NCBI GenBank assembly: GCA_024278215.1
Contig: JAJRTR010000165.1
Location: forward strand, 1-57,205
Reading direction: 5' to 3'
Length of the DNA: 57,205 nucleotides
Origin: a bacterium
GTDB taxonomy: Bacteria > UBP15 > UBA6099 > JAJRTR01
Shown: positions 1-57,205 of the stretch, piece by piece
Numbering within the stretch: position 1 is the first letter of the stretch
How the letters are laid out: each line of letters begins with the position of its first letter
The notes under the pieces: generated by a model
The model's database searches: none
Told to the model about the DNA's origin: nothing
The model's input: the letters and a program-made list of their open reading frames with translations, nothing else
Made by a program: the position numbers and the translations under genes

Positions 1-531
1 CGCTTTCCTTATTCTTTCGAGGGTGACGCGGGTGAGTCCGCAGTGGACGGTGATGAAGTCCACGCCCTGCTCGGCCTGTTGTTCGATGATGTCGAAGAGT
101 TGCTCGGGGTCGAATTTCGGCTTTATTTTCCCGCCGCCTGTCGCGGTTACGAAGACTTCATAGATGGGCACGGTGCCGAGTGGTTTGGGGCATTTGTCGA
201 GGATCGCCTGTCTTATGCGCGGTATGTTACCGCCTGTGCTGAGGTCCATAATCGCGTCGGCTTTCGCGTCGAGCGCGGCGTGGAGTTTTTTTATCTCGTT
301 TTTGAGCGAATTGCGGTCTTTGGATGTCCCGATATTCGCATTGACTTTTGTGCGAAGTCCTGTACCGATGCCTTCGACATCGAGTCCTTTGCGACATTTG
401 TTTTTGGGTATCACGATCCGGCCGGCGGCGATGCCGTCGCGAACGAATTCCGGCGCGACGCCGTCTTTTTTCGCGACTGCCTTCATTTCAGGCGTGATCG
501 TTCCTTTTCTCGCTTTGTCTATAAGTGTCAT
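1..531 (-). CDS. thiC: Phosphomethylpyrimidine synthase ThiC, C-terminus cut off by window edge
   Basis: Radical-SAM enzyme that converts aminoimidazole ribotide to hydroxymethylpyrimidine phosphate, the pyrimidine half of thiamine. The 177 N-terminal residues are in the window; the frame runs off the left edge with no stop. Family hallmarks are visible: VNANIGTS at residues 63-70, IMDLSTGG at 94-101, and the TVHCG stretch near residue 165. The ATG at 531 is preceded by a good GGAGGA ribosome site. It is the last visible gene of the TPP-riboswitch operon, 97 bp downstream of thiS. The C-terminal CxxCxxxxC cluster motif lies outside the window, so catalytic integrity cannot be judged. Confidence 0.93.
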   Translation of the reverse strand, partial: MTLIDKARKGTITPEMKAVAKKDGVAPEFVRDGIAAGRIVIPKNKCRKGLDVEGIGTGLRTKVNANIGTSKDRNSLKNEIKKLHAALDAKADAIMDLSTGGNIPRIRQAILDKCPKPLGTVPIYEVFVTATGGGKIKPKFDPEQLFDIIEQQAEQGVDFITVHCGLTRVTLERIRKA

Positions 532-628
532 GTTCGTCCTCCGTTATTTGGCAATCTGATTTCTAACCCGGCAGAGCCCTGCAAAGACATACATTACAGA
601 CTTGACACGACACCAGCCCCGGCCATCT

Positions 629-844
629 TCAGCCGCCTTCGATAAACTTTACTATCTGTATTATGTCGCCGTTTTCGACTGTTATGTTTTTGTTATCGCG
701 TTGTTTCAGCACTCTCTTGTTGTGCTCTACAATCGCCGTTTTGGTTTGTACTTCGAGATGCTCCAGCAGGCCGTCTATTGTGAGGCCGGCGGGGATGCAC
801 ATTCCTTCTCCGTCTACTGTTACATTTATAATTTTGTCTTTCAT
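629..844 (-). CDS. thiS: Sulfur carrier protein ThiS
   Basis: Small ubiquitin-fold sulfur carrier, 71 residues, ending in the diagnostic Gly-Gly that is thiocarboxylated to supply sulfur for the thiazole ring. The fold signature V-x-N-G-D-I-I near the C-terminus is present. The ATG at 844 lies 5 bp after the stop of the upstream ThiD2-like gene with no clear ribosome site, so translation is probably coupled. A TTG 12 bp earlier would overlap that gene. No thiG, thiF or thiH is seen in the visible part of the operon; they may lie beyond the left edge. Confidence 0.88.
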   Translation of the reverse strand: MKDKIINVTVDGEGMCIPAGLTIDGLLEHLEVQTKTAIVEHNKRVLKQRDNKNITVENGDIIQIVKFIEGG

Positions 845-849
845 TGTTT

Positions 850-1287
850 TCAACAATTGTTATGTGCCGTGAACAGTGGAGTGATTTCCTTTTCCATGTC
901 GTAGATTTTAAAACGCAATTCGCCGAAATGAGCGGCGGCGGTGGGTGAAAGGAGTTTCGAGAATTCTTCCAGAGCGCGGGTGGCTTCCTGCGCCCGCTTG
1001 AAGTTTGCTGCGACGACGCCGGAGATCGACTCACGGTTTGTGGCGGGCGGCGCGTTGCGTGCGACGTCGCCCGCGGAGTCGCGTGCCGACGTGAGAGCGG
1101 CATCGCCGCCCGGCAGCATCGCCGCGCCGGTTCTCAGGCTGTGGCGTATGTCTCTAAGTGCGGCGGCGGCTTTTTCCCCGTCGCAGACGAAACGCACCGC
1201 ATCTTCGACGACCCTGATACCTTCGACAGCCCTGTTCAGGTTGGCGTCGATGGCTCTGAGCAGTTTTTTATTTTCGTTTTCAGCCAT
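850..1287 (-). CDS. ThiD2-domain protein (thiamine-phosphate synthase-associated)
   Basis: A 145-residue helical protein matching the domain found N-terminal to ThiE in many planctomycete-type thiamine phosphate synthases (ThiD2 family). Conserved features are DANLNRAVEGIRVVEDAVRF near the N-terminus, a central RDSAGDV (family R-D-x-x-G-D-V), and ANFKRAQEATRALEEF. Here it stands alone without the ThiE barrel. The ATG at 1287 lies right after a hairpin-plus-T-run that follows a TPP riboswitch. AGGGGC on the 3' side of that hairpin is the only plausible ribosome site. The exact reaction of the family is unsettled; a thiamine-synthesis role rests on homology and on the riboswitch operon. Confidence 0.8.
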   Translation of the reverse strand: MAENENKKLLRAIDANLNRAVEGIRVVEDAVRFVCDGEKAAAALRDIRHSLRTGAAMLPGGDAALTSARDSAGDVARNAPPATNRESISGVVAANFKRAQEATRALEEFSKLLSPTAAAHFGELRFKIYDMEKEITPLFTAHNNC

Positions 1288-1288
1288 C

Positions 1289-1312
1289 AAAAAAGCCCCT
1301 GCGCCGGGGGCT
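1289..1312 (-). terminator. Riboswitch expression-platform hairpin (intrinsic terminator)
   Basis: On the minus strand AGCCCC pairs with GGGGCT around a short loop and is followed by six T, 1 nt before the ATG of the ThiD2 gene. It lies just downstream of the TPP aptamer, so ligand-controlled premature termination is the likely mechanism. The 3' arm also carries the only Shine-Dalgarno-like sequence. Confidence 0.8.
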
Positions 1313-1330
1313 TGTCGTATGTTGTTTCCA

Positions 1331-1410
1331 GACCGCTTTCCTCTCGCCGGCATTATCCGTATCAGGTTCGAGGGGTCTGTTCTCAGCCGTTTTCCGGCAC
1401 CCCCAGCGGA
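1331..1410 (-). ncRNA. TPP riboswitch (THI element)
   Basis: On the minus strand the conserved THI-box blocks occur in order: GGGGGTGCC, GGCTGAGA, ACCCCTCGAACCTGAT, GGATAATGCC, then a closing arm GCGAGAGGAAAGCGG. These are the hallmark elements of the thiamine-pyrophosphate aptamer. It precedes a terminator hairpin and the ThiD2-thiS-thiC genes, which it should repress when thiamine is plentiful. Confidence 0.95.
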
Positions 1411-1418
1411 TAATCAAC

Positions 1419-1447
1419 AGTATATCATCCGGTGATTGCTTTTTCAA
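1419..1447 (-). promoter_or_regulatory. Sigma-70-type promoter of the thiamine operon
   Basis: Minus strand: TTGAAA (-35, 1447-1442), 17-bp spacer, TATACT (-10, 1424-1419). Transcription should begin about 7 bp downstream, just ahead of the TPP aptamer. A 178-bp repeat element ends 11 bp upstream of the -35 box. Confidence 0.75.
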
Positions 1448-1458
1448 ATTACATATCC

Positions 1459-1636
1459 GAGCCAATTGTAAAATTCTGATTCTGCTGCGGTCGGCTGCTA
1501 TTGTCCATAGCTGCGTTGTCGGCGCGAAATCGTCCTCGACGTACTCTGCAAGTACGCCTGCGAGGATTTTGCACTTCCGCCTTGCTCTGAACAATTTCGC
1601 TCGACCTCGCTACGAACATAATTTTGCAATTGGCTC
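1459..1636 (+). mobile_element. MITE family A, long copy 1 (178 bp)
   Basis: Bounded by GAGCCAATTG(T/C)AAAATT and its inverse AATTTTGCAATTGGCTC (17 bp, one mismatch). Flanking 4-mers are ATCC (1455-1458) and ATCT (1637-1640), a 3-of-4 target duplication. The two halves are imperfect reverse complements, so the whole unit can fold into a long hairpin. No gene fits inside. Confidence 0.85.
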
Positions 1637-1744
1637 ATCTGTTCACAGGAGCTTGCTTCGGGTGGGTGATCGAATACCAGCAAAGTACGTTCCCTCACCA
1701 CTCACTTGCCGCGCCTTGTATTACAGGCATTCACACGATTTTTT

Positions 1745-1772
1745 ATCCGCATTGGTGAAATATGGGGGGCTA
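1745..1772 (-). repeat. Palindromic repeat family B, copy 1
   Basis: CCGCATTGGTGAAATATGGGGGGCTA. The family core is CCCGCAT - TGGTGAAAT - ATGCGGG with a CTA or TTA tail. Here the CTA is the TAG stop codon of the minus-strand GT-C gene. Other copies are at 25160, 29861 and 32490. The stem of this copy has decayed on one side. Confidence 0.6.
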
Positions 1773-3761
1773 AAGGGGCTGATCATCTCCATACTGTGCG
1801 AGAAAATCCACACATATTGACAGATAATCTTCGGGTAGCGAGCCGTCATCAATCAGTTCGGTAAATATTCTTTTTGTCCATTTTTCTCTGCCCAATTTTG
1901 CATGACAGAAGCCTATATAGAACTTAATTAACGGGTTGTCCGGATATCGAAAATTAAATTTTTTGACAAGAGTAAGCGCATCCTTGTACTTTTTGTTCTT
2001 GATCAGGGCCACACATTCTCTGATAGTGTTCCTGACTAATATTTCATTCATAAAATCTTCGTTGTTGAAGACATCTTCAAGAGAGAATACGCGAATCCGT
2101 CGGTCACGCTCCGATGGATTTGCCCTGAAGTTGTTCCACTTCGACAGATTTACTTTTTCATTGAACTGCTCTCCGGGCCACAGGTATTCCACTTCCCAGA
2201 AAAGGGGAAGAAACGTCACGCATGGATCTTCCACTGTGAATACCGGTTCCACATATTTCTGTATAAGTTCTATTGTTTCATCTATGAAAAACAATGGGAA
2301 GTGCTCGTGATGTTCTATAACGAGAAACCTGTAATTATATTTTGTATATGCGTTGGCAATATTTTTAAAAAGGCAAGGTTGAATTGCAAGGATATCTTGC
2401 CTGCTGTACAAAGATGTGAATGGAAAAGAAGTGCACAAAAACCCGTCAGTGCCCCTTGTCCGCAGATATTCAGCAGTACGGCTTATTCCGGACACAAGAC
2501 TGGTAGTTCGCAATGAATACCTTATATTTCTTGCAAGAATCCATAATAAAGCCACAACAGAAACGAACAATGGTAATTGCCCGAGAGCAACAGCGGCAAA
2601 AATCACTATCGACGGGAAAAATACAAGTATTCCGCGTGTTGCTTTCCAGGGAATGATTGTCATAAATCCCATGAAGACAAGTCCCTGTACTCCAAGGTAT
2701 ATATCAATCGGCGCGCCGCGAACGAGAAGAAACACCAGTCCGCCCGCAGCGGCGATAGTGAACGTCGGCCCCTCAGTATTCATAAACAGCATGGGGTAGA
2801 AACCGAACCGGTGTGAGGCTGGGATCTTCACGCCGGTGTCACCGGTTCTGCTGAACATATCGGCCAACCTTCTGACATTGAAGGCTATCAGGGTCACGGC
2901 TTTCTGTGAATGAGGAATTATCCCGCTTTCGGGAAATAAAAAAGCGCAGATAATAAACGGCAGGTCGCTCACCAGGATGCAGAGCATCAACATGCCGAGA
3001 ACAATCCCGATGCCTGCGGAGGTAAGACCCGGAGTTATAGTCCCGCCCGACGCAAACGCAAAGGCTGCTTCGCTAAGTATTATCAAGCCCGGCAGGAATC
3101 CGGCCCAGAAAGGATGGAACAATATTATTCCGGCGGCGAAAAAACCATATCCAGCAAGCAGGAGAAACGATGTCGGCGTGAACATAAAACCGGGGCCGCT
3201 GTGAATCAGTGCCGCCTTATGTGCTATCGAGCACAGGAGGAGTAGCTGGAAGCAAAAAGCCATGCCGGATTCGGGACCGCCGGACCGCGAATGAAGCACG
3301 TGAAGTCCGCTCACGGCCAGCATCGCCGCAGCTATCAGCCCAACTTTTTCATCGAATGCAACCGTACATGTAAAATATGCGATTGCAGGTGTCAGGCTTC
3401 CCATGATAAGAGAGGGCAATGCGATAGCTGTGTCCCTTTTCAGCCCCGACTTCAGCGCTGCCGTCAGTGCGTAAATATGCCACGCTTTGTAATACGCATA
3501 ATGTGTCGCCGGGGACGAATAATACTCTTTTTCAAGGGCTGTTCTTTCTTCTGCGTCTCTGCAGCGCCGCGTTTTCAGAAGTTCTTTCCAGTGCTTCCGC
3601 ACAAAAGCGAAGAGGTGGCGCACGGTCAGCGTTTCGCGATAGTATGCCGCCTCGTCGTACAGGAATATCCCTTTCTTGCCGAAATTCCTGACACGAAGCA
3701 GAAAACCCGCCGCTACGATTCCGATCATGATATAGATCGAATAGTTTTCAATGAAAGTCAT
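1770..3761 (-). CDS. GT-C fold membrane glycosyltransferase (GT39/ArnT-like) with TPR-like tail
   Basis: Large integral membrane protein of 663 residues from this start. About ten hydrophobic segments fill the first two thirds. An acidic pair, YDEAAYY near residue 35, lies in the first periplasmic loop after the first membrane segment, as in PMT/ArnT-type transferases that take sugars from polyprenol-phosphate carriers. The last 100 residues are soluble and look like a TPR pair (paired helices with KKYKDALTL). The ATG at 3761 has GGAA seven bases upstream; an ATG 18 bp further up (3779) has no ribosome site. It is last in a five-gene operon with a polyprenol-phosphate GT2, its likely donor supplier. 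The acceptor is unknown. Confidence 0.75.
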   Translation of the reverse strand: MTFIENYSIYIMIGIVAAGFLLRVRNFGKKGIFLYDEAAYYRETLTVRHLFAFVRKHWKELLKTRRCRDAEERTALEKEYYSSPATHYAYYKAWHIYALTAALKSGLKRDTAIALPSLIMGSLTPAIAYFTCTVAFDEKVGLIAAAMLAVSGLHVLHSRSGGPESGMAFCFQLLLLCSIAHKAALIHSGPGFMFTPTSFLLLAGYGFFAAGIILFHPFWAGFLPGLIILSEAAFAFASGGTITPGLTSAGIGIVLGMLMLCILVSDLPFIICAFLFPESGIIPHSQKAVTLIAFNVRRLADMFSRTGDTGVKIPASHRFGFYPMLFMNTEGPTFTIAAAGGLVFLLVRGAPIDIYLGVQGLVFMGFMTIIPWKATRGILVFFPSIVIFAAVALGQLPLFVSVVALLWILARNIRYSLRTTSLVSGISRTAEYLRTRGTDGFLCTSFPFTSLYSRQDILAIQPCLFKNIANAYTKYNYRFLVIEHHEHFPLFFIDETIELIQKYVEPVFTVEDPCVTFLPLFWEVEYLWPGEQFNEKVNLSKWNNFRANPSERDRRIRVFSLEDVFNNEDFMNEILVRNTIRECVALIKNKKYKDALTLVKKFNFRYPDNPLIKFYIGFCHAKLGREKWTKRIFTELIDDGSLPEDYLSICVDFLAQYGDDQPL

Positions 3762-3812
3762 TATCTGTTCCGTGCCCATATTGTTGTTTTTTTGTATGAA
3801 TGCCCGATCCGC

Positions 3813-4493
3813 CTATGTTTTTTTCAGTTTAAAAACATATCTAAGGGGAACGAAAGGAAAAGGCACAGCGGACTTTTTCTCGATCGAAAATAATCCGGCT
3901 GCCATTTCCTCGAACAACCGGGCATTGAAGGAAGTAAGGTGCCATTCGTCATCCATCCTCTGAGGCGCCCTGTAGCCGTCACGCGAACCGCCTGCGCCAG
4001 GCACAAGCGATTTGAGTGTATTTATCAGGCCTTCATTGGGGATCGTGAATACTGCCGTTCCGCCGTCCGCGAGCACCCTGTGCGCTTCGCGTATCAGTTT
4101 TGACGGGTCGAGCACATGCTCGATCACTTCAGAGCAGAAAAGCGAAGCGACGGAACCGTCCCTGAAGGGGAGTTCCTCCACAGCGGCCCTGATGAGACAG
4201 GCTTTGCCTGTCGCCCGTTGCGCCGCCTTTGCGAGTATAAATTCCGATATATCCACTCCAATGTAATCAAAGCCATCGAAGTATGCAATCAGGTTGCCCG
4301 CGCCGCAACCGAGGTCGACAATCGTTTTGTCCTGCGACTTGTCGAACATCGCGCGCACCTTCCGGCAACGCAGCTTTTCGACATTTCTTATTATGAACGA
4401 AGGATGATGATGATATTCATCCGGATCATATTTTTGTATCATCTCCTCGTTCCAGGAAATGAAATTATCTTTGTCGGGTCTCGGTCGGCCCAT
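3813..4493 (-). CDS. Class I SAM-dependent methyltransferase
   Basis: 226 residues from the ATG at 4493, whose A overlaps the TAA of the upstream gene (TAATG) and which has GGAG 8 bp away, so translation is coupled. An in-frame upstream extension to 4544 is less likely. The SAM-binding motif I is VDLGCGAGN, followed by the acidic strand end GVDIS, the motif CSEVIEHVLDP, and a post-motif III VLADGGTAVFTIPN. This is the Methyltransf_11 pattern. It is the third of three consecutive methyltransferases in a glycan operon. The substrate may be a sugar or lipid intermediate; none can be assigned. Confidence 0.8.
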   Translation of the reverse strand: MGRPRPDKDNFISWNEEMIQKYDPDEYHHHPSFIIRNVEKLRCRKVRAMFDKSQDKTIVDLGCGAGNLIAYFDGFDYIGVDISEFILAKAAQRATGKACLIRAAVEELPFRDGSVASLFCSEVIEHVLDPSKLIREAHRVLADGGTAVFTIPNEGLINTLKSLVPGAGGSRDGYRAPQRMDDEWHLTSFNARLFEEMAAGLFSIEKKSAVPFPFVPLRYVFKLKKT

Positions 4494-5377
4494 TATTCTT
4501 GCTCCGGTATCTTTTCTGCGACTGCTATAAGCGAACTGCCCCACGGCAGGCTTACGTACATTATAATAAATGCTTCCAGATACATGATTGCAGTTAATAT
4601 CCTATTGAGAAACGGTGAGATGTCCACCGCGTCGCTTTTTCTGATATCCGTGTTTTCACTCCTGTACTTCGGCGACAACTTTCGTGTCAGGTACACGAGC
4701 GGGTGCAGCAGGAACACATAGTAGCTCATTGTCACAACCCGGAAACCGGCACCCTCGAGCAGGTCCTTAAGTTCCTGCTTTTCGTATCTTCTCTTGTGGC
4801 AATAGAACTCGTCGTAGTAGCTCCAGAGATTCTTTCCTGCCGGCACTGTAATGAAAAGCATCCCCTTGCTTTTCAGCGCGTTCCTGATATTCTCCAGAAC
4901 TTTTCTGTCGTCCTCGATATGCTCGAGCACGTCGAACAGCCCGACAGCGTCATATTCGTCCCTGAAGGGCAATGCGTTAAGGTCGATCCTGAAGAACCGA
5001 GCCTGGCTCTTGCGGCGCGCGAAGGTAATCGCGTCCATAAATATGTCGCCGCCCTCGAGCGGTATGCCGCGCCGATTTATATACTCGACAACATTCCCCG
5101 ATCCGCAACCCAGTTCTATCAGCCTGTCGCCTTCGACGTAGTTGTCGCGTATCAGGTTATAGAGTATTCGTTTCCTGCCGTTGTGCCAGAAGTGGTTGCT
5201 CTCTTTTTCGTGGAACTCCTCGAAAAAACTCTCCTCGAAACCGTCCCGGTTGTCTTCCTCGGACAATGTCAGGACAGGCACTGAATCGACGACAGGGTAA
5301 GCTCTGTCGCATTCCACGCAGAAAAAAGAGTCTTCGCGAGGGTCCAGTTCTTTCCTGCAATGGGGACAGACAATCAT
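4493..5377 (-). CDS. Methyltransferase with N-terminal zinc-ribbon
   Basis: 294 residues. The N-terminus has a two-knuckle zinc-ribbon (CPHC at 4-7, CVEC at 20-23) like Trm112-type domains often fused to SAM methyltransferases of surface-polysaccharide loci. The SAM motif ELGCGSGN follows near residue 90, then DVLEHIEDD and the GMLFITVPAG strand. The C-terminal quarter holds two hydrophobic stretches (YVFLLHPLVYL and ILTAIMYLEAFIIMYVSLPW), suggesting membrane association. AGGAAC lies upstream of the ATG. Its stop overlaps the start of the next methyltransferase. Confidence 0.8.
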   Translation of the reverse strand: MIVCPHCRKELDPREDSFFCVECDRAYPVVDSVPVLTLSEEDNRDGFEESFFEEFHEKESNHFWHNGRKRILYNLIRDNYVEGDRLIELGCGSGNVVEYINRRGIPLEGGDIFMDAITFARRKSQARFFRIDLNALPFRDEYDAVGLFDVLEHIEDDRKVLENIRNALKSKGMLFITVPAGKNLWSYYDEFYCHKRRYEKQELKDLLEGAGFRVVTMSYYVFLLHPLVYLTRKLSPKYRSENTDIRKSDAVDISPFLNRILTAIMYLEAFIIMYVSLPWGSSLIAVAEKIPEQE

Positions 5378-5451
5378 CTTTGGCGGGGTTCCTCTATTGT
5401 TTTACTCCTTGTTGCATTCCGTCTTGTTCGTTGTTCCCGCCGATGTCGGAG

Positions 5452-6480
5452 TCAAGTGTCATCGCGGCCCGACACCGGTGAACCATACGGGTTGGAACGT
5501 GCCACCCCGGTCCAGCTGTTTTTGTTCCTGTGCACAAGTTCGAGGTCTTCCATTTTCTCTTTATCGAACCATGACCGGAAATCTTCTTTTTTGATATAGA
5601 AGGCGACCGGTGCCGTCAGATGATCGTGGACTACCACGTGTGTATGTGCAAAGTTTCTTCTGGAGAGCCAATACATATACGGGAAATAGGGCAGTCTCTT
5701 TTTCAGAAAAGCGATATTTTTTACTCCTGTGGGATAGTAGAAGATTTTAAGTATCGGCTGTAAGAAAAGAGTGATTGCGAATGAAATCGCCGACAGAATA
5801 CCCGTGGGAAGTTTAGATGTGAAATTCTTGCGAAGGGGGTTGACCCAGTTTACGATCCACTCGTTATTTTCATAACCGTATACCCAGGCGTGGGCGGTCC
5901 CGCCGGGTTTCAGAGCTTTGCAAACCGAGTGGAAACAGCCCTCGGGGTCCGTCGTATGATGCAACACACCTATACTGTAGAAAAGGTCGAATTCGCGGTC
6001 GAACGGGAGATTCGCCAAGTCTGCCTGTATCACGTGCGCGTTGGGCTTGTTTTTCACAGTCCGGTAGGCGGTATCCACAGAACTGCTGATGTCCACACCT
6101 ACCGCCTCTTCGGCTCCGAACTCGGCCGCGTAGTATAGAAATCTTGCCATACCACAACCTGCATCCAGCACCTTTTTGCCCTTGAAGTCGTCTTCCTTCA
6201 AAGGATAGACCCAATTCAGGAATTCTTCCTTATAGAAGGAATACATCTCTTTGAACATGGTCCACTGGTTGCCGAAATTCTCGGATGTTTTCGAGACTGC
6301 GGGGTCTTCATGCGAATCAAGTATTCTCGGAATGAAATCTGTAATTTTGTATATTTTGCCGCAGCTGTCGCAGGTGAGGGTGCCGCTTCTGATCTCGCCG
6401 TCGGCCGTTTTGTCGACTATCACAGAGAAATCTGATTTGCAATGCGGACAACAGATAAGTTCGAGCAGTTTCTCTTTCAT
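5452..6480 (-). CDS. Methyltransferase with N-terminal Trm112-like zinc-ribbon
   Basis: 342 residues. CPHC (11-14) and CDSC (37-40) form a zinc-ribbon. A class I SAM fold follows, with VLDAGCGMARFL (motif I), GVDIS, and SIGVLHHTTDPEGCF, typical of UbiE/COQ5-like enzymes. A hydrophobic segment (about residues 228-245) and an aromatic-rich tail suggest membrane contact. Architecture resembles the neighbouring 4493-5377 gene but the sequences are diverged, so they are paralogues or separate recruits, not a recent duplication. It is second in the operon, 30 bp after the GT2 gene. Substrate unknown. Confidence 0.8.
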   Translation of the reverse strand: MKEKLLELICCPHCKSDFSVIVDKTADGEIRSGTLTCDSCGKIYKITDFIPRILDSHEDPAVSKTSENFGNQWTMFKEMYSFYKEEFLNWVYPLKEDDFKGKKVLDAGCGMARFLYYAAEFGAEEAVGVDISSSVDTAYRTVKNKPNAHVIQADLANLPFDREFDLFYSIGVLHHTTDPEGCFHSVCKALKPGGTAHAWVYGYENNEWIVNWVNPLRKNFTSKLPTGILSAISFAITLFLQPILKIFYYPTGVKNIAFLKKRLPYFPYMYWLSRRNFAHTHVVVHDHLTAPVAFYIKKEDFRSWFDKEKMEDLELVHRNKNSWTGVARSNPYGSPVSGRDDT

Positions 6481-6510
6481 ACTTTACTTTCGCGTGTTGT
6501 AATAACGGCT

Positions 6511-7482
6511 TCAATCCAGGTTTATGCGGTATTTTATAAAGTATGCCTGCTTATCCTGCGACTCGAAATACGTCCGCATGATCAGTTCGGCGAGCAGGCC
6601 CATCATAATAAACTGGAAACCCAGGATAGCAAGGAAAACAGCGAGCAGTATCTTCGGATTATTATGCACCGGAAAGCCGAGAATATAACGGTCGTAAAGA
6701 GAGAAGGCTCCGAAAAACACTCCCAGCAGTCCAAGCAATCCACCGACAGAACCGAAAAGGTAGGCCGGTTTTGCAATGAAACTGCCCATGAATTTTACAG
6801 TGAAGAGGTCGAGAATAACCTTGAAGATTCTCGTGAGGCCGTAATTGGATTTCCCTGCCGTCCTCGGCCTGTGGTTCACCGGTATTTCTATTATTTCGGC
6901 CCCTACCTGCTGGGCATAAAGCGGAATGAAACGGTGCATCTCCCCATACAGCCGCACATTTCCGAGCACTTCCCTTCGGTACGCCTTCAGCGAACAGCCA
7001 TAATCGTGCAGATGAAGTCCGCCGATAACCGATATCATCCAGTTTGCGAAAAAAGAAGGCAGTTTCTTGCTCAGAAACGGGTCCTTCCTGTCCTTTCGCC
7101 AACCGCTCACCACGTCATAGCCTTCGTCTATCAGGTCGAGCAACCGCTTGATATCCGCCGGGTCGTTCTGGAGATCGGTGTCGATAGTAATCAGCACAGC
7201 GCCGGTCGCATGATTGATCGCCGCCGACACAGCCGCCGTCTGTCCGAAATTACGCGTGAATGAAATTACCTTAACCCTTTCATCTTTTTCAGCCAGGCGC
7301 GTCAGTATCTCACGGCTGCTGTCCCTGCTGCCGTCGTCGACATAAACAATCTCGAAAGAACGGTCGAGTTTTTCCAGTTCCTCAAACAGTTCGGCATGGA
7401 AACGCTCCAGGTTCTCAGCCTCGTTGTAAACAGGGCCGAGTATCGAAATATCCAACTGTTTTTTCCCTTCGGAACTTTCCAT
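6511..7482 (-). CDS. Polyprenol-phosphate sugar transferase, GT2 (DPM1/ArnC/GtrB type)
   Basis: Transfers a sugar from a nucleotide donor to a polyprenyl phosphate on the inner face of the membrane. The N-terminal GT-A domain shows PVYNEAENL, VDDGSRDSS, and DTDLQNDP (DXD region), with NFGQTAAV between. The central HDYGCSLKAYRRE and RPRTAGKSNYG motifs are diagnostic of dolichol-phosphate-mannose-synthase-like proteins. Two C-terminal membrane helices (YLFGSVGGLLGLLGVFFGAF and ILLAVFLAILGFQFIMMGLL) complete the GtrB-like layout. I use the ATG at 7482; an ATG 42 bp upstream lacks a ribosome site. It is the first gene of the operon and probably feeds the GT-C enzyme at its end. Confidence 0.88.
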   Translation of the reverse strand: MESSEGKKQLDISILGPVYNEAENLERFHAELFEELEKLDRSFEIVYVDDGSRDSSREILTRLAEKDERVKVISFTRNFGQTAAVSAAINHATGAVLITIDTDLQNDPADIKRLLDLIDEGYDVVSGWRKDRKDPFLSKKLPSFFANWMISVIGGLHLHDYGCSLKAYRREVLGNVRLYGEMHRFIPLYAQQVGAEIIEIPVNHRPRTAGKSNYGLTRIFKVILDLFTVKFMGSFIAKPAYLFGSVGGLLGLLGVFFGAFSLYDRYILGFPVHNNPKILLAVFLAILGFQFIMMGLLAELIMRTYFESQDKQAYFIKYRINLD

Positions 7483-7527
7483 AAGTGTCCAATCCGGCAG
7501 CCGACAAAAAAAACACATTATCATTAG

Positions 7528-7555
7528 ATTATGTCGAGTACAGTATATATCACAA
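7528..7555 (-). promoter_or_regulatory. Candidate promoter of the glycan operon
   Basis: Minus strand: TTGTGA (7555-7550), 16-bp spacer, CATAAT (7533-7528). It sits 45 bp upstream of the chosen start of the GT2 gene, with no better match between. Assigned from sequence alone. Confidence 0.5.
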
Positions 7556-7661
7556 CCGCGTTCGTCTACAATCGACGCGTAGAAAAAAGGAAATAAATAA
7601 CAGGACGACAGACATCCGGATTATTGACACACATTATCGCAAAATATAATATTGTGTAAAG

Positions 7662-7839
7662 AAGCCAATTGCAAAATTCTGATTCTGCTGCGGTCGGCTA
7701 CTATTGTCCATAGCGGCGTTGTCGGCGTGAAATCGTCCTCGACATACTCTACAAGTACGTCTGCGAGGATTTTACACCTACGCCTTGCTCTGAACAATTC
7801 CGCTCGACCTCGCTACGAACATAATTTTGCAATTGGCTC
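7662..7839 (+). mobile_element. MITE family A, long copy 2 (178 bp)
   Basis: Same termini and internal fold-back as copy 1 (left tip AAGCC instead of GAGCC). It is flanked by a perfect AAAG duplication (7658-7661 and 7840-7843). It lies between the divergent glycan operon and the transglutaminase gene. Confidence 0.88.
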
Positions 7840-7923
7840 AAAGTAAAGAATCTGAACAACGCAACCCGGCACCGTATATTGTATGCACGAAAAAAAAGTC
7901 CCGAACTGTCGAGGTTATTACTC

Positions 7924-9090
7924 ATGCAGAATGCTAAAGAAATACAAACCGCAAGCCGTTTCCTGCGGAGGGCTCTGCTGCCTTGTTTTGTAGCCGCGCT
8001 GCTCCTCTTCAATGCCGCGAATGCACGGCCCAGACCCCCGAAAGGCAGAAAACCGCCGCCCGGAAACTCGACGAACACATCGCAACACTCGAGCCGGTCG
8101 AGCCGGAACAACAACCCTTTCCTGCTGTCGGAAGACGGTCATATAGCAGACGTCATCGGATTTCAGAATATAGGTCGCTCCGACACAACATTCGATGCCG
8201 TTTTCTATCTACCGACCTCTTACGCCGACCTCCAGACTGTCACAGATCAACAGGTCTACTTCTATCCGGCGAATGCCGACACCGCCGAGATACTTACCGA
8301 TACGCTGGGAGCGTATATGCTTCATCTGAAATACACGGGACTGCAACCCCGGTCACGTATAGTTGTCTATTACACGGCAAACATCCCCGAGGAGCAACCC
8401 CGGCGCCCGGTGACAGGCTGGAAAAACATTCCGGTACCCGAAAGCGCCGCCGCATACCCTGTGTCCGCCGCCATGTTCCTGAAGTCCGGCAGAGACCTTG
8501 AAACACATACCCCACGGGTGCGGAAATACACAAAAAAAATCATACCCGCGAAAGACGGCCTGACATACGGCGAGGCAGCTTGCGCCGCTGTGAAGGATAT
8601 CGATTCTTTCCCATTCGGCAACGACAACAACAGCAGCCGCAACACACGTTTCCCCCCGGACTACATGCGAAACCCCGCAGAGGTTCTCGCCTCCCACAAA
8701 TGCGTATGTGTCGAGTGCGCTCGACTGGCATGTGCGGTTCTTCGCAACACCAACATCCCCTGTCGCACAGCTACAGGGTTCTTCGGCGGAAAACCCTGGG
8801 ACCACACATGGATACAAATCTTTGTCCGGGACATCGGCTGGGTCGACGTCGATCCCCAGCAGGGATACTGTCCTGACGGCCTGCTCAGTGAGGAGTACAA
8901 AGGCAAGTACGACCTTTACGAATTGCTCGATCCGGACCAGAACGAGACCTATGAGATCCAATATACAACCGATCCCCCCGTTCCCATGCGCATCATGTCT
9001 CAAAATATTAACGATTTCGGCGATTTCATCGAGCAGGGTACCACCCGCAAAAAGGAATCCGTCACCTGGGGCGAAATAACCGTTGAATGA
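7924..9090 (+). CDS. Secreted transglutaminase-like cysteine protease-fold protein
   Basis: 388 residues. The N-terminus is a signal peptide (basic FLRR, then ALLPCFVAALLLFNAANA), followed by a Pro/Ser/Asn-rich linker. The transglutaminase core is in the last 150 residues: catalytic Cys in CVECARLACAVLR, His in WDHTWIQIF, Asp in GWVDVDPQQG, in the order and spacing of the Transglut_core family. The middle, about residues 60-185, is likely a beta-sandwich domain. The ATG at 7924 has GAGGT 8 bp upstream; an in-frame start at 7879 does not. It probably acts in the periplasm or outside as a peptidase or transglutaminase. No partner gene is adjacent. Confidence 0.8.
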   Translation: MQNAKEIQTASRFLRRALLPCFVAALLLFNAANARPRPPKGRKPPPGNSTNTSQHSSRSSRNNNPFLLSEDGHIADVIGFQNIGRSDTTFDAVFYLPTSYADLQTVTDQQVYFYPANADTAEILTDTLGAYMLHLKYTGLQPRSRIVVYYTANIPEEQPRRPVTGWKNIPVPESAAAYPVSAAMFLKSGRDLETHTPRVRKYTKKIIPAKDGLTYGEAACAAVKDIDSFPFGNDNNSSRNTRFPPDYMRNPAEVLASHKCVCVECARLACAVLRNTNIPCRTATGFFGGKPWDHTWIQIFVRDIGWVDVDPQQGYCPDGLLSEEYKGKYDLYELLDPDQNETYEIQYTTDPPVPMRIMSQNINDFGDFIEQGTTRKKESVTWGEITVE

Positions 9091-9228
9091 TGCCGCTGCC
9101 GGATTGAAAACCACGAAGACCTGCGCGCCGACAGATATGCCGGCCCGGTTGACAACAGTTCTGCACTATCTACAATATATGTGGCAACTGATATTAACCC
9201 GGATTTCTCACAAAGAAATCCTGAATAA

Positions 9229-9302
9229 GCGTCCGTAGCTCAACTGGATAGAGCATCTGACTTCGGATCAGAGGGTTGCGGGTTCGAATCCTGCCGGGCG
9301 TA
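9229..9302 (+). tRNA. tRNA-Arg (anticodon TCG)
   Basis: 74 nt with acceptor arms GCGTCCG and CGGGCGT, D arm GCTC...GAGC, anticodon stem TCTGA/TCAGA around loop CTTCGGA (anticodon TCG), T arm GCGGGTTCGAATCCTGC, and discriminator A. CCA is not encoded. It reads Arg codon CGA. Confidence 0.95.
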
Positions 9303-9579
9303 CTTTCAGCAAAGCTTTCAACACGACACTACCGGTTTTTCGCATAACGATAGTTTTCAACCCGTTACAAGCCCGTAGTGCGACCTCGCAGAATACAGGC
9401 CCGGCTTCATCAGATGATGTCGGCTTTCTCTTGTTTTACAATACTCTCACCCGTATCAAACACGTTTGTAACCTATGAAAACCGGCCCCTGGCAAATTGT
9501 CCGTATGGCGTTGGGCACGACATATGGAAGTAGTAACGTAACACTATAGACATCTGAAGAGAAGTCGTGGAATTCCGGA
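9303..9579 (+). other. Non-coding stretch downstream of tRNA-Arg
   Basis: No credible gene, terminator or repeat is seen here. There is no attachment-site duplication of the tRNA 3' end in the neighbourhood. Confidence 0.5.
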
Positions 9580-9756
9580 GGGTGTGCGACATAAAAGTGG
9601 GGTAAAAACAACCATAAGCGTTAACTTAAGCGCGAAATGGGGTATTATGGCGAACTATAGCGCACATTTTTTGCACAGTATCGCATAAGAATGCGACAAA
9701 ATCCCCGTTAAGTTAACGCCTATGGTAAAAACAACCATATTTTTAATGTGCGAAAA
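9580..9756 (+). repeat. Repeat family C, copy interrupted by a 107-bp inverted-repeat insert
   Basis: The outer parts (9580-9616 and 9740-9756) match an uninterrupted 55-bp unit on the other strand at 20119-20173 (GGGTGTGCGACATAAAAGTG..., then TTTTTAATGTG-GAAAAA). Between them lies an insert flanked by a 16-bp direct repeat GGTAAAAACAACCATA (9601-9616, 9724-9739). The insert 9617-9723 has inverted ends (CCATAAGCGTTAACTTAA against TTAAGTTAACGCCTATGG) and an internal hairpin TCGCAT-AAGA-ATGCGA. Confidence 0.7.
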
Positions 9757-9843
9757 AACCGTGTTGCCAGTCCACGTTTTTCGCTGACTGTTTTCCATTT
9801 AGACTCAAAACGGACTTTTTGCGCCGGAATCAAAGTGTTGTAT

Positions 9844-11055
9844 CTATTCTTCTTCGTTTTCAGCAGACTGATTAGCAGCTACAACTTCAGGGTTTTCTCC
9901 GGACCGGCATTTTTCTTCCCCGGGTTTTGAGTCTTCAGAAGGTGTTGCAGCCGCCTCGGGTGTTGTCTCTTCGGCCTTTACAGTATCTACTACTTCGGGC
10001 GTCGTCGCAGTTGCCTCCTCGGCAGCCGACTCGACTTCTGGGCGGGTTTTCTCTTCTGGGGCCGTCTCAGATGCTTCCCTGACCGGTGGCGATGTCGATT
10101 CTTCGGATGCCGGTTCTTTTTCATCGTGTCTGTTCCGTCCGGCCTGTTTCTTTTTATCCTGTTTTCTTGATTTGTCCTGCTTGCGACGGCAATTGTTGTT
10201 GCAGTTGTCTTCGTTTTTTCTGCATGAGCATTCGACTTCTTTGATGCGTTCCAGCAATTTATCTTCAGGTATTTCTATGTCGAGTTCCGACCAGCCGCCG
10301 CCTTCGGTTTTGACTGTTACGGTCTGCTTCAATACATTGACGGAGGTAATGCGGCCTTTGACTTCGCCGCGTTCTATCTGCTTGCCCACAACGGGCATCA
10401 ACCCTTTTACCGCGATGTAATATTCGTATTCATATTTGAGACAGCAGAAAAGACGACCGCATATTCCTGAAATCTTGAGCGGATTCAGGGGCAGGCCCTG
10501 TTCTTTGGCCATTTTTATCGAAACCGATTTGAAATCGCGCAGGAAGGAAGCGCAGCAGAGTTGCCTGCCGCAGGGGCCGTATCCACCGAAGAGCCGGGCT
10601 TCGTCGCGCACTCCCACCTGTCGCAGTTCGATACGTGTGCGAAGGCGCGAGGCGAGCGATTTGACCAGTTCTCTGAAATCCACCCTGTTCTCGGCGGTGT
10701 AGCAGAAAGAAACTCGCGAACCGTCGAATGAAAACCGTGCGCTCACCAGTTTCATGCTCAGGCCGGATTTTTCGATTTCCGCGTTGCATATTTCGTAGGC
10801 GTTCTCTTCCCTGGGGATCATTGCTTCTTGTTTTGTCAGGTCATGTTCCGTGGCGAGGCGCAACATTTTCTTGAGCGGCAGTTTGTCTTCCGGCACTTCT
10901 CTTTCCACGATATCGTTCACCAGCAGCCCCATGTCCAGCCCGTAATCGGTTTCGACGATTACGATGTCGCCGGGCTTGAAATCGAATGATTGCGCGTGGT
11001 AGGAAAATGCTTTATTCATATAGTCCAGTTGGACTTCTCCGGTTCTACATTTCAT
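9844..11055 (-). CDS. ricT: PSP1-domain protein RicT (YaaT-like)
   Basis: 403 residues. The PSP1 domain spans about residues 60-215 and carries the cysteine set GPCGRQLCC (161-168) and GICGRLFCCLKYE (198-210). This is the iron-sulfur-ligand pattern of RicT/YaaT, a subunit of the Ric complex that in Bacillus affects RNA maturation and phosphorelay signalling. Residues from about 280 on are a second cysteine patch, a Lys/Arg-rich stretch and a long acidic Glu/Thr/Pro/Ala tail, longer than in Bacillus and probably disordered. The ATG at 11055 has GGAG 7 bp upstream; an in-frame upstream start at 11133 has none. The order yaaR-holB-ricT matches Firmicutes. Confidence 0.88.
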   Translation of the reverse strand: MKCRTGEVQLDYMNKAFSYHAQSFDFKPGDIVIVETDYGLDMGLLVNDIVEREVPEDKLPLKKMLRLATEHDLTKQEAMIPREENAYEICNAEIEKSGLSMKLVSARFSFDGSRVSFCYTAENRVDFRELVKSLASRLRTRIELRQVGVRDEARLFGGYGPCGRQLCCASFLRDFKSVSIKMAKEQGLPLNPLKISGICGRLFCCLKYEYEYYIAVKGLMPVVGKQIERGEVKGRITSVNVLKQTVTVKTEGGGWSELDIEIPEDKLLERIKEVECSCRKNEDNCNNNCRRKQDKSRKQDKKKQAGRNRHDEKEPASEESTSPPVREASETAPEEKTRPEVESAAEEATATTPEVVDTVKAEETTPEAAATPSEDSKPGEEKCRSGENPEVVAANQSAENEEE

Positions 11056-11166
11056 TATCTGACTCCATTCCAGTCGTTGCGGCATGTTCCGGGTCTGAGC
11101 CCCGGTTCGATGATAAAAAAAGTGTACTGACAAAATCCAAAAGAGACGGGCAGCGCAGTAATTCTG

Positions 11167-12180
11167 TCATAGGCCCGCGGTTCTTCTGTATTCTATTGCG
11201 AGTGTTTCGAGCGAAAGAATAGTGTGCCCGCCACCCTTTACGGCTTTTATGGTACTGAGAACCGATTCTATCAAAGCGCTGTTCTTTTTCAGTTCTTTGT
11301 TTGTTTCTGCTCCGGATGTGTTGTTCGCGTTCAAGGCAGCATCGTTGAAGCGCCTGTCGAGGAAGATGAGCATTGCCTCGAGGAGAAAGATTACAGATTT
11401 GCGTTCGGCGATAGAGGGTGTGTCGTCTTCGGAGGCGAGTTTGATGCGTGATGCCAGGGCGACAAGTTCGGCCGCGACGAGGCCAGGCGCAACGATTTTT
11501 TTGTTTTCCAGCCTGTGGAGCACTATTTTCTCGAGGTCGTCGAATGCGGTTCTCATGACTTCGTCTTCTGCAAGCTTGAACATCAGACCGAGATTGCCTT
11601 TCGCAAGCGGGTGAAGGAATCGCACCATTTGCGCGTCGAGCCTGCCCGCGGCTACTTGCATTGCCTCTTCGAGCGACAGGGGTTTGAAAGGCACCGGCAG
11701 TGCGCGCGACCTGATTGTGGGCAGTATCCGGTCGATATTCTGTGTTGTGAAAATGAAAGTGGTGAAGGCCGGCGGTTCCTCGAATATCTTGAGCATGAGG
11801 TTTGCCGCTTCAGGGTAAATATTACTTGAATCGCACAGTATCAGGAACTTGTGTTTTGCCGCGTTGGGTGTGATGAAGGCTTCATCCCTTATCTCTTTGG
11901 CCTTGTCTTTATTGTAGCCGAGGCGGGAAGGTTCGTAGATGATGACATCGAGGTCGATGCCTTTGGCTATGCGGCGGCAGGCGCGGCACTGGCCGCAGGC
12001 GTCTTCTTCGGGACGGGTGTCGGTGCAGTTTGCCGCCTGGGCGAAAGCGACAGCGGTAGTGCGTTTGCCGCAGCCGGCGGGTCCGTAGAAGAGCAGTGCG
12101 TGCGGGATTCGCCCATCACGCAGGAAACTCGTAATCGACCTGACGGCGATATCCTGTCCTGTAATTTCAGAAAGCGGCAT
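11167..12180 (-). CDS. holB: DNA polymerase III delta-prime subunit (HolB)
   Basis: Clamp-loader subunit, 337 residues, the usual length. The AAA+ Walker A is GPAGCGKRT (33-41); a zinc module has Cys52, 62, 65 and 68; sensor-1 region IFTTQN and arginine-finger region TIRSRA follow. The common SRC motif reads SRA here, so the sensor cysteine is replaced. The C-terminal collar domain is helical and less conserved. It sits between yaaR (99 bp upstream) and ricT (111 bp downstream) on the same strand, as in Bacillus. No strong ribosome site precedes the ATG. Confidence 0.88.
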   Translation of the reverse strand: MPLSEITGQDIAVRSITSFLRDGRIPHALLFYGPAGCGKRTTAVAFAQAANCTDTRPEEDACGQCRACRRIAKGIDLDVIIYEPSRLGYNKDKAKEIRDEAFITPNAAKHKFLILCDSSNIYPEAANLMLKIFEEPPAFTTFIFTTQNIDRILPTIRSRALPVPFKPLSLEEAMQVAAGRLDAQMVRFLHPLAKGNLGLMFKLAEDEVMRTAFDDLEKIVLHRLENKKIVAPGLVAAELVALASRIKLASEDDTPSIAERKSVIFLLEAMLIFLDRRFNDAALNANNTSGAETNKELKKNSALIESVLSTIKAVKGGGHTILSLETLAIEYRRTAGL

Positions 12181-12279
12181 ATTTTAAATTCAGATCTGCG
12201 GTCCTGTATCAATGCGGAAATTCATTCAGTTCGCGGGTTTGTGGTATCCAGGGTGTTACGCAGCCGGCCCGGATTGCGC

Positions 12280-12756
12280 TCAAGTATAAAGATCGAGCAG
12301 CATCCCCCGGATCCTGTCGAGCCTCTCGAGAAATCCCAGCAGGTTTTCCTGCTTGTCGAGAAAATCCCGTGTAAGCGCGTCAAGTTCGTCGTTGACTTTC
12401 TTCACAAGTATTCCCGGCTGTTTCTTTCCGGTTCTGGAAACCGACGATCTATCTTCAACGACATAAAGTTCGTTCAAAACAATATTCATGAATTTCTGCA
12501 CGAGCCCCCTGTATCCGCGCAGGGTTTCAAAAGTAAGGCTCTTTTCTATCTCATGCGCCTGTGTGTCTATCTTCAGCAGGATACTGTCAAGTTCCTGCCT
12601 GATCTGCGACACACGTGTGTCGGACAGCCTGTCTTTGAAGGTTGCCTGTGGTCGCAATGCCGCCGAAGCACGCCTTGCGGACGAAGCGCGCCTGGTTCTT
12701 GTGGCGCGTGTTTTATCTTTTGTGCTTCTGTCTTTTAGAGTTCTTTCGACTTTCAT
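12280..12756 (-). CDS. yaaR: YaaR family protein (DUF327)
   Basis: 158 residues. A basic, Thr/Arg/Ala-rich N-terminus (about 40 residues) precedes a helical domain with FETLRGYRGLVQKFMNIV, the strongest YaaR/DUF327 signature, and a leucine-rich C-terminus (ENLLGFLERLDRIRGMLLDL). Function is unknown. In Firmicutes yaaR lies directly upstream of holB and ricT, as here, which supports the call. I use the ATG at 12756 with AGGTGG 12 bp upstream; a longer form to 12816 is possible. Confidence 0.75.
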   Translation of the reverse strand: MKVERTLKDRSTKDKTRATRTRRASSARRASAALRPQATFKDRLSDTRVSQIRQELDSILLKIDTQAHEIEKSLTFETLRGYRGLVQKFMNIVLNELYVVEDRSSVSRTGKKQPGILVKKVNDELDALTRDFLDKQENLLGFLERLDRIRGMLLDLYT

Positions 12757-12864
12757 AGTGCAATCAGGCCACCTGTGGTCATAGTGTTTGATGTGGCGGC
12801 ACGAAACTTTCCGCACCCGTCGTTCATCACACCGGTAATATGTTTATTGTAACAGTCCCGGGCG

Positions 12865-13455
12865 TCAGGCTTCAACAAAATTGTCGATAAAGAATTTATG
12901 CACCCTGCTGTCATCCGTCAACTCGGGATGGAAAGACCCCGCAAGGCAGTTTCCCTGCGACATGAGAATCGGCAGGCTGTTGTGGCGGGCGTACACTTCC
13001 ACGCCCGCGCCGAGTTCCACAACCTGCGGCGCGCGTATAAAAACAGCATTGAAAGGTTTGCCGTTTGCGCCGTTGCCGAGCTTCATTTTTACATCGGCCT
13101 CGAAGCTGTCCACCTGGCGGCCATAAGCATTGCGGGCCACTTTCATGTCGATAAAACCGAAACAGAAAAGTTCGGGGTATTCCTCGATTTCCCTCGCCGT
13201 CAGTATCATGCCCATGCAGGTGCCGTAGACAGGCAGCGTGCCGTTTCTGAACCTGCGCGAGACGGCTTTGTCCAGGCCGCTGAAACGAAGGAGCCTGTCC
13301 ATGGTCGTCGTTTCGCCGCCCGGTATGATCAGGCCGCCTACCGTTCGCAGGTCGGCAGGTGTTCTCACTTCGCAGGCCGGAGCGCCCATCGTTTCGAGCA
13401 TCTTTATGTGGAGTTCGAAATCTCCCTGTAATGCCAGTACGCCTATCTTCTTCAA
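12865..13455 (-). CDS. pdxT: Pyridoxal 5'-phosphate synthase glutaminase subunit PdxT
   Basis: Hydrolyses glutamine and passes ammonia to PdxS in the DXP-independent vitamin B6 pathway. 196 residues, typical length. The triad is visible: Cys80 in YGTCMGMI, and His176/Glu178 in SFHPELTDD. The oxyanion stretch GGLIIPGGETTT is at 40-51. The family motif is normally GTCAG; here it is GTCMG, keeping the nucleophile. The start is TTG, with GGGGGAG 10 bp upstream. It lies 19 bp after pdxS, so one transcript. Confidence 0.92.
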   Translation of the reverse strand: MKKIGVLALQGDFELHIKMLETMGAPACEVRTPADLRTVGGLIIPGGETTTMDRLLRFSGLDKAVSRRFRNGTLPVYGTCMGMILTAREIEEYPELFCFGFIDMKVARNAYGRQVDSFEADVKMKLGNGANGKPFNAVFIRAPQVVELGAGVEVYARHNSLPILMSQGNCLAGSFHPELTDDSRVHKFFIDNFVEA

Positions 13456-13474
13456 ACCTGTTCGGCTCCCCCGA

Positions 13475-14398
13475 TCACCAGCCGCGTCCCTGGAGCTTAT
13501 CTTTCTCGTCCATTTTGGAGGTATCGAGGCCTTTCATCGCTTTTTTCAGACCTCTCGACACTTTTGCAAGGAGTTTCGGATTCTTGTAATTCGTCACGGC
13601 CATGACAATCGCTTTCCCGCGGGCCGGCGGATCGTCCGATTTGAAGATGCCCGAGCCCACGAACACCGATTCCGCGCCAAGCTGCATCATCAGGGATGCG
13701 TCCGCCGGAGTGGCGATACCGCCCGCGGCGAAATTCGGCACCGGCAGTTTCCCGTTCTCCGCCACCCACCTGACCAGATCGTAGGGAGCGCCGAGGTTCT
13801 TTGCTTCCGTCATCAGTTCTTCCTCGGGTAGTCTTGTGAGCCTTGTTATCGCGCCCTGCACGGTCCGCATGTGCCGCACTGCTTCGACGATGTCGCCGGA
13901 ACCGGCTTCGCCCTTTGTGCGGATCAGCGCCGCGCCTTCACCTATTCGCCTGAGCGCTTCGCCCAGGTCGCGCGCCCCACACACGAAAGGCACTGTAAAC
14001 TGCCATTTATCAATATGAAAATGTTCGTCCGCCGGGGTCAGTACTTCGCTTTCATCTATATAATCGACCTTCATCGCTTCCAGAAGTTGCGCTTCGGCAA
14101 AGTGGCCGATTCTCGCTTTGGCCATCACCGGGATGCTGACCGTTTTCTGGATCGCCTCTATGATTTCCGGGTCGGCCATCCGCGCCACGCCGCCCTCTTT
14201 TCTTATGTCGGACGGCACTCGCTCGAGCGCCATCACCGCTACCGCGCCCGCATCCTCCGCTATTCGCGCCTGCTCGGGTGTCGTGACGTCCATTATGACG
14301 CCACCCTTGAGCATTTCCGCCAGTCCGCTCTTCACTCTAAGTGTTCCGGTCTGACTCTTGTCAACTGTCTTTTTTACCGATTTTTTCTTTTTCGCCAT
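13475..14398 (-). CDS. pdxS: Pyridoxal 5'-phosphate synthase lyase subunit PdxS
   Basis: TIM-barrel enzyme that makes PLP from ribose 5-phosphate, glyceraldehyde 3-phosphate and ammonia. 307 residues. [20 protein letters not shown] is at 32-51, the Schiff-base lysine Lys94 in VMAKARIGH, the second active-site lysine in [10 protein letters not shown] (about 161), and the phosphate loops [12 protein letters not shown] and FVGSGIF. All key residues are present. The lysine-rich N-terminal 14 residues are a small extension. The ATG at 14398 has GGAG 9 bp upstream. It is first of the pdxS-pdxT pair. Confidence 0.96.
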
Positions 14399-14719
14399 TT
14401 CCATCTGCTCCATTCTATCGTTCCCGGTACACCTCTGCCGGGATCCCCGAAATTCTGTTTCGGCCACGGGCGGACAACGTGTCCGGCAGGCTGCCACCAG
14501 CATTATAGCACAAGGAAAAATCACCTTCAATTACGATGCGGTGCGTCAAACAAGTGCGTTCCGGGAATTATTGCATAAGGCCCGCGCGAATTAAAGACAG
14601 TGCGAGCTTCATCAGGCGGAAAGGTGTAATAAATAGTGCGCCGGCGCACATTTTGTATTAGAATATAGCGGGCGGCGCAGGTGTGTCGCTGAATAGCAAA
14701 TATACCGGAGGATGAATTG
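14399..14719 (+). other. Divergent intergenic region with a 14-bp perfect palindrome
   Basis: Separates pdxS (minus) from the LolA-like gene (plus). It contains GTGCGCCGGCGCAC at 14636-14649, about 70 bp upstream of the plus-strand gene and followed by an AT-rich stretch. It could be an operator or a weak hairpin. No clear -35/-10 pair was found. Confidence 0.4.
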
Positions 14720-15406
14720 ATGAAGAAGGTTTTGCTTGCAGGAGTAGCGCTGTTTTACATGATCTGTACGCTTGCAGTCGCGGCGGAGGATAAACCGGGA
14801 GATGCCGCGCCCGATGCGGCGAAGATCCTCGCCGGGCTGCAAACCGGCCTCAAAGATGTGGATTCATATAAAGTTCTTTTCACTTACAATAAGGCTGCCA
14901 CCGGGAAAGACGACAAAGAGTTCAGGGTTTGTGAATTCTGGTTCATGAAAGGCGATTTCAGGAGACTCGAAGTCGTCGACGGCGACGAGAAGGGCTCGAA
15001 GGTCGCCTACAACCCGGAAAAGAGCACAAAAAAAGTCGCGGCGAAAGCTTCGTACATGCCGTTCCCCATCACACTGAAAAAAGACGACAGGCGACTGGCC
15101 GGTTTTTTCAAGAGCGACTGGCAGGCGGACATCGACGAAATATTGGAATTTTCTGAAGGTGCCGATCTTTCATACGGTGGAACCGAAGAGATAGAAGGCC
15201 GCAAAGCATACAAAATCGTGATATTACCGAAGGCGGCGGCGTTGCCGGAGGATAGGAAACTCGACAAAATAATTCTCTGGATCGGCGAAAAAGAAAATCT
15301 GCTGCTGAAGTATGAATATTACGAAGGCGACAAGCTTGTCGAAGATAAAACCTGGAGCGAAATAAGGCTGAACGCAAAGCTTACGGCCAGGGATTTTAAA
15401 CCGTAA
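14720..15406 (+). CDS. Periplasmic LolA-like / DUF1571-type lipoprotein-carrier-fold protein
   Basis: 228 residues. Signal peptide MKKVLLAGVALFYMICTLAVAA, then a beta-rich domain starting LAGLQTGLKDVDSYKVLF. The layout (a 'how much is transferred' strand pattern, EFWFMKGDFRRLEV, late KIILWIGEKENLLLKYEYY) resembles outer-membrane-lipoprotein sorting (LolA/LolB-fold) and DUF1571 proteins. Its hydrophobic cavity would carry a lipid or lipoprotein; that is inference. The ATG at 14720 has GGAGG 7 bp upstream. It lies 8 bp ahead of the STAND ATPase gene and is probably co-transcribed. Confidence 0.6.
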   Translation: MKKVLLAGVALFYMICTLAVAAEDKPGDAAPDAAKILAGLQTGLKDVDSYKVLFTYNKAATGKDDKEFRVCEFWFMKGDFRRLEVVDGDEKGSKVAYNPEKSTKKVAAKASYMPFPITLKKDDRRLAGFFKSDWQADIDEILEFSEGADLSYGGTEEIEGRKAYKIVILPKAAALPEDRKLDKIILWIGEKENLLLKYEYYEGDKLVEDKTWSEIRLNAKLTARDFKP

Positions 15407-15414
15407 AATTTGTC

Positions 15415-17403
15415 TTGGCCAGGATAATAAAAGGTACATTGAAAAATAAACAGATAAACAACCTTCCCGCTGCTCCCGCGGATAATTTCATCGGTCGTGA
15501 GATATGGATTCAGCGTATGCGCAAAGCGCTCTATCCGGGCAGGCCGGTTACTCTGCCGCAGATCATCAACGCGCCCGACGGCGCCGGAAAAACCGCTCTC
15601 GCTTACGAATATGCCGCCCGTTACGGCGGAGAATATGAAATTGTCTGGTGGATCGACGCGCACGAACCCGCCCTGATAAAACCTTCATTTCTCAAACTCG
15701 CTTCGGAACTTGAGTTCTTTGTCGACAATCACACTAATCTCAAAGATGTCATGATTGCGATAGATTCATATTTTAAAAAGAACACCAACTGGCTGCTGAT
15801 TTTCGATGGCGTCACAAACAGCGAATCGCTCAGGCAATTAATCCCGCTGAAAACAAGAGGCCACATAATCGGTACGACAGCCATAAGAGAATGGCCGAAT
15901 ATCGCTGAAATGAACGACATCGATGTTCCGGAGCGCGTAGATGCGCGGGCAATATTGAAAGGAATGCTGCCGGGAGTTGCCGAAACCCTTTTGCATGATC
16001 TTTGCGACAGGCTTGTGTACCTGCCCCTTGCGATGAAACTCGCTGCCGGCTTCATCAACGAAAAAAATATTCCGCCCGAACAATATCTTGAAGCCTACAA
16101 CCGCAACCTGTTCAGGGCAATGAACCGTGACAGCCTGCTCTCGCACCGCACGCACCCCGCGCTCGCGGCCGCCTGCGAAACGACCTGCGCCGAGATCATG
16201 CGGAACAACAGTTCAGCGCAGTCCATTATCAACTTCTGCTCTTTTCTCGCGCCTCAGGATATTCCGCTCGACCTTCTATCGAGTCTACGCGACCGCGTCC
16301 CGCCGACTATGAAAAAGCTGTTTCCCGATGATCTCGATGCTGAAGCGGCGGCCCGGGAACTCGACCGCTGGGGACTCGCCGCCTTTGACGGCGCTTCCAT
16401 CCGGTTTCACTCCGGCATACAGAATGCGGTTATAGAGTCGCTTGCAGACGGCGACAGGGCGGCATGGGCGGCGGCTTCAGCAGCGGCCTTGTACAAAGCG
16501 ATTTCGGACGACGGCACCGAAAAAGACCCGCTCACCGGATTCGACCCGCTTACGGCGCACGCGCTGTCCGCTGCCCGACATGCCGCCGCGTTCGATGCGC
16601 CGGGCTCCGCCGCTGTGGATATCCTCAACAATACAGGCGAATATCTGTATATTCGCGGCGACCTTGCTGAAGCGCTGTCGGTTTTTCAAACCGCGCTCGA
16701 TCTCGACGAACGGACTCTCGGCGGCGACCACCCCAATATCGCTGTTCACCTTAATAACATCGGCTCGGTGCTCAGCGCGCGCGGCGAATTCGACGAAGCG
16801 CGCGACGTCCTCGAGCGGGCTCTCGAAATCGATATGGGCGTTTTCGGCGACAACCACACAACTGTGGCTACCGACCTCAATACCCTCGGCGGCATCCTTT
16901 TCGACATGGGCTACTATGAAGCGGCGCGCCGCAACTTCCGCCAGGCCATGAATATCGACAGAGCGAACTACGGCGCGCGGCATCCTGTCACCGCGTCGCG
17001 CATGAAAAATCTCGGCGCTGTTCTCCACGAACTCGGCGATAATATTGCCGCCAGGACATACCTTGAGGATGCTCTCGAAATCGAGACCGGAGAATTCGGG
17101 CCGGACAGCCCGCGGATTATCGTCTGCCTCAACTATCTCGCAAGCGTATACCAGGCCCTCGACATGTTCGAGAAAGCCCGCGACATTTATATACGTGTGC
17201 TGGCAATCGACGAGGCGTCTCTCGCGCCGAATCATCCCGATATCGGCATCGGTCTCAACAACCTCGGCGCCGTGCTCCGCGCGATGGGCGACAAAAACGG
17301 CGCGCGCGAACAGTTCGACCGCGCACTCGACATCTGCCTCGCGCAGCTTGGCCGCGACCACCCCAACACCTTGTTGATAAAAGAAAATATCGACTCTCTC
17401 TGA
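15415..17403 (+). CDS. STAND (NB-ARC-like) NTPase with C-terminal TPR array
   Basis: About 662 residues. FIGRE (25-29) and Walker A APDGAGKT (53-60) are followed by WWIDA, Walker B-like WLLIFDGV (about 125-132), and LVYLPLAMKLAAGFI (the GLPLA-type ARC motif). This is the NB-ARC order. From about residue 410 there are six kinesin-light-chain-type 42-residue TPRs (repeating LNNLG...A...RAL.I....G.DHP). No nuclease, TIR, protease or membrane effector is fused at either end. No ATG fits; TTG at 15415 (8 bp after the previous stop) or TTG at 15439 are candidates. Such proteins act as ligand-triggered switches, including in phage defence. The role here is unknown. Confidence 0.82.
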   Translation: MARIIKGTLKNKQINNLPAAPADNFIGREIWIQRMRKALYPGRPVTLPQIINAPDGAGKTALAYEYAARYGGEYEIVWWIDAHEPALIKPSFLKLASELEFFVDNHTNLKDVMIAIDSYFKKNTNWLLIFDGVTNSESLRQLIPLKTRGHIIGTTAIREWPNIAEMNDIDVPERVDARAILKGMLPGVAETLLHDLCDRLVYLPLAMKLAAGFINEKNIPPEQYLEAYNRNLFRAMNRDSLLSHRTHPALAAACETTCAEIMRNNSSAQSIINFCSFLAPQDIPLDLLSSLRDRVPPTMKKLFPDDLDAEAAARELDRWGLAAFDGASIRFHSGIQNAVIESLADGDRAAWAAASAAALYKAISDDGTEKDPLTGFDPLTAHALSAARHAAAFDAPGSAAVDILNNTGEYLYIRGDLAEALSVFQTALDLDERTLGGDHPNIAVHLNNIGSVLSARGEFDEARDVLERALEIDMGVFGDNHTTVATDLNTLGGILFDMGYYEAARRNFRQAMNIDRANYGARHPVTASRMKNLGAVLHELGDNIAARTYLEDALEIETGEFGPDSPRIIVCLNYLASVYQALDMFEKARDIYIRVLAIDEASLAPNHPDIGIGLNNLGAVLRAMGDKNGAREQFDRALDICLAQLGRDHPNTLLIKENIDSL

Positions 17404-17510
17404 AATTATGATCTCCCGGTTTTGGTTTTGACCAGCACCGGTTGCAATACTCACCATAAAACAATAATATATTGTCTGAACTTCAAATAAATGTTCTATT
17501 GGAGGCTCAA

Positions 17511-17996
17511 ATGAAGAAACTTACAACTATTGCACTTTTTTTAGTTTTTGCGATTTTCGTCGCCGGCTGCTCACAGAATGCCGATGATATGGATGAAAAC
17601 AGGATTACAACAAAGGTTATCGAATCGAACTCGCCCGAAGAGCTTATTGCGAATATGTGCAAAGCTTTTGTCGCAAAGGATGTGAACGGCGTGATCGCTC
17701 TCACACATCCCGAAACCCGAAGAGGCGTGCGCGGCGGGAGAATGATAAATTCGACGGTGGAAGACCTTAAAGCCAGGTTCGAGGCTTATGATATTCAGGA
17801 GTGCAAGGCCGGCGCGATAGAGACAGTCCCGGTCAAACCGGAACTGAAGAAAGAGTTCAAGGAAAAACACAACATCAATGTCTCACTGATTGCCAAAGCA
17901 AACTATGTATTGAAAACAGGCAGCAACCCCGATGCTTTCGTCGATGATTCCGTCGACATAGTCAAAGTCGGCGGCAAGTGGTATATTTTCCCGTAA
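17511..17996 (+). CDS. Small lipoprotein, NTF2/DUF4878-like
   Basis: 161 residues. Lipoprotein signal MKKLTTIALFLVFAIFVAGC with acylated Cys20. The mature part has SPEELIANMCKAFVAKDVNGVIAL near its start and ends VDIVKVGGKWYIFP. Both features are common in small NTF2-like or DUF4878-type secreted proteins. The ATG at 17511 has GGAGG 5 bp upstream. It follows the STAND gene on the same strand by 107 bp. Function unknown. Confidence 0.65.
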   Translation: MKKLTTIALFLVFAIFVAGCSQNADDMDENRITTKVIESNSPEELIANMCKAFVAKDVNGVIALTHPETRRGVRGGRMINSTVEDLKARFEAYDIQECKAGAIETVPVKPELKKEFKEKHNINVSLIAKANYVLKTGSNPDAFVDDSVDIVKVGGKWYIFP

Positions 17997-18089
17997 AAAA
18001 CACATTTTAGTCCGACAGTTGACGTTAGCGACATGAGGTTGTCGCGAAAAGAACAGAGCATAACTGTTTGCTGGAAGGTGTGTTTCTTC

Positions 18090-18178
18090 ATTTGGAGTGC
18101 GGTGATCCGTCACCGCTTTGTTTTGCCGGGAATAGATTTCCGGCCCTGAAAGCGACAATGAATTGTCGCACTCCAAAT
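18090..18178 (+). repeat. Cloverleaf-like palindromic element (89 nt)
   Basis: Closing stem ATTTGGAGTG / CACTCCAAAT (10 bp, 18090-18099 with 18169-18178) encloses three hairpins. These are CGGTGA-TCCG-TCACCG (18100-18115), CCGGGAA-TAGA-TTTCCGG (18126-18143) and CGACAA-TGAA-TTGTCG (18153-18168). Only one copy is in this window. It fills most of a 352-bp gap between the lipoprotein and FecR genes; no coding potential was seen there. Confidence 0.8.
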
Positions 18179-18348
18179 TCAACATTTCCCCATCATAATC
18201 AAGAGTTTTGTGAATGAGGGCGCAGTTCATATCGCAATCGATCAAGGCGCAAATCCGCAACGTTCAAATCGAATAGTTTTTGACGTGTCCTTTTAACCCT
18301 TAGCCGTAAATATCGTCAGAACTATCAAATCAGGTAAAGAGGTGTAAT

Positions 18349-20004
18349 ATGAAAAAGACAGGAATCGCAGTACTGATCACGGTGATAGTAGCGCTGTTTA
18401 TCGTCACCGCACATGCGGAACAAAACCAGGATGTGGCGATACTCTCGTATTATGAAGGCGACGTGCAGTTGAAGCTTAACGACGAGAGCGACTGGGGACC
18501 GGTCGAACAGGATATTGCCCTGCAAAAAAACGATATGATCAAAACTGGTCCGGACGGCAAGGCACGCATCGTGCTCGAGGACGAATCCGTTATTGTTATC
18601 GGCCCACTTTCTTTGTTCAAAATATCCTTCGTGGAAATAAACAACACAACAGGAAAGAAGAACTCGGGATTTTACCTTGAAGAAGGCATGGCCCGTGCGA
18701 AAGTGTCAAAACTGACTACGGATGATTCCGCGTTCACAATCTCGACCCCCACGGCAGTTGCCGGAGTTCGGGGCACCGAATTCGCCGTCGAGTCTCTTAA
18801 AGACAAGAATATTACAACCGTGACGGTGTTCGAGGGCGCGGTCGAGGTGGGTGATCGAATAAATAAGTTTAAAAACGCAGTCATGGTGTTGAAAGAGCAG
18901 GCGACGGACGTCACACTGGGCGAAGGTGCGGCGAGACCAAGGAAAGTAGACATGCAGCGTCTGAAAAAGTTGCGGCAGAAACTGTCGAACGCAAATATCG
19001 AATCCGGCGGAGACGCACCATCGGCCAGTGACAAAAAAGCCGCGGCGGTAATCGCCATCAAGCGTTCCGGGCTCGGCAGTGAGAAAGAAAAAGAACTGGT
19101 GCACGAGGTAAAGAATGGAAATGTGCCGGCCGAACAGATAAAAACCGTGCTCAACCTTAAGGCACAGGGTGCTTCGGACACGGATGTCAACAAAGCGCTG
19201 GATGTTGTCCGCAACAAAAATGTCGATCCGCAGACGGTGAAAAAACTTTATCAGGATATAAAAAACAAGGGCGACAGCAGCGCAATAAGTGAAGCGGTAA
19301 AGAAATTCGAGGAGAAATCGAAGAAACTCGACGACCGGCCTGAACCGCCTTCGTCGGGAACAGCGCCTGCCGGCGCATCGCAAAAACCGCCTGCTTCCGG
19401 TGCAGCGCCAAAGCCGAACGTGCCGTCTCCCGGAATGAAGGAAAAGATTAAAGAGAAAATCGGCGACGCAAAAAACAATATCGACGACAGGAAAAATAAG
19501 GACGGGGGCAATCAGGGATCTACCGGTGACCCGGCAGGGGTAAAATCGAAAGAAAAGACGCTGATAGAAAGAGCGAAGCAGGCACATATCCCGAAGAAAA
19601 AACTCGAGCAGTTGATCAGGTCTTTTAAGGAGGGAAAACTCGACTTCGCGGATGTTTCACTTATAATCGATGCCGCCGCTCGAGGCGTAGACATACATTT
19701 CATCGAAAAGATTCTTGGCAAAATTCAGAAAACACAATTAAATGTCAAGACAAAAAGGCTTTTGCTCAACGCCGTCAGATTCGGGATGGCCCCTGAGCAG
19801 GTAAAAGCCATATTCGAGAAAATCAAGCTGATAAAAAACAACGATGTTAAGGGCATGACCGAGATCGAAAAGCAATTGAAAGCATTTATTAAAACAAAAG
19901 TCAATCAGCCTGTAACCAACACCGGCGCAAATCAGTTGCCGGGCACAGCGCCGCCGGGCGGCAACGACAACACAACTTCCGCCCCGAGAGTTCTCAGCCA
20001 CTGA
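18349..20004 (+). CDS. Exported FecR-domain protein with helical repeat region
   Basis: 551 residues. Signal peptide (residues 1-23, cut after AHA). A FecR domain at about 28-190 shows YYEGDVQLKL, DMIKTGPDGKARIVL and TPTAVAGVRGTEFAVE with TVFEGAVEV, the usual FecR beta-sandwich signature. Residues 205-310 and 400-510 are helical repeats (for example VHEVKNGNVPAEQIKTVL, LDVVRNKNVDPQTVKKLY), separated by a Pro/Ala-rich linker. FecR domains are classically anti-sigma regulators or, when exported without a membrane anchor, surface proteins of unknown role. GAGGT sits 5 bp before the ATG. A terminator follows at 20065. Confidence 0.75.
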   Translation: MKKTGIAVLITVIVALFIVTAHAEQNQDVAILSYYEGDVQLKLNDESDWGPVEQDIALQKNDMIKTGPDGKARIVLEDESVIVIGPLSLFKISFVEINNTTGKKNSGFYLEEGMARAKVSKLTTDDSAFTISTPTAVAGVRGTEFAVESLKDKNITTVTVFEGAVEVGDRINKFKNAVMVLKEQATDVTLGEGAARPRKVDMQRLKKLRQKLSNANIESGGDAPSASDKKAAAVIAIKRSGLGSEKEKELVHEVKNGNVPAEQIKTVLNLKAQGASDTDVNKALDVVRNKNVDPQTVKKLYQDIKNKGDSSAISEAVKKFEEKSKKLDDRPEPPSSGTAPAGASQKPPASGAAPKPNVPSPGMKEKIKEKIGDAKNNIDDRKNKDGGNQGSTGDPAGVKSKEKTLIERAKQAHIPKKKLEQLIRSFKEGKLDFADVSLIIDAAARGVDIHFIEKILGKIQKTQLNVKTKRLLLNAVRFGMAPEQVKAIFEKIKLIKNNDVKGMTEIEKQLKAFIKTKVNQPVTNTGANQLPGTAPPGGNDNTTSAPRVLSH

Positions 20005-20064
20005 CGGATTCGGTTGCATACCGCGGATGCTGAAAACAAAATCCACAAGCAGAACAACCCGGCT

Positions 20065-20091
20065 CCCCTCCCACTGCGGAGGGGGGTTTTT
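20065..20091 (+). terminator. Rho-independent terminator of the FecR gene
   Basis: CCCCTCC - CACTGC - GGAGGGG followed by GGTTTTT, 60 bp after the stop codon. Confidence 0.9.
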
Positions 20092-20100
20092 GCGAAAAGC

Positions 20101-20123
20101 GGGACAGGTAAGTCCCTGTTTTT
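20101..20123 (+). terminator. Second, weaker terminator-like hairpin
   Basis: GGGAC - AGGTAA - GTCCC followed by TGTTTTT, immediately after the strong terminator. Confidence 0.5.
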
Positions 20124-20173
20124 CACACATTAAAAATGTGGTTGTTTTTAACCCACTTTTATGTCGCACACCC
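20119..20173 (-). repeat. Repeat family C, intact copy
   Basis: 55 bp whose reverse complement begins GGGTGTGCGACATAAAAGTG and continues through TTAAAAACAACCACA to TTTTTAATGTGTGAAAAA. It matches both flanks of the interrupted copy at 9580-9756 and acts as its empty-site reference. It lies 21 bp from a truncated MITE copy. Confidence 0.75.
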
Positions 20174-20194
20174 AAGACGTAAGAAAACAATTTA

Positions 20195-20344
20195 GAGCCA
20201 ATGCAAAATTATGTTCGTAGCGAGGTCAAACGAAATTTTTCAGAAGCAAGGCGGAGGTGCAAAATCCCCGCAGGCGTACTCGCCGAGTACGTTGAGGATG
20301 ATTTTGTGCCGACAACGCAGCTATGGACAATTGCAGCCGACCGC
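20195..20344 (-). mobile_element. MITE family A, truncated copy 3, inverted
   Basis: Reverse-complement orientation: starts GAGCCAATGCAAAATTATGTTCG and stops at CCGACCGC, missing about 28 bp of the distal end including the terminal repeat. The left flanking 4-mer is TTTA; no duplication can be scored because the other end is lost. Confidence 0.85.
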
Positions 20345-20419
20345 GCCCTCAAAACGTCGATACAAAGTTGACACGACACCATGTTGTTTCTCGATTTCAC
20401 ATACGCAATTACTATTGAT

Positions 20420-20435
20420 AACCGCTATAGCGGTT
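20420..20435. other. 16-bp perfect palindrome downstream of the GH2 gene
   Basis: AACCGCTATAGCGGTT, 11 bp beyond the stop of the minus-strand glycosidase. It could form a short hairpin at the transcript 3' end, but there is no T-run, so a terminator role is unsure. Confidence 0.4.
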
Positions 20436-20445
20436 ACTGAAAAAG

Positions 20446-22245
20446 TTATTCCCCCGGTTTGTCGCTATAGAAGTCGTCATACTTTTTCCGTTGCGAACTC
20501 ATAATCATATCAAGCGCGTATTCCATAGCGACTTCTTCAATGAATCGGAGTATCTTCGCTTTGAGTTTCGGAGCGACAGCTTTTCTGACATCGACCGTTT
20601 CAACAAGCAGTGCCGGGAATCTCGCGCAGATTTTCTTCTGCTCCCGCTTCTCGCTCACGAGTCCTTTTCGATTGAAGCCGTGCTGGTGTTTATTCATGCG
20701 GAGGGGGCTCCTGAAGTCGCGGTATATCCATATAAACCAGCCGGCCATCCAGTCGAGCGAGTTCAGCGTTTTTATGTAATATTCAAGCAACCGCGCCTGC
20801 CTGTTCTCGGAGAACCTTTTGCGAAACGGGCTGAGGAATCCCGCTTTTGCGCCAGCTCCGAATTCCGTAATTATCCACGGCTTGTCCGGCGCGGTAGTCC
20901 TGGTTATATCAAGTATTTCGGGCAGCATCCGCTCGTCGCCGAAGTACCAGCCGACGTAGCAGTTGAGGCACGCGACGTCCGAGGCTCGCCTTGTTTCATC
21001 GAGCGCGAAGCGCGACGACACATAAGTGACGATCCTCGTGTCGTCCTGTCTCCGCGTTTCTTCCATGAGCCGGCGCATGAAGCAGGCGCAGTCGGGGTTC
21101 TCGACAGGCACCTCATTGCCTACAGACCAGAGGATAACGCTCGGGTGATTGTAGTCTCTGTCTATCATGTCGCGCACCATAGCCGCCGCCCTGTCGTACA
21201 CAGCGCCGTCGGCATAATCGATAGACCAGTAGACGGGGATTTCCTCGAGGACCAGCAGTCCGATCTCGTCCGCGGCGTCGACAAGCGCCTCATCGTGTGT
21301 GTAATGTGCGGTTCTGAGCGCGTTGAACCCGAGAGATTTTATGTCGCGCACATCACGAAATCGTTCTGCCCTCGGTATCGAGCGGCCATAAGGGAGCAGT
21401 TCCTCATGGAGGCTGACTCCCTTTAGTTTTATCTTTTCCCCGTTGAGCAGAATCCAATGGCCGCTTACCCTGATCGTCCTTATTCCGAACCGCACCTCGT
21501 AGCCGGTAGCTTCGGCTTCGGGGGCGGGCGAAAGTTTCAGAAAGTAAAGATTCGGGGCGTCGGGAGTCCACAGACTGGGATTCTTTATTCTTATTTCAAA
21601 ACCGTCCGTCACAGCGCGGGGCGAAAAAACGCCCCCTGCAACCGCAGCGCCTTCGAACTCGATCTCCCATGCGAAATCGAACACTTCATGCTGGAAGATC
21701 GACACTGTTATCACCGCTTCGCCGCACTCGAGGTCTGTTTTCACTTTCACGTCGCGGAAGTGGCGTGGGCTCCTGTAGTGCAACTGCACGTCGCGCACGA
21801 TACCGCCGTAATTGAACCAGTCGCACAGTTCACCGGGTATCCTTTTGGGTGACCGCTCGTTGTCCACCATCACCACAAGCCGGTTTTCCAGCGCAAGCAC
21901 ATCTTCAGGAATAATGTATTCGAACGGCAGCCAGCCGCCCTCGTGTGTGCCGAGCGGAACACCGTTCAGCCATGCTTTGCACAAATAATTCACGGCGAAA
22001 AACCTTATTACTTTTATCACATCGCACTCGCGCTGTTTCGTCGGCGCCCGGAAATCTTTCATGTACCAGAACGTGCCCTCATAGCGGAAGTAATCACTGG
22101 AATTGTTCCAGCAGCCGGGAACATCCGTTTCCTCCCAGTCGCAGGTCGACGTGTCGGCCGGTAAAGTGTCGAACCACTTTTCACGCTCACCCTTTTTGCC
22201 GGGATCAGGTTTCGCGAGCCATTTGCCGTTCAACGAATAAATCAT
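20446..22245 (-). CDS. Glycoside hydrolase family 2, likely beta-glucuronidase
   Basis: 599 residues, close to E. coli GusA (603). Order of domains: jelly-roll (1-160, CDWFNYGGIVRDVQL), Ig-like (165-255), TIM barrel. The acid/base Glu378 is in NHPSVILWSVGNEVP and the nucleophile Glu461 in PWIITEFGAG. GFNRKG gives an Asn525-x-Lys527 pair, matching the NxK motif that recognises the uronate carboxylate in beta-glucuronidases. There is no signal peptide, so it is predicted cytoplasmic and would act on imported glucuronides or oligosaccharides. GGAGG lies 7 bp before the ATG. It is monocistronic. Beta-galactosidase specificity is the alternative. Confidence 0.8.
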   Translation of the reverse strand: MIYSLNGKWLAKPDPGKKGEREKWFDTLPADTSTCDWEETDVPGCWNNSSDYFRYEGTFWYMKDFRAPTKQRECDVIKVIRFFAVNYLCKAWLNGVPLGTHEGGWLPFEYIIPEDVLALENRLVVMVDNERSPKRIPGELCDWFNYGGIVRDVQLHYRSPRHFRDVKVKTDLECGEAVITVSIFQHEVFDFAWEIEFEGAAVAGGVFSPRAVTDGFEIRIKNPSLWTPDAPNLYFLKLSPAPEAEATGYEVRFGIRTIRVSGHWILLNGEKIKLKGVSLHEELLPYGRSIPRAERFRDVRDIKSLGFNALRTAHYTHDEALVDAADEIGLLVLEEIPVYWSIDYADGAVYDRAAAMVRDMIDRDYNHPSVILWSVGNEVPVENPDCACFMRRLMEETRRQDDTRIVTYVSSRFALDETRRASDVACLNCYVGWYFGDERMLPEILDITRTTAPDKPWIITEFGAGAKAGFLSPFRKRFSENRQARLLEYYIKTLNSLDWMAGWFIWIYRDFRSPLRMNKHQHGFNRKGLVSEKREQKKICARFPALLVETVDVRKAVAPKLKAKILRFIEEVAMEYALDMIMSSQRKKYDDFYSDKPGE

Positions 22246-22392
22246 GTTGCAGCCTCCGAATTTCCAGCCTCTATTCTGACACAGGCGGCGGCTTCCGCGA
22301 AAGAGTCTGCATTAAATAATTGGCAGGATGTCGCACATCATTTTTCGTCGCGTGGAACCGGCCGGTGTTCGCGTCTGTTGAGGCCATTGAAG

Positions 22393-22451
22393 GAGCCGAT
22401 TGCAAAATTCCGATTCGGCTGCGGTCGGCTGCGGTCGGTGGCAATCGGCTT
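22393..22451 (+). mobile_element. MITE family A, short internally deleted copy (59 bp)
   Basis: Keeps both termini (GAGCCGATTGC... and ...GGCAATCGGCTT) and the GCGGTCGGCTGCGGTCGG segment but has lost the middle. It is flanked by a perfect GAAG duplication (22389-22392, 22452-22455). Both ends carry the same base change relative to long copies (AATTG to GATTG), preserving pairing. Confidence 0.75.
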
Positions 22452-22544
22452 GAAGGAATTAGTATTCCGCACTTGCAAATTTTTGAAGCAGTGCCAGAAT
22501 AGATAATGACTGAACAAAGTAATATGAAACCGGAAGGCGGAAAA

Positions 22545-23324
22545 ATGCTTACACGCGATCTTGAGATACTGGGCAGGCGCCGATGCCGCCTCTGCTGGAT
22601 AAAAGAAGACGAACAGACCGCCGAAAAGCTCGAGGAAGAATCCCGCAAACATCCCGAAGACGGCGAACTGCACATCAAACTTGCCTGCGCATATCTCAAG
22701 CTATGCAAATACGACGAGTCGATCAAAGCTTCAAAGACAGCTATAGAAAACGGTATGGACAATGATCGCGGGTTCGCGCAACTGGGGCGCGCACTCATAG
22801 AATCCGGCCGGCTCGAAGAAGGCCGCAAAGCCAGTCTCCATGCTTTTAAAATCAATTCCGACAATATCACCGCGCTGCTGAATCTCGCCGTTTACAATTC
22901 GCTTAAAGGTGATTATCAGACAGCCATGGACTATTTCGATATTTCCGAGAAGGTCGCCCCGTACTACCACCGCCTCTACGGTGAGCGGGGGCTGCACTAC
23001 GCCCGTGTCGGCATGATTAACGAAGCGCTTGAAGACCTCAAGACAGCGATAAAGTATGACCCATGCAATCACACACATTATCACAACATGAGCGACATAT
23101 ATATGAAGAACGGCATGATGGACGACGCCGAGAAGACACTTCTCAAGTCAATCGACAATCGACCCGGATGTGCCGAATCATATCACAGCCTCGCTCAGAT
23201 ATGTGCCGAAAAAGATAATCTTGAAGAGGCTGTGAAAAATATCGACAGGGCCGTCAGGCTTCATCCTGAAAATGAAGAATTCCGGGAATACCGCAGGCAA
23301 CTCAAAGAACAAAAACAATCATGA
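22545..23324 (+). CDS. Tetratricopeptide repeat protein
   Basis: 259 residues with about six TPRs (for example PEDGELHIKLACAYLKLCKY, INSDNITALLNLAVYNSLKG, NRPGCAESYHSLAQICAEKD). No signal peptide or membrane segment. The N-terminal 40 residues are charged, with RRCRLCWIKEDE. The ATG at 22545 has AAGG 7 bp upstream; in-frame ATGs at 22506 and 22524 lack ribosome sites. It precedes the Wzz gene by 220 bp, a gap that holds a small hairpin (TGCGG-CCGA-CCGCA near 23330). It is a likely scaffold protein; partner unknown. Confidence 0.75.
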   Translation: MLTRDLEILGRRRCRLCWIKEDEQTAEKLEEESRKHPEDGELHIKLACAYLKLCKYDESIKASKTAIENGMDNDRGFAQLGRALIESGRLEEGRKASLHAFKINSDNITALLNLAVYNSLKGDYQTAMDYFDISEKVAPYYHRLYGERGLHYARVGMINEALEDLKTAIKYDPCNHTHYHNMSDIYMKNGMMDDAEKTLLKSIDNRPGCAESYHSLAQICAEKDNLEEAVKNIDRAVRLHPENEEFREYRRQLKEQKQS

Positions 23325-23544
23325 ACCGATTGCGGCCGACCGCAGACAAACAGAGTTTTGAAAGTGTCGCATAAGCAACACAGAGTGTCGGTTCCGGTTG
23401 GCTATTTGAATGTTTTTTACCTGTTACACTATGAAAAAAAGACATATCAAATATAATATTGGTTGCTGTATAAAGAGAATTATTTAAGCGGAAAACCCCT
23501 CAACCTGGAAGGGATGACTGCTGTATTGGTATATAAAATACATT

Positions 23545-24945
23545 ATGCCGGATGAAATAAACAACAACGATTTCCTGGAAAAAGATGAGCTTTCCATACT
23601 CGATTACTTCCGCATAATCAAAAAATATAAATATCTCATTGCCACCGTGTTTATCCTGATCGTCACCACCTCGTTTGTTATGAGTTTCTTCGAGGAACCT
23701 GTTTATGAGACAACATCGGTGATTATCGTCAGCGGCGAGCGTGAGCAGGATACTCCCATTTATTCGGCATATCAATCGATCCGTGAAGCTGTCGATCCAA
23801 GAACAATGAAAATGCCGACATCTGAAGAGATCAATCAGTTTTATGTCGCCCTGGTGGAATCTGATAAGTTCGCCCGCCGGGTAGCCTGGAATATCGACAG
23901 GAAACTACACCCGAAAAAACCGGTTCACAAGCTTGACAACAGCTACGTGATTCCCGATTATCTCAAGTTTGACCTTATAGTGAAAAGCAAAGAACCCAGA
24001 ATTTTGAGGATCACTGTCAGCACAAACGACGCGAAGCTGGCCGCCATGATCGCGAATGAATATTTCTATGTCATGGAAGACTATCTCATGGCCAACGAAC
24101 TCTCCGCAGCTACCCGCAAACGCGTTTTTATAGAAGACCGCCTTGTGTCCGCAAAAGAAGAATTGTCGAAAGCGGAGGAAGCCGGGAAAGAATTCCTGGA
24201 AAAGTATGGAGTCATTTCCGATCCGAAAGCGGAACTGACATCGAACCTTAATGTCTACACCGATCTGCGAAAGCAACTCGCCCTGGCGCAGGTTACAATG
24301 GCGGCTCAGATATCCCGGCGCGACGCCATCATCGAGGCGGGCATGCCCATGGATGGTGAAATAGCTGTTGTTTCACCCGATGTTTATCTGCGCGATCTTG
24401 CTATCGTTCACCTCAGGAACATGCTTGTGGAAAAAGAAGTGGAACTCACACGCGCCAAGCAGCTCTATTACCACGATCACCCGAAAATCCGTATGCTCAG
24501 GGAAGACCTCGATAGTCTCAAGCTGAAGTTTAAGGAGGAGGTCAAGAACTACAACAAAACAGAAGTGCTCTCCCAGGACATCAACATCATCAGCATGAAC
24601 GCCAAAGTGGAAGACCTCGAAAGATTCATTACCGACTACAATTATAAATTCGCGCAGTTTCCTTCCCTTTCAAATATGTATCAGCGTCTCTTCAGGGACA
24701 TCGAGCGAAAAACGGAGTTGGTCAACTACCTGAAGTCGGAATACGAGACGTCGAAGATCGAAGAGGCGCGCCAGAAGCCTTCTGTTGAAATGCTGGATGA
24801 AGCACCCCTTCCCAAAGTTCGCAGCCATCCGCGCCTCAAGTTGAGACTGCTCATTTCCGCCGTACTCGCTCTATGCCTCGGCGTGTGCCTTGCCTTCTTC
24901 TTCGACTACATCGAGCGCGAACGCCTCAGGGAAAACAGTTATTAG
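23545..24945 (+). CDS. Wzz/GumC-type polysaccharide chain-length determinant
   Basis: 466 residues. Membrane helix 1 at about 31-49 (YLIATVFILIVTTSFVMSFF) and helix 2 at about 441-458 (LISAVLALCLGVCLAFFF) enclose a long periplasmic coiled-coil region rich in Lys/Glu (residues 175-420). The N-terminal ISILDYFRIIKKYK-like lead and the late ...DEAPLPKVRSHPRLKLRL motif before helix 2 are typical of the Wzz/GNVR family. No tyrosine-kinase domain is fused. It would set the length of an exported polysaccharide. No strong ribosome site. No wzx or wzy gene is adjacent. Confidence 0.85.
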   Translation: MPDEINNNDFLEKDELSILDYFRIIKKYKYLIATVFILIVTTSFVMSFFEEPVYETTSVIIVSGEREQDTPIYSAYQSIREAVDPRTMKMPTSEEINQFYVALVESDKFARRVAWNIDRKLHPKKPVHKLDNSYVIPDYLKFDLIVKSKEPRILRITVSTNDAKLAAMIANEYFYVMEDYLMANELSAATRKRVFIEDRLVSAKEELSKAEEAGKEFLEKYGVISDPKAELTSNLNVYTDLRKQLALAQVTMAAQISRRDAIIEAGMPMDGEIAVVSPDVYLRDLAIVHLRNMLVEKEVELTRAKQLYYHDHPKIRMLREDLDSLKLKFKEEVKNYNKTEVLSQDINIISMNAKVEDLERFITDYNYKFAQFPSLSNMYQRLFRDIERKTELVNYLKSEYETSKIEEARQKPSVEMLDEAPLPKVRSHPRLKLRLLISAVLALCLGVCLAFFFDYIERERLRENSY

Positions 24946-24981
24946 CTATATGCTGTACCCGAAAGGAATACAATGAACAAG

Positions 24982-25129
24982 CTTGATTCGTGTGTAAAAA
25001 ACCGCGGATGACATTTGGTAATAGCCAATAAGCAACAATAGCGAACTCGCAAAAGATCTTTTTTGTGCATTTCCGCCGACTTTGAAAACAACGGCTGTAT
25101 TGGGTATGACTAATTACACGCGAATCAAG
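24982..25129. repeat. 148-bp inverted-repeat-bounded segment
   Basis: CTTGATTCGTGTGTAA (24982-24997) and TTACACGCGAATCAAG (25114-25129) are inverted copies with one mismatch. No clear target duplication and no second copy in the window. It fills much of the 333-bp gap after the Wzz gene. Possibly another small mobile unit. Confidence 0.45.
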
Positions 25130-25159
25130 TTTAGTATCAATTAAACCTTATTGTTTTTA

Positions 25160-25186
25160 GCCTGCATTGGTGAAATATGCGGGTTA
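25160..25186 (-). repeat. Palindromic repeat family B, copy 2
   Basis: GCCTGCATTGGTGAAATATGCGGGTTAC, with stem CGCAT/ATGCG partly preserved. It is intergenic, 90 bp upstream of the NxGxx repeat gene. Confidence 0.6.
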
Positions 25187-25223
25187 CAAGTGTGACTGGA
25201 CACTACACTTTAAGTTCCATCAA

Positions 25224-25232
25224 TGTTATAAT
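25224..25232 (+). promoter_or_regulatory. Extended -10 promoter element
   Basis: TGTTATAAT (TGn plus TATAAT) about 45 bp upstream of the NxGxx repeat gene. The -35 region is poor, as is usual for extended -10 promoters. Confidence 0.5.
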
Positions 25233-25278
25233 GCTATGAATTCAAGTCGGTAAACATTTCGGGGGGAGTTGAATCATT

Positions 25279-25710
25279 TTGAAATTATCAAGATTTGTAA
25301 GCGTGGGTGTCAACAACAACGGTCTCATTAACATCGGGATCAGGAACAAAGGACTCGTAAACATCGGGATAGTGAATGAAGGGCTGCTGAATCATGGTGT
25401 TGTCAACAGGGGCCTTGTCAACAGCGGCATCGTCAACCGGGGCGGCTGGAACCTGGGTGTCGTGAACAGGGGCTTCTTCAATGCGGGACTGGTCAATCTC
25501 GGCATCGGCAAAGGCGTCTTCAGCTACGGCCTCGTCAACCGTGGCCTCGTGAACAAAGGCATAAAAAACCGCGGCTTTGTTAATATCGGTGTTGTCAACA
25601 GGGGAACGATAAACCACGGACTCGTTAATCGCGGGCTGATAAATTCAGGCGCGTTCAACCTCGGCATTATCAACAGGCGGCGTACCTTGCAACAGCTCGC
25701 GGACGCTTGA
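25279..25710 (+). CDS. NxGxx pentapeptide-repeat protein (Pentapeptide_2-like)
   Basis: 143 residues made almost wholly of about 24 tandem five-residue units of form N-x-G-[LIV]-[VIFL] (NRGLV, NSGIV, NRGFV). The pattern recalls the Asn-Gly pentapeptides of mycobacterial PPE proteins (PF01469), not the A[DN]LxX type. Tandem regularity predicts a stacked beta-helix-like rod. There is no signal peptide and no other domain; the last 12 residues (TLQQLADA) are a plain tail. The start is TTG with a strong GGGGGGAG 10 bp upstream. Function unknown. Confidence 0.7.
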   Translation: MKLSRFVSVGVNNNGLINIGIRNKGLVNIGIVNEGLLNHGVVNRGLVNSGIVNRGGWNLGVVNRGFFNAGLVNLGIGKGVFSYGLVNRGLVNKGIKNRGFVNIGVVNRGTINHGLVNRGLINSGAFNLGIINRRRTLQQLADA

Positions 25711-25824
25711 AGTATTCTGTTTTTATCTTGTATTATCCTCATTATAAAACGACATGGCCGTAGCCGCGTTGCGGCGCGTTGTTTCCGTGCGCGGCGGCTT
25801 TTCGAAGATGAAGAAAGCGCGTCT

Positions 25825-27243
25825 ATGAAATATATTCTCGGTATCGATCTTGGAACACAGAGCGTGAAAGCGGGATTGCTTTGCGTCGAAACAATGAGGC
25901 TGGAACATCTTGTTTCATGCGGCTATCCCGGCGCACCGCTCCAGGAGCCGGAAGTGCTGTGGCGCGGCACAGTCGATGCGATCAGGCAGATAACCGCTTC
26001 TGCGCCCGACCCGGAAATCGCGGGTATCGGCATCTCAGGGCAGATGCACGGGACGGTTCTGTATGACGTGCAGGACAACATTATCGGACCGGTAATCAAC
26101 TGGCAGGACGAGCGGGGCAACGAGGCACACGATGCGTTCGACGGCGCGTCTGCCGTCGAGTACATGAACAGCCTGATCGACGAAGAAGATGCGCGCGAAC
26201 TCGGCGTCGATGTGCTTGCGAGCGGGTTCACGGGCGTCACCTTATTCCATATTATGAAAACCGACCGTGAACTGTTCGACAGGACAGCACATGTTCTGTT
26301 GCCGACGGATTTCCTGCGTCGCAGGCTCACAGGCGGCGGCGATTATGTTACAGACCCGACGAACGCGTTCAGTACGGGGCTTTTCAACACGATGCGGAAC
26401 CGGTGGTCCAGCGAAGTGATCGACGCGCTCGGACTGCCGCCGGCAATATTGCCGAAAGTCGTGCCCACGGATGAAGTGACAGGTGGCGTTCACCCCGGCG
26501 CAGCCGCCGCGACCGGCCTCGCGCCCGGCACTCCGGTTATCTGCGGCGGCGGCGACAATCAGATGTGCATGATAGGCAGCGGCGTGTTCGACACTGCTTC
26601 TCCCATTATGTTAAACATCGGCACCAGCGGCCAGTTCTGCGCTGTGACCGGCAGCTACAAAAAAATCGCCGGCATCGACACCCGGAGCTTCATAAACGGC
26701 CTCTTCGCCTACGTCGGTGCGGGACTCACCGGCGGCATGGCTTATACATGGTTGAGAGACAGCCTGCTCGACGACATTCGGCGACTCGGACTTGAACTCG
26801 ACGGCGGAAACAACTTGTATGCAGTCCTCGACACACTCGCCGCCGGGGTGGACAGCGGCTGCGACGGCCTCGAGTTCTCTCCCCTGCTTCGGGGCACACG
26901 CCGAAACCCATCGCTCAGAGCGTCTTTCTCGGGAATTTCTCTCAACAACTTCTCGCTCGGACATCGCGCCCGTGCTGTAATGGAAGGTGTTGTAACAGAG
27001 TTGTACGGTTTCTACAAACTCTGCGGCGAATTGCGGACCGCCTCGATCACGGGCGCGGGCAACGGCCTTGTCGAAAGCTGCCTGTGGCGGAGTATAACCG
27101 CGCGGGTTTTCGAGTTGCCGCTGAATGTTATGGATTTCGAGAATGCCGTCTACGGCGCCGCCCTGGTCGCCGCGCAGGGACTCGGTCTTGCCGGTATCGA
27201 AGACGGCAGATTCGATTTCAGCTTTTCGTGTGATCCCGGGTAA
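25825..27243 (+). CDS. FGGY-family carbohydrate kinase (sedoheptulokinase/xylulokinase-like)
   Basis: 472 residues. The FGGY N-terminal lobe starts ILGIDLGTQSVKAGLL (phosphate 1). The substrate motif GISGQMHG near residue 71 is shared by xylulokinases and sedoheptulokinases, and INWQDERGNE favours the latter (WQD). Phosphate 2 loop IGTSGQF and adenosine motif ITGAGNG complete the ATPase fold. The closing metal or adenosine part AVYGAALVAAQGLG is present, so the enzyme looks intact. It phosphorylates a ketose at the terminal hydroxyl. The operon partner 39 bp downstream is trpF, which does not help substrate choice. Confidence 0.8.
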   Translation: MKYILGIDLGTQSVKAGLLCVETMRLEHLVSCGYPGAPLQEPEVLWRGTVDAIRQITASAPDPEIAGIGISGQMHGTVLYDVQDNIIGPVINWQDERGNEAHDAFDGASAVEYMNSLIDEEDARELGVDVLASGFTGVTLFHIMKTDRELFDRTAHVLLPTDFLRRRLTGGGDYVTDPTNAFSTGLFNTMRNRWSSEVIDALGLPPAILPKVVPTDEVTGGVHPGAAAATGLAPGTPVICGGGDNQMCMIGSGVFDTASPIMLNIGTSGQFCAVTGSYKKIAGIDTRSFINGLFAYVGAGLTGGMAYTWLRDSLLDDIRRLGLELDGGNNLYAVLDTLAAGVDSGCDGLEFSPLLRGTRRNPSLRASFSGISLNNFSLGHRARAVMEGVVTELYGFYKLCGELRTASITGAGNGLVESCLWRSITARVFELPLNVMDFENAVYGAALVAAQGLGLAGIEDGRFDFSFSCDPG

Positions 27244-27282
27244 CGGCAGTGGTCGATATGAAAATATAGGAGCAACAACATA

Positions 27283-27969
27283 ATGAAGTGCAGAATAAAA
27301 ATATGCGGGCTGTGCCGCGTCGAGGATGTTGAATTCGTGTCGCGCAAAGAAATCGACTTTGCCGGGATGCTGATCGACATGCCGTCGCCGAGGTCGCAGA
27401 CTATCGAGTCGGCCGCCGCACTGGCCGACCATGCGGAAATTCCGGTTGTGCTTCTTTTCATGAATGCCGCCATCGAAAAAATAATACGCGCGGATGCCGA
27501 AGTCGGTGCCGCGGCTGTACAACTGCATGGCGACGAAGACACGGATTTCGTCAGCGACCTCAGAAACAGGATAGTGTGTGAGATATGGAAATGCGTACAT
27601 TTGCCTGCTGACGGCCTGGGCGATGTGGATGAGGAGGCGGTGTTTGCACGAATGAAAGAATACATTGACGCCGGAGCGGACCGGATTCTGCTGGACACAG
27701 TTGTAATCGGCCCGGACGGGCAAAAACAGATGGGTGGCACCGGAAAAACATCGGACTGGGCCGTCGCCGCGCGGCTTGTCGCGAAAGCGGACTTCCCCGT
27801 GATGATCGCGGGTGGGTTGAATCCCGACAATGTGGCCGCCGCCGTCCGGCAGGTCAGGCCGTGGGGAATCGACCTGTCCAGCGGCGTGGAAGATGCCAGG
27901 TGCGAAAAAAGCCAAAAGAAAATTAACCGGATTATCGACAGAGTCCGAAGAACTCAAGAGGAATTATAG
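27283..27969 (+). CDS. trpF: Phosphoribosylanthranilate isomerase TrpF
   Basis: 228 residues, the usual TIM-barrel size. KICGL (8-12) is the start-of-barrel motif with the general-base cysteine, followed by VQLHGDE, LLDT, GGTGKTSDW (phosphate loop) and IAGGLNPDNV then GIDLSSGVE. Both catalytic residues (Cys in KICG, Asp in LLDT) are present. It catalyses the third step of tryptophan synthesis. No other trp genes are here, so it is dispersed from a trp operon. AGGAG lies 10 bp upstream. It ends 12 bp from the convergent response-regulator gene. Confidence 0.93.
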   Translation: MKCRIKICGLCRVEDVEFVSRKEIDFAGMLIDMPSPRSQTIESAAALADHAEIPVVLLFMNAAIEKIIRADAEVGAAAVQLHGDEDTDFVSDLRNRIVCEIWKCVHLPADGLGDVDEEAVFARMKEYIDAGADRILLDTVVIGPDGQKQMGGTGKTSDWAVAARLVAKADFPVMIAGGLNPDNVAAAVRQVRPWGIDLSSGVEDARCEKSQKKINRIIDRVRRTQEEL

Positions 27970-27981
27970 CCGCAACCGGTT

Positions 27982-28374
27982 TCAATCCACGCCGATGCCG
28001 GACAACTCTTCCTCTATCCTGCTAATCAGTGCATTGGGCGCTATCGGTTTTGAAAAGATCGAACTTTCGGGTATGATGTCCGCGGAATCGCCAAGTGTAA
28101 CTTTTATCTGCGATTTCGTAAGTGAAGACAGGAATATCACAGGAATATCCGCCGTTTCCTCGTTTTCTCTCATTTCCAGATAAATCTCGAGTCCGCTTTT
28201 GCCCGGCAGATAAAGATCAAGCACTACAAGATCAGGCCGCAGTTCCATTATCTTTTCCAGACCACGGTCTCCGTCCTCGACCAGCCCGGCTTCATAACCT
28301 TTACTCTCGAGCAGTATCTTCAGCGTCTCCGATATCGCTTCGTCGTCTTCTATGATCAACACTTTTATTGACAT
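27982..28374 (-). CDS. CheY-like single-domain response regulator
   Basis: 130 residues, receiver domain only. Asp10/Asp11 acidic pair, phospho-acceptor Asp53 in VLDLYLPG, Ser83/Ser84 in FLSSL, and Lys109 in FSKP. No output domain. It lies downstream of a soluble histidine kinase on the same strand, with a MITE copy between them. GGAG is 7 bp before the ATG. A role in phosphorelay or chemotaxis-like signalling is likely; the target is unknown. Confidence 0.88.
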   Translation of the reverse strand: MSIKVLIIEDDEAISETLKILLESKGYEAGLVEDGDRGLEKIMELRPDLVVLDLYLPGKSGLEIYLEMRENEETADIPVIFLSSLTKSQIKVTLGDSADIIPESSIFSKPIAPNALISRIEEELSGIGVD

Positions 28375-28419
28375 CTTATGCTCCTGTATTCATATATACC
28401 GCGTAATGTTTATATACCC

Positions 28420-28598
28420 GAGCCAATTGCAAAATTCTGATTCGGCTACGGTCGGCTGCAATTGTCAACAGCTGCGTTGTCGGCACAAAATCATCCTCGA
28501 CGTACTCTACAAGTACGCCTGCGGGGATTTTGCGCCTCCGCCTTGCTTCCGACCGATTTAGCTCGATCTCGCTTCGAACATAATTTTGCAACGGGCTC
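28420..28598 (+). mobile_element. MITE family A, long copy 4 (179 bp)
   Basis: Terminal repeats GAGCCAATTGCAAAATT and AATTTTGCAACGGGCTC, flanked by a perfect ACCC duplication (28416-28419, 28599-28602). It is inserted between the histidine kinase and response-regulator genes. Confidence 0.88.
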
Positions 28599-28654
28599 AC
28601 CCGCTTTTGCCGGTTGTCACTCACTCGGCACCGGGATATATCGCCCGATACTGC

Positions 28655-29434
28655 TCACGATGCCGGTCCCGTCGCCGGTATTATCACTTCCACCCGTGTA
28701 CCCTTACCTGCTTCGCTTTCAACAATGATTTTCCCATTAACTTTCTCTACTATTTTTTTCACAATCGGCATACCAAGCCCGGTGCCGGTTTTTGCATGTT
28801 TTTTCGCATTGTCGGCCCGTGTGAATTCGTCGAATATTCCCGAAACTGCCTCTTCCGGTATCCCGATCCCTTCATCTTCAACTGTGAAAACCACTTTCCC
28901 TCCGCTTGCTTTTTTCAAACCGGCATGAACGGTGGAACCTTCATAACTGTATTTCACAGCATTTTCCACCAGGTTGATAAAAACGTGTTCCAGAGCCCGT
29001 TCGGAAATCGCCGCCACGGCGGACGCGTCCGTTTCTGTTTGTATTTCGATGTTCTTTTCCGCTGCCGACGGCGACACTGTTTCGACACATTTTACAAGCA
29101 CTGCCACCGCTTCGCATGTGCCCCCGACAAAATCTTCGCCGCCGCCTGAATACAACTGGCCGAGTACGATCATTTCATTGATCGTATCGAGCATTTCATC
29201 GCCGCGCGCAAGCGCTTTCCCGAGCAGTCGCCGTACCACCTCCGGATCGTCCGTTATCCCCTCGACTATTCCTTTAATCACTGTCTGTAGCGAAACAAGC
29301 GGTGCGCGCAACTGGTGCGACATCAACATGAAATGTCCTGTCTGCTTCTCTTTTTCCGCATCCTTAACCCTTAACTGTTCTTCCAGCTCGGCGACTCTCT
29401 TTTTCAGCCCCTCATTTTCCGGCAAAGCATTCAT
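28655..29434 (-). CDS. Soluble histidine kinase (HisKA-HATPase_c)
   Basis: 259 residues with no transmembrane or sensory domain. A short coiled-coil (1-30) precedes the HisKA H-box MSHQLRAPL with His40. The ATP domain has N-box NLVENAVKYS (Asn158), G1 DEGIGIP (187-193) and G2 GTGLGM (217-222), all intact. Its input must come through another protein or the coiled-coil. The partner is the receiver protein 280 bp downstream, the MITE being between. It is bracketed by two MITE copies (28420 and 29634). Confidence 0.88.
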   Translation of the reverse strand: MNALPENEGLKKRVAELEEQLRVKDAEKEKQTGHFMLMSHQLRAPLVSLQTVIKGIVEGITDDPEVVRRLLGKALARGDEMLDTINEMIVLGQLYSGGGEDFVGGTCEAVAVLVKCVETVSPSAAEKNIEIQTETDASAVAAISERALEHVFINLVENAVKYSYEGSTVHAGLKKASGGKVVFTVEDEGIGIPEEAVSGIFDEFTRADNAKKHAKTGTGLGMPIVKKIVEKVNGKIIVESEAGKGTRVEVIIPATGPAS

Positions 29435-29633
29435 AATTCACACATAATCCGACAATCCCGAAACGACGAAAATCTTAAGAAGCGATAAAAATAAAATTCC
29501 GGTCTACCGGGTTTCTGGTTGCAGTATACAAAACACTATATAATACGAACTGCAAATACGATTACCATACCTCATTATATGATCTAACGGTAATGTGTCA
29601 ATATTGCATACTTTTTGTGTTTCATTCACTACT

Positions 29634-29811
29634 GAGCCAATTGCAAAATTCTGATTCGGCGGCGGTCGGCTGCAATTGTCCATTGCTGCGTTGTCGACAG
29701 AAAATCATCCTCAACGTACTCGGCGAGTACGCCTGCGGGGATTTTGCACCTACGCCTTGCTTCTGAACAATTTCGTTCGACCTCGCTTCGAACATAATTT
29801 TGCAATTGGCC
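29634..29811 (+). mobile_element. MITE family A, long copy 5 (178 bp)
   Basis: Terminal repeats present (right tip GGCC instead of GGCTC) and flanked by a perfect TACT duplication (29630-29633, 29812-29815). It lies in the 523-bp gap between the kinase and the ABC exporter operon. The rest of that gap, 29435-29633, shows nothing recognisable. Confidence 0.88.
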
Positions 29812-29826
29812 TACTAAATTACTTTG

Positions 29827-29855
29827 TTGATTTACAATTTATATTATGTTATTTT
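29827..29855 (+). promoter_or_regulatory. Candidate promoter of the ABC exporter operon
   Basis: TTGATT (29827-29832), 17-bp spacer, TATTTT (29850-29855). The following family-B palindrome would then lie at the start of the transcript. Confidence 0.45.
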
Positions 29856-29860
29856 ATAGC

Positions 29861-29888
29861 TAACCCGCATGTTTCACCACAATGCGGA
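29861..29888 (+). repeat. Palindromic repeat family B, copy 3
   Basis: TAACCCGCATGTTTCACCA then CAATGCGGA, the opposite orientation to the other three copies and with an extra base in the loop. It lies 70 bp before the exporter operon. Confidence 0.55.
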
Positions 29889-29957
29889 CTGCAACGGTGT
29901 AATGGTAACAAAGAGTGTGCAGACAGGGGTAAGTTGTTCTCCACGGACAATTGAGCG

Positions 29958-30947
29958 ATGCTGAGAAGACAGGCAGGCACGATAATTCTTCTTGTCGCCG
30001 CATTCATGGCGGCGGCGCTTGTGCGCAACCAGGTTACTGTGGTTACAAAGCAATGGAAGCAGGAAGAAAACAGGAAAGTCGACGGCACATTTCAGCCGAC
30101 CCGCGCTGCATCTCTGGGCATGTTCGAGTTCATCGCGGCAGGTATGAAACCGCTTGTGGCGGACTTCTACTGGATAAAAGCCACGACGCTAAACGCGGAC
30201 AAGATATTCGAGATGCAGAAAGAAATGGCAGTCAAGAGGGTTTCCACACTCACGATGCAGGAAGAAGTGAACAGGTCGCAGCAGGATGATCGTGATCTCT
30301 ACGATTTGCTTAGTATGGCATGCAGACTCGATCCGCATTTTGTATATGCTTATTATTACGGCTCACAGCTTCTCTCATGGGATGCACAATACACACTCGC
30401 GACCTCCCTGCTCGAGCGCGGCATGAGGAACAACCCGGATTCGGCCGTGCTCGCCTCGGCAATGTCGTTCATTCAGTATTATTTTCTCGACGACTGGGAA
30501 AAGGGAGCGGAATACGCGCAGTTGTCTTATGAGATTTCCGGCAAGTATGCCGCGACTCCAAAAACGGTGGCAAACCTGTATGCCGCGGGCCGTAACTATG
30601 ATCTCGCGCTGACGTTTCTTGCGGATATTCATGAAACAACCAGCGACCCCGACACCAGAGAGCAGATAGACGAACAGATAAGATACCTTCTTGTCGAAAA
30701 GCATATCGAAACCCTCCAGAACGGTGTCGATTCGTTCAGGAGCAAGTTCGGCAGACTGCCCGCCGACCTGGACGTGCTTGTAAGAGCGGGTATAATTTCA
30801 AAGATGCCGGAAGATCCGTTCGGTGGTAAATATGTGCTCAAAAAAAACGGCAAAGTAGAGAACGAACCACGCATGAGAATGGACCATTACGCGAAGATGC
30901 GCAAGTACCAGAACTCGAAACCCAGGGGCGGGAGGCAGCGCCTGTGA
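29958..30947 (+). CDS. Membrane-anchored TPR-like protein of ABC exporter operon
   Basis: 329 residues. An N-terminal hydrophobic segment (TIILLVAAFMAAALV) is an uncleaved anchor or signal. The rest is helical, with degenerate TPR-like pairs (YDLLSMACRLDPHFVYAYYY, NPDSAVLASAMSFIQYYF, KTVANLYAAGRNYDLAL) and a basic C-terminus. Its stop overlaps the GTG start of the ABC ATPase (GTGA), so the three genes form one operon. The family is unrecognised. Such anchored proteins can be periplasmic adapters of the exporter; that is inference. Confidence 0.65.
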   Translation: MLRRQAGTIILLVAAFMAAALVRNQVTVVTKQWKQEENRKVDGTFQPTRAASLGMFEFIAAGMKPLVADFYWIKATTLNADKIFEMQKEMAVKRVSTLTMQEEVNRSQQDDRDLYDLLSMACRLDPHFVYAYYYGSQLLSWDAQYTLATSLLERGMRNNPDSAVLASAMSFIQYYFLDDWEKGAEYAQLSYEISGKYAATPKTVANLYAAGRNYDLALTFLADIHETTSDPDTREQIDEQIRYLLVEKHIETLQNGVDSFRSKFGRLPADLDVLVRAGIISKMPEDPFGGKYVLKKNGKVENEPRMRMDHYAKMRKYQNSKPRGGRQRL

Positions 30948-31687
30948 GCGTACTTGATATAAGGAATCTGAAAAAAGAGTATCGGACCGGCTGGCGCGGA
31001 AATATCGTCACAGTCGCCGTCGACGACCTCAGCCTTTCGATCGAGCCCGGCGAGATATACGGTTTTCTGGGGCCAAACGGTGCGGGAAAGACGACTACGC
31101 TGAAAATTATACTCGGGTTTCTGAAACCGACGGCGGGAGATGTGAAAGTATTCGGACACGACGCTATGGACTGGAAGGTACGCGAGCGTATCGGCTTCCT
31201 GCCCGAGAATCCCGCGATTTATCCTTACCTCACCGGCTATCAAGCTCTGTACATGATAGGCAAACTTTTCTCGATACCGCACCGTGATCTTACAAAAAGG
31301 ATAAACAGGATTGCCGGAGAACTGGGAATGGACCGCGAGTTGAAAACACCGGTCTCGAACCACTCGCGCGGCATGCGCCAGAGGGTGGGACTCGCGCAGG
31401 CGATGCTGAACGACCCCGACCTCGTGATACTGGACGAGCCCATGAGCGGTCTCGACCCGATAGGCCGGAAAATGTTTCGCGAATCAATAAATATGCTGCG
31501 TGAGGCGGGCAAAACAGTTTTTTTCAGTTCGCACATACTTGCCGACATCGAGATGATCTGCGACAGGATCGGGCTGCTGCACGGAGGTCGCATCGTGCTC
31601 GAGGCGCCGATGACGGAGATACTCGATCGAGAGGACGGCAAAGGTCTGGAGCAGATTTTTATGGAAAAGGTGGGAGAGCCGATTTGA
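30944..31687 (+). CDS. ABC transporter ATP-binding protein
   Basis: 247 residues. Walker A GPNGAGKT (43-50), Q-loop region LPENPAIYPYLTG, signature NHSRGM (a variant of LSGGQ), Walker B LVILDEP, and H-loop FSSHIL. Belongs to the ABC-2 export ATPases (CcmA/DrrA type, also near GldA). The GTG start overlaps the previous stop, and its own TGA overlaps the TTG of the permease. Confidence 0.92.
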   Translation: MSVLDIRNLKKEYRTGWRGNIVTVAVDDLSLSIEPGEIYGFLGPNGAGKTTTLKIILGFLKPTAGDVKVFGHDAMDWKVRERIGFLPENPAIYPYLTGYQALYMIGKLFSIPHRDLTKRINRIAGELGMDRELKTPVSNHSRGMRQRVGLAQAMLNDPDLVILDEPMSGLDPIGRKMFRESINMLREAGKTVFFSSHILADIEMICDRIGLLHGGRIVLEAPMTEILDREDGKGLEQIFMEKVGEPI

Positions 31688-32451
31688 GACTTCGTGTTTT
31701 ATGGATAGCGCTCAATACCGTGGTCCAGCTTATCAAGGACCGTGCGTTTACCGGCTTCTTTTTCGTCGGCATCGTGCTCATTCTCGGCGGGCGGGTTATT
31801 GCTGAAATGTCGGTCGTCGAACGATTGAAAATGTTTCTCGACACGGGGCTCGGCGTTATCTTCATGGTCGGCGTTTTTGTGACGCTCACGACCGGCTCGA
31901 ATATCATCAGCCGCGAAATCAGGGACAGGGAAGTTCTTGTCACGCTGTCGAAACCGATCCCGCGCTCGGCCTGGATGTTCGGAAAAACTTCCGGTTTTAT
32001 TCTAATGCTTCTGGTTTTCATTCTTGCGCTGACAACGTTCCTGTTTTTTTATGTCAGGTTGCAGACAGGCATCTGGGTGCCGCTTCTCTTTGTCGGGGGC
32101 GCGTTGATTTTCCTCGAGATGGCTATTCTATCAAGCTATACAATTCTTTTCTCGACTATTACTTCGCAGTATCTCGCGCTTTTCTTCGGACTCATGGTTC
32201 TGACAATCGGTCACATGGTCGACGATCTCAAAATATACTGGAACAGCGTAAGCGCGGCAGCCCAGTATATCACACGGGCGCTCTACTATATCATGCCCGA
32301 CTTTAAATCTTTCCTCGCCCCGCCGGTCGTGTTCAGCGAACACTCCGTTTCGCTCCAACACGTGTTTTTCCTCTTGTTATATGCAGCCGCTTATGTTGTG
32401 ATAACTGTGGCAATCGCAGTGCTGATAATGGACAGAAAAGAAATTTCGTAG
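31684..32451 (+). CDS. ABC-2 type membrane permease
   Basis: 255 residues with about six hydrophobic helices (first at 25-40, GFFFVGIVLILGGRVI; last near 230-247). The ISREIRDREVLVTLSKPIPR stretch is typical of ABC-2 family permeases. The start is TTG, overlapping the ATPase stop by 4 bp. With the ATPase and the anchored TPR protein it makes an exporter of unknown substrate. Confidence 0.85.
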   Translation: MRLRVLWIALNTVVQLIKDRAFTGFFFVGIVLILGGRVIAEMSVVERLKMFLDTGLGVIFMVGVFVTLTTGSNIISREIRDREVLVTLSKPIPRSAWMFGKTSGFILMLLVFILALTTFLFFYVRLQTGIWVPLLFVGGALIFLEMAILSSYTILFSTITSQYLALFFGLMVLTIGHMVDDLKIYWNSVSAAAQYITRALYYIMPDFKSFLAPPVVFSEHSVSLQHVFFLLLYAAAYVVITVAIAVLIMDRKEIS

Positions 32452-32489
32452 CAATATTTTCCACTCGCCGACCGAATAATCCACAGGTT

Positions 32490-32516
32490 GCCCGCATTGG
32501 TGAAATACACGGGCTA
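32490..32516 (-). repeat. Palindromic repeat family B, copy 4
   Basis: GCCCGCATTGGTGAAATACACGGGCTA. Its terminal CTA is the TAG stop codon of the minus-strand cupin gene, as for copy 1 and the GT-C gene. Confidence 0.65.
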
Positions 32517-32834
32517 CAGATATTCTTCCCTGACAGGCGCGAAGACTTCGACGGCGATGGCGTCTTCGATGACGCGGGCTCCGTGTTCGACGCCGCCGCG
32601 GATGCACCAGCTGTCGCCGGGACCGGCTTCGTGTTCCGTGCCGTCGATTATCAGCACCATTCTGCCGCTGACGAGGCAGCCTGTCTGCTCGTGTGGATGG
32701 CTGTGCAGCGGCAGTGTGTGTCCTTTCGCCAGCCTGAATTCCGTCATGAGTGTTTTCTCGCCGTGCGCTGTCGTCTTTCGCTCGATACCCTCGATCACTT
32801 CGATATATCCGCTGTCGTTTTTTTTGCAGAACAT
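32514..32834 (-). CDS. Small cupin-domain protein
   Basis: 106 residues, a single cupin_2 fold. Cupin motif 1 is LPLHSHPHEQTGCLVSG (two His plus Gln/Glu region, metal site HxH...E) and motif 2 is AGPGDSWCIRGGVEHG, with the last His. The layout fits a metal-binding regulatory or dioxygenase-like cupin; no substrate can be assigned. GGAG is 9 bp before the ATG. The stop lies in a palindromic repeat. Confidence 0.8.
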   Translation of the reverse strand: MFCKKNDSGYIEVIEGIERKTTAHGEKTLMTEFRLAKGHTLPLHSHPHEQTGCLVSGRMVLIIDGTEHEAGPGDSWCIRGGVEHGARVIEDAIAVEVFAPVREEYL

Positions 32835-33075
32835 CTATTTCTCCTTCTTTCGATTGATGATGATGTTTTTTCAGCTCATTACGTATTATGTGTGCTCATT
32901 CCTTTCGACAAAAGCGATGATGGATATGAACATGCTCTCCGGGTCCGCCCGTTCAGGCATACGCCCGGCCGCATGGTTTTACTTGATGCTGAATTGTATA
33001 ATGAATATGATTAAAATGCAGGTTTTCAAACAATTGTAATGAAGAATATTCGCTGCACATAAAGGAGACGCGTAT

Positions 33076-35571
33076 ATGAAAGCTGTGATAATGGCGGGCG
33101 GAGAAGGAACCAGGCTCAGGCCACTGACCCTGAACACTCCGAAACCGCTTGTGCCGGTTTGCAACAAGCCGATCATGGAACACATTGTCGAGCGGCTCGC
33201 CGCCTGCGGAATAAACGAGCATATAGCAACGCTGTATTACCTTGCGGATGAGATACAGGCATATTTCGGAGACGGCTCGAATTTCGGCGTGCAGATGGAC
33301 TACTCGATCGAGGAATCACCGCTGGGCACAGCGGGCGCGGTACGGGTTCTCGCGGACAGGCTCGACGACACGTTCGTTATCATGAGCGGCGACGCGATGA
33401 CGGATTTCGATATTACGGAGGCTGTGAAATTCCACAAAAAAGCAGGCTCGCTGGCGACTATCGTTCTCTACAGGGTGGAGACTCCGCTCGAGTACGGTGT
33501 GGTGATCACGGACGACGACGGAAGAATAATGCGTTTCCTCGAGAAGCCCGGCTGGGGCGAGGTTTTCAGCGACACGGTCAATACGGGCCTTTATATCCTC
33601 GAGCCGGAAATTTTCAAGTACATGGAAGAAGAAAAGAAATATGACTGGAGCAACGATATATTTCCGGTTCTTCTGGAGGAAGAACGACCGATGTACGGCT
33701 GTGTGCTCGGCGGCTACTGGTGCGACATAGGCAACCTGAAACAGTATCGGGAAGTGCATAAGGATGCTATGTCGGGGAAGATAAAACTGAATCGCAGCGG
33801 AAAGAAAATGAAGGGTAATATATGGATTGGTGAAGGAACTGAAATTGCTGCGGACTCGCATATCGCGGGTCCGGCGATCATCGGGTCCAACTGCCACATC
33901 AAAAGCGGCGCGGTTGTGAACCAGTACTCGATCATCGGCGACAACTGCATACTTGACACTAAATCGCAGGTGACACAGACAATTATCTGGAACAACAATT
34001 ACATCGGAAAAAAAGCGAATGTATCGAACACGGTCCTTTGCAGGAGTGCGATCATCGGCGAAGACGCGAATATAAAAGACGGCGCGATCATCGGCGACAA
34101 GTGCAATATCGGTTCCGGCGCTACTGTCCAGCAGCAGATAAAAATCTGGCCGAACAAAATCATATCGTCCGGTGCGACGATCAATCACAGCATCGTGTGG
34201 GGCGAAAACTGGCCGGGAACTCTCTTCAGCGCGCTCGGGGTCAAGGGTCTCGCGAATGTCGAGATCACGCCCGAATATGCCGCGGAACTCGGCGCCGCCT
34301 TCGGCGCGACGCTTCCGCAGGGCAGCCATATCATCGTAAGCCGCAGCCCGCACAAAGTCGCAAGGGTGATAAAACGCGCTTTGCTCTCCGGCCTCATGTC
34401 TGTCGGTGTCCACATGCTGGACGCGCGTATCACGCCTATCCCGCTTACTCGCTATCTCATCCACGAGTCCGACGCGCTCGGCGGTATTCACGTTCGCATC
34501 TCGCCCTATGAACATGAAAAGATACTGATAGAGTTTTTCGACGAAAACGGTGTGAACATAAACACCGCACGCGAAAGGAAGATCGAGAGCACCTTCTCGC
34601 GGCAGGATTTCAGACGCGCCGATATCGCGAATGTCGGCACCATCAGCCTCGAAGGCAGCGGTCTGGATGCGTACATCGAGAACTTCCTCGACTACATCGA
34701 CATCGAAAGGATAACGGGCAGAAGATTCAAAATCGTTGTAGATTACTCGCACGGAAGCCTGTCGACTATTCTGCCCCCGATACTGGGCAGGTTGAAAATC
34801 GAGGCGCCTTCTCTGAATGCCTACAGCGATCCGAGCATCAATCCGCGCGCTTCCGCTATGGACCCCGCCGGGCTCGATGAACTCGGCAAAATCGTCAAAG
34901 CCCTCGAAGCGGACGCGGGCTTCATCGTCGACGGCGAAGCCGAAAAGATTTCCATCGTCGACGGCAGCGGCAGGCCCGTGACGGGCAACAGGTTGCTTGC
35001 CATGATGATCGAACTTGTCGCTAAAGTGCACGACAACCCTGTTGTCGCCACCCAGATCAGGGCGCCCTATATCGTCGAAAATCTTGTGAATAAGTACAAA
35101 GGAAAACTCGTCTATACTGTGTCCAACTCACGCGGACTCATGACGAATGTTACATATAAAACCAAACCGCATTTCGCAGGCGACACGAAAGGCGGATTCA
35201 TTTTTCCGGACTTCCAGATCGCTTTCGACGCTATGGTTTCCATCATGAAAGTGCTCGAACTCAAAGCCGCGCACGATCTGTCGATTTCCGAACTCAACTC
35301 GCGCATTCCCGAAATATTCATCGAATCCGATACTACGACATGCACATGGGAAACGAAGGGGAAACTTATGCGCGTGCTGATGGACAAGTTCAAGAACAAA
35401 AAGGCAGACCTCACGGACGGTATCAGGCTGAATCTCGACAAAGAATCATGGGTGCTCGTGCGGCCCGACCCGAGCGATCCGAAAGTCCACATTATCGCTG
35501 AAGGGGGCAGCCGCGAGCAGGCGGTGCAGCTTGTGAAGGAATACAAGGAGATAGTCGAGTCGATCGAATGA
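33076..35571 (+). CDS. Mannose-1-phosphate guanylyltransferase fused to degenerate phosphomannomutase
   Basis: 831 residues. The N-terminal nucleotidyltransferase has GGEGTRLRPLT (8-18), KPLVPVCNKP, SGDAMTDFD and VNTGLY. Left-handed beta-helix hexapeptides follow (about 250-375). The C-terminal 450 residues match the alpha-D-phosphohexomutase fold, but its catalytic ASHNP loop is replaced by HVRISPYE and the metal loop DGDADR reads DGEAEK. So the transferase half looks active and the mutase half probably not. This fused layout is known from cyanobacteria and other phyla. It makes a GDP-sugar, probably GDP-mannose, for the surface glycans encoded here. Confidence 0.85.
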   Translation: MKAVIMAGGEGTRLRPLTLNTPKPLVPVCNKPIMEHIVERLAACGINEHIATLYYLADEIQAYFGDGSNFGVQMDYSIEESPLGTAGAVRVLADRLDDTFVIMSGDAMTDFDITEAVKFHKKAGSLATIVLYRVETPLEYGVVITDDDGRIMRFLEKPGWGEVFSDTVNTGLYILEPEIFKYMEEEKKYDWSNDIFPVLLEEERPMYGCVLGGYWCDIGNLKQYREVHKDAMSGKIKLNRSGKKMKGNIWIGEGTEIAADSHIAGPAIIGSNCHIKSGAVVNQYSIIGDNCILDTKSQVTQTIIWNNNYIGKKANVSNTVLCRSAIIGEDANIKDGAIIGDKCNIGSGATVQQQIKIWPNKIISSGATINHSIVWGENWPGTLFSALGVKGLANVEITPEYAAELGAAFGATLPQGSHIIVSRSPHKVARVIKRALLSGLMSVGVHMLDARITPIPLTRYLIHESDALGGIHVRISPYEHEKILIEFFDENGVNINTARERKIESTFSRQDFRRADIANVGTISLEGSGLDAYIENFLDYIDIERITGRRFKIVVDYSHGSLSTILPPILGRLKIEAPSLNAYSDPSINPRASAMDPAGLDELGKIVKALEADAGFIVDGEAEKISIVDGSGRPVTGNRLLAMMIELVAKVHDNPVVATQIRAPYIVENLVNKYKGKLVYTVSNSRGLMTNVTYKTKPHFAGDTKGGFIFPDFQIAFDAMVSIMKVLELKAAHDLSISELNSRIPEIFIESDTTTCTWETKGKLMRVLMDKFKNKKADLTDGIRLNLDKESWVLVRPDPSDPKVHIIAEGGSREQAVQLVKEYKEIVESIE

Positions 35572-35690
35572 TGCCGGAGGGTGTTCGAAAATCTCTTTTC
35601 CCGCGACAACATCTTGTCGCATCAAGGCGGGATAAGGCCCTGCAATGAATTGCTCCGGATGAATTACGAGGAATACTTTCCGGTTAAACT

Positions 35691-36602
35691 ATGGAAAACA
35701 ACACGAAAAAACAGGTATTCACGCCGGAAGTGATGGAGAAGATAGCGCGTCTGGAAGTGCGCGCGCGTATGGTCGTGGAAGGTCTTCTCGATGGTTTCCA
35801 CAGGAGCCCTGCGCGCGGCTTCAACGTCGAATTTCTCGAGCACAGGCAGTATTATCCCGGCGACGACATCAGGCATATCGACTGGAAAGTCTACGCGCGC
35901 AGCGGTCGCCACGTGATAAAACAATACGAAGTGGAAACGAATCTTCAGGCGCGTCTGCTGCTCGATTCGAGCGCTTCCATGGACTATGGCGCGGGCACAG
36001 GCAGCGGCAGCAAACTCGAATATTGCGGTGTGCTGTCCGCGGCGCTGGCATACCTTATGCTGAAACAGGGAGACGCTGTAGGACTGACAATAGCGGACGG
36101 CGGTGCCGGGAAACATGTCGAGCCTGTGGCGGCTCGCGGGCATCTCTACAGGATACTCGGCGCAATCGAAACAACGGACGCGGGCGGTGCGGCGGGCATA
36201 GCCGAGCAATTGCGCCGCCTCGGCGAAACCCTCAAGCGAAGGTGTATCCTGCTGGTTTTCTCGGACCTGCTCGAGGAACCGGAGCCGATCATGGAACAAC
36301 TGAAATGGATTCGCGGGCGCGGAAACGAGATTGCGCTGTTTCACGTGCTGCACGAAGATGAAGCAGGGTTTCCATTTACACGCGCGGCGCGTTTTGTCGA
36401 TCCGGAAAGCGCACTGAAAATGATTGCCGATCCGACGGCTGTAAAAAGCGCCTATATGAAGAACCTCCATGACTTCATTGATTCGTATGGCGAGTTCTGC
36501 ACGCGAGTGGACATAGATTTTGTTTCGACCGTCACGTCGACATCGCCAGAAGAAACGATATTGCGGTACTTGAAAAAGAGAGACCGCAGAAAACGGAAAT
36601 GA
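35691..36602 (+). CDS. DUF58 protein with vWA-like MIDAS
   Basis: 303 residues. The DUF58 signature is clear: EFLEHRQYYPGDDIRHIDW (48-66) followed by the MIDAS-like strand LLLDSSASMDYG (D92-x-S94-x-S96). Such proteins partner with MoxR AAA+ ATPases and BatA-like membrane proteins in envelope maturation or stress systems. The BatA-like gene follows 15 bp downstream. No moxR gene is adjacent; the upstream gene is the GDP-sugar enzyme. Confidence 0.85.
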   Translation: MENNTKKQVFTPEVMEKIARLEVRARMVVEGLLDGFHRSPARGFNVEFLEHRQYYPGDDIRHIDWKVYARSGRHVIKQYEVETNLQARLLLDSSASMDYGAGTGSGSKLEYCGVLSAALAYLMLKQGDAVGLTIADGGAGKHVEPVAARGHLYRILGAIETTDAGGAAGIAEQLRRLGETLKRRCILLVFSDLLEEPEPIMEQLKWIRGRGNEIALFHVLHEDEAGFPFTRAARFVDPESALKMIADPTAVKSAYMKNLHDFIDSYGEFCTRVDIDFVSTVTSTSPEETILRYLKKRDRRKRK

Positions 36603-36617
36603 CCGGCAATTACTGAT

Positions 36618-38753
36618 ATGAATTTCCTGCAACCGATAATGTTGTACGGTGTGGCGCTGGTGGCGGTGCCGCTGATATTGCATCTGCTGTCGCGGCGGCG
36701 CGTGCGTGAAGTGGTGTTCCCGGCGATGATGTTTCTGCTCGGGACGCGGCGGCGCAGCATGCGTATGCTGACTCTCAAGCAATGGCTTGTGCTGCTGTGC
36801 CGGATGGCGGCGGTCGGCTGCATCGCGGCGGTTGCGGCGTTGCCGGTTCTGAGACATTTCGACATCGGCATCGCAGGCACACGAACGCCGGTTGCTGTGC
36901 ATATCCTTATCGATAACACGCCGAGTATGGGATGGCGCAAGGCCGGTGTGTCTTTTCTGGACAGGGCGCGTGCGGCGGCGGAGAAGATCGTGGGCGCGGC
37001 TGCCGATGACGATTATATCACTGTCGAACCGGTGTGCGGCACAGAGATATCGGCTTCGGGGTCGGCGGGCAGGGCTGATCTGCTGCGCCGCCTCAGCTCT
37101 ATAAGTATCGAATCGTGCGATGCTGACATATCGCACGAAATGAAGCTCGCAACGGCGCGGTTGAACAAGGAAAACGTGGGCCGCAGGAACCTTGTCGTGC
37201 TCTCCGATTTTCAGAAACATTCTTTCAGGTCGGAAATGCCGGTGCCGGATGCGGGCGACGGTATAGTCGTTTCGGCTGTTGATTTCGCAGGTGGAACACA
37301 AAGAAAAAATGTGCGTATTAAAAAGGTGGATACGCCGCTGTACCCGCTGAAGGGCGAAGACATTCCTATATGTTATGAACTCACTGCCGACGGCAGTTAC
37401 GATTCCGATATTGTCGTGTCGCTGTTTATAGAAGGCACCAAGAGGGGAGAGCATGAAACTTCACTCGACGCCTCCGGCAATGCGGCCGACTGCTTCACGA
37501 TGACATTCGGCGAACTCGGGTCGGTATGGGGAAAGGTCGTTATAAGCGGCGACGAAATGCCTGAAGACAACAGCCGCTATTTCATCATCGACGTGAACAA
37601 AGAAATAAACGTGCTGGTGCTTGCGCCCGGTGAAGATGTAAGGGACGCGGGGGCGGGCGCTTTTTATGTGGTGCGTGCCCTGAGGGCCGCTTCGGGCGCG
37701 GGACCCGGCGAGAGCTCGATCCTCATCAATACAGTATCTCCCGGCAGACTTGATAAAACATCATTCGACGGTGTCGGTGCTGTGATGGTGCCCGCCGTAA
37801 CTGAACTTACGGAAAATGACGTGTTGCTGCTCGGCAACTATATCGCGTCCGGTGGCGGCGTTTTTGTAAATACCGAGGGTGCGGGAACGGGCGTGGAACT
37901 TGTAGCAAAGGCGTTTTTCGCGGACGGCATCGATGTGTCGACCGCGAGGGGCGCACCGGGGGGTGATAGCAATACGGAAAGCGCCGCTTCAGACTTTTTC
38001 ACAATCGGCGGCATGTCGCCCGGACATCCTCTTTTTACTTTGCGCGCGGGGAAGCTGCTCATCGAAAAGACGGACGACATAAGATTCAACGCGCCCGCCG
38101 CAATAGAGGTCACAAGCCCGGAAACGCATGTGGTTGCCACATTTTCAAATGGCGCTCCCTTTATAATCGAGCGAAAGATCGGAAAGGGAAGAGCTGTCCT
38201 GGCGGCTTCTTCTTTCAGACCGACAAGCACGAGTTTTCCCCTGGCTCCCTCCTTTGTGCCGTTCACTCTCCAACTGGCGAGATATTTATCAAACGGTTTC
38301 ACAGATGAGGCGGACAGTTTCGTTGCAGGCAGCCAGATCTCGATAAGCATCGGCGGCGCAGGCTCGGACGGGCGGCTGACTTTGAAAAATATTGAAACAG
38401 GCGAAGAGACGGGAATGAAAATGTTGAGTGCGGGACCGCCCGCCGAATACGTTGTCGACGGCGAGCCCGCGCCCGGCGCGTATTCGATAAGCAACGGCTC
38501 CGGCGAAAAACTTGATTATATTACCGTAAACAATGATCCCGGCGAAGGCGACCTGACGCCGCTGGCCGCGGCCGCATGGTCGAATATTCTCGATAATAAA
38601 ACGACCGCACGACTGGACGCTTCGAGATTTACGGACTTTGAAAGATTGCAGGCGCGGTTATACAAAGGCAGGTCCGCCGCGGCATGGTTCCCATTCCTGT
38701 TCCTGGGAATAATTTTTCTGATGGCCGAGAACGCGCTTGCAAACAGGGGATAA
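36618..38753 (+). CDS. BatA/aerotolerance-type membrane protein with vWA domain
   Basis: 711 residues. The N-terminal BatA membrane domain (residues 1-75: two helices around LLSRRRVREVVFP and the L-x-x-LKQWLVLLCRM segment) is followed by a vWA-like strand HILIDNTPSMGW (D99-x-T101-x-S103). The middle holds beta-rich domains and a DUF4159/glutamine-amidotransferase-like segment (VLLLGNYIASGGGVFVNTEG). It ends in a C-terminal helix (AAWFPFLFLGIIFLMAENAL). Such proteins span the inner membrane with a large periplasmic body. It is coupled to the DUF58 gene; a GT2 gene follows at once. Confidence 0.75.
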   Translation: MNFLQPIMLYGVALVAVPLILHLLSRRRVREVVFPAMMFLLGTRRRSMRMLTLKQWLVLLCRMAAVGCIAAVAALPVLRHFDIGIAGTRTPVAVHILIDNTPSMGWRKAGVSFLDRARAAAEKIVGAAADDDYITVEPVCGTEISASGSAGRADLLRRLSSISIESCDADISHEMKLATARLNKENVGRRNLVVLSDFQKHSFRSEMPVPDAGDGIVVSAVDFAGGTQRKNVRIKKVDTPLYPLKGEDIPICYELTADGSYDSDIVVSLFIEGTKRGEHETSLDASGNAADCFTMTFGELGSVWGKVVISGDEMPEDNSRYFIIDVNKEINVLVLAPGEDVRDAGAGAFYVVRALRAASGAGPGESSILINTVSPGRLDKTSFDGVGAVMVPAVTELTENDVLLLGNYIASGGGVFVNTEGAGTGVELVAKAFFADGIDVSTARGAPGGDSNTESAASDFFTIGGMSPGHPLFTLRAGKLLIEKTDDIRFNAPAAIEVTSPETHVVATFSNGAPFIIERKIGKGRAVLAASSFRPTSTSFPLAPSFVPFTLQLARYLSNGFTDEADSFVAGSQISISIGGAGSDGRLTLKNIETGEETGMKMLSAGPPAEYVVDGEPAPGAYSISNGSGEKLDYITVNNDPGEGDLTPLAAAAWSNILDNKTTARLDASRFTDFERLQARLYKGRSAAAWFPFLFLGIIFLMAENALANRG

Positions 38754-38760
38754 TTATTGC

Positions 38761-39627
38761 ATGAGCATCACCACTTCCATAATAACCGTAAATTACAATT
38801 CAGGTTACGCCCTCGCGAGAATGCTCGATTCCTTTATGGACGTGCGGCGCGCCGACCTCGAAATGATTGTGATCGACAACGCGTCCTCCGATGACAGCCT
38901 GGAGAGGATAGGCGATTATTCCAGTGAAATAAAGTTGATAAAAAACGCCGGCAATGTCGGCTTCGGCGCGGCGGTCAACCAGGGGTTCAGTGTGGGGCGC
39001 GGAAAGTTTTTCCTGCTTCTAAATCCCGACGCTGTACTCCGGGACGGTTCGATAACGGAGTTGGAGCGTTTTCTCGAAAAGCATGACGGCGCGGGCATAG
39101 CCGGTGGAAGAGTACTCGAGGACGACGGTACACTTCAGCTTGCCTGCAGGCGCGGTATACCGACGCCCTGGGTGGCTTTCTGCCGTCTCGCGCGGCTCGG
39201 CAGATTCTTTCCCGGCAGCCGCCTGTTCGCAAGATATAATATGACGTATCTCGACGAGCGCGAAGTCAATGAAGTCGATGCGGTTTCCGGTTCATTCATG
39301 ATGCTGAAGCGCGAGGTTGTCGAGGAACTGGGAGGTTTCGACGAGAGATTTTTCCTGTATGCCGAGGATATTGATATATGTTATCGGGCGAAGCAGGCCG
39401 GCTGGAAAGTTTATTACACGCCGGATGCCGTGATCGTACACAGCAAAGGTGTCAGCGCAAGCTCGAACCCGCGCCTCGCTACTTATGAGTTCTACAACAC
39501 AATGTGGACTTTCCACGAAAAACACTTTAAAAAGAAAACACCGTTCTTCATTAATATCCCCATATATATCACGATTAAGATAATGAAAAGAGTGATGCCG
39601 TGGCTTGCCGGGCGGCGCGCCCGGTAG
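38761..39627 (+). CDS. GT2 glycosyltransferase (rhamnosyltransferase-like)
   Basis: 288 residues. GT-A fold with TVNYNSGYALARML, VIDNASSDDS and NPDAVLRDGS (DXD-type site), followed by VSGSFMMLKREVVEELGGFDERFFLY-type acceptor motif (about 177-203) and a late helix (ININIPIYI-like) that may touch the membrane. It is typical of transferases that add rhamnose or related sugars to surface polysaccharide. The ATG at 38761, with AGGGG 11 bp upstream, lies 7 bp after the BatA-like stop. Confidence 0.85.
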   Translation: MSITTSIITVNYNSGYALARMLDSFMDVRRADLEMIVIDNASSDDSLERIGDYSSEIKLIKNAGNVGFGAAVNQGFSVGRGKFFLLLNPDAVLRDGSITELERFLEKHDGAGIAGGRVLEDDGTLQLACRRGIPTPWVAFCRLARLGRFFPGSRLFARYNMTYLDEREVNEVDAVSGSFMMLKREVVEELGGFDERFFLYAEDIDICYRAKQAGWKVYYTPDAVIVHSKGVSASSNPRLATYEFYNTMWTFHEKHFKKKTPFFINIPIYITIKIMKRVMPWLAGRRAR

Positions 39628-39679
39628 CAGGGATAACATGCGGGACAACAAATGATTTCGGTTCATGGTTTACTTGTCG

Positions 39680-39688
39680 TGTTATAAT
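39680..39688 (+). promoter_or_regulatory. Extended -10 promoter element
   Basis: TGTTATAAT, 33 bp upstream of the start of the FecR-TPR-barrel gene. It is identical to the element ahead of the NxGxx gene. Confidence 0.5.
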
Positions 39689-39721
39689 ATTGCGATAATA
39701 TACAGAGTCGATTGCTTATTC

Positions 39722-42700
39722 ATGAAAATATATATTTATAAAATCATACTTTGTTTTATTTTCGCTATTGTTCTGTGCGCGGCGTATCCCGTGTGCGCGT
39801 CGATTGGCGGCGGCGCGACAATCATCGGCATCACCGGCGAAGTCGAGTACAGTGTCGACGGCGGCGCTTCGTGGTCACCCGCCGCTTTGAAGCTGACGCT
39901 CACGCCCGGCGCGAGCGTCAGGACGGGCGCGGGCGCGGGCACCGCTCTCCTGCTGCCCGGCGGCACCACGATGAAGCTAAACGAAAACAGCAGCTTTACG
40001 TTGAGCGACGGGGATTCCGCCTCGGCGGGCACACTCGACGAAGGCGACCTGTGGGCACTCATGGAAACAGGCGGCGATGAGATTACCGTCAATACCCCGA
40101 GCGCTGTTGTGGCCGTCAGGGGAACAGAATTCGCGCTGTCTGTCGACAGGGACGAAACAAGTACGCTCACTGTCGTGGAAGGCAACACTACGTTCGCAAA
40201 TCAGTATGGCTCGGTGCGGGTGTTGTCCTCGCAGCAGAGCACGGCGTCGCCCGGCTCTGCACCCACTCCCCCAAAAGTTGTCGACCCGAAAAACTGGATA
40301 GAATGGACTCTCGACATCAGGGCGATGGGCAGTGCTGTGGAGTTCAGCTTCAACAAAGGTACGCGACGAGCACTTGAGACATTGCGCGACAAGCTTGAAG
40401 GCGATGTGGATGACGAAGACTATAAGGCGCGTCTCGAACTCGCCCGTGTTTATCACGATCTCGGCGACTACGAAAACGCGGAATATGAATTTAACGCGTG
40501 TCTCGACGATGACGATTCCCTGTGGGATGCAATATTCGGACTCGGCATGTCCAGGCTCGGCAAGGGCGATGTAGAGGGCGCGCTGGCCGAGTTCGGTGAT
40601 CTGCAATGGTCTGTCGGAGAATACCTGAAGAAGATGAAAAAGATTGCCGAAGAGAAACGGCGTGCTTATATCGAGGAACAGGAACGGATACAGAGCGAAC
40701 TGGTGATGTCGGGAAAAACGATTACTGGAGAGAAGGGCTTATCACGCAGGCGTCCGACTGTATATATTGAAGAAACAGATAAAAAGAAACTTCCGCCGAT
40801 AGTGGTTGATACGCTTGAGACGGAAGCGGCGCGCGCGATGGCGCACGAGGGTATGGGGTTCGCGCTGCTGAGGAAAAACGAATCAAAACGCGCCGCCGAT
40901 GAATTTGCAAAAGCGCTGAAAATCGAACCCGGCATGGCGCAGGCGCATGTGGGTGCTGCGGAGGCTTCTATCCGGCTCGGAAAAGTAAAGGATGCGCTCG
41001 GCAGTCTCGACAGAGCGTTGAAGATTGATGCGGATAATTACCAGGCACTTGTGCGGCTTGCAGCGGTGCAGCTTGCGTCGAACAAGCTTGACAGGGCCCT
41101 GGAATATTCGCGACAGGCTGTCGAGGCGGCACCGGATTCAGCGGTCGCGGAGGGTGTGCTTGCGCGGGTGCGATTCTACAGAATGGAGTATGAAGAGGCG
41201 CGAAAAGTGGCGGAAACCGCGATTGCGCTCGATCATTTCAGCCCGGCGGGCCACGAGGTGCTCGCCCGCATTCTCATTATGAAGAAGAAGTACAGACAGG
41301 CGGCAAACGAAGCGCTCACCAGCCTCGCGCTCGACGAAGATAACGCTTTCGCAAACGACGACCTGGCGATGATCTACTATCTGCACCGCAAATATGACGG
41401 CGCGATACGCCGCTGGCGCAGGGCGATCGAGGCTGACGCGAATTACTCGACTGCAAAGATACATCTCGCGCGCCTTTACAATGAGCTCGAAGAAACCGCG
41501 AAGGCCGTCGAAGCCGAAAAACTCGCCCGCGCGGTGCTGAAAAAAGAAAAACAAAACACAGACGCGATCAGCGAACTGGCCCGCTCGCTCGAGTTGCAGC
41601 GGAAATATGCCGAAGCGGAAAAATCTTTCCTGGATGCGCTCGCCGTCAGTCCGCGACACGCGAAAACACTTGCCCGGCTCGCTTCGTTCTATGTGGATCG
41701 GCACAGGATGGACCTCGCCCTCGAATTCGCGATCAAGGCCACGACCGCACAACCCGAAAACCCGGAAAATCATTTCATCCTGGGCCGTGCCTACGAAGCG
41801 GTGGACAATCTCGACGGCGCGGAGTCGGCATACCTCACCGCGCTGTCGCTCGATCCCGAATACGAACTGGCGCGATACCAGCTCGGCATCATCTACGCCG
41901 GACAAGGCAAGACCTACGACGCGCTCGACGAGATGCACTCGGCAGCGCTACTCGAACCGCGCGTCGTTACACTCGCTGAATACCGCGGCCCGTCCCGCGT
42001 CTACGCGACAAGCGGCAGCAACCACAAAAGATACATCGAGGGCGTGCACACAGGCGACGCGAAAGACTACAAATATAATTATCGGTTTGTTCTCACGGCC
42101 GGCGACACCGACGGCCACCGCGACGTCAACGGCTGGAGCAAAAACCGGGGCGGCAGCCTGCTTGTCGGCCTGCAGCAGGACCGCGACAGCACTTTCCTGC
42201 TTTATTACGACTACTCTATCGAAGAACAGGGCGAACCCGGCCCGGACGAGGGCAGCAGGGCGAACGACACGAACGACTTCTCGAATTTCCACGCATCGCG
42301 TGCCGACCTGTCTTACAGAAAAAGAATCTCCCCCGGTTTCTCGATGTCCTTTCGCGCAGGCAACGGGCGCAGCAACAGTTTCGACTTCGATTCAAATGAC
42401 GCAGTGTTTACACAGGACACTTACGAGGACGAATTCAAGAACAAAAATAATGAGTACGAGATACGCGCCGACCTGAAATACAGTGACAGGACCGAATTTG
42501 TTTTCGGCGGTTTCCAGAGCGATTCGCAGCCGGAATCAAACTCGGTGTACAGGTATTTCGATCTCTGGGAAGACGGCTTTGTAAGTAATCTTCCCACTTG
42601 CGCTACGGCAACATACAAACAGCGCAACGGCTACGTGCAGATGAAATACAGGAGCGGCCACAAAGTCGAATACATGGCGGGCGCGGAAAATGTGTTTCAC

Positions 42701-43420
42701 GATTACCTCGGGTCGGAAGCTATGCAGAAATACGGAATCGACTACCGCATAGACGACCGCTCACGGCTGCGCTACATAAACAAGGAAACGTATAAACTGT
42801 CATATACGCCGCGCTACCAGCCTCGCGACGGGTGGATGTATCTAGACGCGACGAGTTCCGCCGCGGCGGGCACGGAAACACGGCAGAAAGAGATATACTA
42901 CGAAACGCGGCTCCCGCGCGGCGACTTCCTCAAAGTGTCGGCATTCGACATAAAAAACTGGTGGCACTCGCATTCGGGCGGGATCGAGAAAGTTCTGAGC
43001 ATAGATACAACACGAGGATACAGGGCCGAGTACGAGCGTCTCCTGTCGCGCAAAGCAAACATATTCGCGGCTGTCGCCAATAAGCAAACACGCGAGGCCA
43101 CCCCCGGCTCGACTTATTACGGCAACCTGCTACCCTACGCGCGCCGAACCGGCTACACCGCCGGACTCTACTACTTCCCGTCGTCGTTCGTAACCGTGAA
43201 AATCATCTACGACAGGTACGGAAACGGATTCTCCGACGCGGCGAACGAGCGCGAACTCGACAGGATCGGCCTGACCCGCCTGCAAGTCCGCTACGACCCG
43301 CGCATCGACCTCTCATACATGCTGACAGTCCGCAACCTCTTTGACAAAGAATACGAATTCACTGAAAACTACCCCGAAGACGGTCGCACCTGGGACCTCA
43401 GCGTCATCCGCTGGTTCTGA
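39722..43420 (+). CDS. FecR - TPR - outer-membrane beta-barrel fusion protein
   Basis: 1232 residues. Signal peptide 1-27 (cut after CA of YPVCA). A FecR domain at about 30-165 has GEVEYSVDGG, PGASVRTGAG and TPSAVVAVRGTEFALS with LTVVEGN. A long TPR array follows at about 195-640. The final ~590 residues alternate in short strands ending ...VRNLFDKEYEF and a terminal aromatic Phe, the hallmarks of TonB-receptor-like barrels; no plug domain is seen. The shape recalls PgaA, BcsC and PelB (TPR plus barrel polysaccharide exporters), with FecR added. The start is the ATG at 39722. An exopolysaccharide-export role is a hypothesis supported by GT2, Wzz and GDP-sugar genes nearby. Confidence 0.78.
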   Translation: MKIYIYKIILCFIFAIVLCAAYPVCASIGGGATIIGITGEVEYSVDGGASWSPAALKLTLTPGASVRTGAGAGTALLLPGGTTMKLNENSSFTLSDGDSASAGTLDEGDLWALMETGGDEITVNTPSAVVAVRGTEFALSVDRDETSTLTVVEGNTTFANQYGSVRVLSSQQSTASPGSAPTPPKVVDPKNWIEWTLDIRAMGSAVEFSFNKGTRRALETLRDKLEGDVDDEDYKARLELARVYHDLGDYENAEYEFNACLDDDDSLWDAIFGLGMSRLGKGDVEGALAEFGDLQWSVGEYLKKMKKIAEEKRRAYIEEQERIQSELVMSGKTITGEKGLSRRRPTVYIEETDKKKLPPIVVDTLETEAARAMAHEGMGFALLRKNESKRAADEFAKALKIEPGMAQAHVGAAEASIRLGKVKDALGSLDRALKIDADNYQALVRLAAVQLASNKLDRALEYSRQAVEAAPDSAVAEGVLARVRFYRMEYEEARKVAETAIALDHFSPAGHEVLARILIMKKKYRQAANEALTSLALDEDNAFANDDLAMIYYLHRKYDGAIRRWRRAIEADANYSTAKIHLARLYNELEETAKAVEAEKLARAVLKKEKQNTDAISELARSLELQRKYAEAEKSFLDALAVSPRHAKTLARLASFYVDRHRMDLALEFAIKATTAQPENPENHFILGRAYEAVDNLDGAESAYLTALSLDPEYELARYQLGIIYAGQGKTYDALDEMHSAALLEPRVVTLAEYRGPSRVYATSGSNHKRYIEGVHTGDAKDYKYNYRFVLTAGDTDGHRDVNGWSKNRGGSLLVGLQQDRDSTFLLYYDYSIEEQGEPGPDEGSRANDTNDFSNFHASRADLSYRKRISPGFSMSFRAGNGRSNSFDFDSNDAVFTQDTYEDEFKNKNNEYEIRADLKYSDRTEFVFGGFQSDSQPESNSVYRYFDLWEDGFVSNLPTCATATYKQRNGYVQMKYRSGHKVEYMAGAENVFHDYLGSEAMQKYGIDYRIDDRSRLRYINKETYKLSYTPRYQPRDGWMYLDATSSAAAGTETRQKEIYYETRLPRGDFLKVSAFDIKNWWHSHSGGIEKVLSIDTTRGYRAEYERLLSRKANIFAAVANKQTREATPGSTYYGNLLPYARRTGYTAGLYYFPSSFVTVKIIYDRYGNGFSDAANERELDRIGLTRLQVRYDPRIDLSYMLTVRNLFDKEYEFTENYPEDGRTWDLSVIRWF

Positions 43421-43532
43421 ACGTCGATTCACACGCACATCGAATATTGAAGGTGCCCCCCTTTTCAGCTATAGTTTAATCTTGTGCCTGCCGGGCGGCG
43501 GGCGCAGTGCAAAGGGAAGGGAAACGGGAAAC

Positions 43533-44732
43533 ATGGCCGGCGGATGGAGCAAATATACCGATAAAGTTGATAAATATTGTCCGAAGAATTACGAACCTCT
43601 GCCCGTGGTTCTGGAGAAAGGCGAGGGTGTTTTTGTCTGGGACACGAACGGCGGAAAGTATATCGACATGCTGAGCGCATACTCGGCGCTGAGCCACGGA
43701 CACAGGCATCCCGACATTCTGAAAGCTATGTCGGACCAGTGCGAAAAGCTGACACTCACGTCGCGTGCTTTTCACAATAACATAATGGGCGATTTTCTCG
43801 AAAAGCTTTGCAATCTGACTGGATTCGAGAAAGCGATGCCCATGAACACAGGCGCAGAAGCTGTCGAGACGGCAATGAAAGCGATCAGGAAATGGGCTTA
43901 TGATGTAAAGGGTGTACCTGAAAACAAAGCGAGAATCATCGCGGCGGCGAATAACTTTCATGGCCGCACATCCGGCGCAATCAGCATGTCGAGCAAAGCC
44001 GCAAGCACGACTGGCTTCGGGCCGCTGCTGCCCTGTATAGATATTGTGCCGTTCGACGACGCCCGCGCACTCGAGGCGGCGATACGACCCGAAACGGCGG
44101 GGTTTATAGTCGAACCGATACAGGGCGAAGGCGGCGTGATCGTTCCTTCCGATGATTATTTTCCGGCGGTGCGGGAAATCTGCGACAGGAATAATGTGCT
44201 TCTCTGCATCGACGAAATACAGACTGGACTAGCGCGCACGGGCCGCATGTTCTGCTTCGAGCATTACGGCATCAGGCCGGACATGCTTACGCTGGGAAAG
44301 GCGCTCGGCGGCGGTGTCTACCCGGTCTCGGCGATGTGCGCCGATGACGAAGTGATGGATGTTTTTACAGCAGGTACACACGGCAGCACATTCGGGGGCA
44401 ATCCACTTGCGGCCGCTGTCGGCATAGCTTCGCTCGACGTGATCGAGCACGAGAACCTCGCGGGCAGAGCCGCCGAACTCGGCGACTATTTCATCGGCAG
44501 ACTCTCCGGTTTCGCCGACTCGTCCATAAAGGAGATCAGGGGTAAAGGTTTGCTTATCGGCATGGAATTCAAGGTGCCGAAAGCCCATGAATTCGCGCTG
44601 AAACTGCTGAAGCGCGGACTGCTCGCCAAAGACACAAACGCCGCAACGATAAGATTTGCGCCGCCACTGATAATAGATAAAAATACACTTGATGAAGCGA
44701 TAGCGATTATCGCGAATGTGCTGAAAAACTGA
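43533..44732 (+). CDS. rocD: Ornithine aminotransferase
   Basis: 399 residues, PLP fold-type I class III. GKYIDMLSAYSALSHGHRHP, PMNTGAEAVETAMKAIRKW (phosphate region), FHGRTSGAISMS, CIDEIQTGLARTG (Asp of the pyridine nitrogen), and the PLP-lysine in LGKALGGGVYP. Length and motifs match RocD. It converts ornithine to glutamate semialdehyde in arginine or proline metabolism. The ATG at 43533 has GGGAA/CGGGAA upstream. It converges on trpS (19 bp gap). Acetylornithine aminotransferase is the next alternative, but FHGRTSGAIS and SAYSALSHGH favour RocD. Confidence 0.85.
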   Translation: MAGGWSKYTDKVDKYCPKNYEPLPVVLEKGEGVFVWDTNGGKYIDMLSAYSALSHGHRHPDILKAMSDQCEKLTLTSRAFHNNIMGDFLEKLCNLTGFEKAMPMNTGAEAVETAMKAIRKWAYDVKGVPENKARIIAAANNFHGRTSGAISMSSKAASTTGFGPLLPCIDIVPFDDARALEAAIRPETAGFIVEPIQGEGGVIVPSDDYFPAVREICDRNNVLLCIDEIQTGLARTGRMFCFEHYGIRPDMLTLGKALGGGVYPVSAMCADDEVMDVFTAGTHGSTFGGNPLAAAVGIASLDVIEHENLAGRAAELGDYFIGRLSGFADSSIKEIRGKGLLIGMEFKVPKAHEFALKLLKRGLLAKDTNAATIRFAPPLIIDKNTLDEAIAIIANVLKN

Positions 44733-44751
44733 GGCGCCACCTGCAAGCAGC

Positions 44752-45746
44752 TTATCCCGGAATCAGTCCCATCAGGCGCTTCGCCTCGAAAACCGTATCA
44801 GCCGCAATCTCTCTCGCCCGCTCGGCACCTTCCTTCAGAACTTTATCGACAACGTCCGGATTTTTCGCAAGTTCGTCGCGTTTCTCGCGGATCGGGTCGA
44901 GGACCTTCATAAGGTTCTCGAAAAGAATTTTCTTGCAGTCGATGCAGCCCATGGAAGCGGTGGTGCAGGCTTCTGTTATCTCGTCGAGTTGCGCCTGAGG
45001 CGAGACAAGTTTGTGGTAGGCGAAAATATTGCAGATGTCTGGATTTCCAGGGTCTTTGAGCCTCTGGCGGGCCTCGTCGGTTTTCGCGGGGCGGAGTTTT
45101 CCCCAGATCGAGTCCGGCGGCTCGGTGACACCGATGAAATTGCCGACTGACTTGCTCATCTTTTTTTCGCCGTCGAGTCCCATGACCCGCGCTCCGCGAC
45201 CGATGAGCGTTTTCGGCTCATTGAAAAGTCGCCGAATCGCGTGTTGAATCTGCGGGCGACCTCGCGTGTAAACTCGAGATGCTGCTCCTGGTCTTCACCA
45301 ACGGGAACGGCAGCGGCCCTGTAGATCAATATGTCGGCCGCCATGAGTATCGGGTAATTCAGGAGACCGGCGTTGATATTCTCCTGATGCTGCCGCGACT
45401 TGTCTTTGAACTGTGTCATCCTGCTCAATTCGCCCATCGGCGTGACGCAGTTCAGGAGCCAGCACAGTTCCGTGTGCTCGGGCACATGGCTCTGGATAAA
45501 AATGGTGCATCGCCCGGGGTCGAGCCCGGCGGCCATGTTGTCCATAACCGCCTCGCGAATCCGGGTCTGCATGATCGCGGGATCATATTCGATCGTAATA
45601 GCATGATAGTCGACGATCGTGAAGAAACAATCATATTCGTCGATCAGGCGCACCCAGTTTTCGATAGCGCCGAAATAATTGCCGATATGAATAGTGCCGC
45701 TGGGCTGGATGCCGCTTAATATTCTTGGTTTCCGGTTATCACTCAT
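44752..45746 (-). CDS. trpS: Tryptophanyl-tRNA synthetase, interrupted by a frameshift
   Basis: Two overlapping reading frames carry adjacent parts of one TrpS. The 5' part (about 45236-45746) has PSGTIHIGNY (the HIGH motif) and ends ARRFNTRFGDF. The 3' part (44752-45183 and up to about 45224) has LDGEKKMSKS (KMSKS) and the C-terminal lobe. The break is at the run of four A on the plus strand (45224-45227). One extra base there restores ...GDFFNEPKTLIG... A single T is missing from a T-run on the coding strand. Sequencing error, a recent mutation or frameshift decoding could each explain it. TrpS is normally essential. Confidence 0.85.
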
Positions 45747-45809
45747 GAAAAAGTTCTTTCTGTGGGGGGAATACGACAATATTGAAATAATTATAAGAGC
45801 CGGTGCGGG

Positions 45810-46301
45810 TCAACTCTTCTCTTTCTTCAGAGTTTCCCTGATATCATCGATATCGATTTTGAGATTTTCTTTTTGCACTTCCACTATCTTTTTCTCGGCT
45901 ATCCTGCCGAGTATCGGAATCTTGATTTTGATCTCTCCGTCGAGTTCCCGCACGGTTTTACCGTCTTCTTCGTAGTATTTGAAGTGCCCGGTGATCTTTG
46001 TCAGATCGGAGAAATAGTGCGTTTTTACCCTGTATTTATATTCATACTTGTCGAAATCGAATTCGCCTTCTTCGGTCCATGTGAGCATCTTCGGCGAGAG
46101 GAGCTTCCGCAGCTTTGGCGGGATGTCGCCGTTGGCCAGTGTTTCCACCACAACACGCAGTTTGTTGCCTTTGCGCTCACTTTTAACGACCTTGGTCTTT
46201 GTTACATTCGTATAAACCCTTACATCCCTGCTCCTGTCCAGACATATTTCAACAACTTTGTCCAACGGGCCGTCAATAATATCCTTAGCGTGATATTTCA
46301 C
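45810..46301 (-). CDS. SRPBCC/START-fold protein, DUF2505-like
   Basis: 163 residues. A pattern of alternating strands with KYHAKDIIDGPLDKVVEICLD at the start, then paired strands (RVYTNVTKTKVV, FDFDKYEYKYRVKTHYF, ITGHFKYYEEDG), and a C-terminal helix (LKIDIDDIRETLKKEKS). The architecture fits START-like proteins such as DUF2505, which bind lipids or hydrophobic ligands. No catalytic residue can be named. The start is GTG at 46301 with AGGGG 10 bp upstream. Confidence 0.6.
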   Translation of the reverse strand: MKYHAKDIIDGPLDKVVEICLDRSRDVRVYTNVTKTKVVKSERKGNKLRVVVETLANGDIPPKLRKLLSPKMLTWTEEGEFDFDKYEYKYRVKTHYFSDLTKITGHFKYYEEDGKTVRELDGEIKIKIPILGRIAEKKIVEVQKENLKIDIDDIRETLKKEKS

Positions 46302-46546
46302 CTTGTTTATTCCCCTTTCGGCTGACCATTCGAGCGACGTGCGCCCGTGTCCCCATAATCATGTCGAAATATTATACCATATATCATTACATCTGCAATA
46401 CACGACAACTGAAACGACCAGGCCGAAAACAGTTTTTAAGCTGGAAAGGTGAATTAACCGCATCACCGGTGAAAGAATAATATTATTACACGCAAAGCTG
46501 ATATATCAATCAAAATCCAGACGAAATGCAATAATAGCATACATTA

Positions 46547-46724
46547 GAGCCAAGTGAAAAATTCTGATTCTGCTGCGGTCGGCTGCTATTGTCCATAGCT
46601 GTGTTGTCGGCATAAAATCGTCCTCGACATACTCTACAAGTACGCCTGCGAGGATTTTACACCTCCGCCTTGCTATGAACAATTTCGCTCGACCTCGTTT
46701 CGAACATAATTTTGCAATTGGCTC
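46547..46724 (+). mobile_element. MITE family A, long copy 6 (178 bp)
   Basis: Termini GAGCCAAGTGAAAAATT and AATTTTGCAATTGGCTC, flanked by a perfect ATTA duplication (46543-46546, 46725-46728). It lies in the 829-bp gap between the START-like gene and flagellin. Confidence 0.88.
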
Positions 46725-47130
46725 ATTAAAACACAGCAGAGCTTGATGGTTGGTATGGCTGGTTGCCTGGTTCCACGGAAACATCTCGATGTGTAGGATA
46801 GGCACTGAGTAAAAAAGAGCTTTTGCAAAAGGCATTTTGAATATTTATTTTCAAATTACCGTTGACAAACCGCGAAAAGCATGTAAAATGAGATTTACAG
46901 GTAGAAGTTTGGTATTTATCATGATGCGGATTGAAACACCAAAGTCAGCTTAGCCGGCAGGCCAAGGAGATCAATCCGGGGTTTATCTCCATCAAGAATT
47001 CTCTCGAAAAAAACGATGATGGTTGTTGTGTGTTGATTGCTTTCCTCTAGGGTAATTGACATACATGAAACATTATTAAACGACGCACAATCATACATCA
47101 TCACACAAAGCCTACATAGCCGTAATAAAT
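46725..47130 (+). other. Flagellin leader region
   Basis: Between MITE copy 6 and flagellin. It holds the sigma-70-like promoter at 46862-46889 and an approximately 235-nt leader. A short open frame (TTG 46931 to TAG 47050, 39 codons) has no ribosome site and no recognised relatives. I see no sigma-28 or sigma-54 element and no clear terminator. Confidence 0.4.
46862..46889 (+). promoter_or_regulatory. Sigma-70-type promoter upstream of flagellin
   Basis: TTGACA (46862-46867), 16-bp spacer, TAAAAT (46884-46889). It would give a leader of about 235 nt before the flagellin ATG. Confidence 0.65.
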
Positions 47131-49773
47131 ATGTTGATTTCACCTTATGCTTCGCAATTGCAGTGTTTGAGCAATATATACCGGAGCGGAAATAACCTTT
47201 CGAAATCAATTGAAAGGTTATCGACCGGCCTGAGGATCAATACGAGCAAGGATGATCCGACAGGCATAGGTATCAGCCAGACACTGAACGCACAACGTAC
47301 CGGTGCCGCGGTTGCGCTTCATAACGCGCAGGAGGCGCAGGATTTGCTGAATTCCGCTATGGCGGGGTTGAACGAAATAGAAACCCTGGTGATAAAGGGA
47401 AGAGACGTAGTCGTAAGATCATATAACGCCGCGACAATGTCCGTCGCGGACAGGAACTCGATGCAGGCGGAACTCGACGGAATCCTCAAGGGGATTGACG
47501 ACATAGCCGGCAGCACAACATTTAACGGAAAAACCATCCTGGACGGTGGAGATTCCAACAGGACAAAACTGGACAGCCAGGCCGACTGGCAGGCGACGCC
47601 GTTTGCAGATGTTCCCGCAGGCTCGATAGACCTGTTGTCAAGTCCCGGAGATATAAAACTGGATACGGTCGACTGGGTGAGCAGTATCGGAAGCCACTAC
47701 ACACAGGCCGCCGGCGGCGACAATTATATAACAGTCTATCTCGGAGGCGTTTCGCGAGACGGGGTTACAGGATTGCAGACGGCGGATGTATATGTCGAGG
47801 TCAACAGCACGACAAACAGGACTTTCCAGGGCGGCATCACATTCGACGCCTCGACGACAATCAACTCGGTGAGCGCAACGCCGGGGGTGACGCAGGCGGG
47901 AAATACCGTCAACTACAATTTCACCGCCGGCCCGGGCGGAAAACAGACGTTCATTGTTAATATCACCGCACCGGGAAACGCCGACTGGGACCTCTCGATG
48001 AACAGTCCGTCAAATAATCCCGGTGTGTCTCTTTACTTTGACAATACAAAAATATATGGTCCCAAACTCGGCGCGTGGAGTGTTCCGAACAACTATTTCA
48101 CGACAATCGAACCGACCGGCGATTACTATTCGCAGGCAATAGATATGGAAGCGGCAGGCGGCGAAGCGTCTCTTACATGGCAGTCGTCCCAGCCCGGCGG
48201 CACAACACTGAATGTGCGAGTCGAGGAAAGCGCGGACGGGGTCGGTGGCTGGACAGCGCTACCGCTTGTCGAAAGCGGAGAAACATTCACTTATAATCAG
48301 CAATACCTGCGTGCAGTTGTCGAAATGACAAGCGCCGGCATTGCCTTCGGTTCGCCAACGGTGGACTGGGTGGAATTCAATAAAGTCGAGCCGGTGAAAA
48401 TCCAGGCGGGCCCCGACAACAATGAAAGCCAGCGTATCAGCATGACAGCTATAGACGCGCGCGCTTCCGCGCTCGGCATCGCCGGACTAAATATCTTATC
48501 GAATACAAACATAGCCGCCCAGTATGACACGTCGGCGGAGATGCTCGCCGGGTTCACCAATTTAAACAATATCGATATACTCAGCGACCCGGGATATTTT
48601 CAACTTGAATCACCTGTTGCAAACTCGGCCACTATCGACGGAACGGGCCAGAACTGGTTTACCGTCGATTATGTCGTCACAGGTGTGAACACGGACGGCA
48701 CTTATGATATCGAAGTTAACTTGAACACTTATGGCGAGTCGCTCGGCGGAGACGCCGGGCTGTACTACTTCGGGAACTTCCGATTCATGGACGGAGAGGG
48801 CGGTCCGATCGCAATAGATTCAGTCACCCCCATCTCACACGAAGGCAGTGGAAGCTGGGCGGACTCTTATGTCGCGAACGGACCGGTGGGCGCATACACA
48901 GATGTGGACTTCGAGCACAGAACAGCCGGGCTGACCGACGGACTGAAGTTTAATCTCAGTTCGGTCGATCCTGACATCAGATGGGTCAGCGACTTTGATG
49001 TAAGGGGAATAAACGCAGGTGTGCCTTCGGCGAATTACTGGTATGTCGATATATACAACGGCAACACTCAGATAGGGTTCGAACAGGGGTCCGGGGCCGG
49101 GAACATCTCTGTCGACAGGCGGCTCGCGGAGTTCAATATGCCCGGTTCTTTCGAGACGACGGCCATCAAGTTCGGCGAAGATGCGGACGGTTTCCTGACA
49201 GGAGCGACAAATAACCCCGGCGATAGTGTACAGTATCGGATCGAAGAAAGCATGACGGGAGTGGGCGGCTGGGTGAACACTCCGAACCTGCTGGACTACG
49301 GTGACGGAAGCACAACATTTAAAACAGACACGGGCTACGACTACATCCGTGTTCTCGTCCAGGTAAACGGCACGGCCGAAGCTTTCGCACCCGGGGATTT
49401 AGTTACTCCCATGTCGTATACGGAATCGAACTCTCCGCGCATAGACAGCCTGATTATCGGCAGGAACAGCGTTGCGCTGGTGCTCTTTGACAACGCGCTC
49501 GAAAAACTTGCCGATAAGAAACAATCCATCGCAACGGCATATCAGGAAATAAGCAGGCAGGTCGACACACTCAATCAGCAGGTAATATCGGAATCGGCCG
49601 CATTGTCGAGGATCAAAGACGCTGATATGGCGCAGGAGGCGGTTGCGCTGACAAAATCACAGTTGCTGAAATCCGCCGCAGTCGCTTCGCTTCATGATTT
49701 CGGCAACAACAATGCCGGAAAAGCGATGTCGTTGCTGCGGGTGCTCGGCCGCCCCAGCCCGTTCCTGATGTAA
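47131..49773 (+). CDS. fliC: Giant flagellin with large central insertion
   Basis: 880 residues, nearly twice the common 280-550. The N-terminal D0/D1 region (1-140) has SIERLSTGLRINTSKDDPTG and the AMAGLNEIETLVIK helix. The C-terminal D1/D0 (about 795-870) has SRIKDADMAQEAVALTKSQL and SLLR. A beta-rich insert of some 650 residues (141-790), repeating motifs such as VRVEESADGVGGWTALP and YRIEESMTGVGGWVNTP, separates them. After the usual SLLR the protein runs on for VLGRPSPFLM. A short ATG start with no clear ribosome site. No other flagellar gene is in the window. Confidence 0.9.
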   Translation: MLISPYASQLQCLSNIYRSGNNLSKSIERLSTGLRINTSKDDPTGIGISQTLNAQRTGAAVALHNAQEAQDLLNSAMAGLNEIETLVIKGRDVVVRSYNAATMSVADRNSMQAELDGILKGIDDIAGSTTFNGKTILDGGDSNRTKLDSQADWQATPFADVPAGSIDLLSSPGDIKLDTVDWVSSIGSHYTQAAGGDNYITVYLGGVSRDGVTGLQTADVYVEVNSTTNRTFQGGITFDASTTINSVSATPGVTQAGNTVNYNFTAGPGGKQTFIVNITAPGNADWDLSMNSPSNNPGVSLYFDNTKIYGPKLGAWSVPNNYFTTIEPTGDYYSQAIDMEAAGGEASLTWQSSQPGGTTLNVRVEESADGVGGWTALPLVESGETFTYNQQYLRAVVEMTSAGIAFGSPTVDWVEFNKVEPVKIQAGPDNNESQRISMTAIDARASALGIAGLNILSNTNIAAQYDTSAEMLAGFTNLNNIDILSDPGYFQLESPVANSATIDGTGQNWFTVDYVVTGVNTDGTYDIEVNLNTYGESLGGDAGLYYFGNFRFMDGEGGPIAIDSVTPISHEGSGSWADSYVANGPVGAYTDVDFEHRTAGLTDGLKFNLSSVDPDIRWVSDFDVRGINAGVPSANYWYVDIYNGNTQIGFEQGSGAGNISVDRRLAEFNMPGSFETTAIKFGEDADGFLTGATNNPGDSVQYRIEESMTGVGGWVNTPNLLDYGDGSTTFKTDTGYDYIRVLVQVNGTAEAFAPGDLVTPMSYTESNSPRIDSLIIGRNSVALVLFDNALEKLADKKQSIATAYQEISRQVDTLNQQVISESAALSRIKDADMAQEAVALTKSQLLKSAAVASLHDFGNNNAGKAMSLLRVLGRPSPFLM

Positions 49774-49788
49774 TTCTTCAATATATCC

Positions 49789-49821
49789 CTAACCCGGCAA
49801 AGCCGGAACCAAACAGGCCGC
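49789..49821 (+). repeat. Repeat family D, copy 1
   Basis: 33 bp beginning CTAACCCGGCAAAGCCGGAACC with the palindrome CCGGCaAAGCCGG. It is 91% identical to 53974-54006, and both copies follow a gene stop by 15-30 bp. Confidence 0.6.
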
Positions 49822-49827
49822 ATTCTT

Positions 49828-49854
49828 GTGCTCAAACAAATGCGGTTTGAGCAC
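49828..49854 (+). terminator. Hairpin after flagellin
   Basis: GTGCTCAAAC - AAATGCG - GTTTGAGCAC, a perfect 10-bp stem 55 bp after the stop. No T-run follows, so it may protect the 3' end rather than terminate. A decayed structured segment (49868-49922, with CCAAAGGT-ACCTTGG and CTGGAAGCTCCAG) lies just beyond. Confidence 0.45.
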
Positions 49855-49992
49855 AGCACACAGAGTTTCATCGTTCCAAAGGTCTACCTTGGAAACGACT
49901 GTAACTGGAAGCTCCAGCTTTCACCGATCTCTTTTCAGCATTTCTTTACCATCCTGCGTAGCATTTCAGTCGTAAGATACCGTATTATTATT

Positions 49993-50049
49993 GAGGCGAT
50001 TGAACAATTTCGTTCGGTCTCGCCTCGAACATAATTTTGCAATTGACTC
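49993..50049 (+). mobile_element. MITE family A, short right-half copy (57 bp)
   Basis: Starts GAGGCGATTG, keeps the distal half (AACAATTTCGTTCGG, TCGAACATAATTTTGCAATTGACTC) and is flanked by a perfect TATT duplication (49989-49992, 50050-50053). The termini are more diverged than in long copies. It lies against the 3' end of the nitrilase gene. Confidence 0.72.
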
Positions 50050-50060
50050 TATTGTGTAAT

Positions 50061-50912
50061 TCAGTCGAGCTCGGACGAATGCGTGACATCCGTCGGTGTG
50101 AGCGCGTGGCCGGTTACAGCGGAATTCGCGATGGGTTTCATTCCTCTTATGTCTTCGAGATAGACCCATCTTTTTCTCTGCCTGTATATTTGCGATATGT
50201 CAACTTCGATAATATGGATACATTCATCTTTATCGAGCGCGACTGTGTTTATGCCGTCGGGCCCTGCGGCGAGTGATTCTCCCATGACCTTTCTGCCGTC
50301 GGCATATTCCGTGTTCGTGTTGTTGACGAAGATAGTGTGAATGGTGTTTTCCGCCGCGCGTGTGCGGACAAGCGAATGCCATAGTTCGATGCGCGCCTCC
50401 GGAATATTCGACGGGTTGAGCACGACTTCCGCTCCGTCCAGCGCCATCGCCCTGATGATCTCCGGATAGAACATATCGACGCATATTGCGACACCGATCT
50501 TTACACCGGCGATTTCAAAAAGCTGCAACTTGTTTCCGCCTCTGCAATACTGCCGCTCGCCGACGGCGCCGGACGGAAATATCTTCTGTTGCCGACCGGC
50601 AACAACGCCGTCGCTGCCGACCAGGTGGCACACATCCGCCGGCCACCCGTCTTCCCTGATAAAGAGTCCGCCTGTGATTATCGACATCCCGTTTTCTTTC
50701 GCGACGGCGCTGATGTCGTCGAGCAGGGTGGACAATTCGTTTTCCTCGATGATCACCGCCCCCATCCACACTTCAGGCATGCAAACTACGTCGACATTCC
50801 TGATGCCGGAAAGCATTTCGAGCGCGCGCTCTCTGTTCCTCGCGCTGTTAAAACGGTCGCGCGAAAACTGCACCATCGCCACTTTCAGTATCTTATCCGC
50901 AATTTGATTCAT
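50061..50912 (-). CDS. Carbon-nitrogen hydrolase (nitrilase superfamily)
   Basis: 283 residues. The nitrilase triad is present: Glu47 in CMPEVWMG, Lys110 in RQQKIFPSG, Cys144 in VAICVDMFYPE. The fold's strand order and late GPDG loop fit the CN_hydrolase family (amidase, carbamylase or related). Its ATG overlaps the stop of the HAD phosphatase by 4 bp, so the two are translated as a pair. The substrate is unknown; coupling to a phosphatase hints at a salvage or detoxifying step. Confidence 0.88.
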   Translation of the reverse strand: MNQIADKILKVAMVQFSRDRFNSARNRERALEMLSGIRNVDVVCMPEVWMGAVIIEENELSTLLDDISAVAKENGMSIITGGLFIREDGWPADVCHLVGSDGVVAGRQQKIFPSGAVGERQYCRGGNKLQLFEIAGVKIGVAICVDMFYPEIIRAMALDGAEVVLNPSNIPEARIELWHSLVRTRAAENTIHTIFVNNTNTEYADGRKVMGESLAAGPDGINTVALDKDECIHIIEVDISQIYRQRKRWVYLEDIRGMKPIANSAVTGHALTPTDVTHSSELD

Positions 50913-51670
50913 TTCGCGGCTTCCCTGTTTCTTCCGGCAACCTCGCCGATTATGTCGACCACACCGTCGCCGAACTCCAGCCGTGAAACATAATCCGCAA
51001 CCTCTTTGACTTCATCCACGGCATTCGCCGGGCAGGCGGCGAAGCCCGATGCCGTAAGTGATTGTACGTCGCCGTGCGAGTCGCCCACCGCGCCTATCTC
51101 TTCGGTGGCTATGCCCACCACTTCCGCCAGCCACCGGATACCCGCTCCCTTGTCGATTCCGGGAAAAAGGATATTGACGCACATAACTGATACGTCGAGA
51201 AAAAAGTCCATACTTTCACGCCCGATTATTTCGTTAAGCTGATCTATATTATCCGCAACAGTGGACTCACCCGCCGGGTACACGCTCAGGGAAACTTCCT
51301 TGCCCGGCTGAAGTTTAGCCTTGCCGGGCGCAACAAGTTCTGTTCGGATCAGGTCCTTCAGCCTGGAGAGAGAAGCCGTCTGTTCGCGAGTGATCGCAGG
51401 ATGGAATAGGAAATCATACTCACGCGGAAGATATAGCCCCGCGCCGTTTTCGAAAATCACGGGATATGTGATGCCGGTCATCTGGGCCATCAGGTCGACA
51501 TAAGGCTGCTGACGGCCTGTACACAGCGTAATATGTGGAACATTGGTGTCGGAGTCCGCGCGTGAATTCGCGTCGCGAATTGCCTTGAGAACATCGAGAT
51601 CAGCAGGATGTCCTTCGCCGGGCGCGATACAACCGTCGATATCCAGAGCGAGTATCCTGATTTTTTTCAT
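50909..51670 (-). CDS. HAD-superfamily phosphatase (Cof/SPP-like, type II cap)
   Basis: 253 residues. HAD motif I LDIDGCIA (Asp10 nucleophile, Asp12), motif II LCTGR, motif III Lys in the GKAKLQPGK region, motif IV VGDSHGDVQS. The type II cap lies between motifs II and III, as in sucrose- or mannosyl-phosphoglycerate-type phosphatases and Cof proteins. The ATG at 51670 has GGAG 6 bp upstream; an in-frame extension to 51784 has none. Coupled to the nitrilase gene. Confidence 0.85.
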   Translation of the reverse strand: MKKIRILALDIDGCIAPGEGHPADLDVLKAIRDANSRADSDTNVPHITLCTGRQQPYVDLMAQMTGITYPVIFENGAGLYLPREYDFLFHPAITREQTASLSRLKDLIRTELVAPGKAKLQPGKEVSLSVYPAGESTVADNIDQLNEIIGRESMDFFLDVSVMCVNILFPGIDKGAGIRWLAEVVGIATEEIGAVGDSHGDVQSLTASGFAACPANAVDEVKEVADYVSRLEFGDGVVDIIGEVAGRNREAAK

Positions 51671-51730
51671 GGTCTTCTCCTGTTTCCATGAGCTTGATAA
51701 ACTCTGGAAATGGTTGATATGACAAACTTG

Positions 51731-51739
51731 TGATATAAT
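51731..51739 (+). promoter_or_regulatory. Extended -10 promoter element of the STAS operon
   Basis: TGATATAAT (TGn plus TATAAT), about 40 bp before the STAS gene. TTGATA lies upstream but at a 14-bp spacing. Confidence 0.6.
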
Positions 51740-51777
51740 AACATCCAGACTTTCTGGGGTCAAAAAATGAGGTCCAC

Positions 51778-52080
51778 ATGCCAAAAATCACGATGAAAAA
51801 AGGTGAAAACGATTTCATCGGCGGGATCGTTTTTCATAAAAGAGTTGTTTCGTTGCTGGAGGATTCTCCTGAAGATGAAATGCTCACAATAGACTTAAGC
51901 AATCTCTATCTCGACTCGTCGGTTATCGGCACTTTGCTGGCGATACATACATCGTGCAACAAGAAAAACCGCGAGCTTGTCATCGAGAATGTCTCGGACG
52001 CTACAATGCGAGTACTTAGTGCGACCGGCTTGCAGTGTGTTTTGAATATTCCGGGAAAAGACACGGAGGCCGGTAAGTGA
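51778..52080 (+). CDS. STAS-domain protein (anti-sigma factor antagonist-like)
   Basis: 100 residues, a STAS fold with the switch serine region LYLDSSVIGTLLA (Ser47/Ser48). Such proteins, when dephosphorylated, bind anti-sigma kinases or act as stand-alone domains. GAGGT lies 4 bp before the ATG. Its stop overlaps the GTG start of a solute-binding lipoprotein (GTGA), an unusual pairing. No anti-sigma kinase or phosphatase is adjacent. Confidence 0.82.
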   Translation: MPKITMKKGENDFIGGIVFHKRVVSLLEDSPEDEMLTIDLSNLYLDSSVIGTLLAIHTSCNKKNRELVIENVSDATMRVLSATGLQCVLNIPGKDTEAGK

Positions 52081-53165
52081 GGGGAAGAAGTATTCGCAGT
52101 ATCCTGACAGCCTGCTTTATTCTGCTCCTGTTTTTCATCGTACTTTCGGCAACTTCATGCAGCAATGATGCCGGCGAGCCTTCCACCGCCGCAACCTCCG
52201 AAAACGCAGACTCCGCAAAGGAACCGGTTCCCGCCGGGAAAAGGTTGCTGCGTATCTACTCCGCGCTAGACCCCAACGAATCGAAAATCTATTTCAAAGA
52301 ATACGAAAGACTCACCGGTGTGCACATCCAGTGGGTGCGCATGTCGTCCGGCGCGATACTCGCACGCGCGGAGGCTGAAAAGGACAATCCGTCGATGGGT
52401 CTGTGGTTCGGCGGCTCCTCGACGGACTTTATCGCCGCCGGCGAAAAAAATCTGCTCGATCCTTATAAACCCAACATCGATTTTGAACTCCCCGCACAGG
52501 GTCACGATCCGCAGTGGCGTTGGACCGGCTTCTATTTCGGCGCTATAGGATTTGCCGTGAACACCGAGCGGCTCAAACGCATCGGCGCGCAGCCGCCGCA
52601 CTCGTGGCAGGACCTCCTCAAGCCGGTATTCAAGGGCGAGATCGGTGTCGCATATCCATATACTTCGGGGACTTCCTACACCGCGCTGTCCACGATAATC
52701 CAGTTGATGGGCGAGGATAAAGGATTCGAGTACATCGCCGCGCTCGACAAGAACATTCACCACTACAATAAGTCCGGCTCCGCATGTGTGACGCAGGTCG
52801 GACTCGGCGAAATCACAGTGGGGATCGCCTTCTCACACGATGTGCTCAAGAAAGGCCCGTCGCGCGGCTACCCTGTCATACTCACATTCCCCGAAGAGGG
52901 CACAGGCTACGAGATCGGCGCGCTCGCTCTCATCAAAAACGGCCCGGACAGGGAGGAAGCGCGGAAATTCTTCGACTGGGTGCTGTCCGCAAAAGCGCAG
53001 TCGCTCATGAAACAGTGGTTCCGCATACCTCTAAACCCCAACGCCGAAGTCGCCGACGGTGCCATCACGGCTGATTCTCTCAACCTGATAGATGACGATG
53101 TAGTCTGGGCCGGAAAAAACAAGCGCCGCCTCGTCGAACGCTGGCGCCTCGTCACCGCAAGGTAA
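52077..53165 (+). CDS. Extracellular solute-binding lipoprotein (FbpA/AfuA family)
   Basis: 362 residues. A hydrophobic signal (ILTACFILLLFFIVLSATSC) puts an acylated Cys28 at the tip, followed by a Ser/Ala/Glu linker. The mature protein matches the iron(III)/AEP-type type 2 solute-binding family: LRIYSALDPNESKIYF, WFGGSSTDFIAA, PHSWQDLLKPVFKGEIGVAYP, AFSHDVL, and the closing RIPLNPNAEV. No permease or ATPase follows, so it is an orphan receptor or works with a distant transporter. The ligand may be ferric iron or a phosphonate; Tyr ligands cannot be confirmed. Confidence 0.82.
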   Translation: MRGRSIRSILTACFILLLFFIVLSATSCSNDAGEPSTAATSENADSAKEPVPAGKRLLRIYSALDPNESKIYFKEYERLTGVHIQWVRMSSGAILARAEAEKDNPSMGLWFGGSSTDFIAAGEKNLLDPYKPNIDFELPAQGHDPQWRWTGFYFGAIGFAVNTERLKRIGAQPPHSWQDLLKPVFKGEIGVAYPYTSGTSYTALSTIIQLMGEDKGFEYIAALDKNIHHYNKSGSACVTQVGLGEITVGIAFSHDVLKKGPSRGYPVILTFPEEGTGYEIGALALIKNGPDREEARKFFDWVLSAKAQSLMKQWFRIPLNPNAEVADGAITADSLNLIDDDVVWAGKNKRRLVERWRLVTAR

Positions 53166-53281
53166 ACACTATTCGCCCTCCCGGTCAACCAAATTATCCC
53201 GTGCCCGTATCTTCAATGTTGACATCAACAGGATTGATGCTATCATAATGATAGCACCGCTTTGTTTTGGAGGTGGAAAGC

Positions 53282-53521
53282 ATGGCACAGATACTTGTTC
53301 GCGACCTGGACGATAAAGTAGTCCGTAGACTGAAGGAGCGTGCCCGTAAAGACGGGAGGTCTCTACAGGCGGAAGTGAAGAGAATACTTGAGAAGGAAGC
53401 GAACTTGATGCAGTTGGATATCGAGTCTGCCCGGAAACACATTTCTGATATTCGACGTAGGTTCGAGGGCCGGGATTTTCCGGATAGTGTCGAGCTTATC
53501 CGTGAGGGTCGCGATAGATGA
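53282..53521 (+). CDS. FitA-like ribbon-helix-helix antitoxin
   Basis: 79 residues. AQILVRDLDDKVVRRLKERA and GRSLQAEVKRILEKEA form a ribbon-helix-helix DNA-binding domain; the C-terminal half would wrap the toxin. GGAGGTGG lies 5 bp before the ATG. Its last codons overlap the ATG of the PIN toxin (ATGA), the usual type II layout. It likely represses its own promoter. Confidence 0.88.
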   Translation: MAQILVRDLDDKVVRRLKERARKDGRSLQAEVKRILEKEANLMQLDIESARKHISDIRRRFEGRDFPDSVELIREGRDR

Positions 53522-53943
53522 TTCTTGTTGTTGATGCAAGTGTCGCCGCAAAGTGGTTTGCTGATGAGCAACTTGCCGGCGAAGCGCTTTCAATCCTTGC
53601 GCCTTTCAATCAGTTGCATGCGCCTGATTTTCTTTTTCTGGAAATTGACAGCATCATAAGCAAATGGATTCGGCGCGGTATTATTACGGAAGCAGAAGGT
53701 AATGATACCAGAGCGGCGATCAGGCAGGTTCCAATAATAACATATCATTTTGAGAGCTATCAGGATTCAGCATATTATATAGCCGTAAAGACGCACAGGA
53801 GTGTTTATGACTGCCTGTATATTGCGCTGGCAGCTTTCCTCGGTGGGCAGATGGTGACAGCCGACCGCCGGTTATACAACGGATTGTCCGGTGGCCCTTT
53901 CGGGCGGAATATCGTCTGGCTTGAAGATGTCGGAAATGTGTAG
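53518..53943 (+). CDS. vapC: VapC-type PIN-domain ribonuclease toxin
   Basis: 141 residues. The four acidic metal ligands are in place: Asp6 (VVDASVAAKW), Glu42 (FLEIDS), Asp98 (VYDCLYIAL), Asp116 (TADRR). PIN toxins cut tRNA or rRNA when freed of antitoxin. The ATG overlaps the antitoxin stop. Intact and probably functional. Confidence 0.92.
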   Translation: MILVVDASVAAKWFADEQLAGEALSILAPFNQLHAPDFLFLEIDSIISKWIRRGIITEAEGNDTRAAIRQVPIITYHFESYQDSAYYIAVKTHRSVYDCLYIALAAFLGGQMVTADRRLYNGLSGGPFGRNIVWLEDVGNV

Positions 53944-53973
53944 AATACGTTAAATGGCGTCTGGACGAAAACA

Positions 53974-54006
53974 CTAAACCGGCAGAGCCGGAACCAGACA
54001 GGCCGC
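53974..54006 (+). repeat. Repeat family D, copy 2
   Basis: 33 bp beginning CTAAACCGGCAGAGCCGGAACC, the partner of 49789-49821. It lies between vapC and apbE. Confidence 0.6.
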
Positions 54007-54053
54007 TACATGTCAGGGACAAGCACAAAGAAAGCACTATATGGAAACACTAT

Positions 54054-55061
54054 ATGATGAAAAGTAAGTCCTTGTTGATAATTTTCATTCTGGCTATTGA
54101 CGTACTCGTGTTTTCCGGCTGCGCCGGAGCGCCGGGAAAGTTCGCGCGCACCCGCGAGCAGATGGGCACGTTCGTAACGATCACCCTGTATAGTTCGAGC
54201 GGGCGCAGGGCCGACGCGGCTATAGATGCGGCATTCGCGGAGATCGAACACGTCGAGTCGGTCATGAGCAGCTATCGCAAAGATTCCGAACTTAATAAAT
54301 TGAACGCAGCCGGAGCGGACGGCTTCGCGGCTTCGGATGAGTTGTTTGAGATTATAGAAAAATCGCTCGAAATATCGGAATTGACTGAAGGTGCGTTTGA
54401 CATAACGGTCGGGCCGCTTGTCGCCGAATGGCTAATCGCAAAAAATGAAAACCGCGCGCCGGACGCGGTGGCCCTCGCTGAAGCCGAAAAGCGTGTGGGT
54501 TATAAAAAGGTAATGCTCGACCACAAAACGAAAACCGTGAGATTCGCCGAACCCGGCATGAGGATCGACCTCGGGGCCGTCGCGAAAGGTTATGCCGTGG
54601 ACCGCGCGATGGAAGCGCTTATGGGGAAAGGGATCGAGTCGGCGCTGGTCGACGCGGGCGGCGATGTGCTCGCAAAGGGCAAAAAGCCCGATGGCCGATT
54701 ATGGACTATCGGCATCCAGGACCCACGCGCGAAATCACTGGAGTCGACTATTCTGAATGTTGAAAACATGTCGGTGACGACATCCGGCGATTACCAGCGT
54801 TACATCGAATCGGGCGGCAGGCGATATTCACACATATTCGATCCGCGCACAGGGAAAAGCTCGGATTGCGTGAGCGCGACAACCATCGCACCGACCGCCA
54901 TGCGCGCGGATGCGCTGTCCACCGCGTTCTGTGTGCTCGGCCCCGAAAAGGGGATCGAAGTCGCGGAGAGCCTGAACGGCATCGAAGCGTTCATTATTGA
55001 TGTCGACGGTAAAACGTATTCTACAACAGGTTTCAGCATTTTCGTGGTTCCTGAAGAATAA
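54054..55061 (+). CDS. apbE: FAD:protein FMN transferase (ApbE)
   Basis: 335 residues. Lipoprotein signal ending FSGC (Cys23). The ApbE fold shows EQMGTFVTITLY, YRKDSELNKLN, FDITVGPL, MRIDLGAVAKGYAVD, VDAGGDVLAKG, and SHIFDPRTG (the Mg/FAD site). It attaches FMN to a Thr of Rnf/Nqr-type subunits or other flavoproteins outside the cytoplasm. No such target gene is nearby. An ATG doublet at 54054/54057 leaves the start ambiguous. Confidence 0.9.
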   Translation: MMKSKSLLIIFILAIDVLVFSGCAGAPGKFARTREQMGTFVTITLYSSSGRRADAAIDAAFAEIEHVESVMSSYRKDSELNKLNAAGADGFAASDELFEIIEKSLEISELTEGAFDITVGPLVAEWLIAKNENRAPDAVALAEAEKRVGYKKVMLDHKTKTVRFAEPGMRIDLGAVAKGYAVDRAMEALMGKGIESALVDAGGDVLAKGKKPDGRLWTIGIQDPRAKSLESTILNVENMSVTTSGDYQRYIESGGRRYSHIFDPRTGKSSDCVSATTIAPTAMRADALSTAFCVLGPEKGIEVAESLNGIEAFIIDVDGKTYSTTGFSIFVVPEE

Positions 55062-55066
55062 CATAA

Positions 55067-55873
55067 CTATTCCTCGAAAAAACCCATAACCGTATCCGCA
55101 AAATATTCCGGCATCTCCGACGATACATTATGACCGGCTTTCGGAACTTCTATAAGGCGCGAATCAGGTAGAATGCCGTCGAGCTCGCGGCCCTGCTTCA
55201 CAGGCATCCCGAAGTCGTGCCTGCCCCAGAGCAGAAGGACTGGCGTCTGTATCTCTTTGTATAGTTCCCTGTGGTCGCGCTCGAAGACCGACTTGAGACA
55301 GCCCATCACATGCCTGCCGTATCCGCGCAGGTCGCAGTTGTTGACGTATTCGAGCGCTTTACGGCGCACTTCGATATAATCAGGGTAAAAAGGAGAGTTC
55401 CAGAAAAGTGAAGTAATGTGCATCAGTATCTTGACCGATTCGGGAGGCAGCGCACCGAAGAAACCGGCAAGAAATGGTTTCGCGGGCCACACGCCCGATG
55501 GTGAATATACTGCGCATTTCTTTATTCGGTCCGGTGCGGCCCGGCAACAGAGCAGCGACTGCATGCCACCCTGCGAACCGCCGCAAACATAAAAATCTTC
55601 TATGCCCAGCCGCGACGCGAAATCAAGACTGAAGTCTACAAGATAATCAATGCTGTACTCGATGTCCGGCATCTCCGAGGAACCCGTGCCGGGGCAATCC
55701 ATCGCCACAATACGATACCTGCCGGTGAAATATTTGTAACAATTGCTGTTGTCCTCTATCCTGCCGCCCAGACCGTGAAGGAAAAGTATCACCTCGCCTT
55801 CGCCCTCGTCTATATACCTTATTTCCCACCCGTCGTAATCAAACCATTTCTCTTCGAATTCGGTTTTAATCAT
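55067..55873 (-). CDS. Alpha/beta hydrolase
   Basis: 268 residues. HGLGG oxyanion region (33-37), nucleophile Ser100 in CGGSQGG, acid Asp in WGRHDFGMPV, and His in AGHNVSSE. This is the full triad in the standard order. It resembles carboxylesterases or MhpC-type hydrolases; the substrate cannot be assigned. It converges on apbE with a 5-bp gap and has no operon partner on its strand in the window. Confidence 0.88.
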   Translation of the reverse strand: MIKTEFEEKWFDYDGWEIRYIDEGEGEVILFLHGLGGRIEDNSNCYKYFTGRYRIVAMDCPGTGSSEMPDIEYSIDYLVDFSLDFASRLGIEDFYVCGGSQGGMQSLLCCRAAPDRIKKCAVYSPSGVWPAKPFLAGFFGALPPESVKILMHITSLFWNSPFYPDYIEVRRKALEYVNNCDLRGYGRHVMGCLKSVFERDHRELYKEIQTPVLLLWGRHDFGMPVKQGRELDGILPDSRLIEVPKAGHNVSSEMPEYFADTVMGFFEE

Positions 55874-55935
55874 AATTTAATGCGCCGCCCGGAATATATT
55901 TATCTTTACAGTAACGGATCAGCAACGGAATAGAA

Positions 55936-57205
55936 TCAGAAAAGCTCGTCGAGATTCTCAAATACTTTCGTCACTGCCGCCGCATAGTATTTCATTACCT
56001 CGATGTCCTGCGCGATTATCGGGTACGAATGCGAACCAAGCACGAGAGAGTTGTCGAGTAGTTCCACGGCGCGCGCGAAATCGGCAGGAGCTGTTTTTTC
56101 CGCGGGCTCGTCGCGAAGCGGGCAGTTCCACGGGCAGCCTTTGCCGTAGCCGACGTGATCCCTGAAATTCCGCTGGAGCGGCAGCGGAAGTGTTTCCCAC
56201 AGGCACGCCTCGACACCCTCGGCCTGTATGGCCTCGAGAACTTTGTCGCGAAACCCGGTCGGCGGCACATCGACACCCGCCGCCTTAGGGTCGAGCCGCA
56301 GCCTGTATTTATGGTATACGGTTTTGTTGCCTTCGGCGATGTGCGGCGGGATCAGGCCGGGGATGTCATCAAAGATGGATGTCAGGTATTCGGCATTGTT
56401 GCGCGCGTTGTCGTTGTTGGCTTCGAGGCGTTTGAGTTGCGACCTCGTGAGCGCCGCGGGGAGTTCGCCCGGCAGATACTGCCGGCCCATGAGTATCGAC
56501 TCGAAGCCGCGGTTGCGGTCTATCGGCCACTTGAGATCAATGAGTGCTTCATCGTCGAAAGAAGCGTCCTGCCCGAAAAGGCGTATCTTATTGGCAACAT
56601 CAGCGAGCCGGTCGTCGCCGGTAACGAAGAAGCCGCCTTCGCCGGAAGGCAGGTTTTTGCTCGCCTGCACACTGAATATCGCAGCGTCGCCCATCGTGCC
56701 CGCCATGCGTCCCTTATATTTCGCCCCGTGCGCCTGTGCCGCATCCTCGAACACCAGCAATTCGTGCGCTTCCGCGATCTCGAGTATCGGGTCCATGTCG
56801 GCGCACTGCCCATGAAGATGCACCGGGATAATCGCCCTTGTGCGCTTATTGATTTTCGCTTCGATCTTCGCGGGATCAATATTGAATGTCTTCAGGTCGA
56901 TGTCGACAAACACAGGCACGGCGTTCTGGTCCATCACCGCGAGCGCCGTGGCGAGAAAAGTAAACGAAGGCAGGATCACCTCGTCGCCGGGACCGATGCC
57001 GGCCGCCGCGACAGCGAGATGCAGTGCCGCCGTGCCGCTACTCACCATCAGGCAGTGCTTCACGCCCACGAAATCGCCGAACTCGACCTCCGCGCCACGC
57101 AGCTGCGGCCCGTAGGGGCCGGTAAAAATACCCGAATCCAGACATTCGAGCACCATCTTTCTGTCTTCGTCCGTCACCTTCGGCCATACGGTATGTATCC
57201 CCTCA
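55936..57205 (-). CDS. DegT/DnrJ/EryC1/StrS aminotransferase, N-terminus cut by window edge
   Basis: At least 423 residues; the frame stays open to the right edge, so a start lies outside. Fold-type I PLP enzyme: VSSGTAALHLAVAAAGIGPGDEVILPSFTF-type phosphate region, FVDIDLKTFNIDP, HLHGQCADMDP, FEDAAQAHGA (Asp for pyridine nitrogen), and PLP-lysine in FSVQASKNLPSGEGG. These enzymes make amino sugars (or AHBA-type precursors) for O-antigen and glycoconjugates, matching the surface-polysaccharide theme. GTG at 57177 is not a likely start. Confidence 0.88.
   Translation of the reverse strand, partial: EGIHTVWPKVTDEDRKMVLECLDSGIFTGPYGPQLRGAEVEFGDFVGVKHCLMVSSGTAALHLAVAAAGIGPGDEVILPSFTFLATALAVMDQNAVPVFVDIDLKTFNIDPAKIEAKINKRTRAIIPVHLHGQCADMDPILEIAEAHELLVFEDAAQAHGAKYKGRMAGTMGDAAIFSVQASKNLPSGEGGFFVTGDDRLADVANKIRLFGQDASFDDEALIDLKWPIDRNRGFESILMGRQYLPGELPAALTRSQLKRLEANNDNARNNAEYLTSIFDDIPGLIPPHIAEGNKTVYHKYRLRLDPKAAGVDVPPTGFRDKVLEAIQAEGVEACLWETLPLPLQRNFRDHVGYGKGCPWNCPLRDEPAEKTAPADFARAVELLDNSLVLGSHSYPIIAQDIEVMKYYAAAVTKVFENLDELF

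Follow-up and report, generated by a model that had tools for sequence, protein, structure and literature searches.

The window analysed here, a stretch of 57,205 nucleotides from a bacterium of the UBP15 lineage, holds an 89-nt palindromic element (18090-18178, forward strand) made up of three arms and an outer stem, and the question that it raises is whether such a structure represents a functional RNA, a piece of mobile DNA or a product of chance. The element starts 94 nt past the stop codon of the open reading frame at 17472-17996, whose 174-aa product matches no Pfam family with confidence. Its own end is 171 nt ahead of the start codon (ATG, 18349) of a gene encoding a FecR-domain protein. 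Among open reading frames of at least 100 aa, the element overlaps only an antisense frame of 125 aa.

The first-pass annotation described a cloverleaf of three hairpins closed by a 10-bp stem. The cloverleaf is confirmed, with arms that are either perfect or interrupted by one G-T pair, while the closing stem proves to be 11 bp long, since ATTTGGAGTGC (18090-18100) pairs perfectly with GCACTCCAAAT (18168-18178). Arm 1 (GCGGTGA-TCCG-TCACCGC, 18099-18116) and arm 3 (GCGACAA-TGAA-TTGTCGC) are perfect 7-bp hairpins, and the middle arm (GCCGGGAA-TAGA-TTTCCGGC, 18125-18144), which carries the single G-T pair, has as its lid the central palindrome GCCGGGAATAGATTTCCGGC, delimited by sequence and fold at the same positions. 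The outer stem, arm 1, a GCTTT/AAAGC stem beneath the middle palindrome and arm 3 meet in a four-way junction that has no unpaired bases. Folding of the 89 nt is stable both as RNA (z -5.8) and as DNA (z -6.3), with none of 200 shuffles as stable in either case. In a search that was devised after the element had been seen, this was the single place in the 57-kb window at which an 8-bp arm has hairpins just inside both its ends, a pattern absent from 20 first-order Markov simulations of the window. The repeated stretch as a whole is longer (18061-18197, forward strand): 137 bp are shared at 90% with one other copy, on contig C78, and its outer arms are also able to pair. The C78 copy is followed directly downstream by a short repeat (L002:1640-1693), which is found again at a dozen or more sites of the genome.

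A BLAST search of the genome itself (4.55 Mb in 207 contigs) with a 101-nt stretch returned 43 rows, 24 of them at E<2e-5. From these 24 places we aligned the 12 full-length copies (L018 was dropped for an insertion, the rest being truncated or weak) and built a covariance model, which identified 21 places in the same genome at E 0.01 or better, including the 12 used to build it, and which matched in all seven genomes examined of the candidate phylum. Across the 12 copies, 93.6% of 360 cells are paired and changes on both sides are seen in 8 of the 30 pairs; none of 500 shuffles reached as high a covariation score, and slid controls were at most 47.9% paired. Several other copies (L002, L010 and L012) fold into one long hairpin instead of a cloverleaf, so that the repeat sequence has two good folds. 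The first-pass annotation had advised counting the element with a covariance model and looking for compensatory changes, and had regarded the lack of both further copies and such changes as the mark of a chance structure. Both are present, which rules out a chance palindrome. Since the element is also carried by seven genomes of the phylum and by many named records, and in view of the shuffles above, we consider the probability that it is a chance palindrome or an assembly artefact to be negligible.

The copies are dispersed. The 13 near-complete ones that we checked in the window's genome lie beside different genes, and 12 of the 13 overlap no open reading frame of 100 aa or more. Copies were found in both orientations, and of the 11 near-complete copies that are informative, 8 are flanked by two genes that point the same way. 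Two truncated copies (L022 and L025, on contigs C39 and C151) break at the same point in the central palindrome, after GGGAATTAAC, as if this palindrome were a hot spot of rearrangement.

Comparison of the two ends of the element revealed that they are one and the same 26-nt unit with its heads facing outwards, of the form GGAGTGCG-hairpin-CGCTTT and the pattern GGAGTGCG-NNN-ATTNAT-NNN-CGCTTT. Unit 1, GGAGTGCGGTGATCCGTCACCGCTTT (18094-18119, forward strand), has two mismatches to this pattern and contains the hairpin at 18099-18116, whereas unit 2, GGAGTGCGACAATTCATTGTCGCTTT (18149-18174, reverse strand), has none. By fold and covariation, the reported cloverleaf therefore reads as a core in which two head-out inverted units surround a third palindrome. 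Units with at most two mismatches number 4 to 35 per genome in the seven phylum genomes (reversed control pattern, 0), and a scan of 84,980 species genomes with the exact pattern found at least 116 stretches. Among the matches listed, which we treat as a taxonomic sample, Planctomycetota and Verrucomicrobiota predominate (Geminisphaera, Ereboglobus, Opitutaceae, Puniceicoccales, Spartobacteria), accompanied by Lentisphaerae, Chlamydiae, Omnitrophota, Armatimonadetes and the UBP15 lineage. The GGAGTGCGGTGA palindromes of PVC genomes that the first-pass annotation mentioned are thus real. At 119 loci among the matches listed, including three viral stretches, 63 of 81 neighbouring unit pairs are inverted head-out. 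The viral-contig stretches (L261, L262 and L263) include one that holds an inverted pair.

The foot of the unit is GGAG, with GGAC or GGAT in some lineages, and not the GTAG or GTGG (GTRG) by which REPs have been described. Its stem pairs are strongly conserved as pairs: in 151 units, 439 of 453 are Watson-Crick, and the exceptions comprise 5 G-T and 9 A-C pairs under a scan pattern that gave Watson-Crick pairs no advantage over A-C and G-T. Where the pattern left the inner stem free and did not demand complementarity, 34 of 57 distinct units (among the matches listed, outside the phylum only) are fully complementary at the three pairs, against 0.9 expected.

These data bear on whether the element acts as RNA or as DNA, which the first-pass annotation had left undecided. 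One could suppose that it is a conserved RNA element kept for an RNA function, either as a leader of the FecR gene or as a transcript-end structure. Such a role would be consistent with the strong RNA fold, with arm 1 being followed by the T-rich tail TTTGTTTT to give a sequence that scores terminator-like, and with the preponderance of copies between genes of one direction. The stem, however, lacks the tolerance of G-T wobble expected of RNA, so that folding as DNA, as a recombination substrate, is better supported; and the units flank a clade of single-strand DNA transposases, as described below. Moreover, copies occur in both orientations and beside different genes, and no Rfam family matches the element at gathering level, nor any around it even at E 1, for which reasons the dedicated 5' leader of the FecR gene that had been considered finds no support. 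The same search disposes of a tRNA-like or known RNA gene, leaving of the "tRNA-sized cloverleaf" only its shape. We therefore regard an RNA function as very improbable, although the terminator-like arm makes an incidental RNA effect on the FecR gene or on the upstream transcript end possible. Rfam does identify a TPP riboswitch (1321-1414, reverse strand) and a tRNA gene (9229-9302, forward strand) elsewhere in the window.

Inverted pairs of small hairpins of this kind have a precedent in REPINs, doublets of REP sequences that form hairpins (Bertels and Rainey 2011, PMC3116915). That paper proposes a hairpin and a less stable "clover" fold (the latter in the legend of its Figure S11) as alternative states, with the clover as the state that would be recognised by a RAYT transposase, and the cloverleaf of the first-pass annotation is this clover fold. 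As in the REPINs described there, the present element combines two inverted REP units, a variable spacer, a length of about 90 nt, an intergenic location, compensatory changes, two folds and a tie to RAYTs. It differs from that description in having a GGAG rather than a GTAG foot, a third palindrome filling the spacer, a core that in several lineages is nested in terminal-inverted-repeat elements, and a host genome in which a cognate RAYT was not found.

The tie to RAYTs emerged from a sister genome, G004. Using a profile of RAYTs from the phylum, we identified on its contig C2 (9720-10265) a RAYT located between unit pairs, which a search with PF01797 alone misses. A second RAYT, in the Planctomycetaceae record L161, has next to it 15 units arranged as a tandem array of pairs, and both proteins share an NHYH motif. 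In L161 (864-1722), seven REPINs in tandem directly adjoin the RAYT gene, and the two ends of each REPIN differ in stem sequence. A profile of the G004 and L161 proteins, when run against 386 genomes, matched 24 at E 1e-12 or better. Hairpin units of the type GGAN-TGCG were found at the flanks of all eight RAYTs of the best-scoring clade (G004, L161 and six found by protein alone) and at none of 20 other RAYTs, with none for the reversed control; the generalised flank pattern was fixed after one variant had been seen, and for the six found by protein alone (6/6 against 0/20) the Fisher test gives 4e-6. Across the genomes of the clade, the inner sequence of the unit differs while the foot and the base are kept.

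The eight RAYTs form a single branch (support 98/93) in a tree of 37 rows, and the His-Tyr-His of the NHYH motif, together with the candidate catalytic Tyr of an LNYVH motif, is invariant in all eight. Two of four members tested exceed the cut-off of 80 for NF047646, the NCBIfam model for REP-associated tyrosine transposases, at 92 bits, and the other two fall below it at 72 and 77 bits; the sole convincing structural relative is the TnpAREP structure 4er8 (4e-7). Genome-wide, exact GGAG units are present in 6 of 7 genomes with the clade as against 20 of 379 without. The exception among the former, G334, has GGAT at its RAYT.

Given the dispersed copies, the compensated stems, the head-out pairing, the exclusive flanking of one RAYT clade, and the conserved HUH His and candidate Tyr of that clade, we conclude that the cloverleaf is very probably an orphaned REPIN, a non-autonomous piece of mobile DNA in which two inverted REP-like units surround a spacer palindrome, and that its copies were probably once spread by a single-strand transposase, a RAYT.

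It is as an orphan that the element appears in the window's own genome, in which no clade RAYT was found: the best match to the profile scores 45 bits, compared with 381 for G004, in an assembly that is 95% complete and divided into 207 contigs. The clade profile likewise found none in five other genomes of the phylum, so that, among these incomplete assemblies, only G004 of the seven has a cognate RAYT, and yet phylum genomes without one still hold 4 to 35 units each. At this level of completeness, the RAYT has likely been lost from the window's genome. As candidate partners we considered the six PF01797 proteins of this genome, and for one of them, encoded on contig C6, a copy of the repeat lies 6 bp from its end. 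This protein was rejected, because its HUH motif reads DSLH and because it falls outside the unit-flanked clade in the tree; the neighbouring copy may just have happened to insert at that spot. At L009:1646-1823 and at many other loci of this genome lies a dispersed repeat some 180 bp long (GTTCGTAGCGAGGTCGAGCG...), which also covers the first part of the C6 RAYT-like frame.

Some of the cores have had a second carrier. In three sister genomes (G004, G005 and G006), the REPIN is enclosed by larger elements, some 204-258 bp long, whose ends are inverted (TCCTGA...TCAGGA); perfect 6-bp target duplications flank 6 of the 7 distinct elements of this type (control, 0/42). A second transposition route has thus carried the core, and part of its spread in the sister genomes was as the passenger of another mobile element. 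Among the repeats of the window's genome are short elements with CAATACCGTTTACTTAAG ends and 10-bp duplications: of 26 listed end pairs, some of which share an end and are therefore partly non-independent, 13 match at 8 or more of 10 positions (control, 1.7%). The gene for an IS4-family transposase (222 bits, cut-off 115) lies between ends of the same type. A CCAATACYGYTTA-type end was found near 8 of the 21 REPIN copies of this genome; three copies have both ends, and a recognisable duplication is seen in only one of these (8/10, as against 3/10 and 1/10 in the other two).

It is therefore worth weighing whether the core might be no more than the structured interior of DDE-type MITEs, spread in trans by the IS4-family transposase in this genome and by another in the sisters, with the RAYTs incidental. 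The 6-bp duplications around REPIN-bearing elements, the copies near CCAATACYGYTTA-type ends and the transposase gene between such ends all favour this reading, and some copies do resemble IS4-family MITEs in having CAATACYGYTTA-type ends like those around the transposase gene, ends that in short elements come with 10-bp duplications. Against it, one and the same core is surrounded by at least three kinds of outer sequence (IS4-like ends, the window/C78 type and the 6-bp type), no such ends are in view for many copies or for most units of other phyla, and of the three copies here that have both ends, two show no target duplication. The copy in the window departs from IS4-family MITEs in its outer arms, which are of the type shared over 137 bp with the C78 copy, and in having no recognised duplication; the window contig contains no CAATACYGYTTA-type terminal inverted repeat site. 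Nor would this reading account for units at 8/8 clade RAYTs and 0/20 others. We consider it improbable as an account of the core, although copies within terminal-inverted-repeat elements, in this genome and its sisters, suggest that recent ones may owe their spread to another transposase. No empty sites were found in sister genomes among the loci compared.

For the preferred reading, an orphaned REPIN, a course of events can be proposed. In single-stranded DNA, for example on the lagging strand, each unit would form a hairpin that carries a GGAG foot. The NHYH-clade enzyme would bind hairpin and foot and cut near the base, at C|T if it works as characterised RAYTs do, and would then paste the doublet elsewhere, mostly into intergenic DNA. 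With the putative loss of the RAYT, the copies in the window's genome would have been orphaned, and the doublets carried on in part inside DDE-type elements. The copy in the window would on this account be a fossil, whose present effect, if any, might be that of an incidental hairpin in the 3' end of the upstream gene.

TnpAREP cleaves at a CT that adjoins the hairpin, and positions A3-G4 of its GTAG foot have been proposed to choose this CT (PMC8266576). Since A3-G4 are retained in GGAG and a CT stands at the 3' base of the unit, the same CT cut is predicted here. According to that study, E. coli TnpAREP accepts no altered form of GTAG, from which it follows that the NHYH clade must recognise its GGAN foot differently; a different guide tetranucleotide is thereby predicted for the whole clade.

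REPs, REPINs and RAYTs are already known, and the nearest precedents for the present family are the GTAG REPs of PVC genomes, including Planctomycetes and Verrucomicrobia (Opitutus terrae), and the REP dimers that in some cases lie inside longer palindromes (Di Nocera et al. 2013, PMC3733652). Like the GTAG- and CGTC-tagged REPs of that study, the units are small tagged hairpins that often form inverted dimers. The repeats of that study are sorted by these two tags, neither of which our units carry, and on a comparison with its text our units are unlikely to be the same as one of its PVC families (GTGG in O. terrae). The RAYT clade, in turn, resembles TnpAREP/RAYT subclass 2.8 (Filee et al. 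2018, PMC6006769) in its NHYH motif, in genes flanked by REP hairpins and in having relatives in other phyla, and is set apart by description, since that subclass has canonical GT[AG]G REPs and is cyanobacterial in the published sample, whereas the clade here has GGAN feet. In open-licence PubMed Central text, preprints and figures excluded, the exact unit motifs occur in no paper, and we found neither this REPIN family nor its association with the NHYH clade described there, nor any DDE MITE with a REPIN inside it. Within the literature searched, the sequence family with its GGAG foot, the link to the NHYH clade and REPINs as DDE cargo are therefore new.

A domesticated RAYT that is inherited vertically is regarded as the basis on which REPINs depend, and the persistence of such pairs has been posed as an open question (PMC8049555). 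The present family allows lineages that have the RAYT to be compared with natural counterparts that do not, and it includes orphan REPINs that lie inside another kind of mobile element. We tentatively suggest, as a generalisation to which we would give somewhat less than even weight, that a GGAN-footed REP system with its own RAYT clade exists in PVC and neighbouring phyla, and that REPINs deprived of their RAYT have become cargo of DDE miniature transposons at least twice independently, which would keep orphans moving. The family would also account for many palindromes that have gone unannotated in planctomycete and verrucomicrobial genomes.

Other small repeats accompany the family in this genome. 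Two kinds of miniature element, 91-92 and 125-126 bp long, are abundant and have CAATACCGTTTA ends and TTA-rich 10-bp duplications (examples at L039:1502-1592 and L046:1388-1512; a possible IS4-family source lies in L067). Just upstream of the element, at 18028-18045 of the window, is a second small palindrome, GCGACATGAGGTTGTCGC, and similar hairpins of the form GCGACAAC..GTTGTCGC lie beside other repeats of the genome (L014, L032, L041 and L052), perhaps representing a second REP family.
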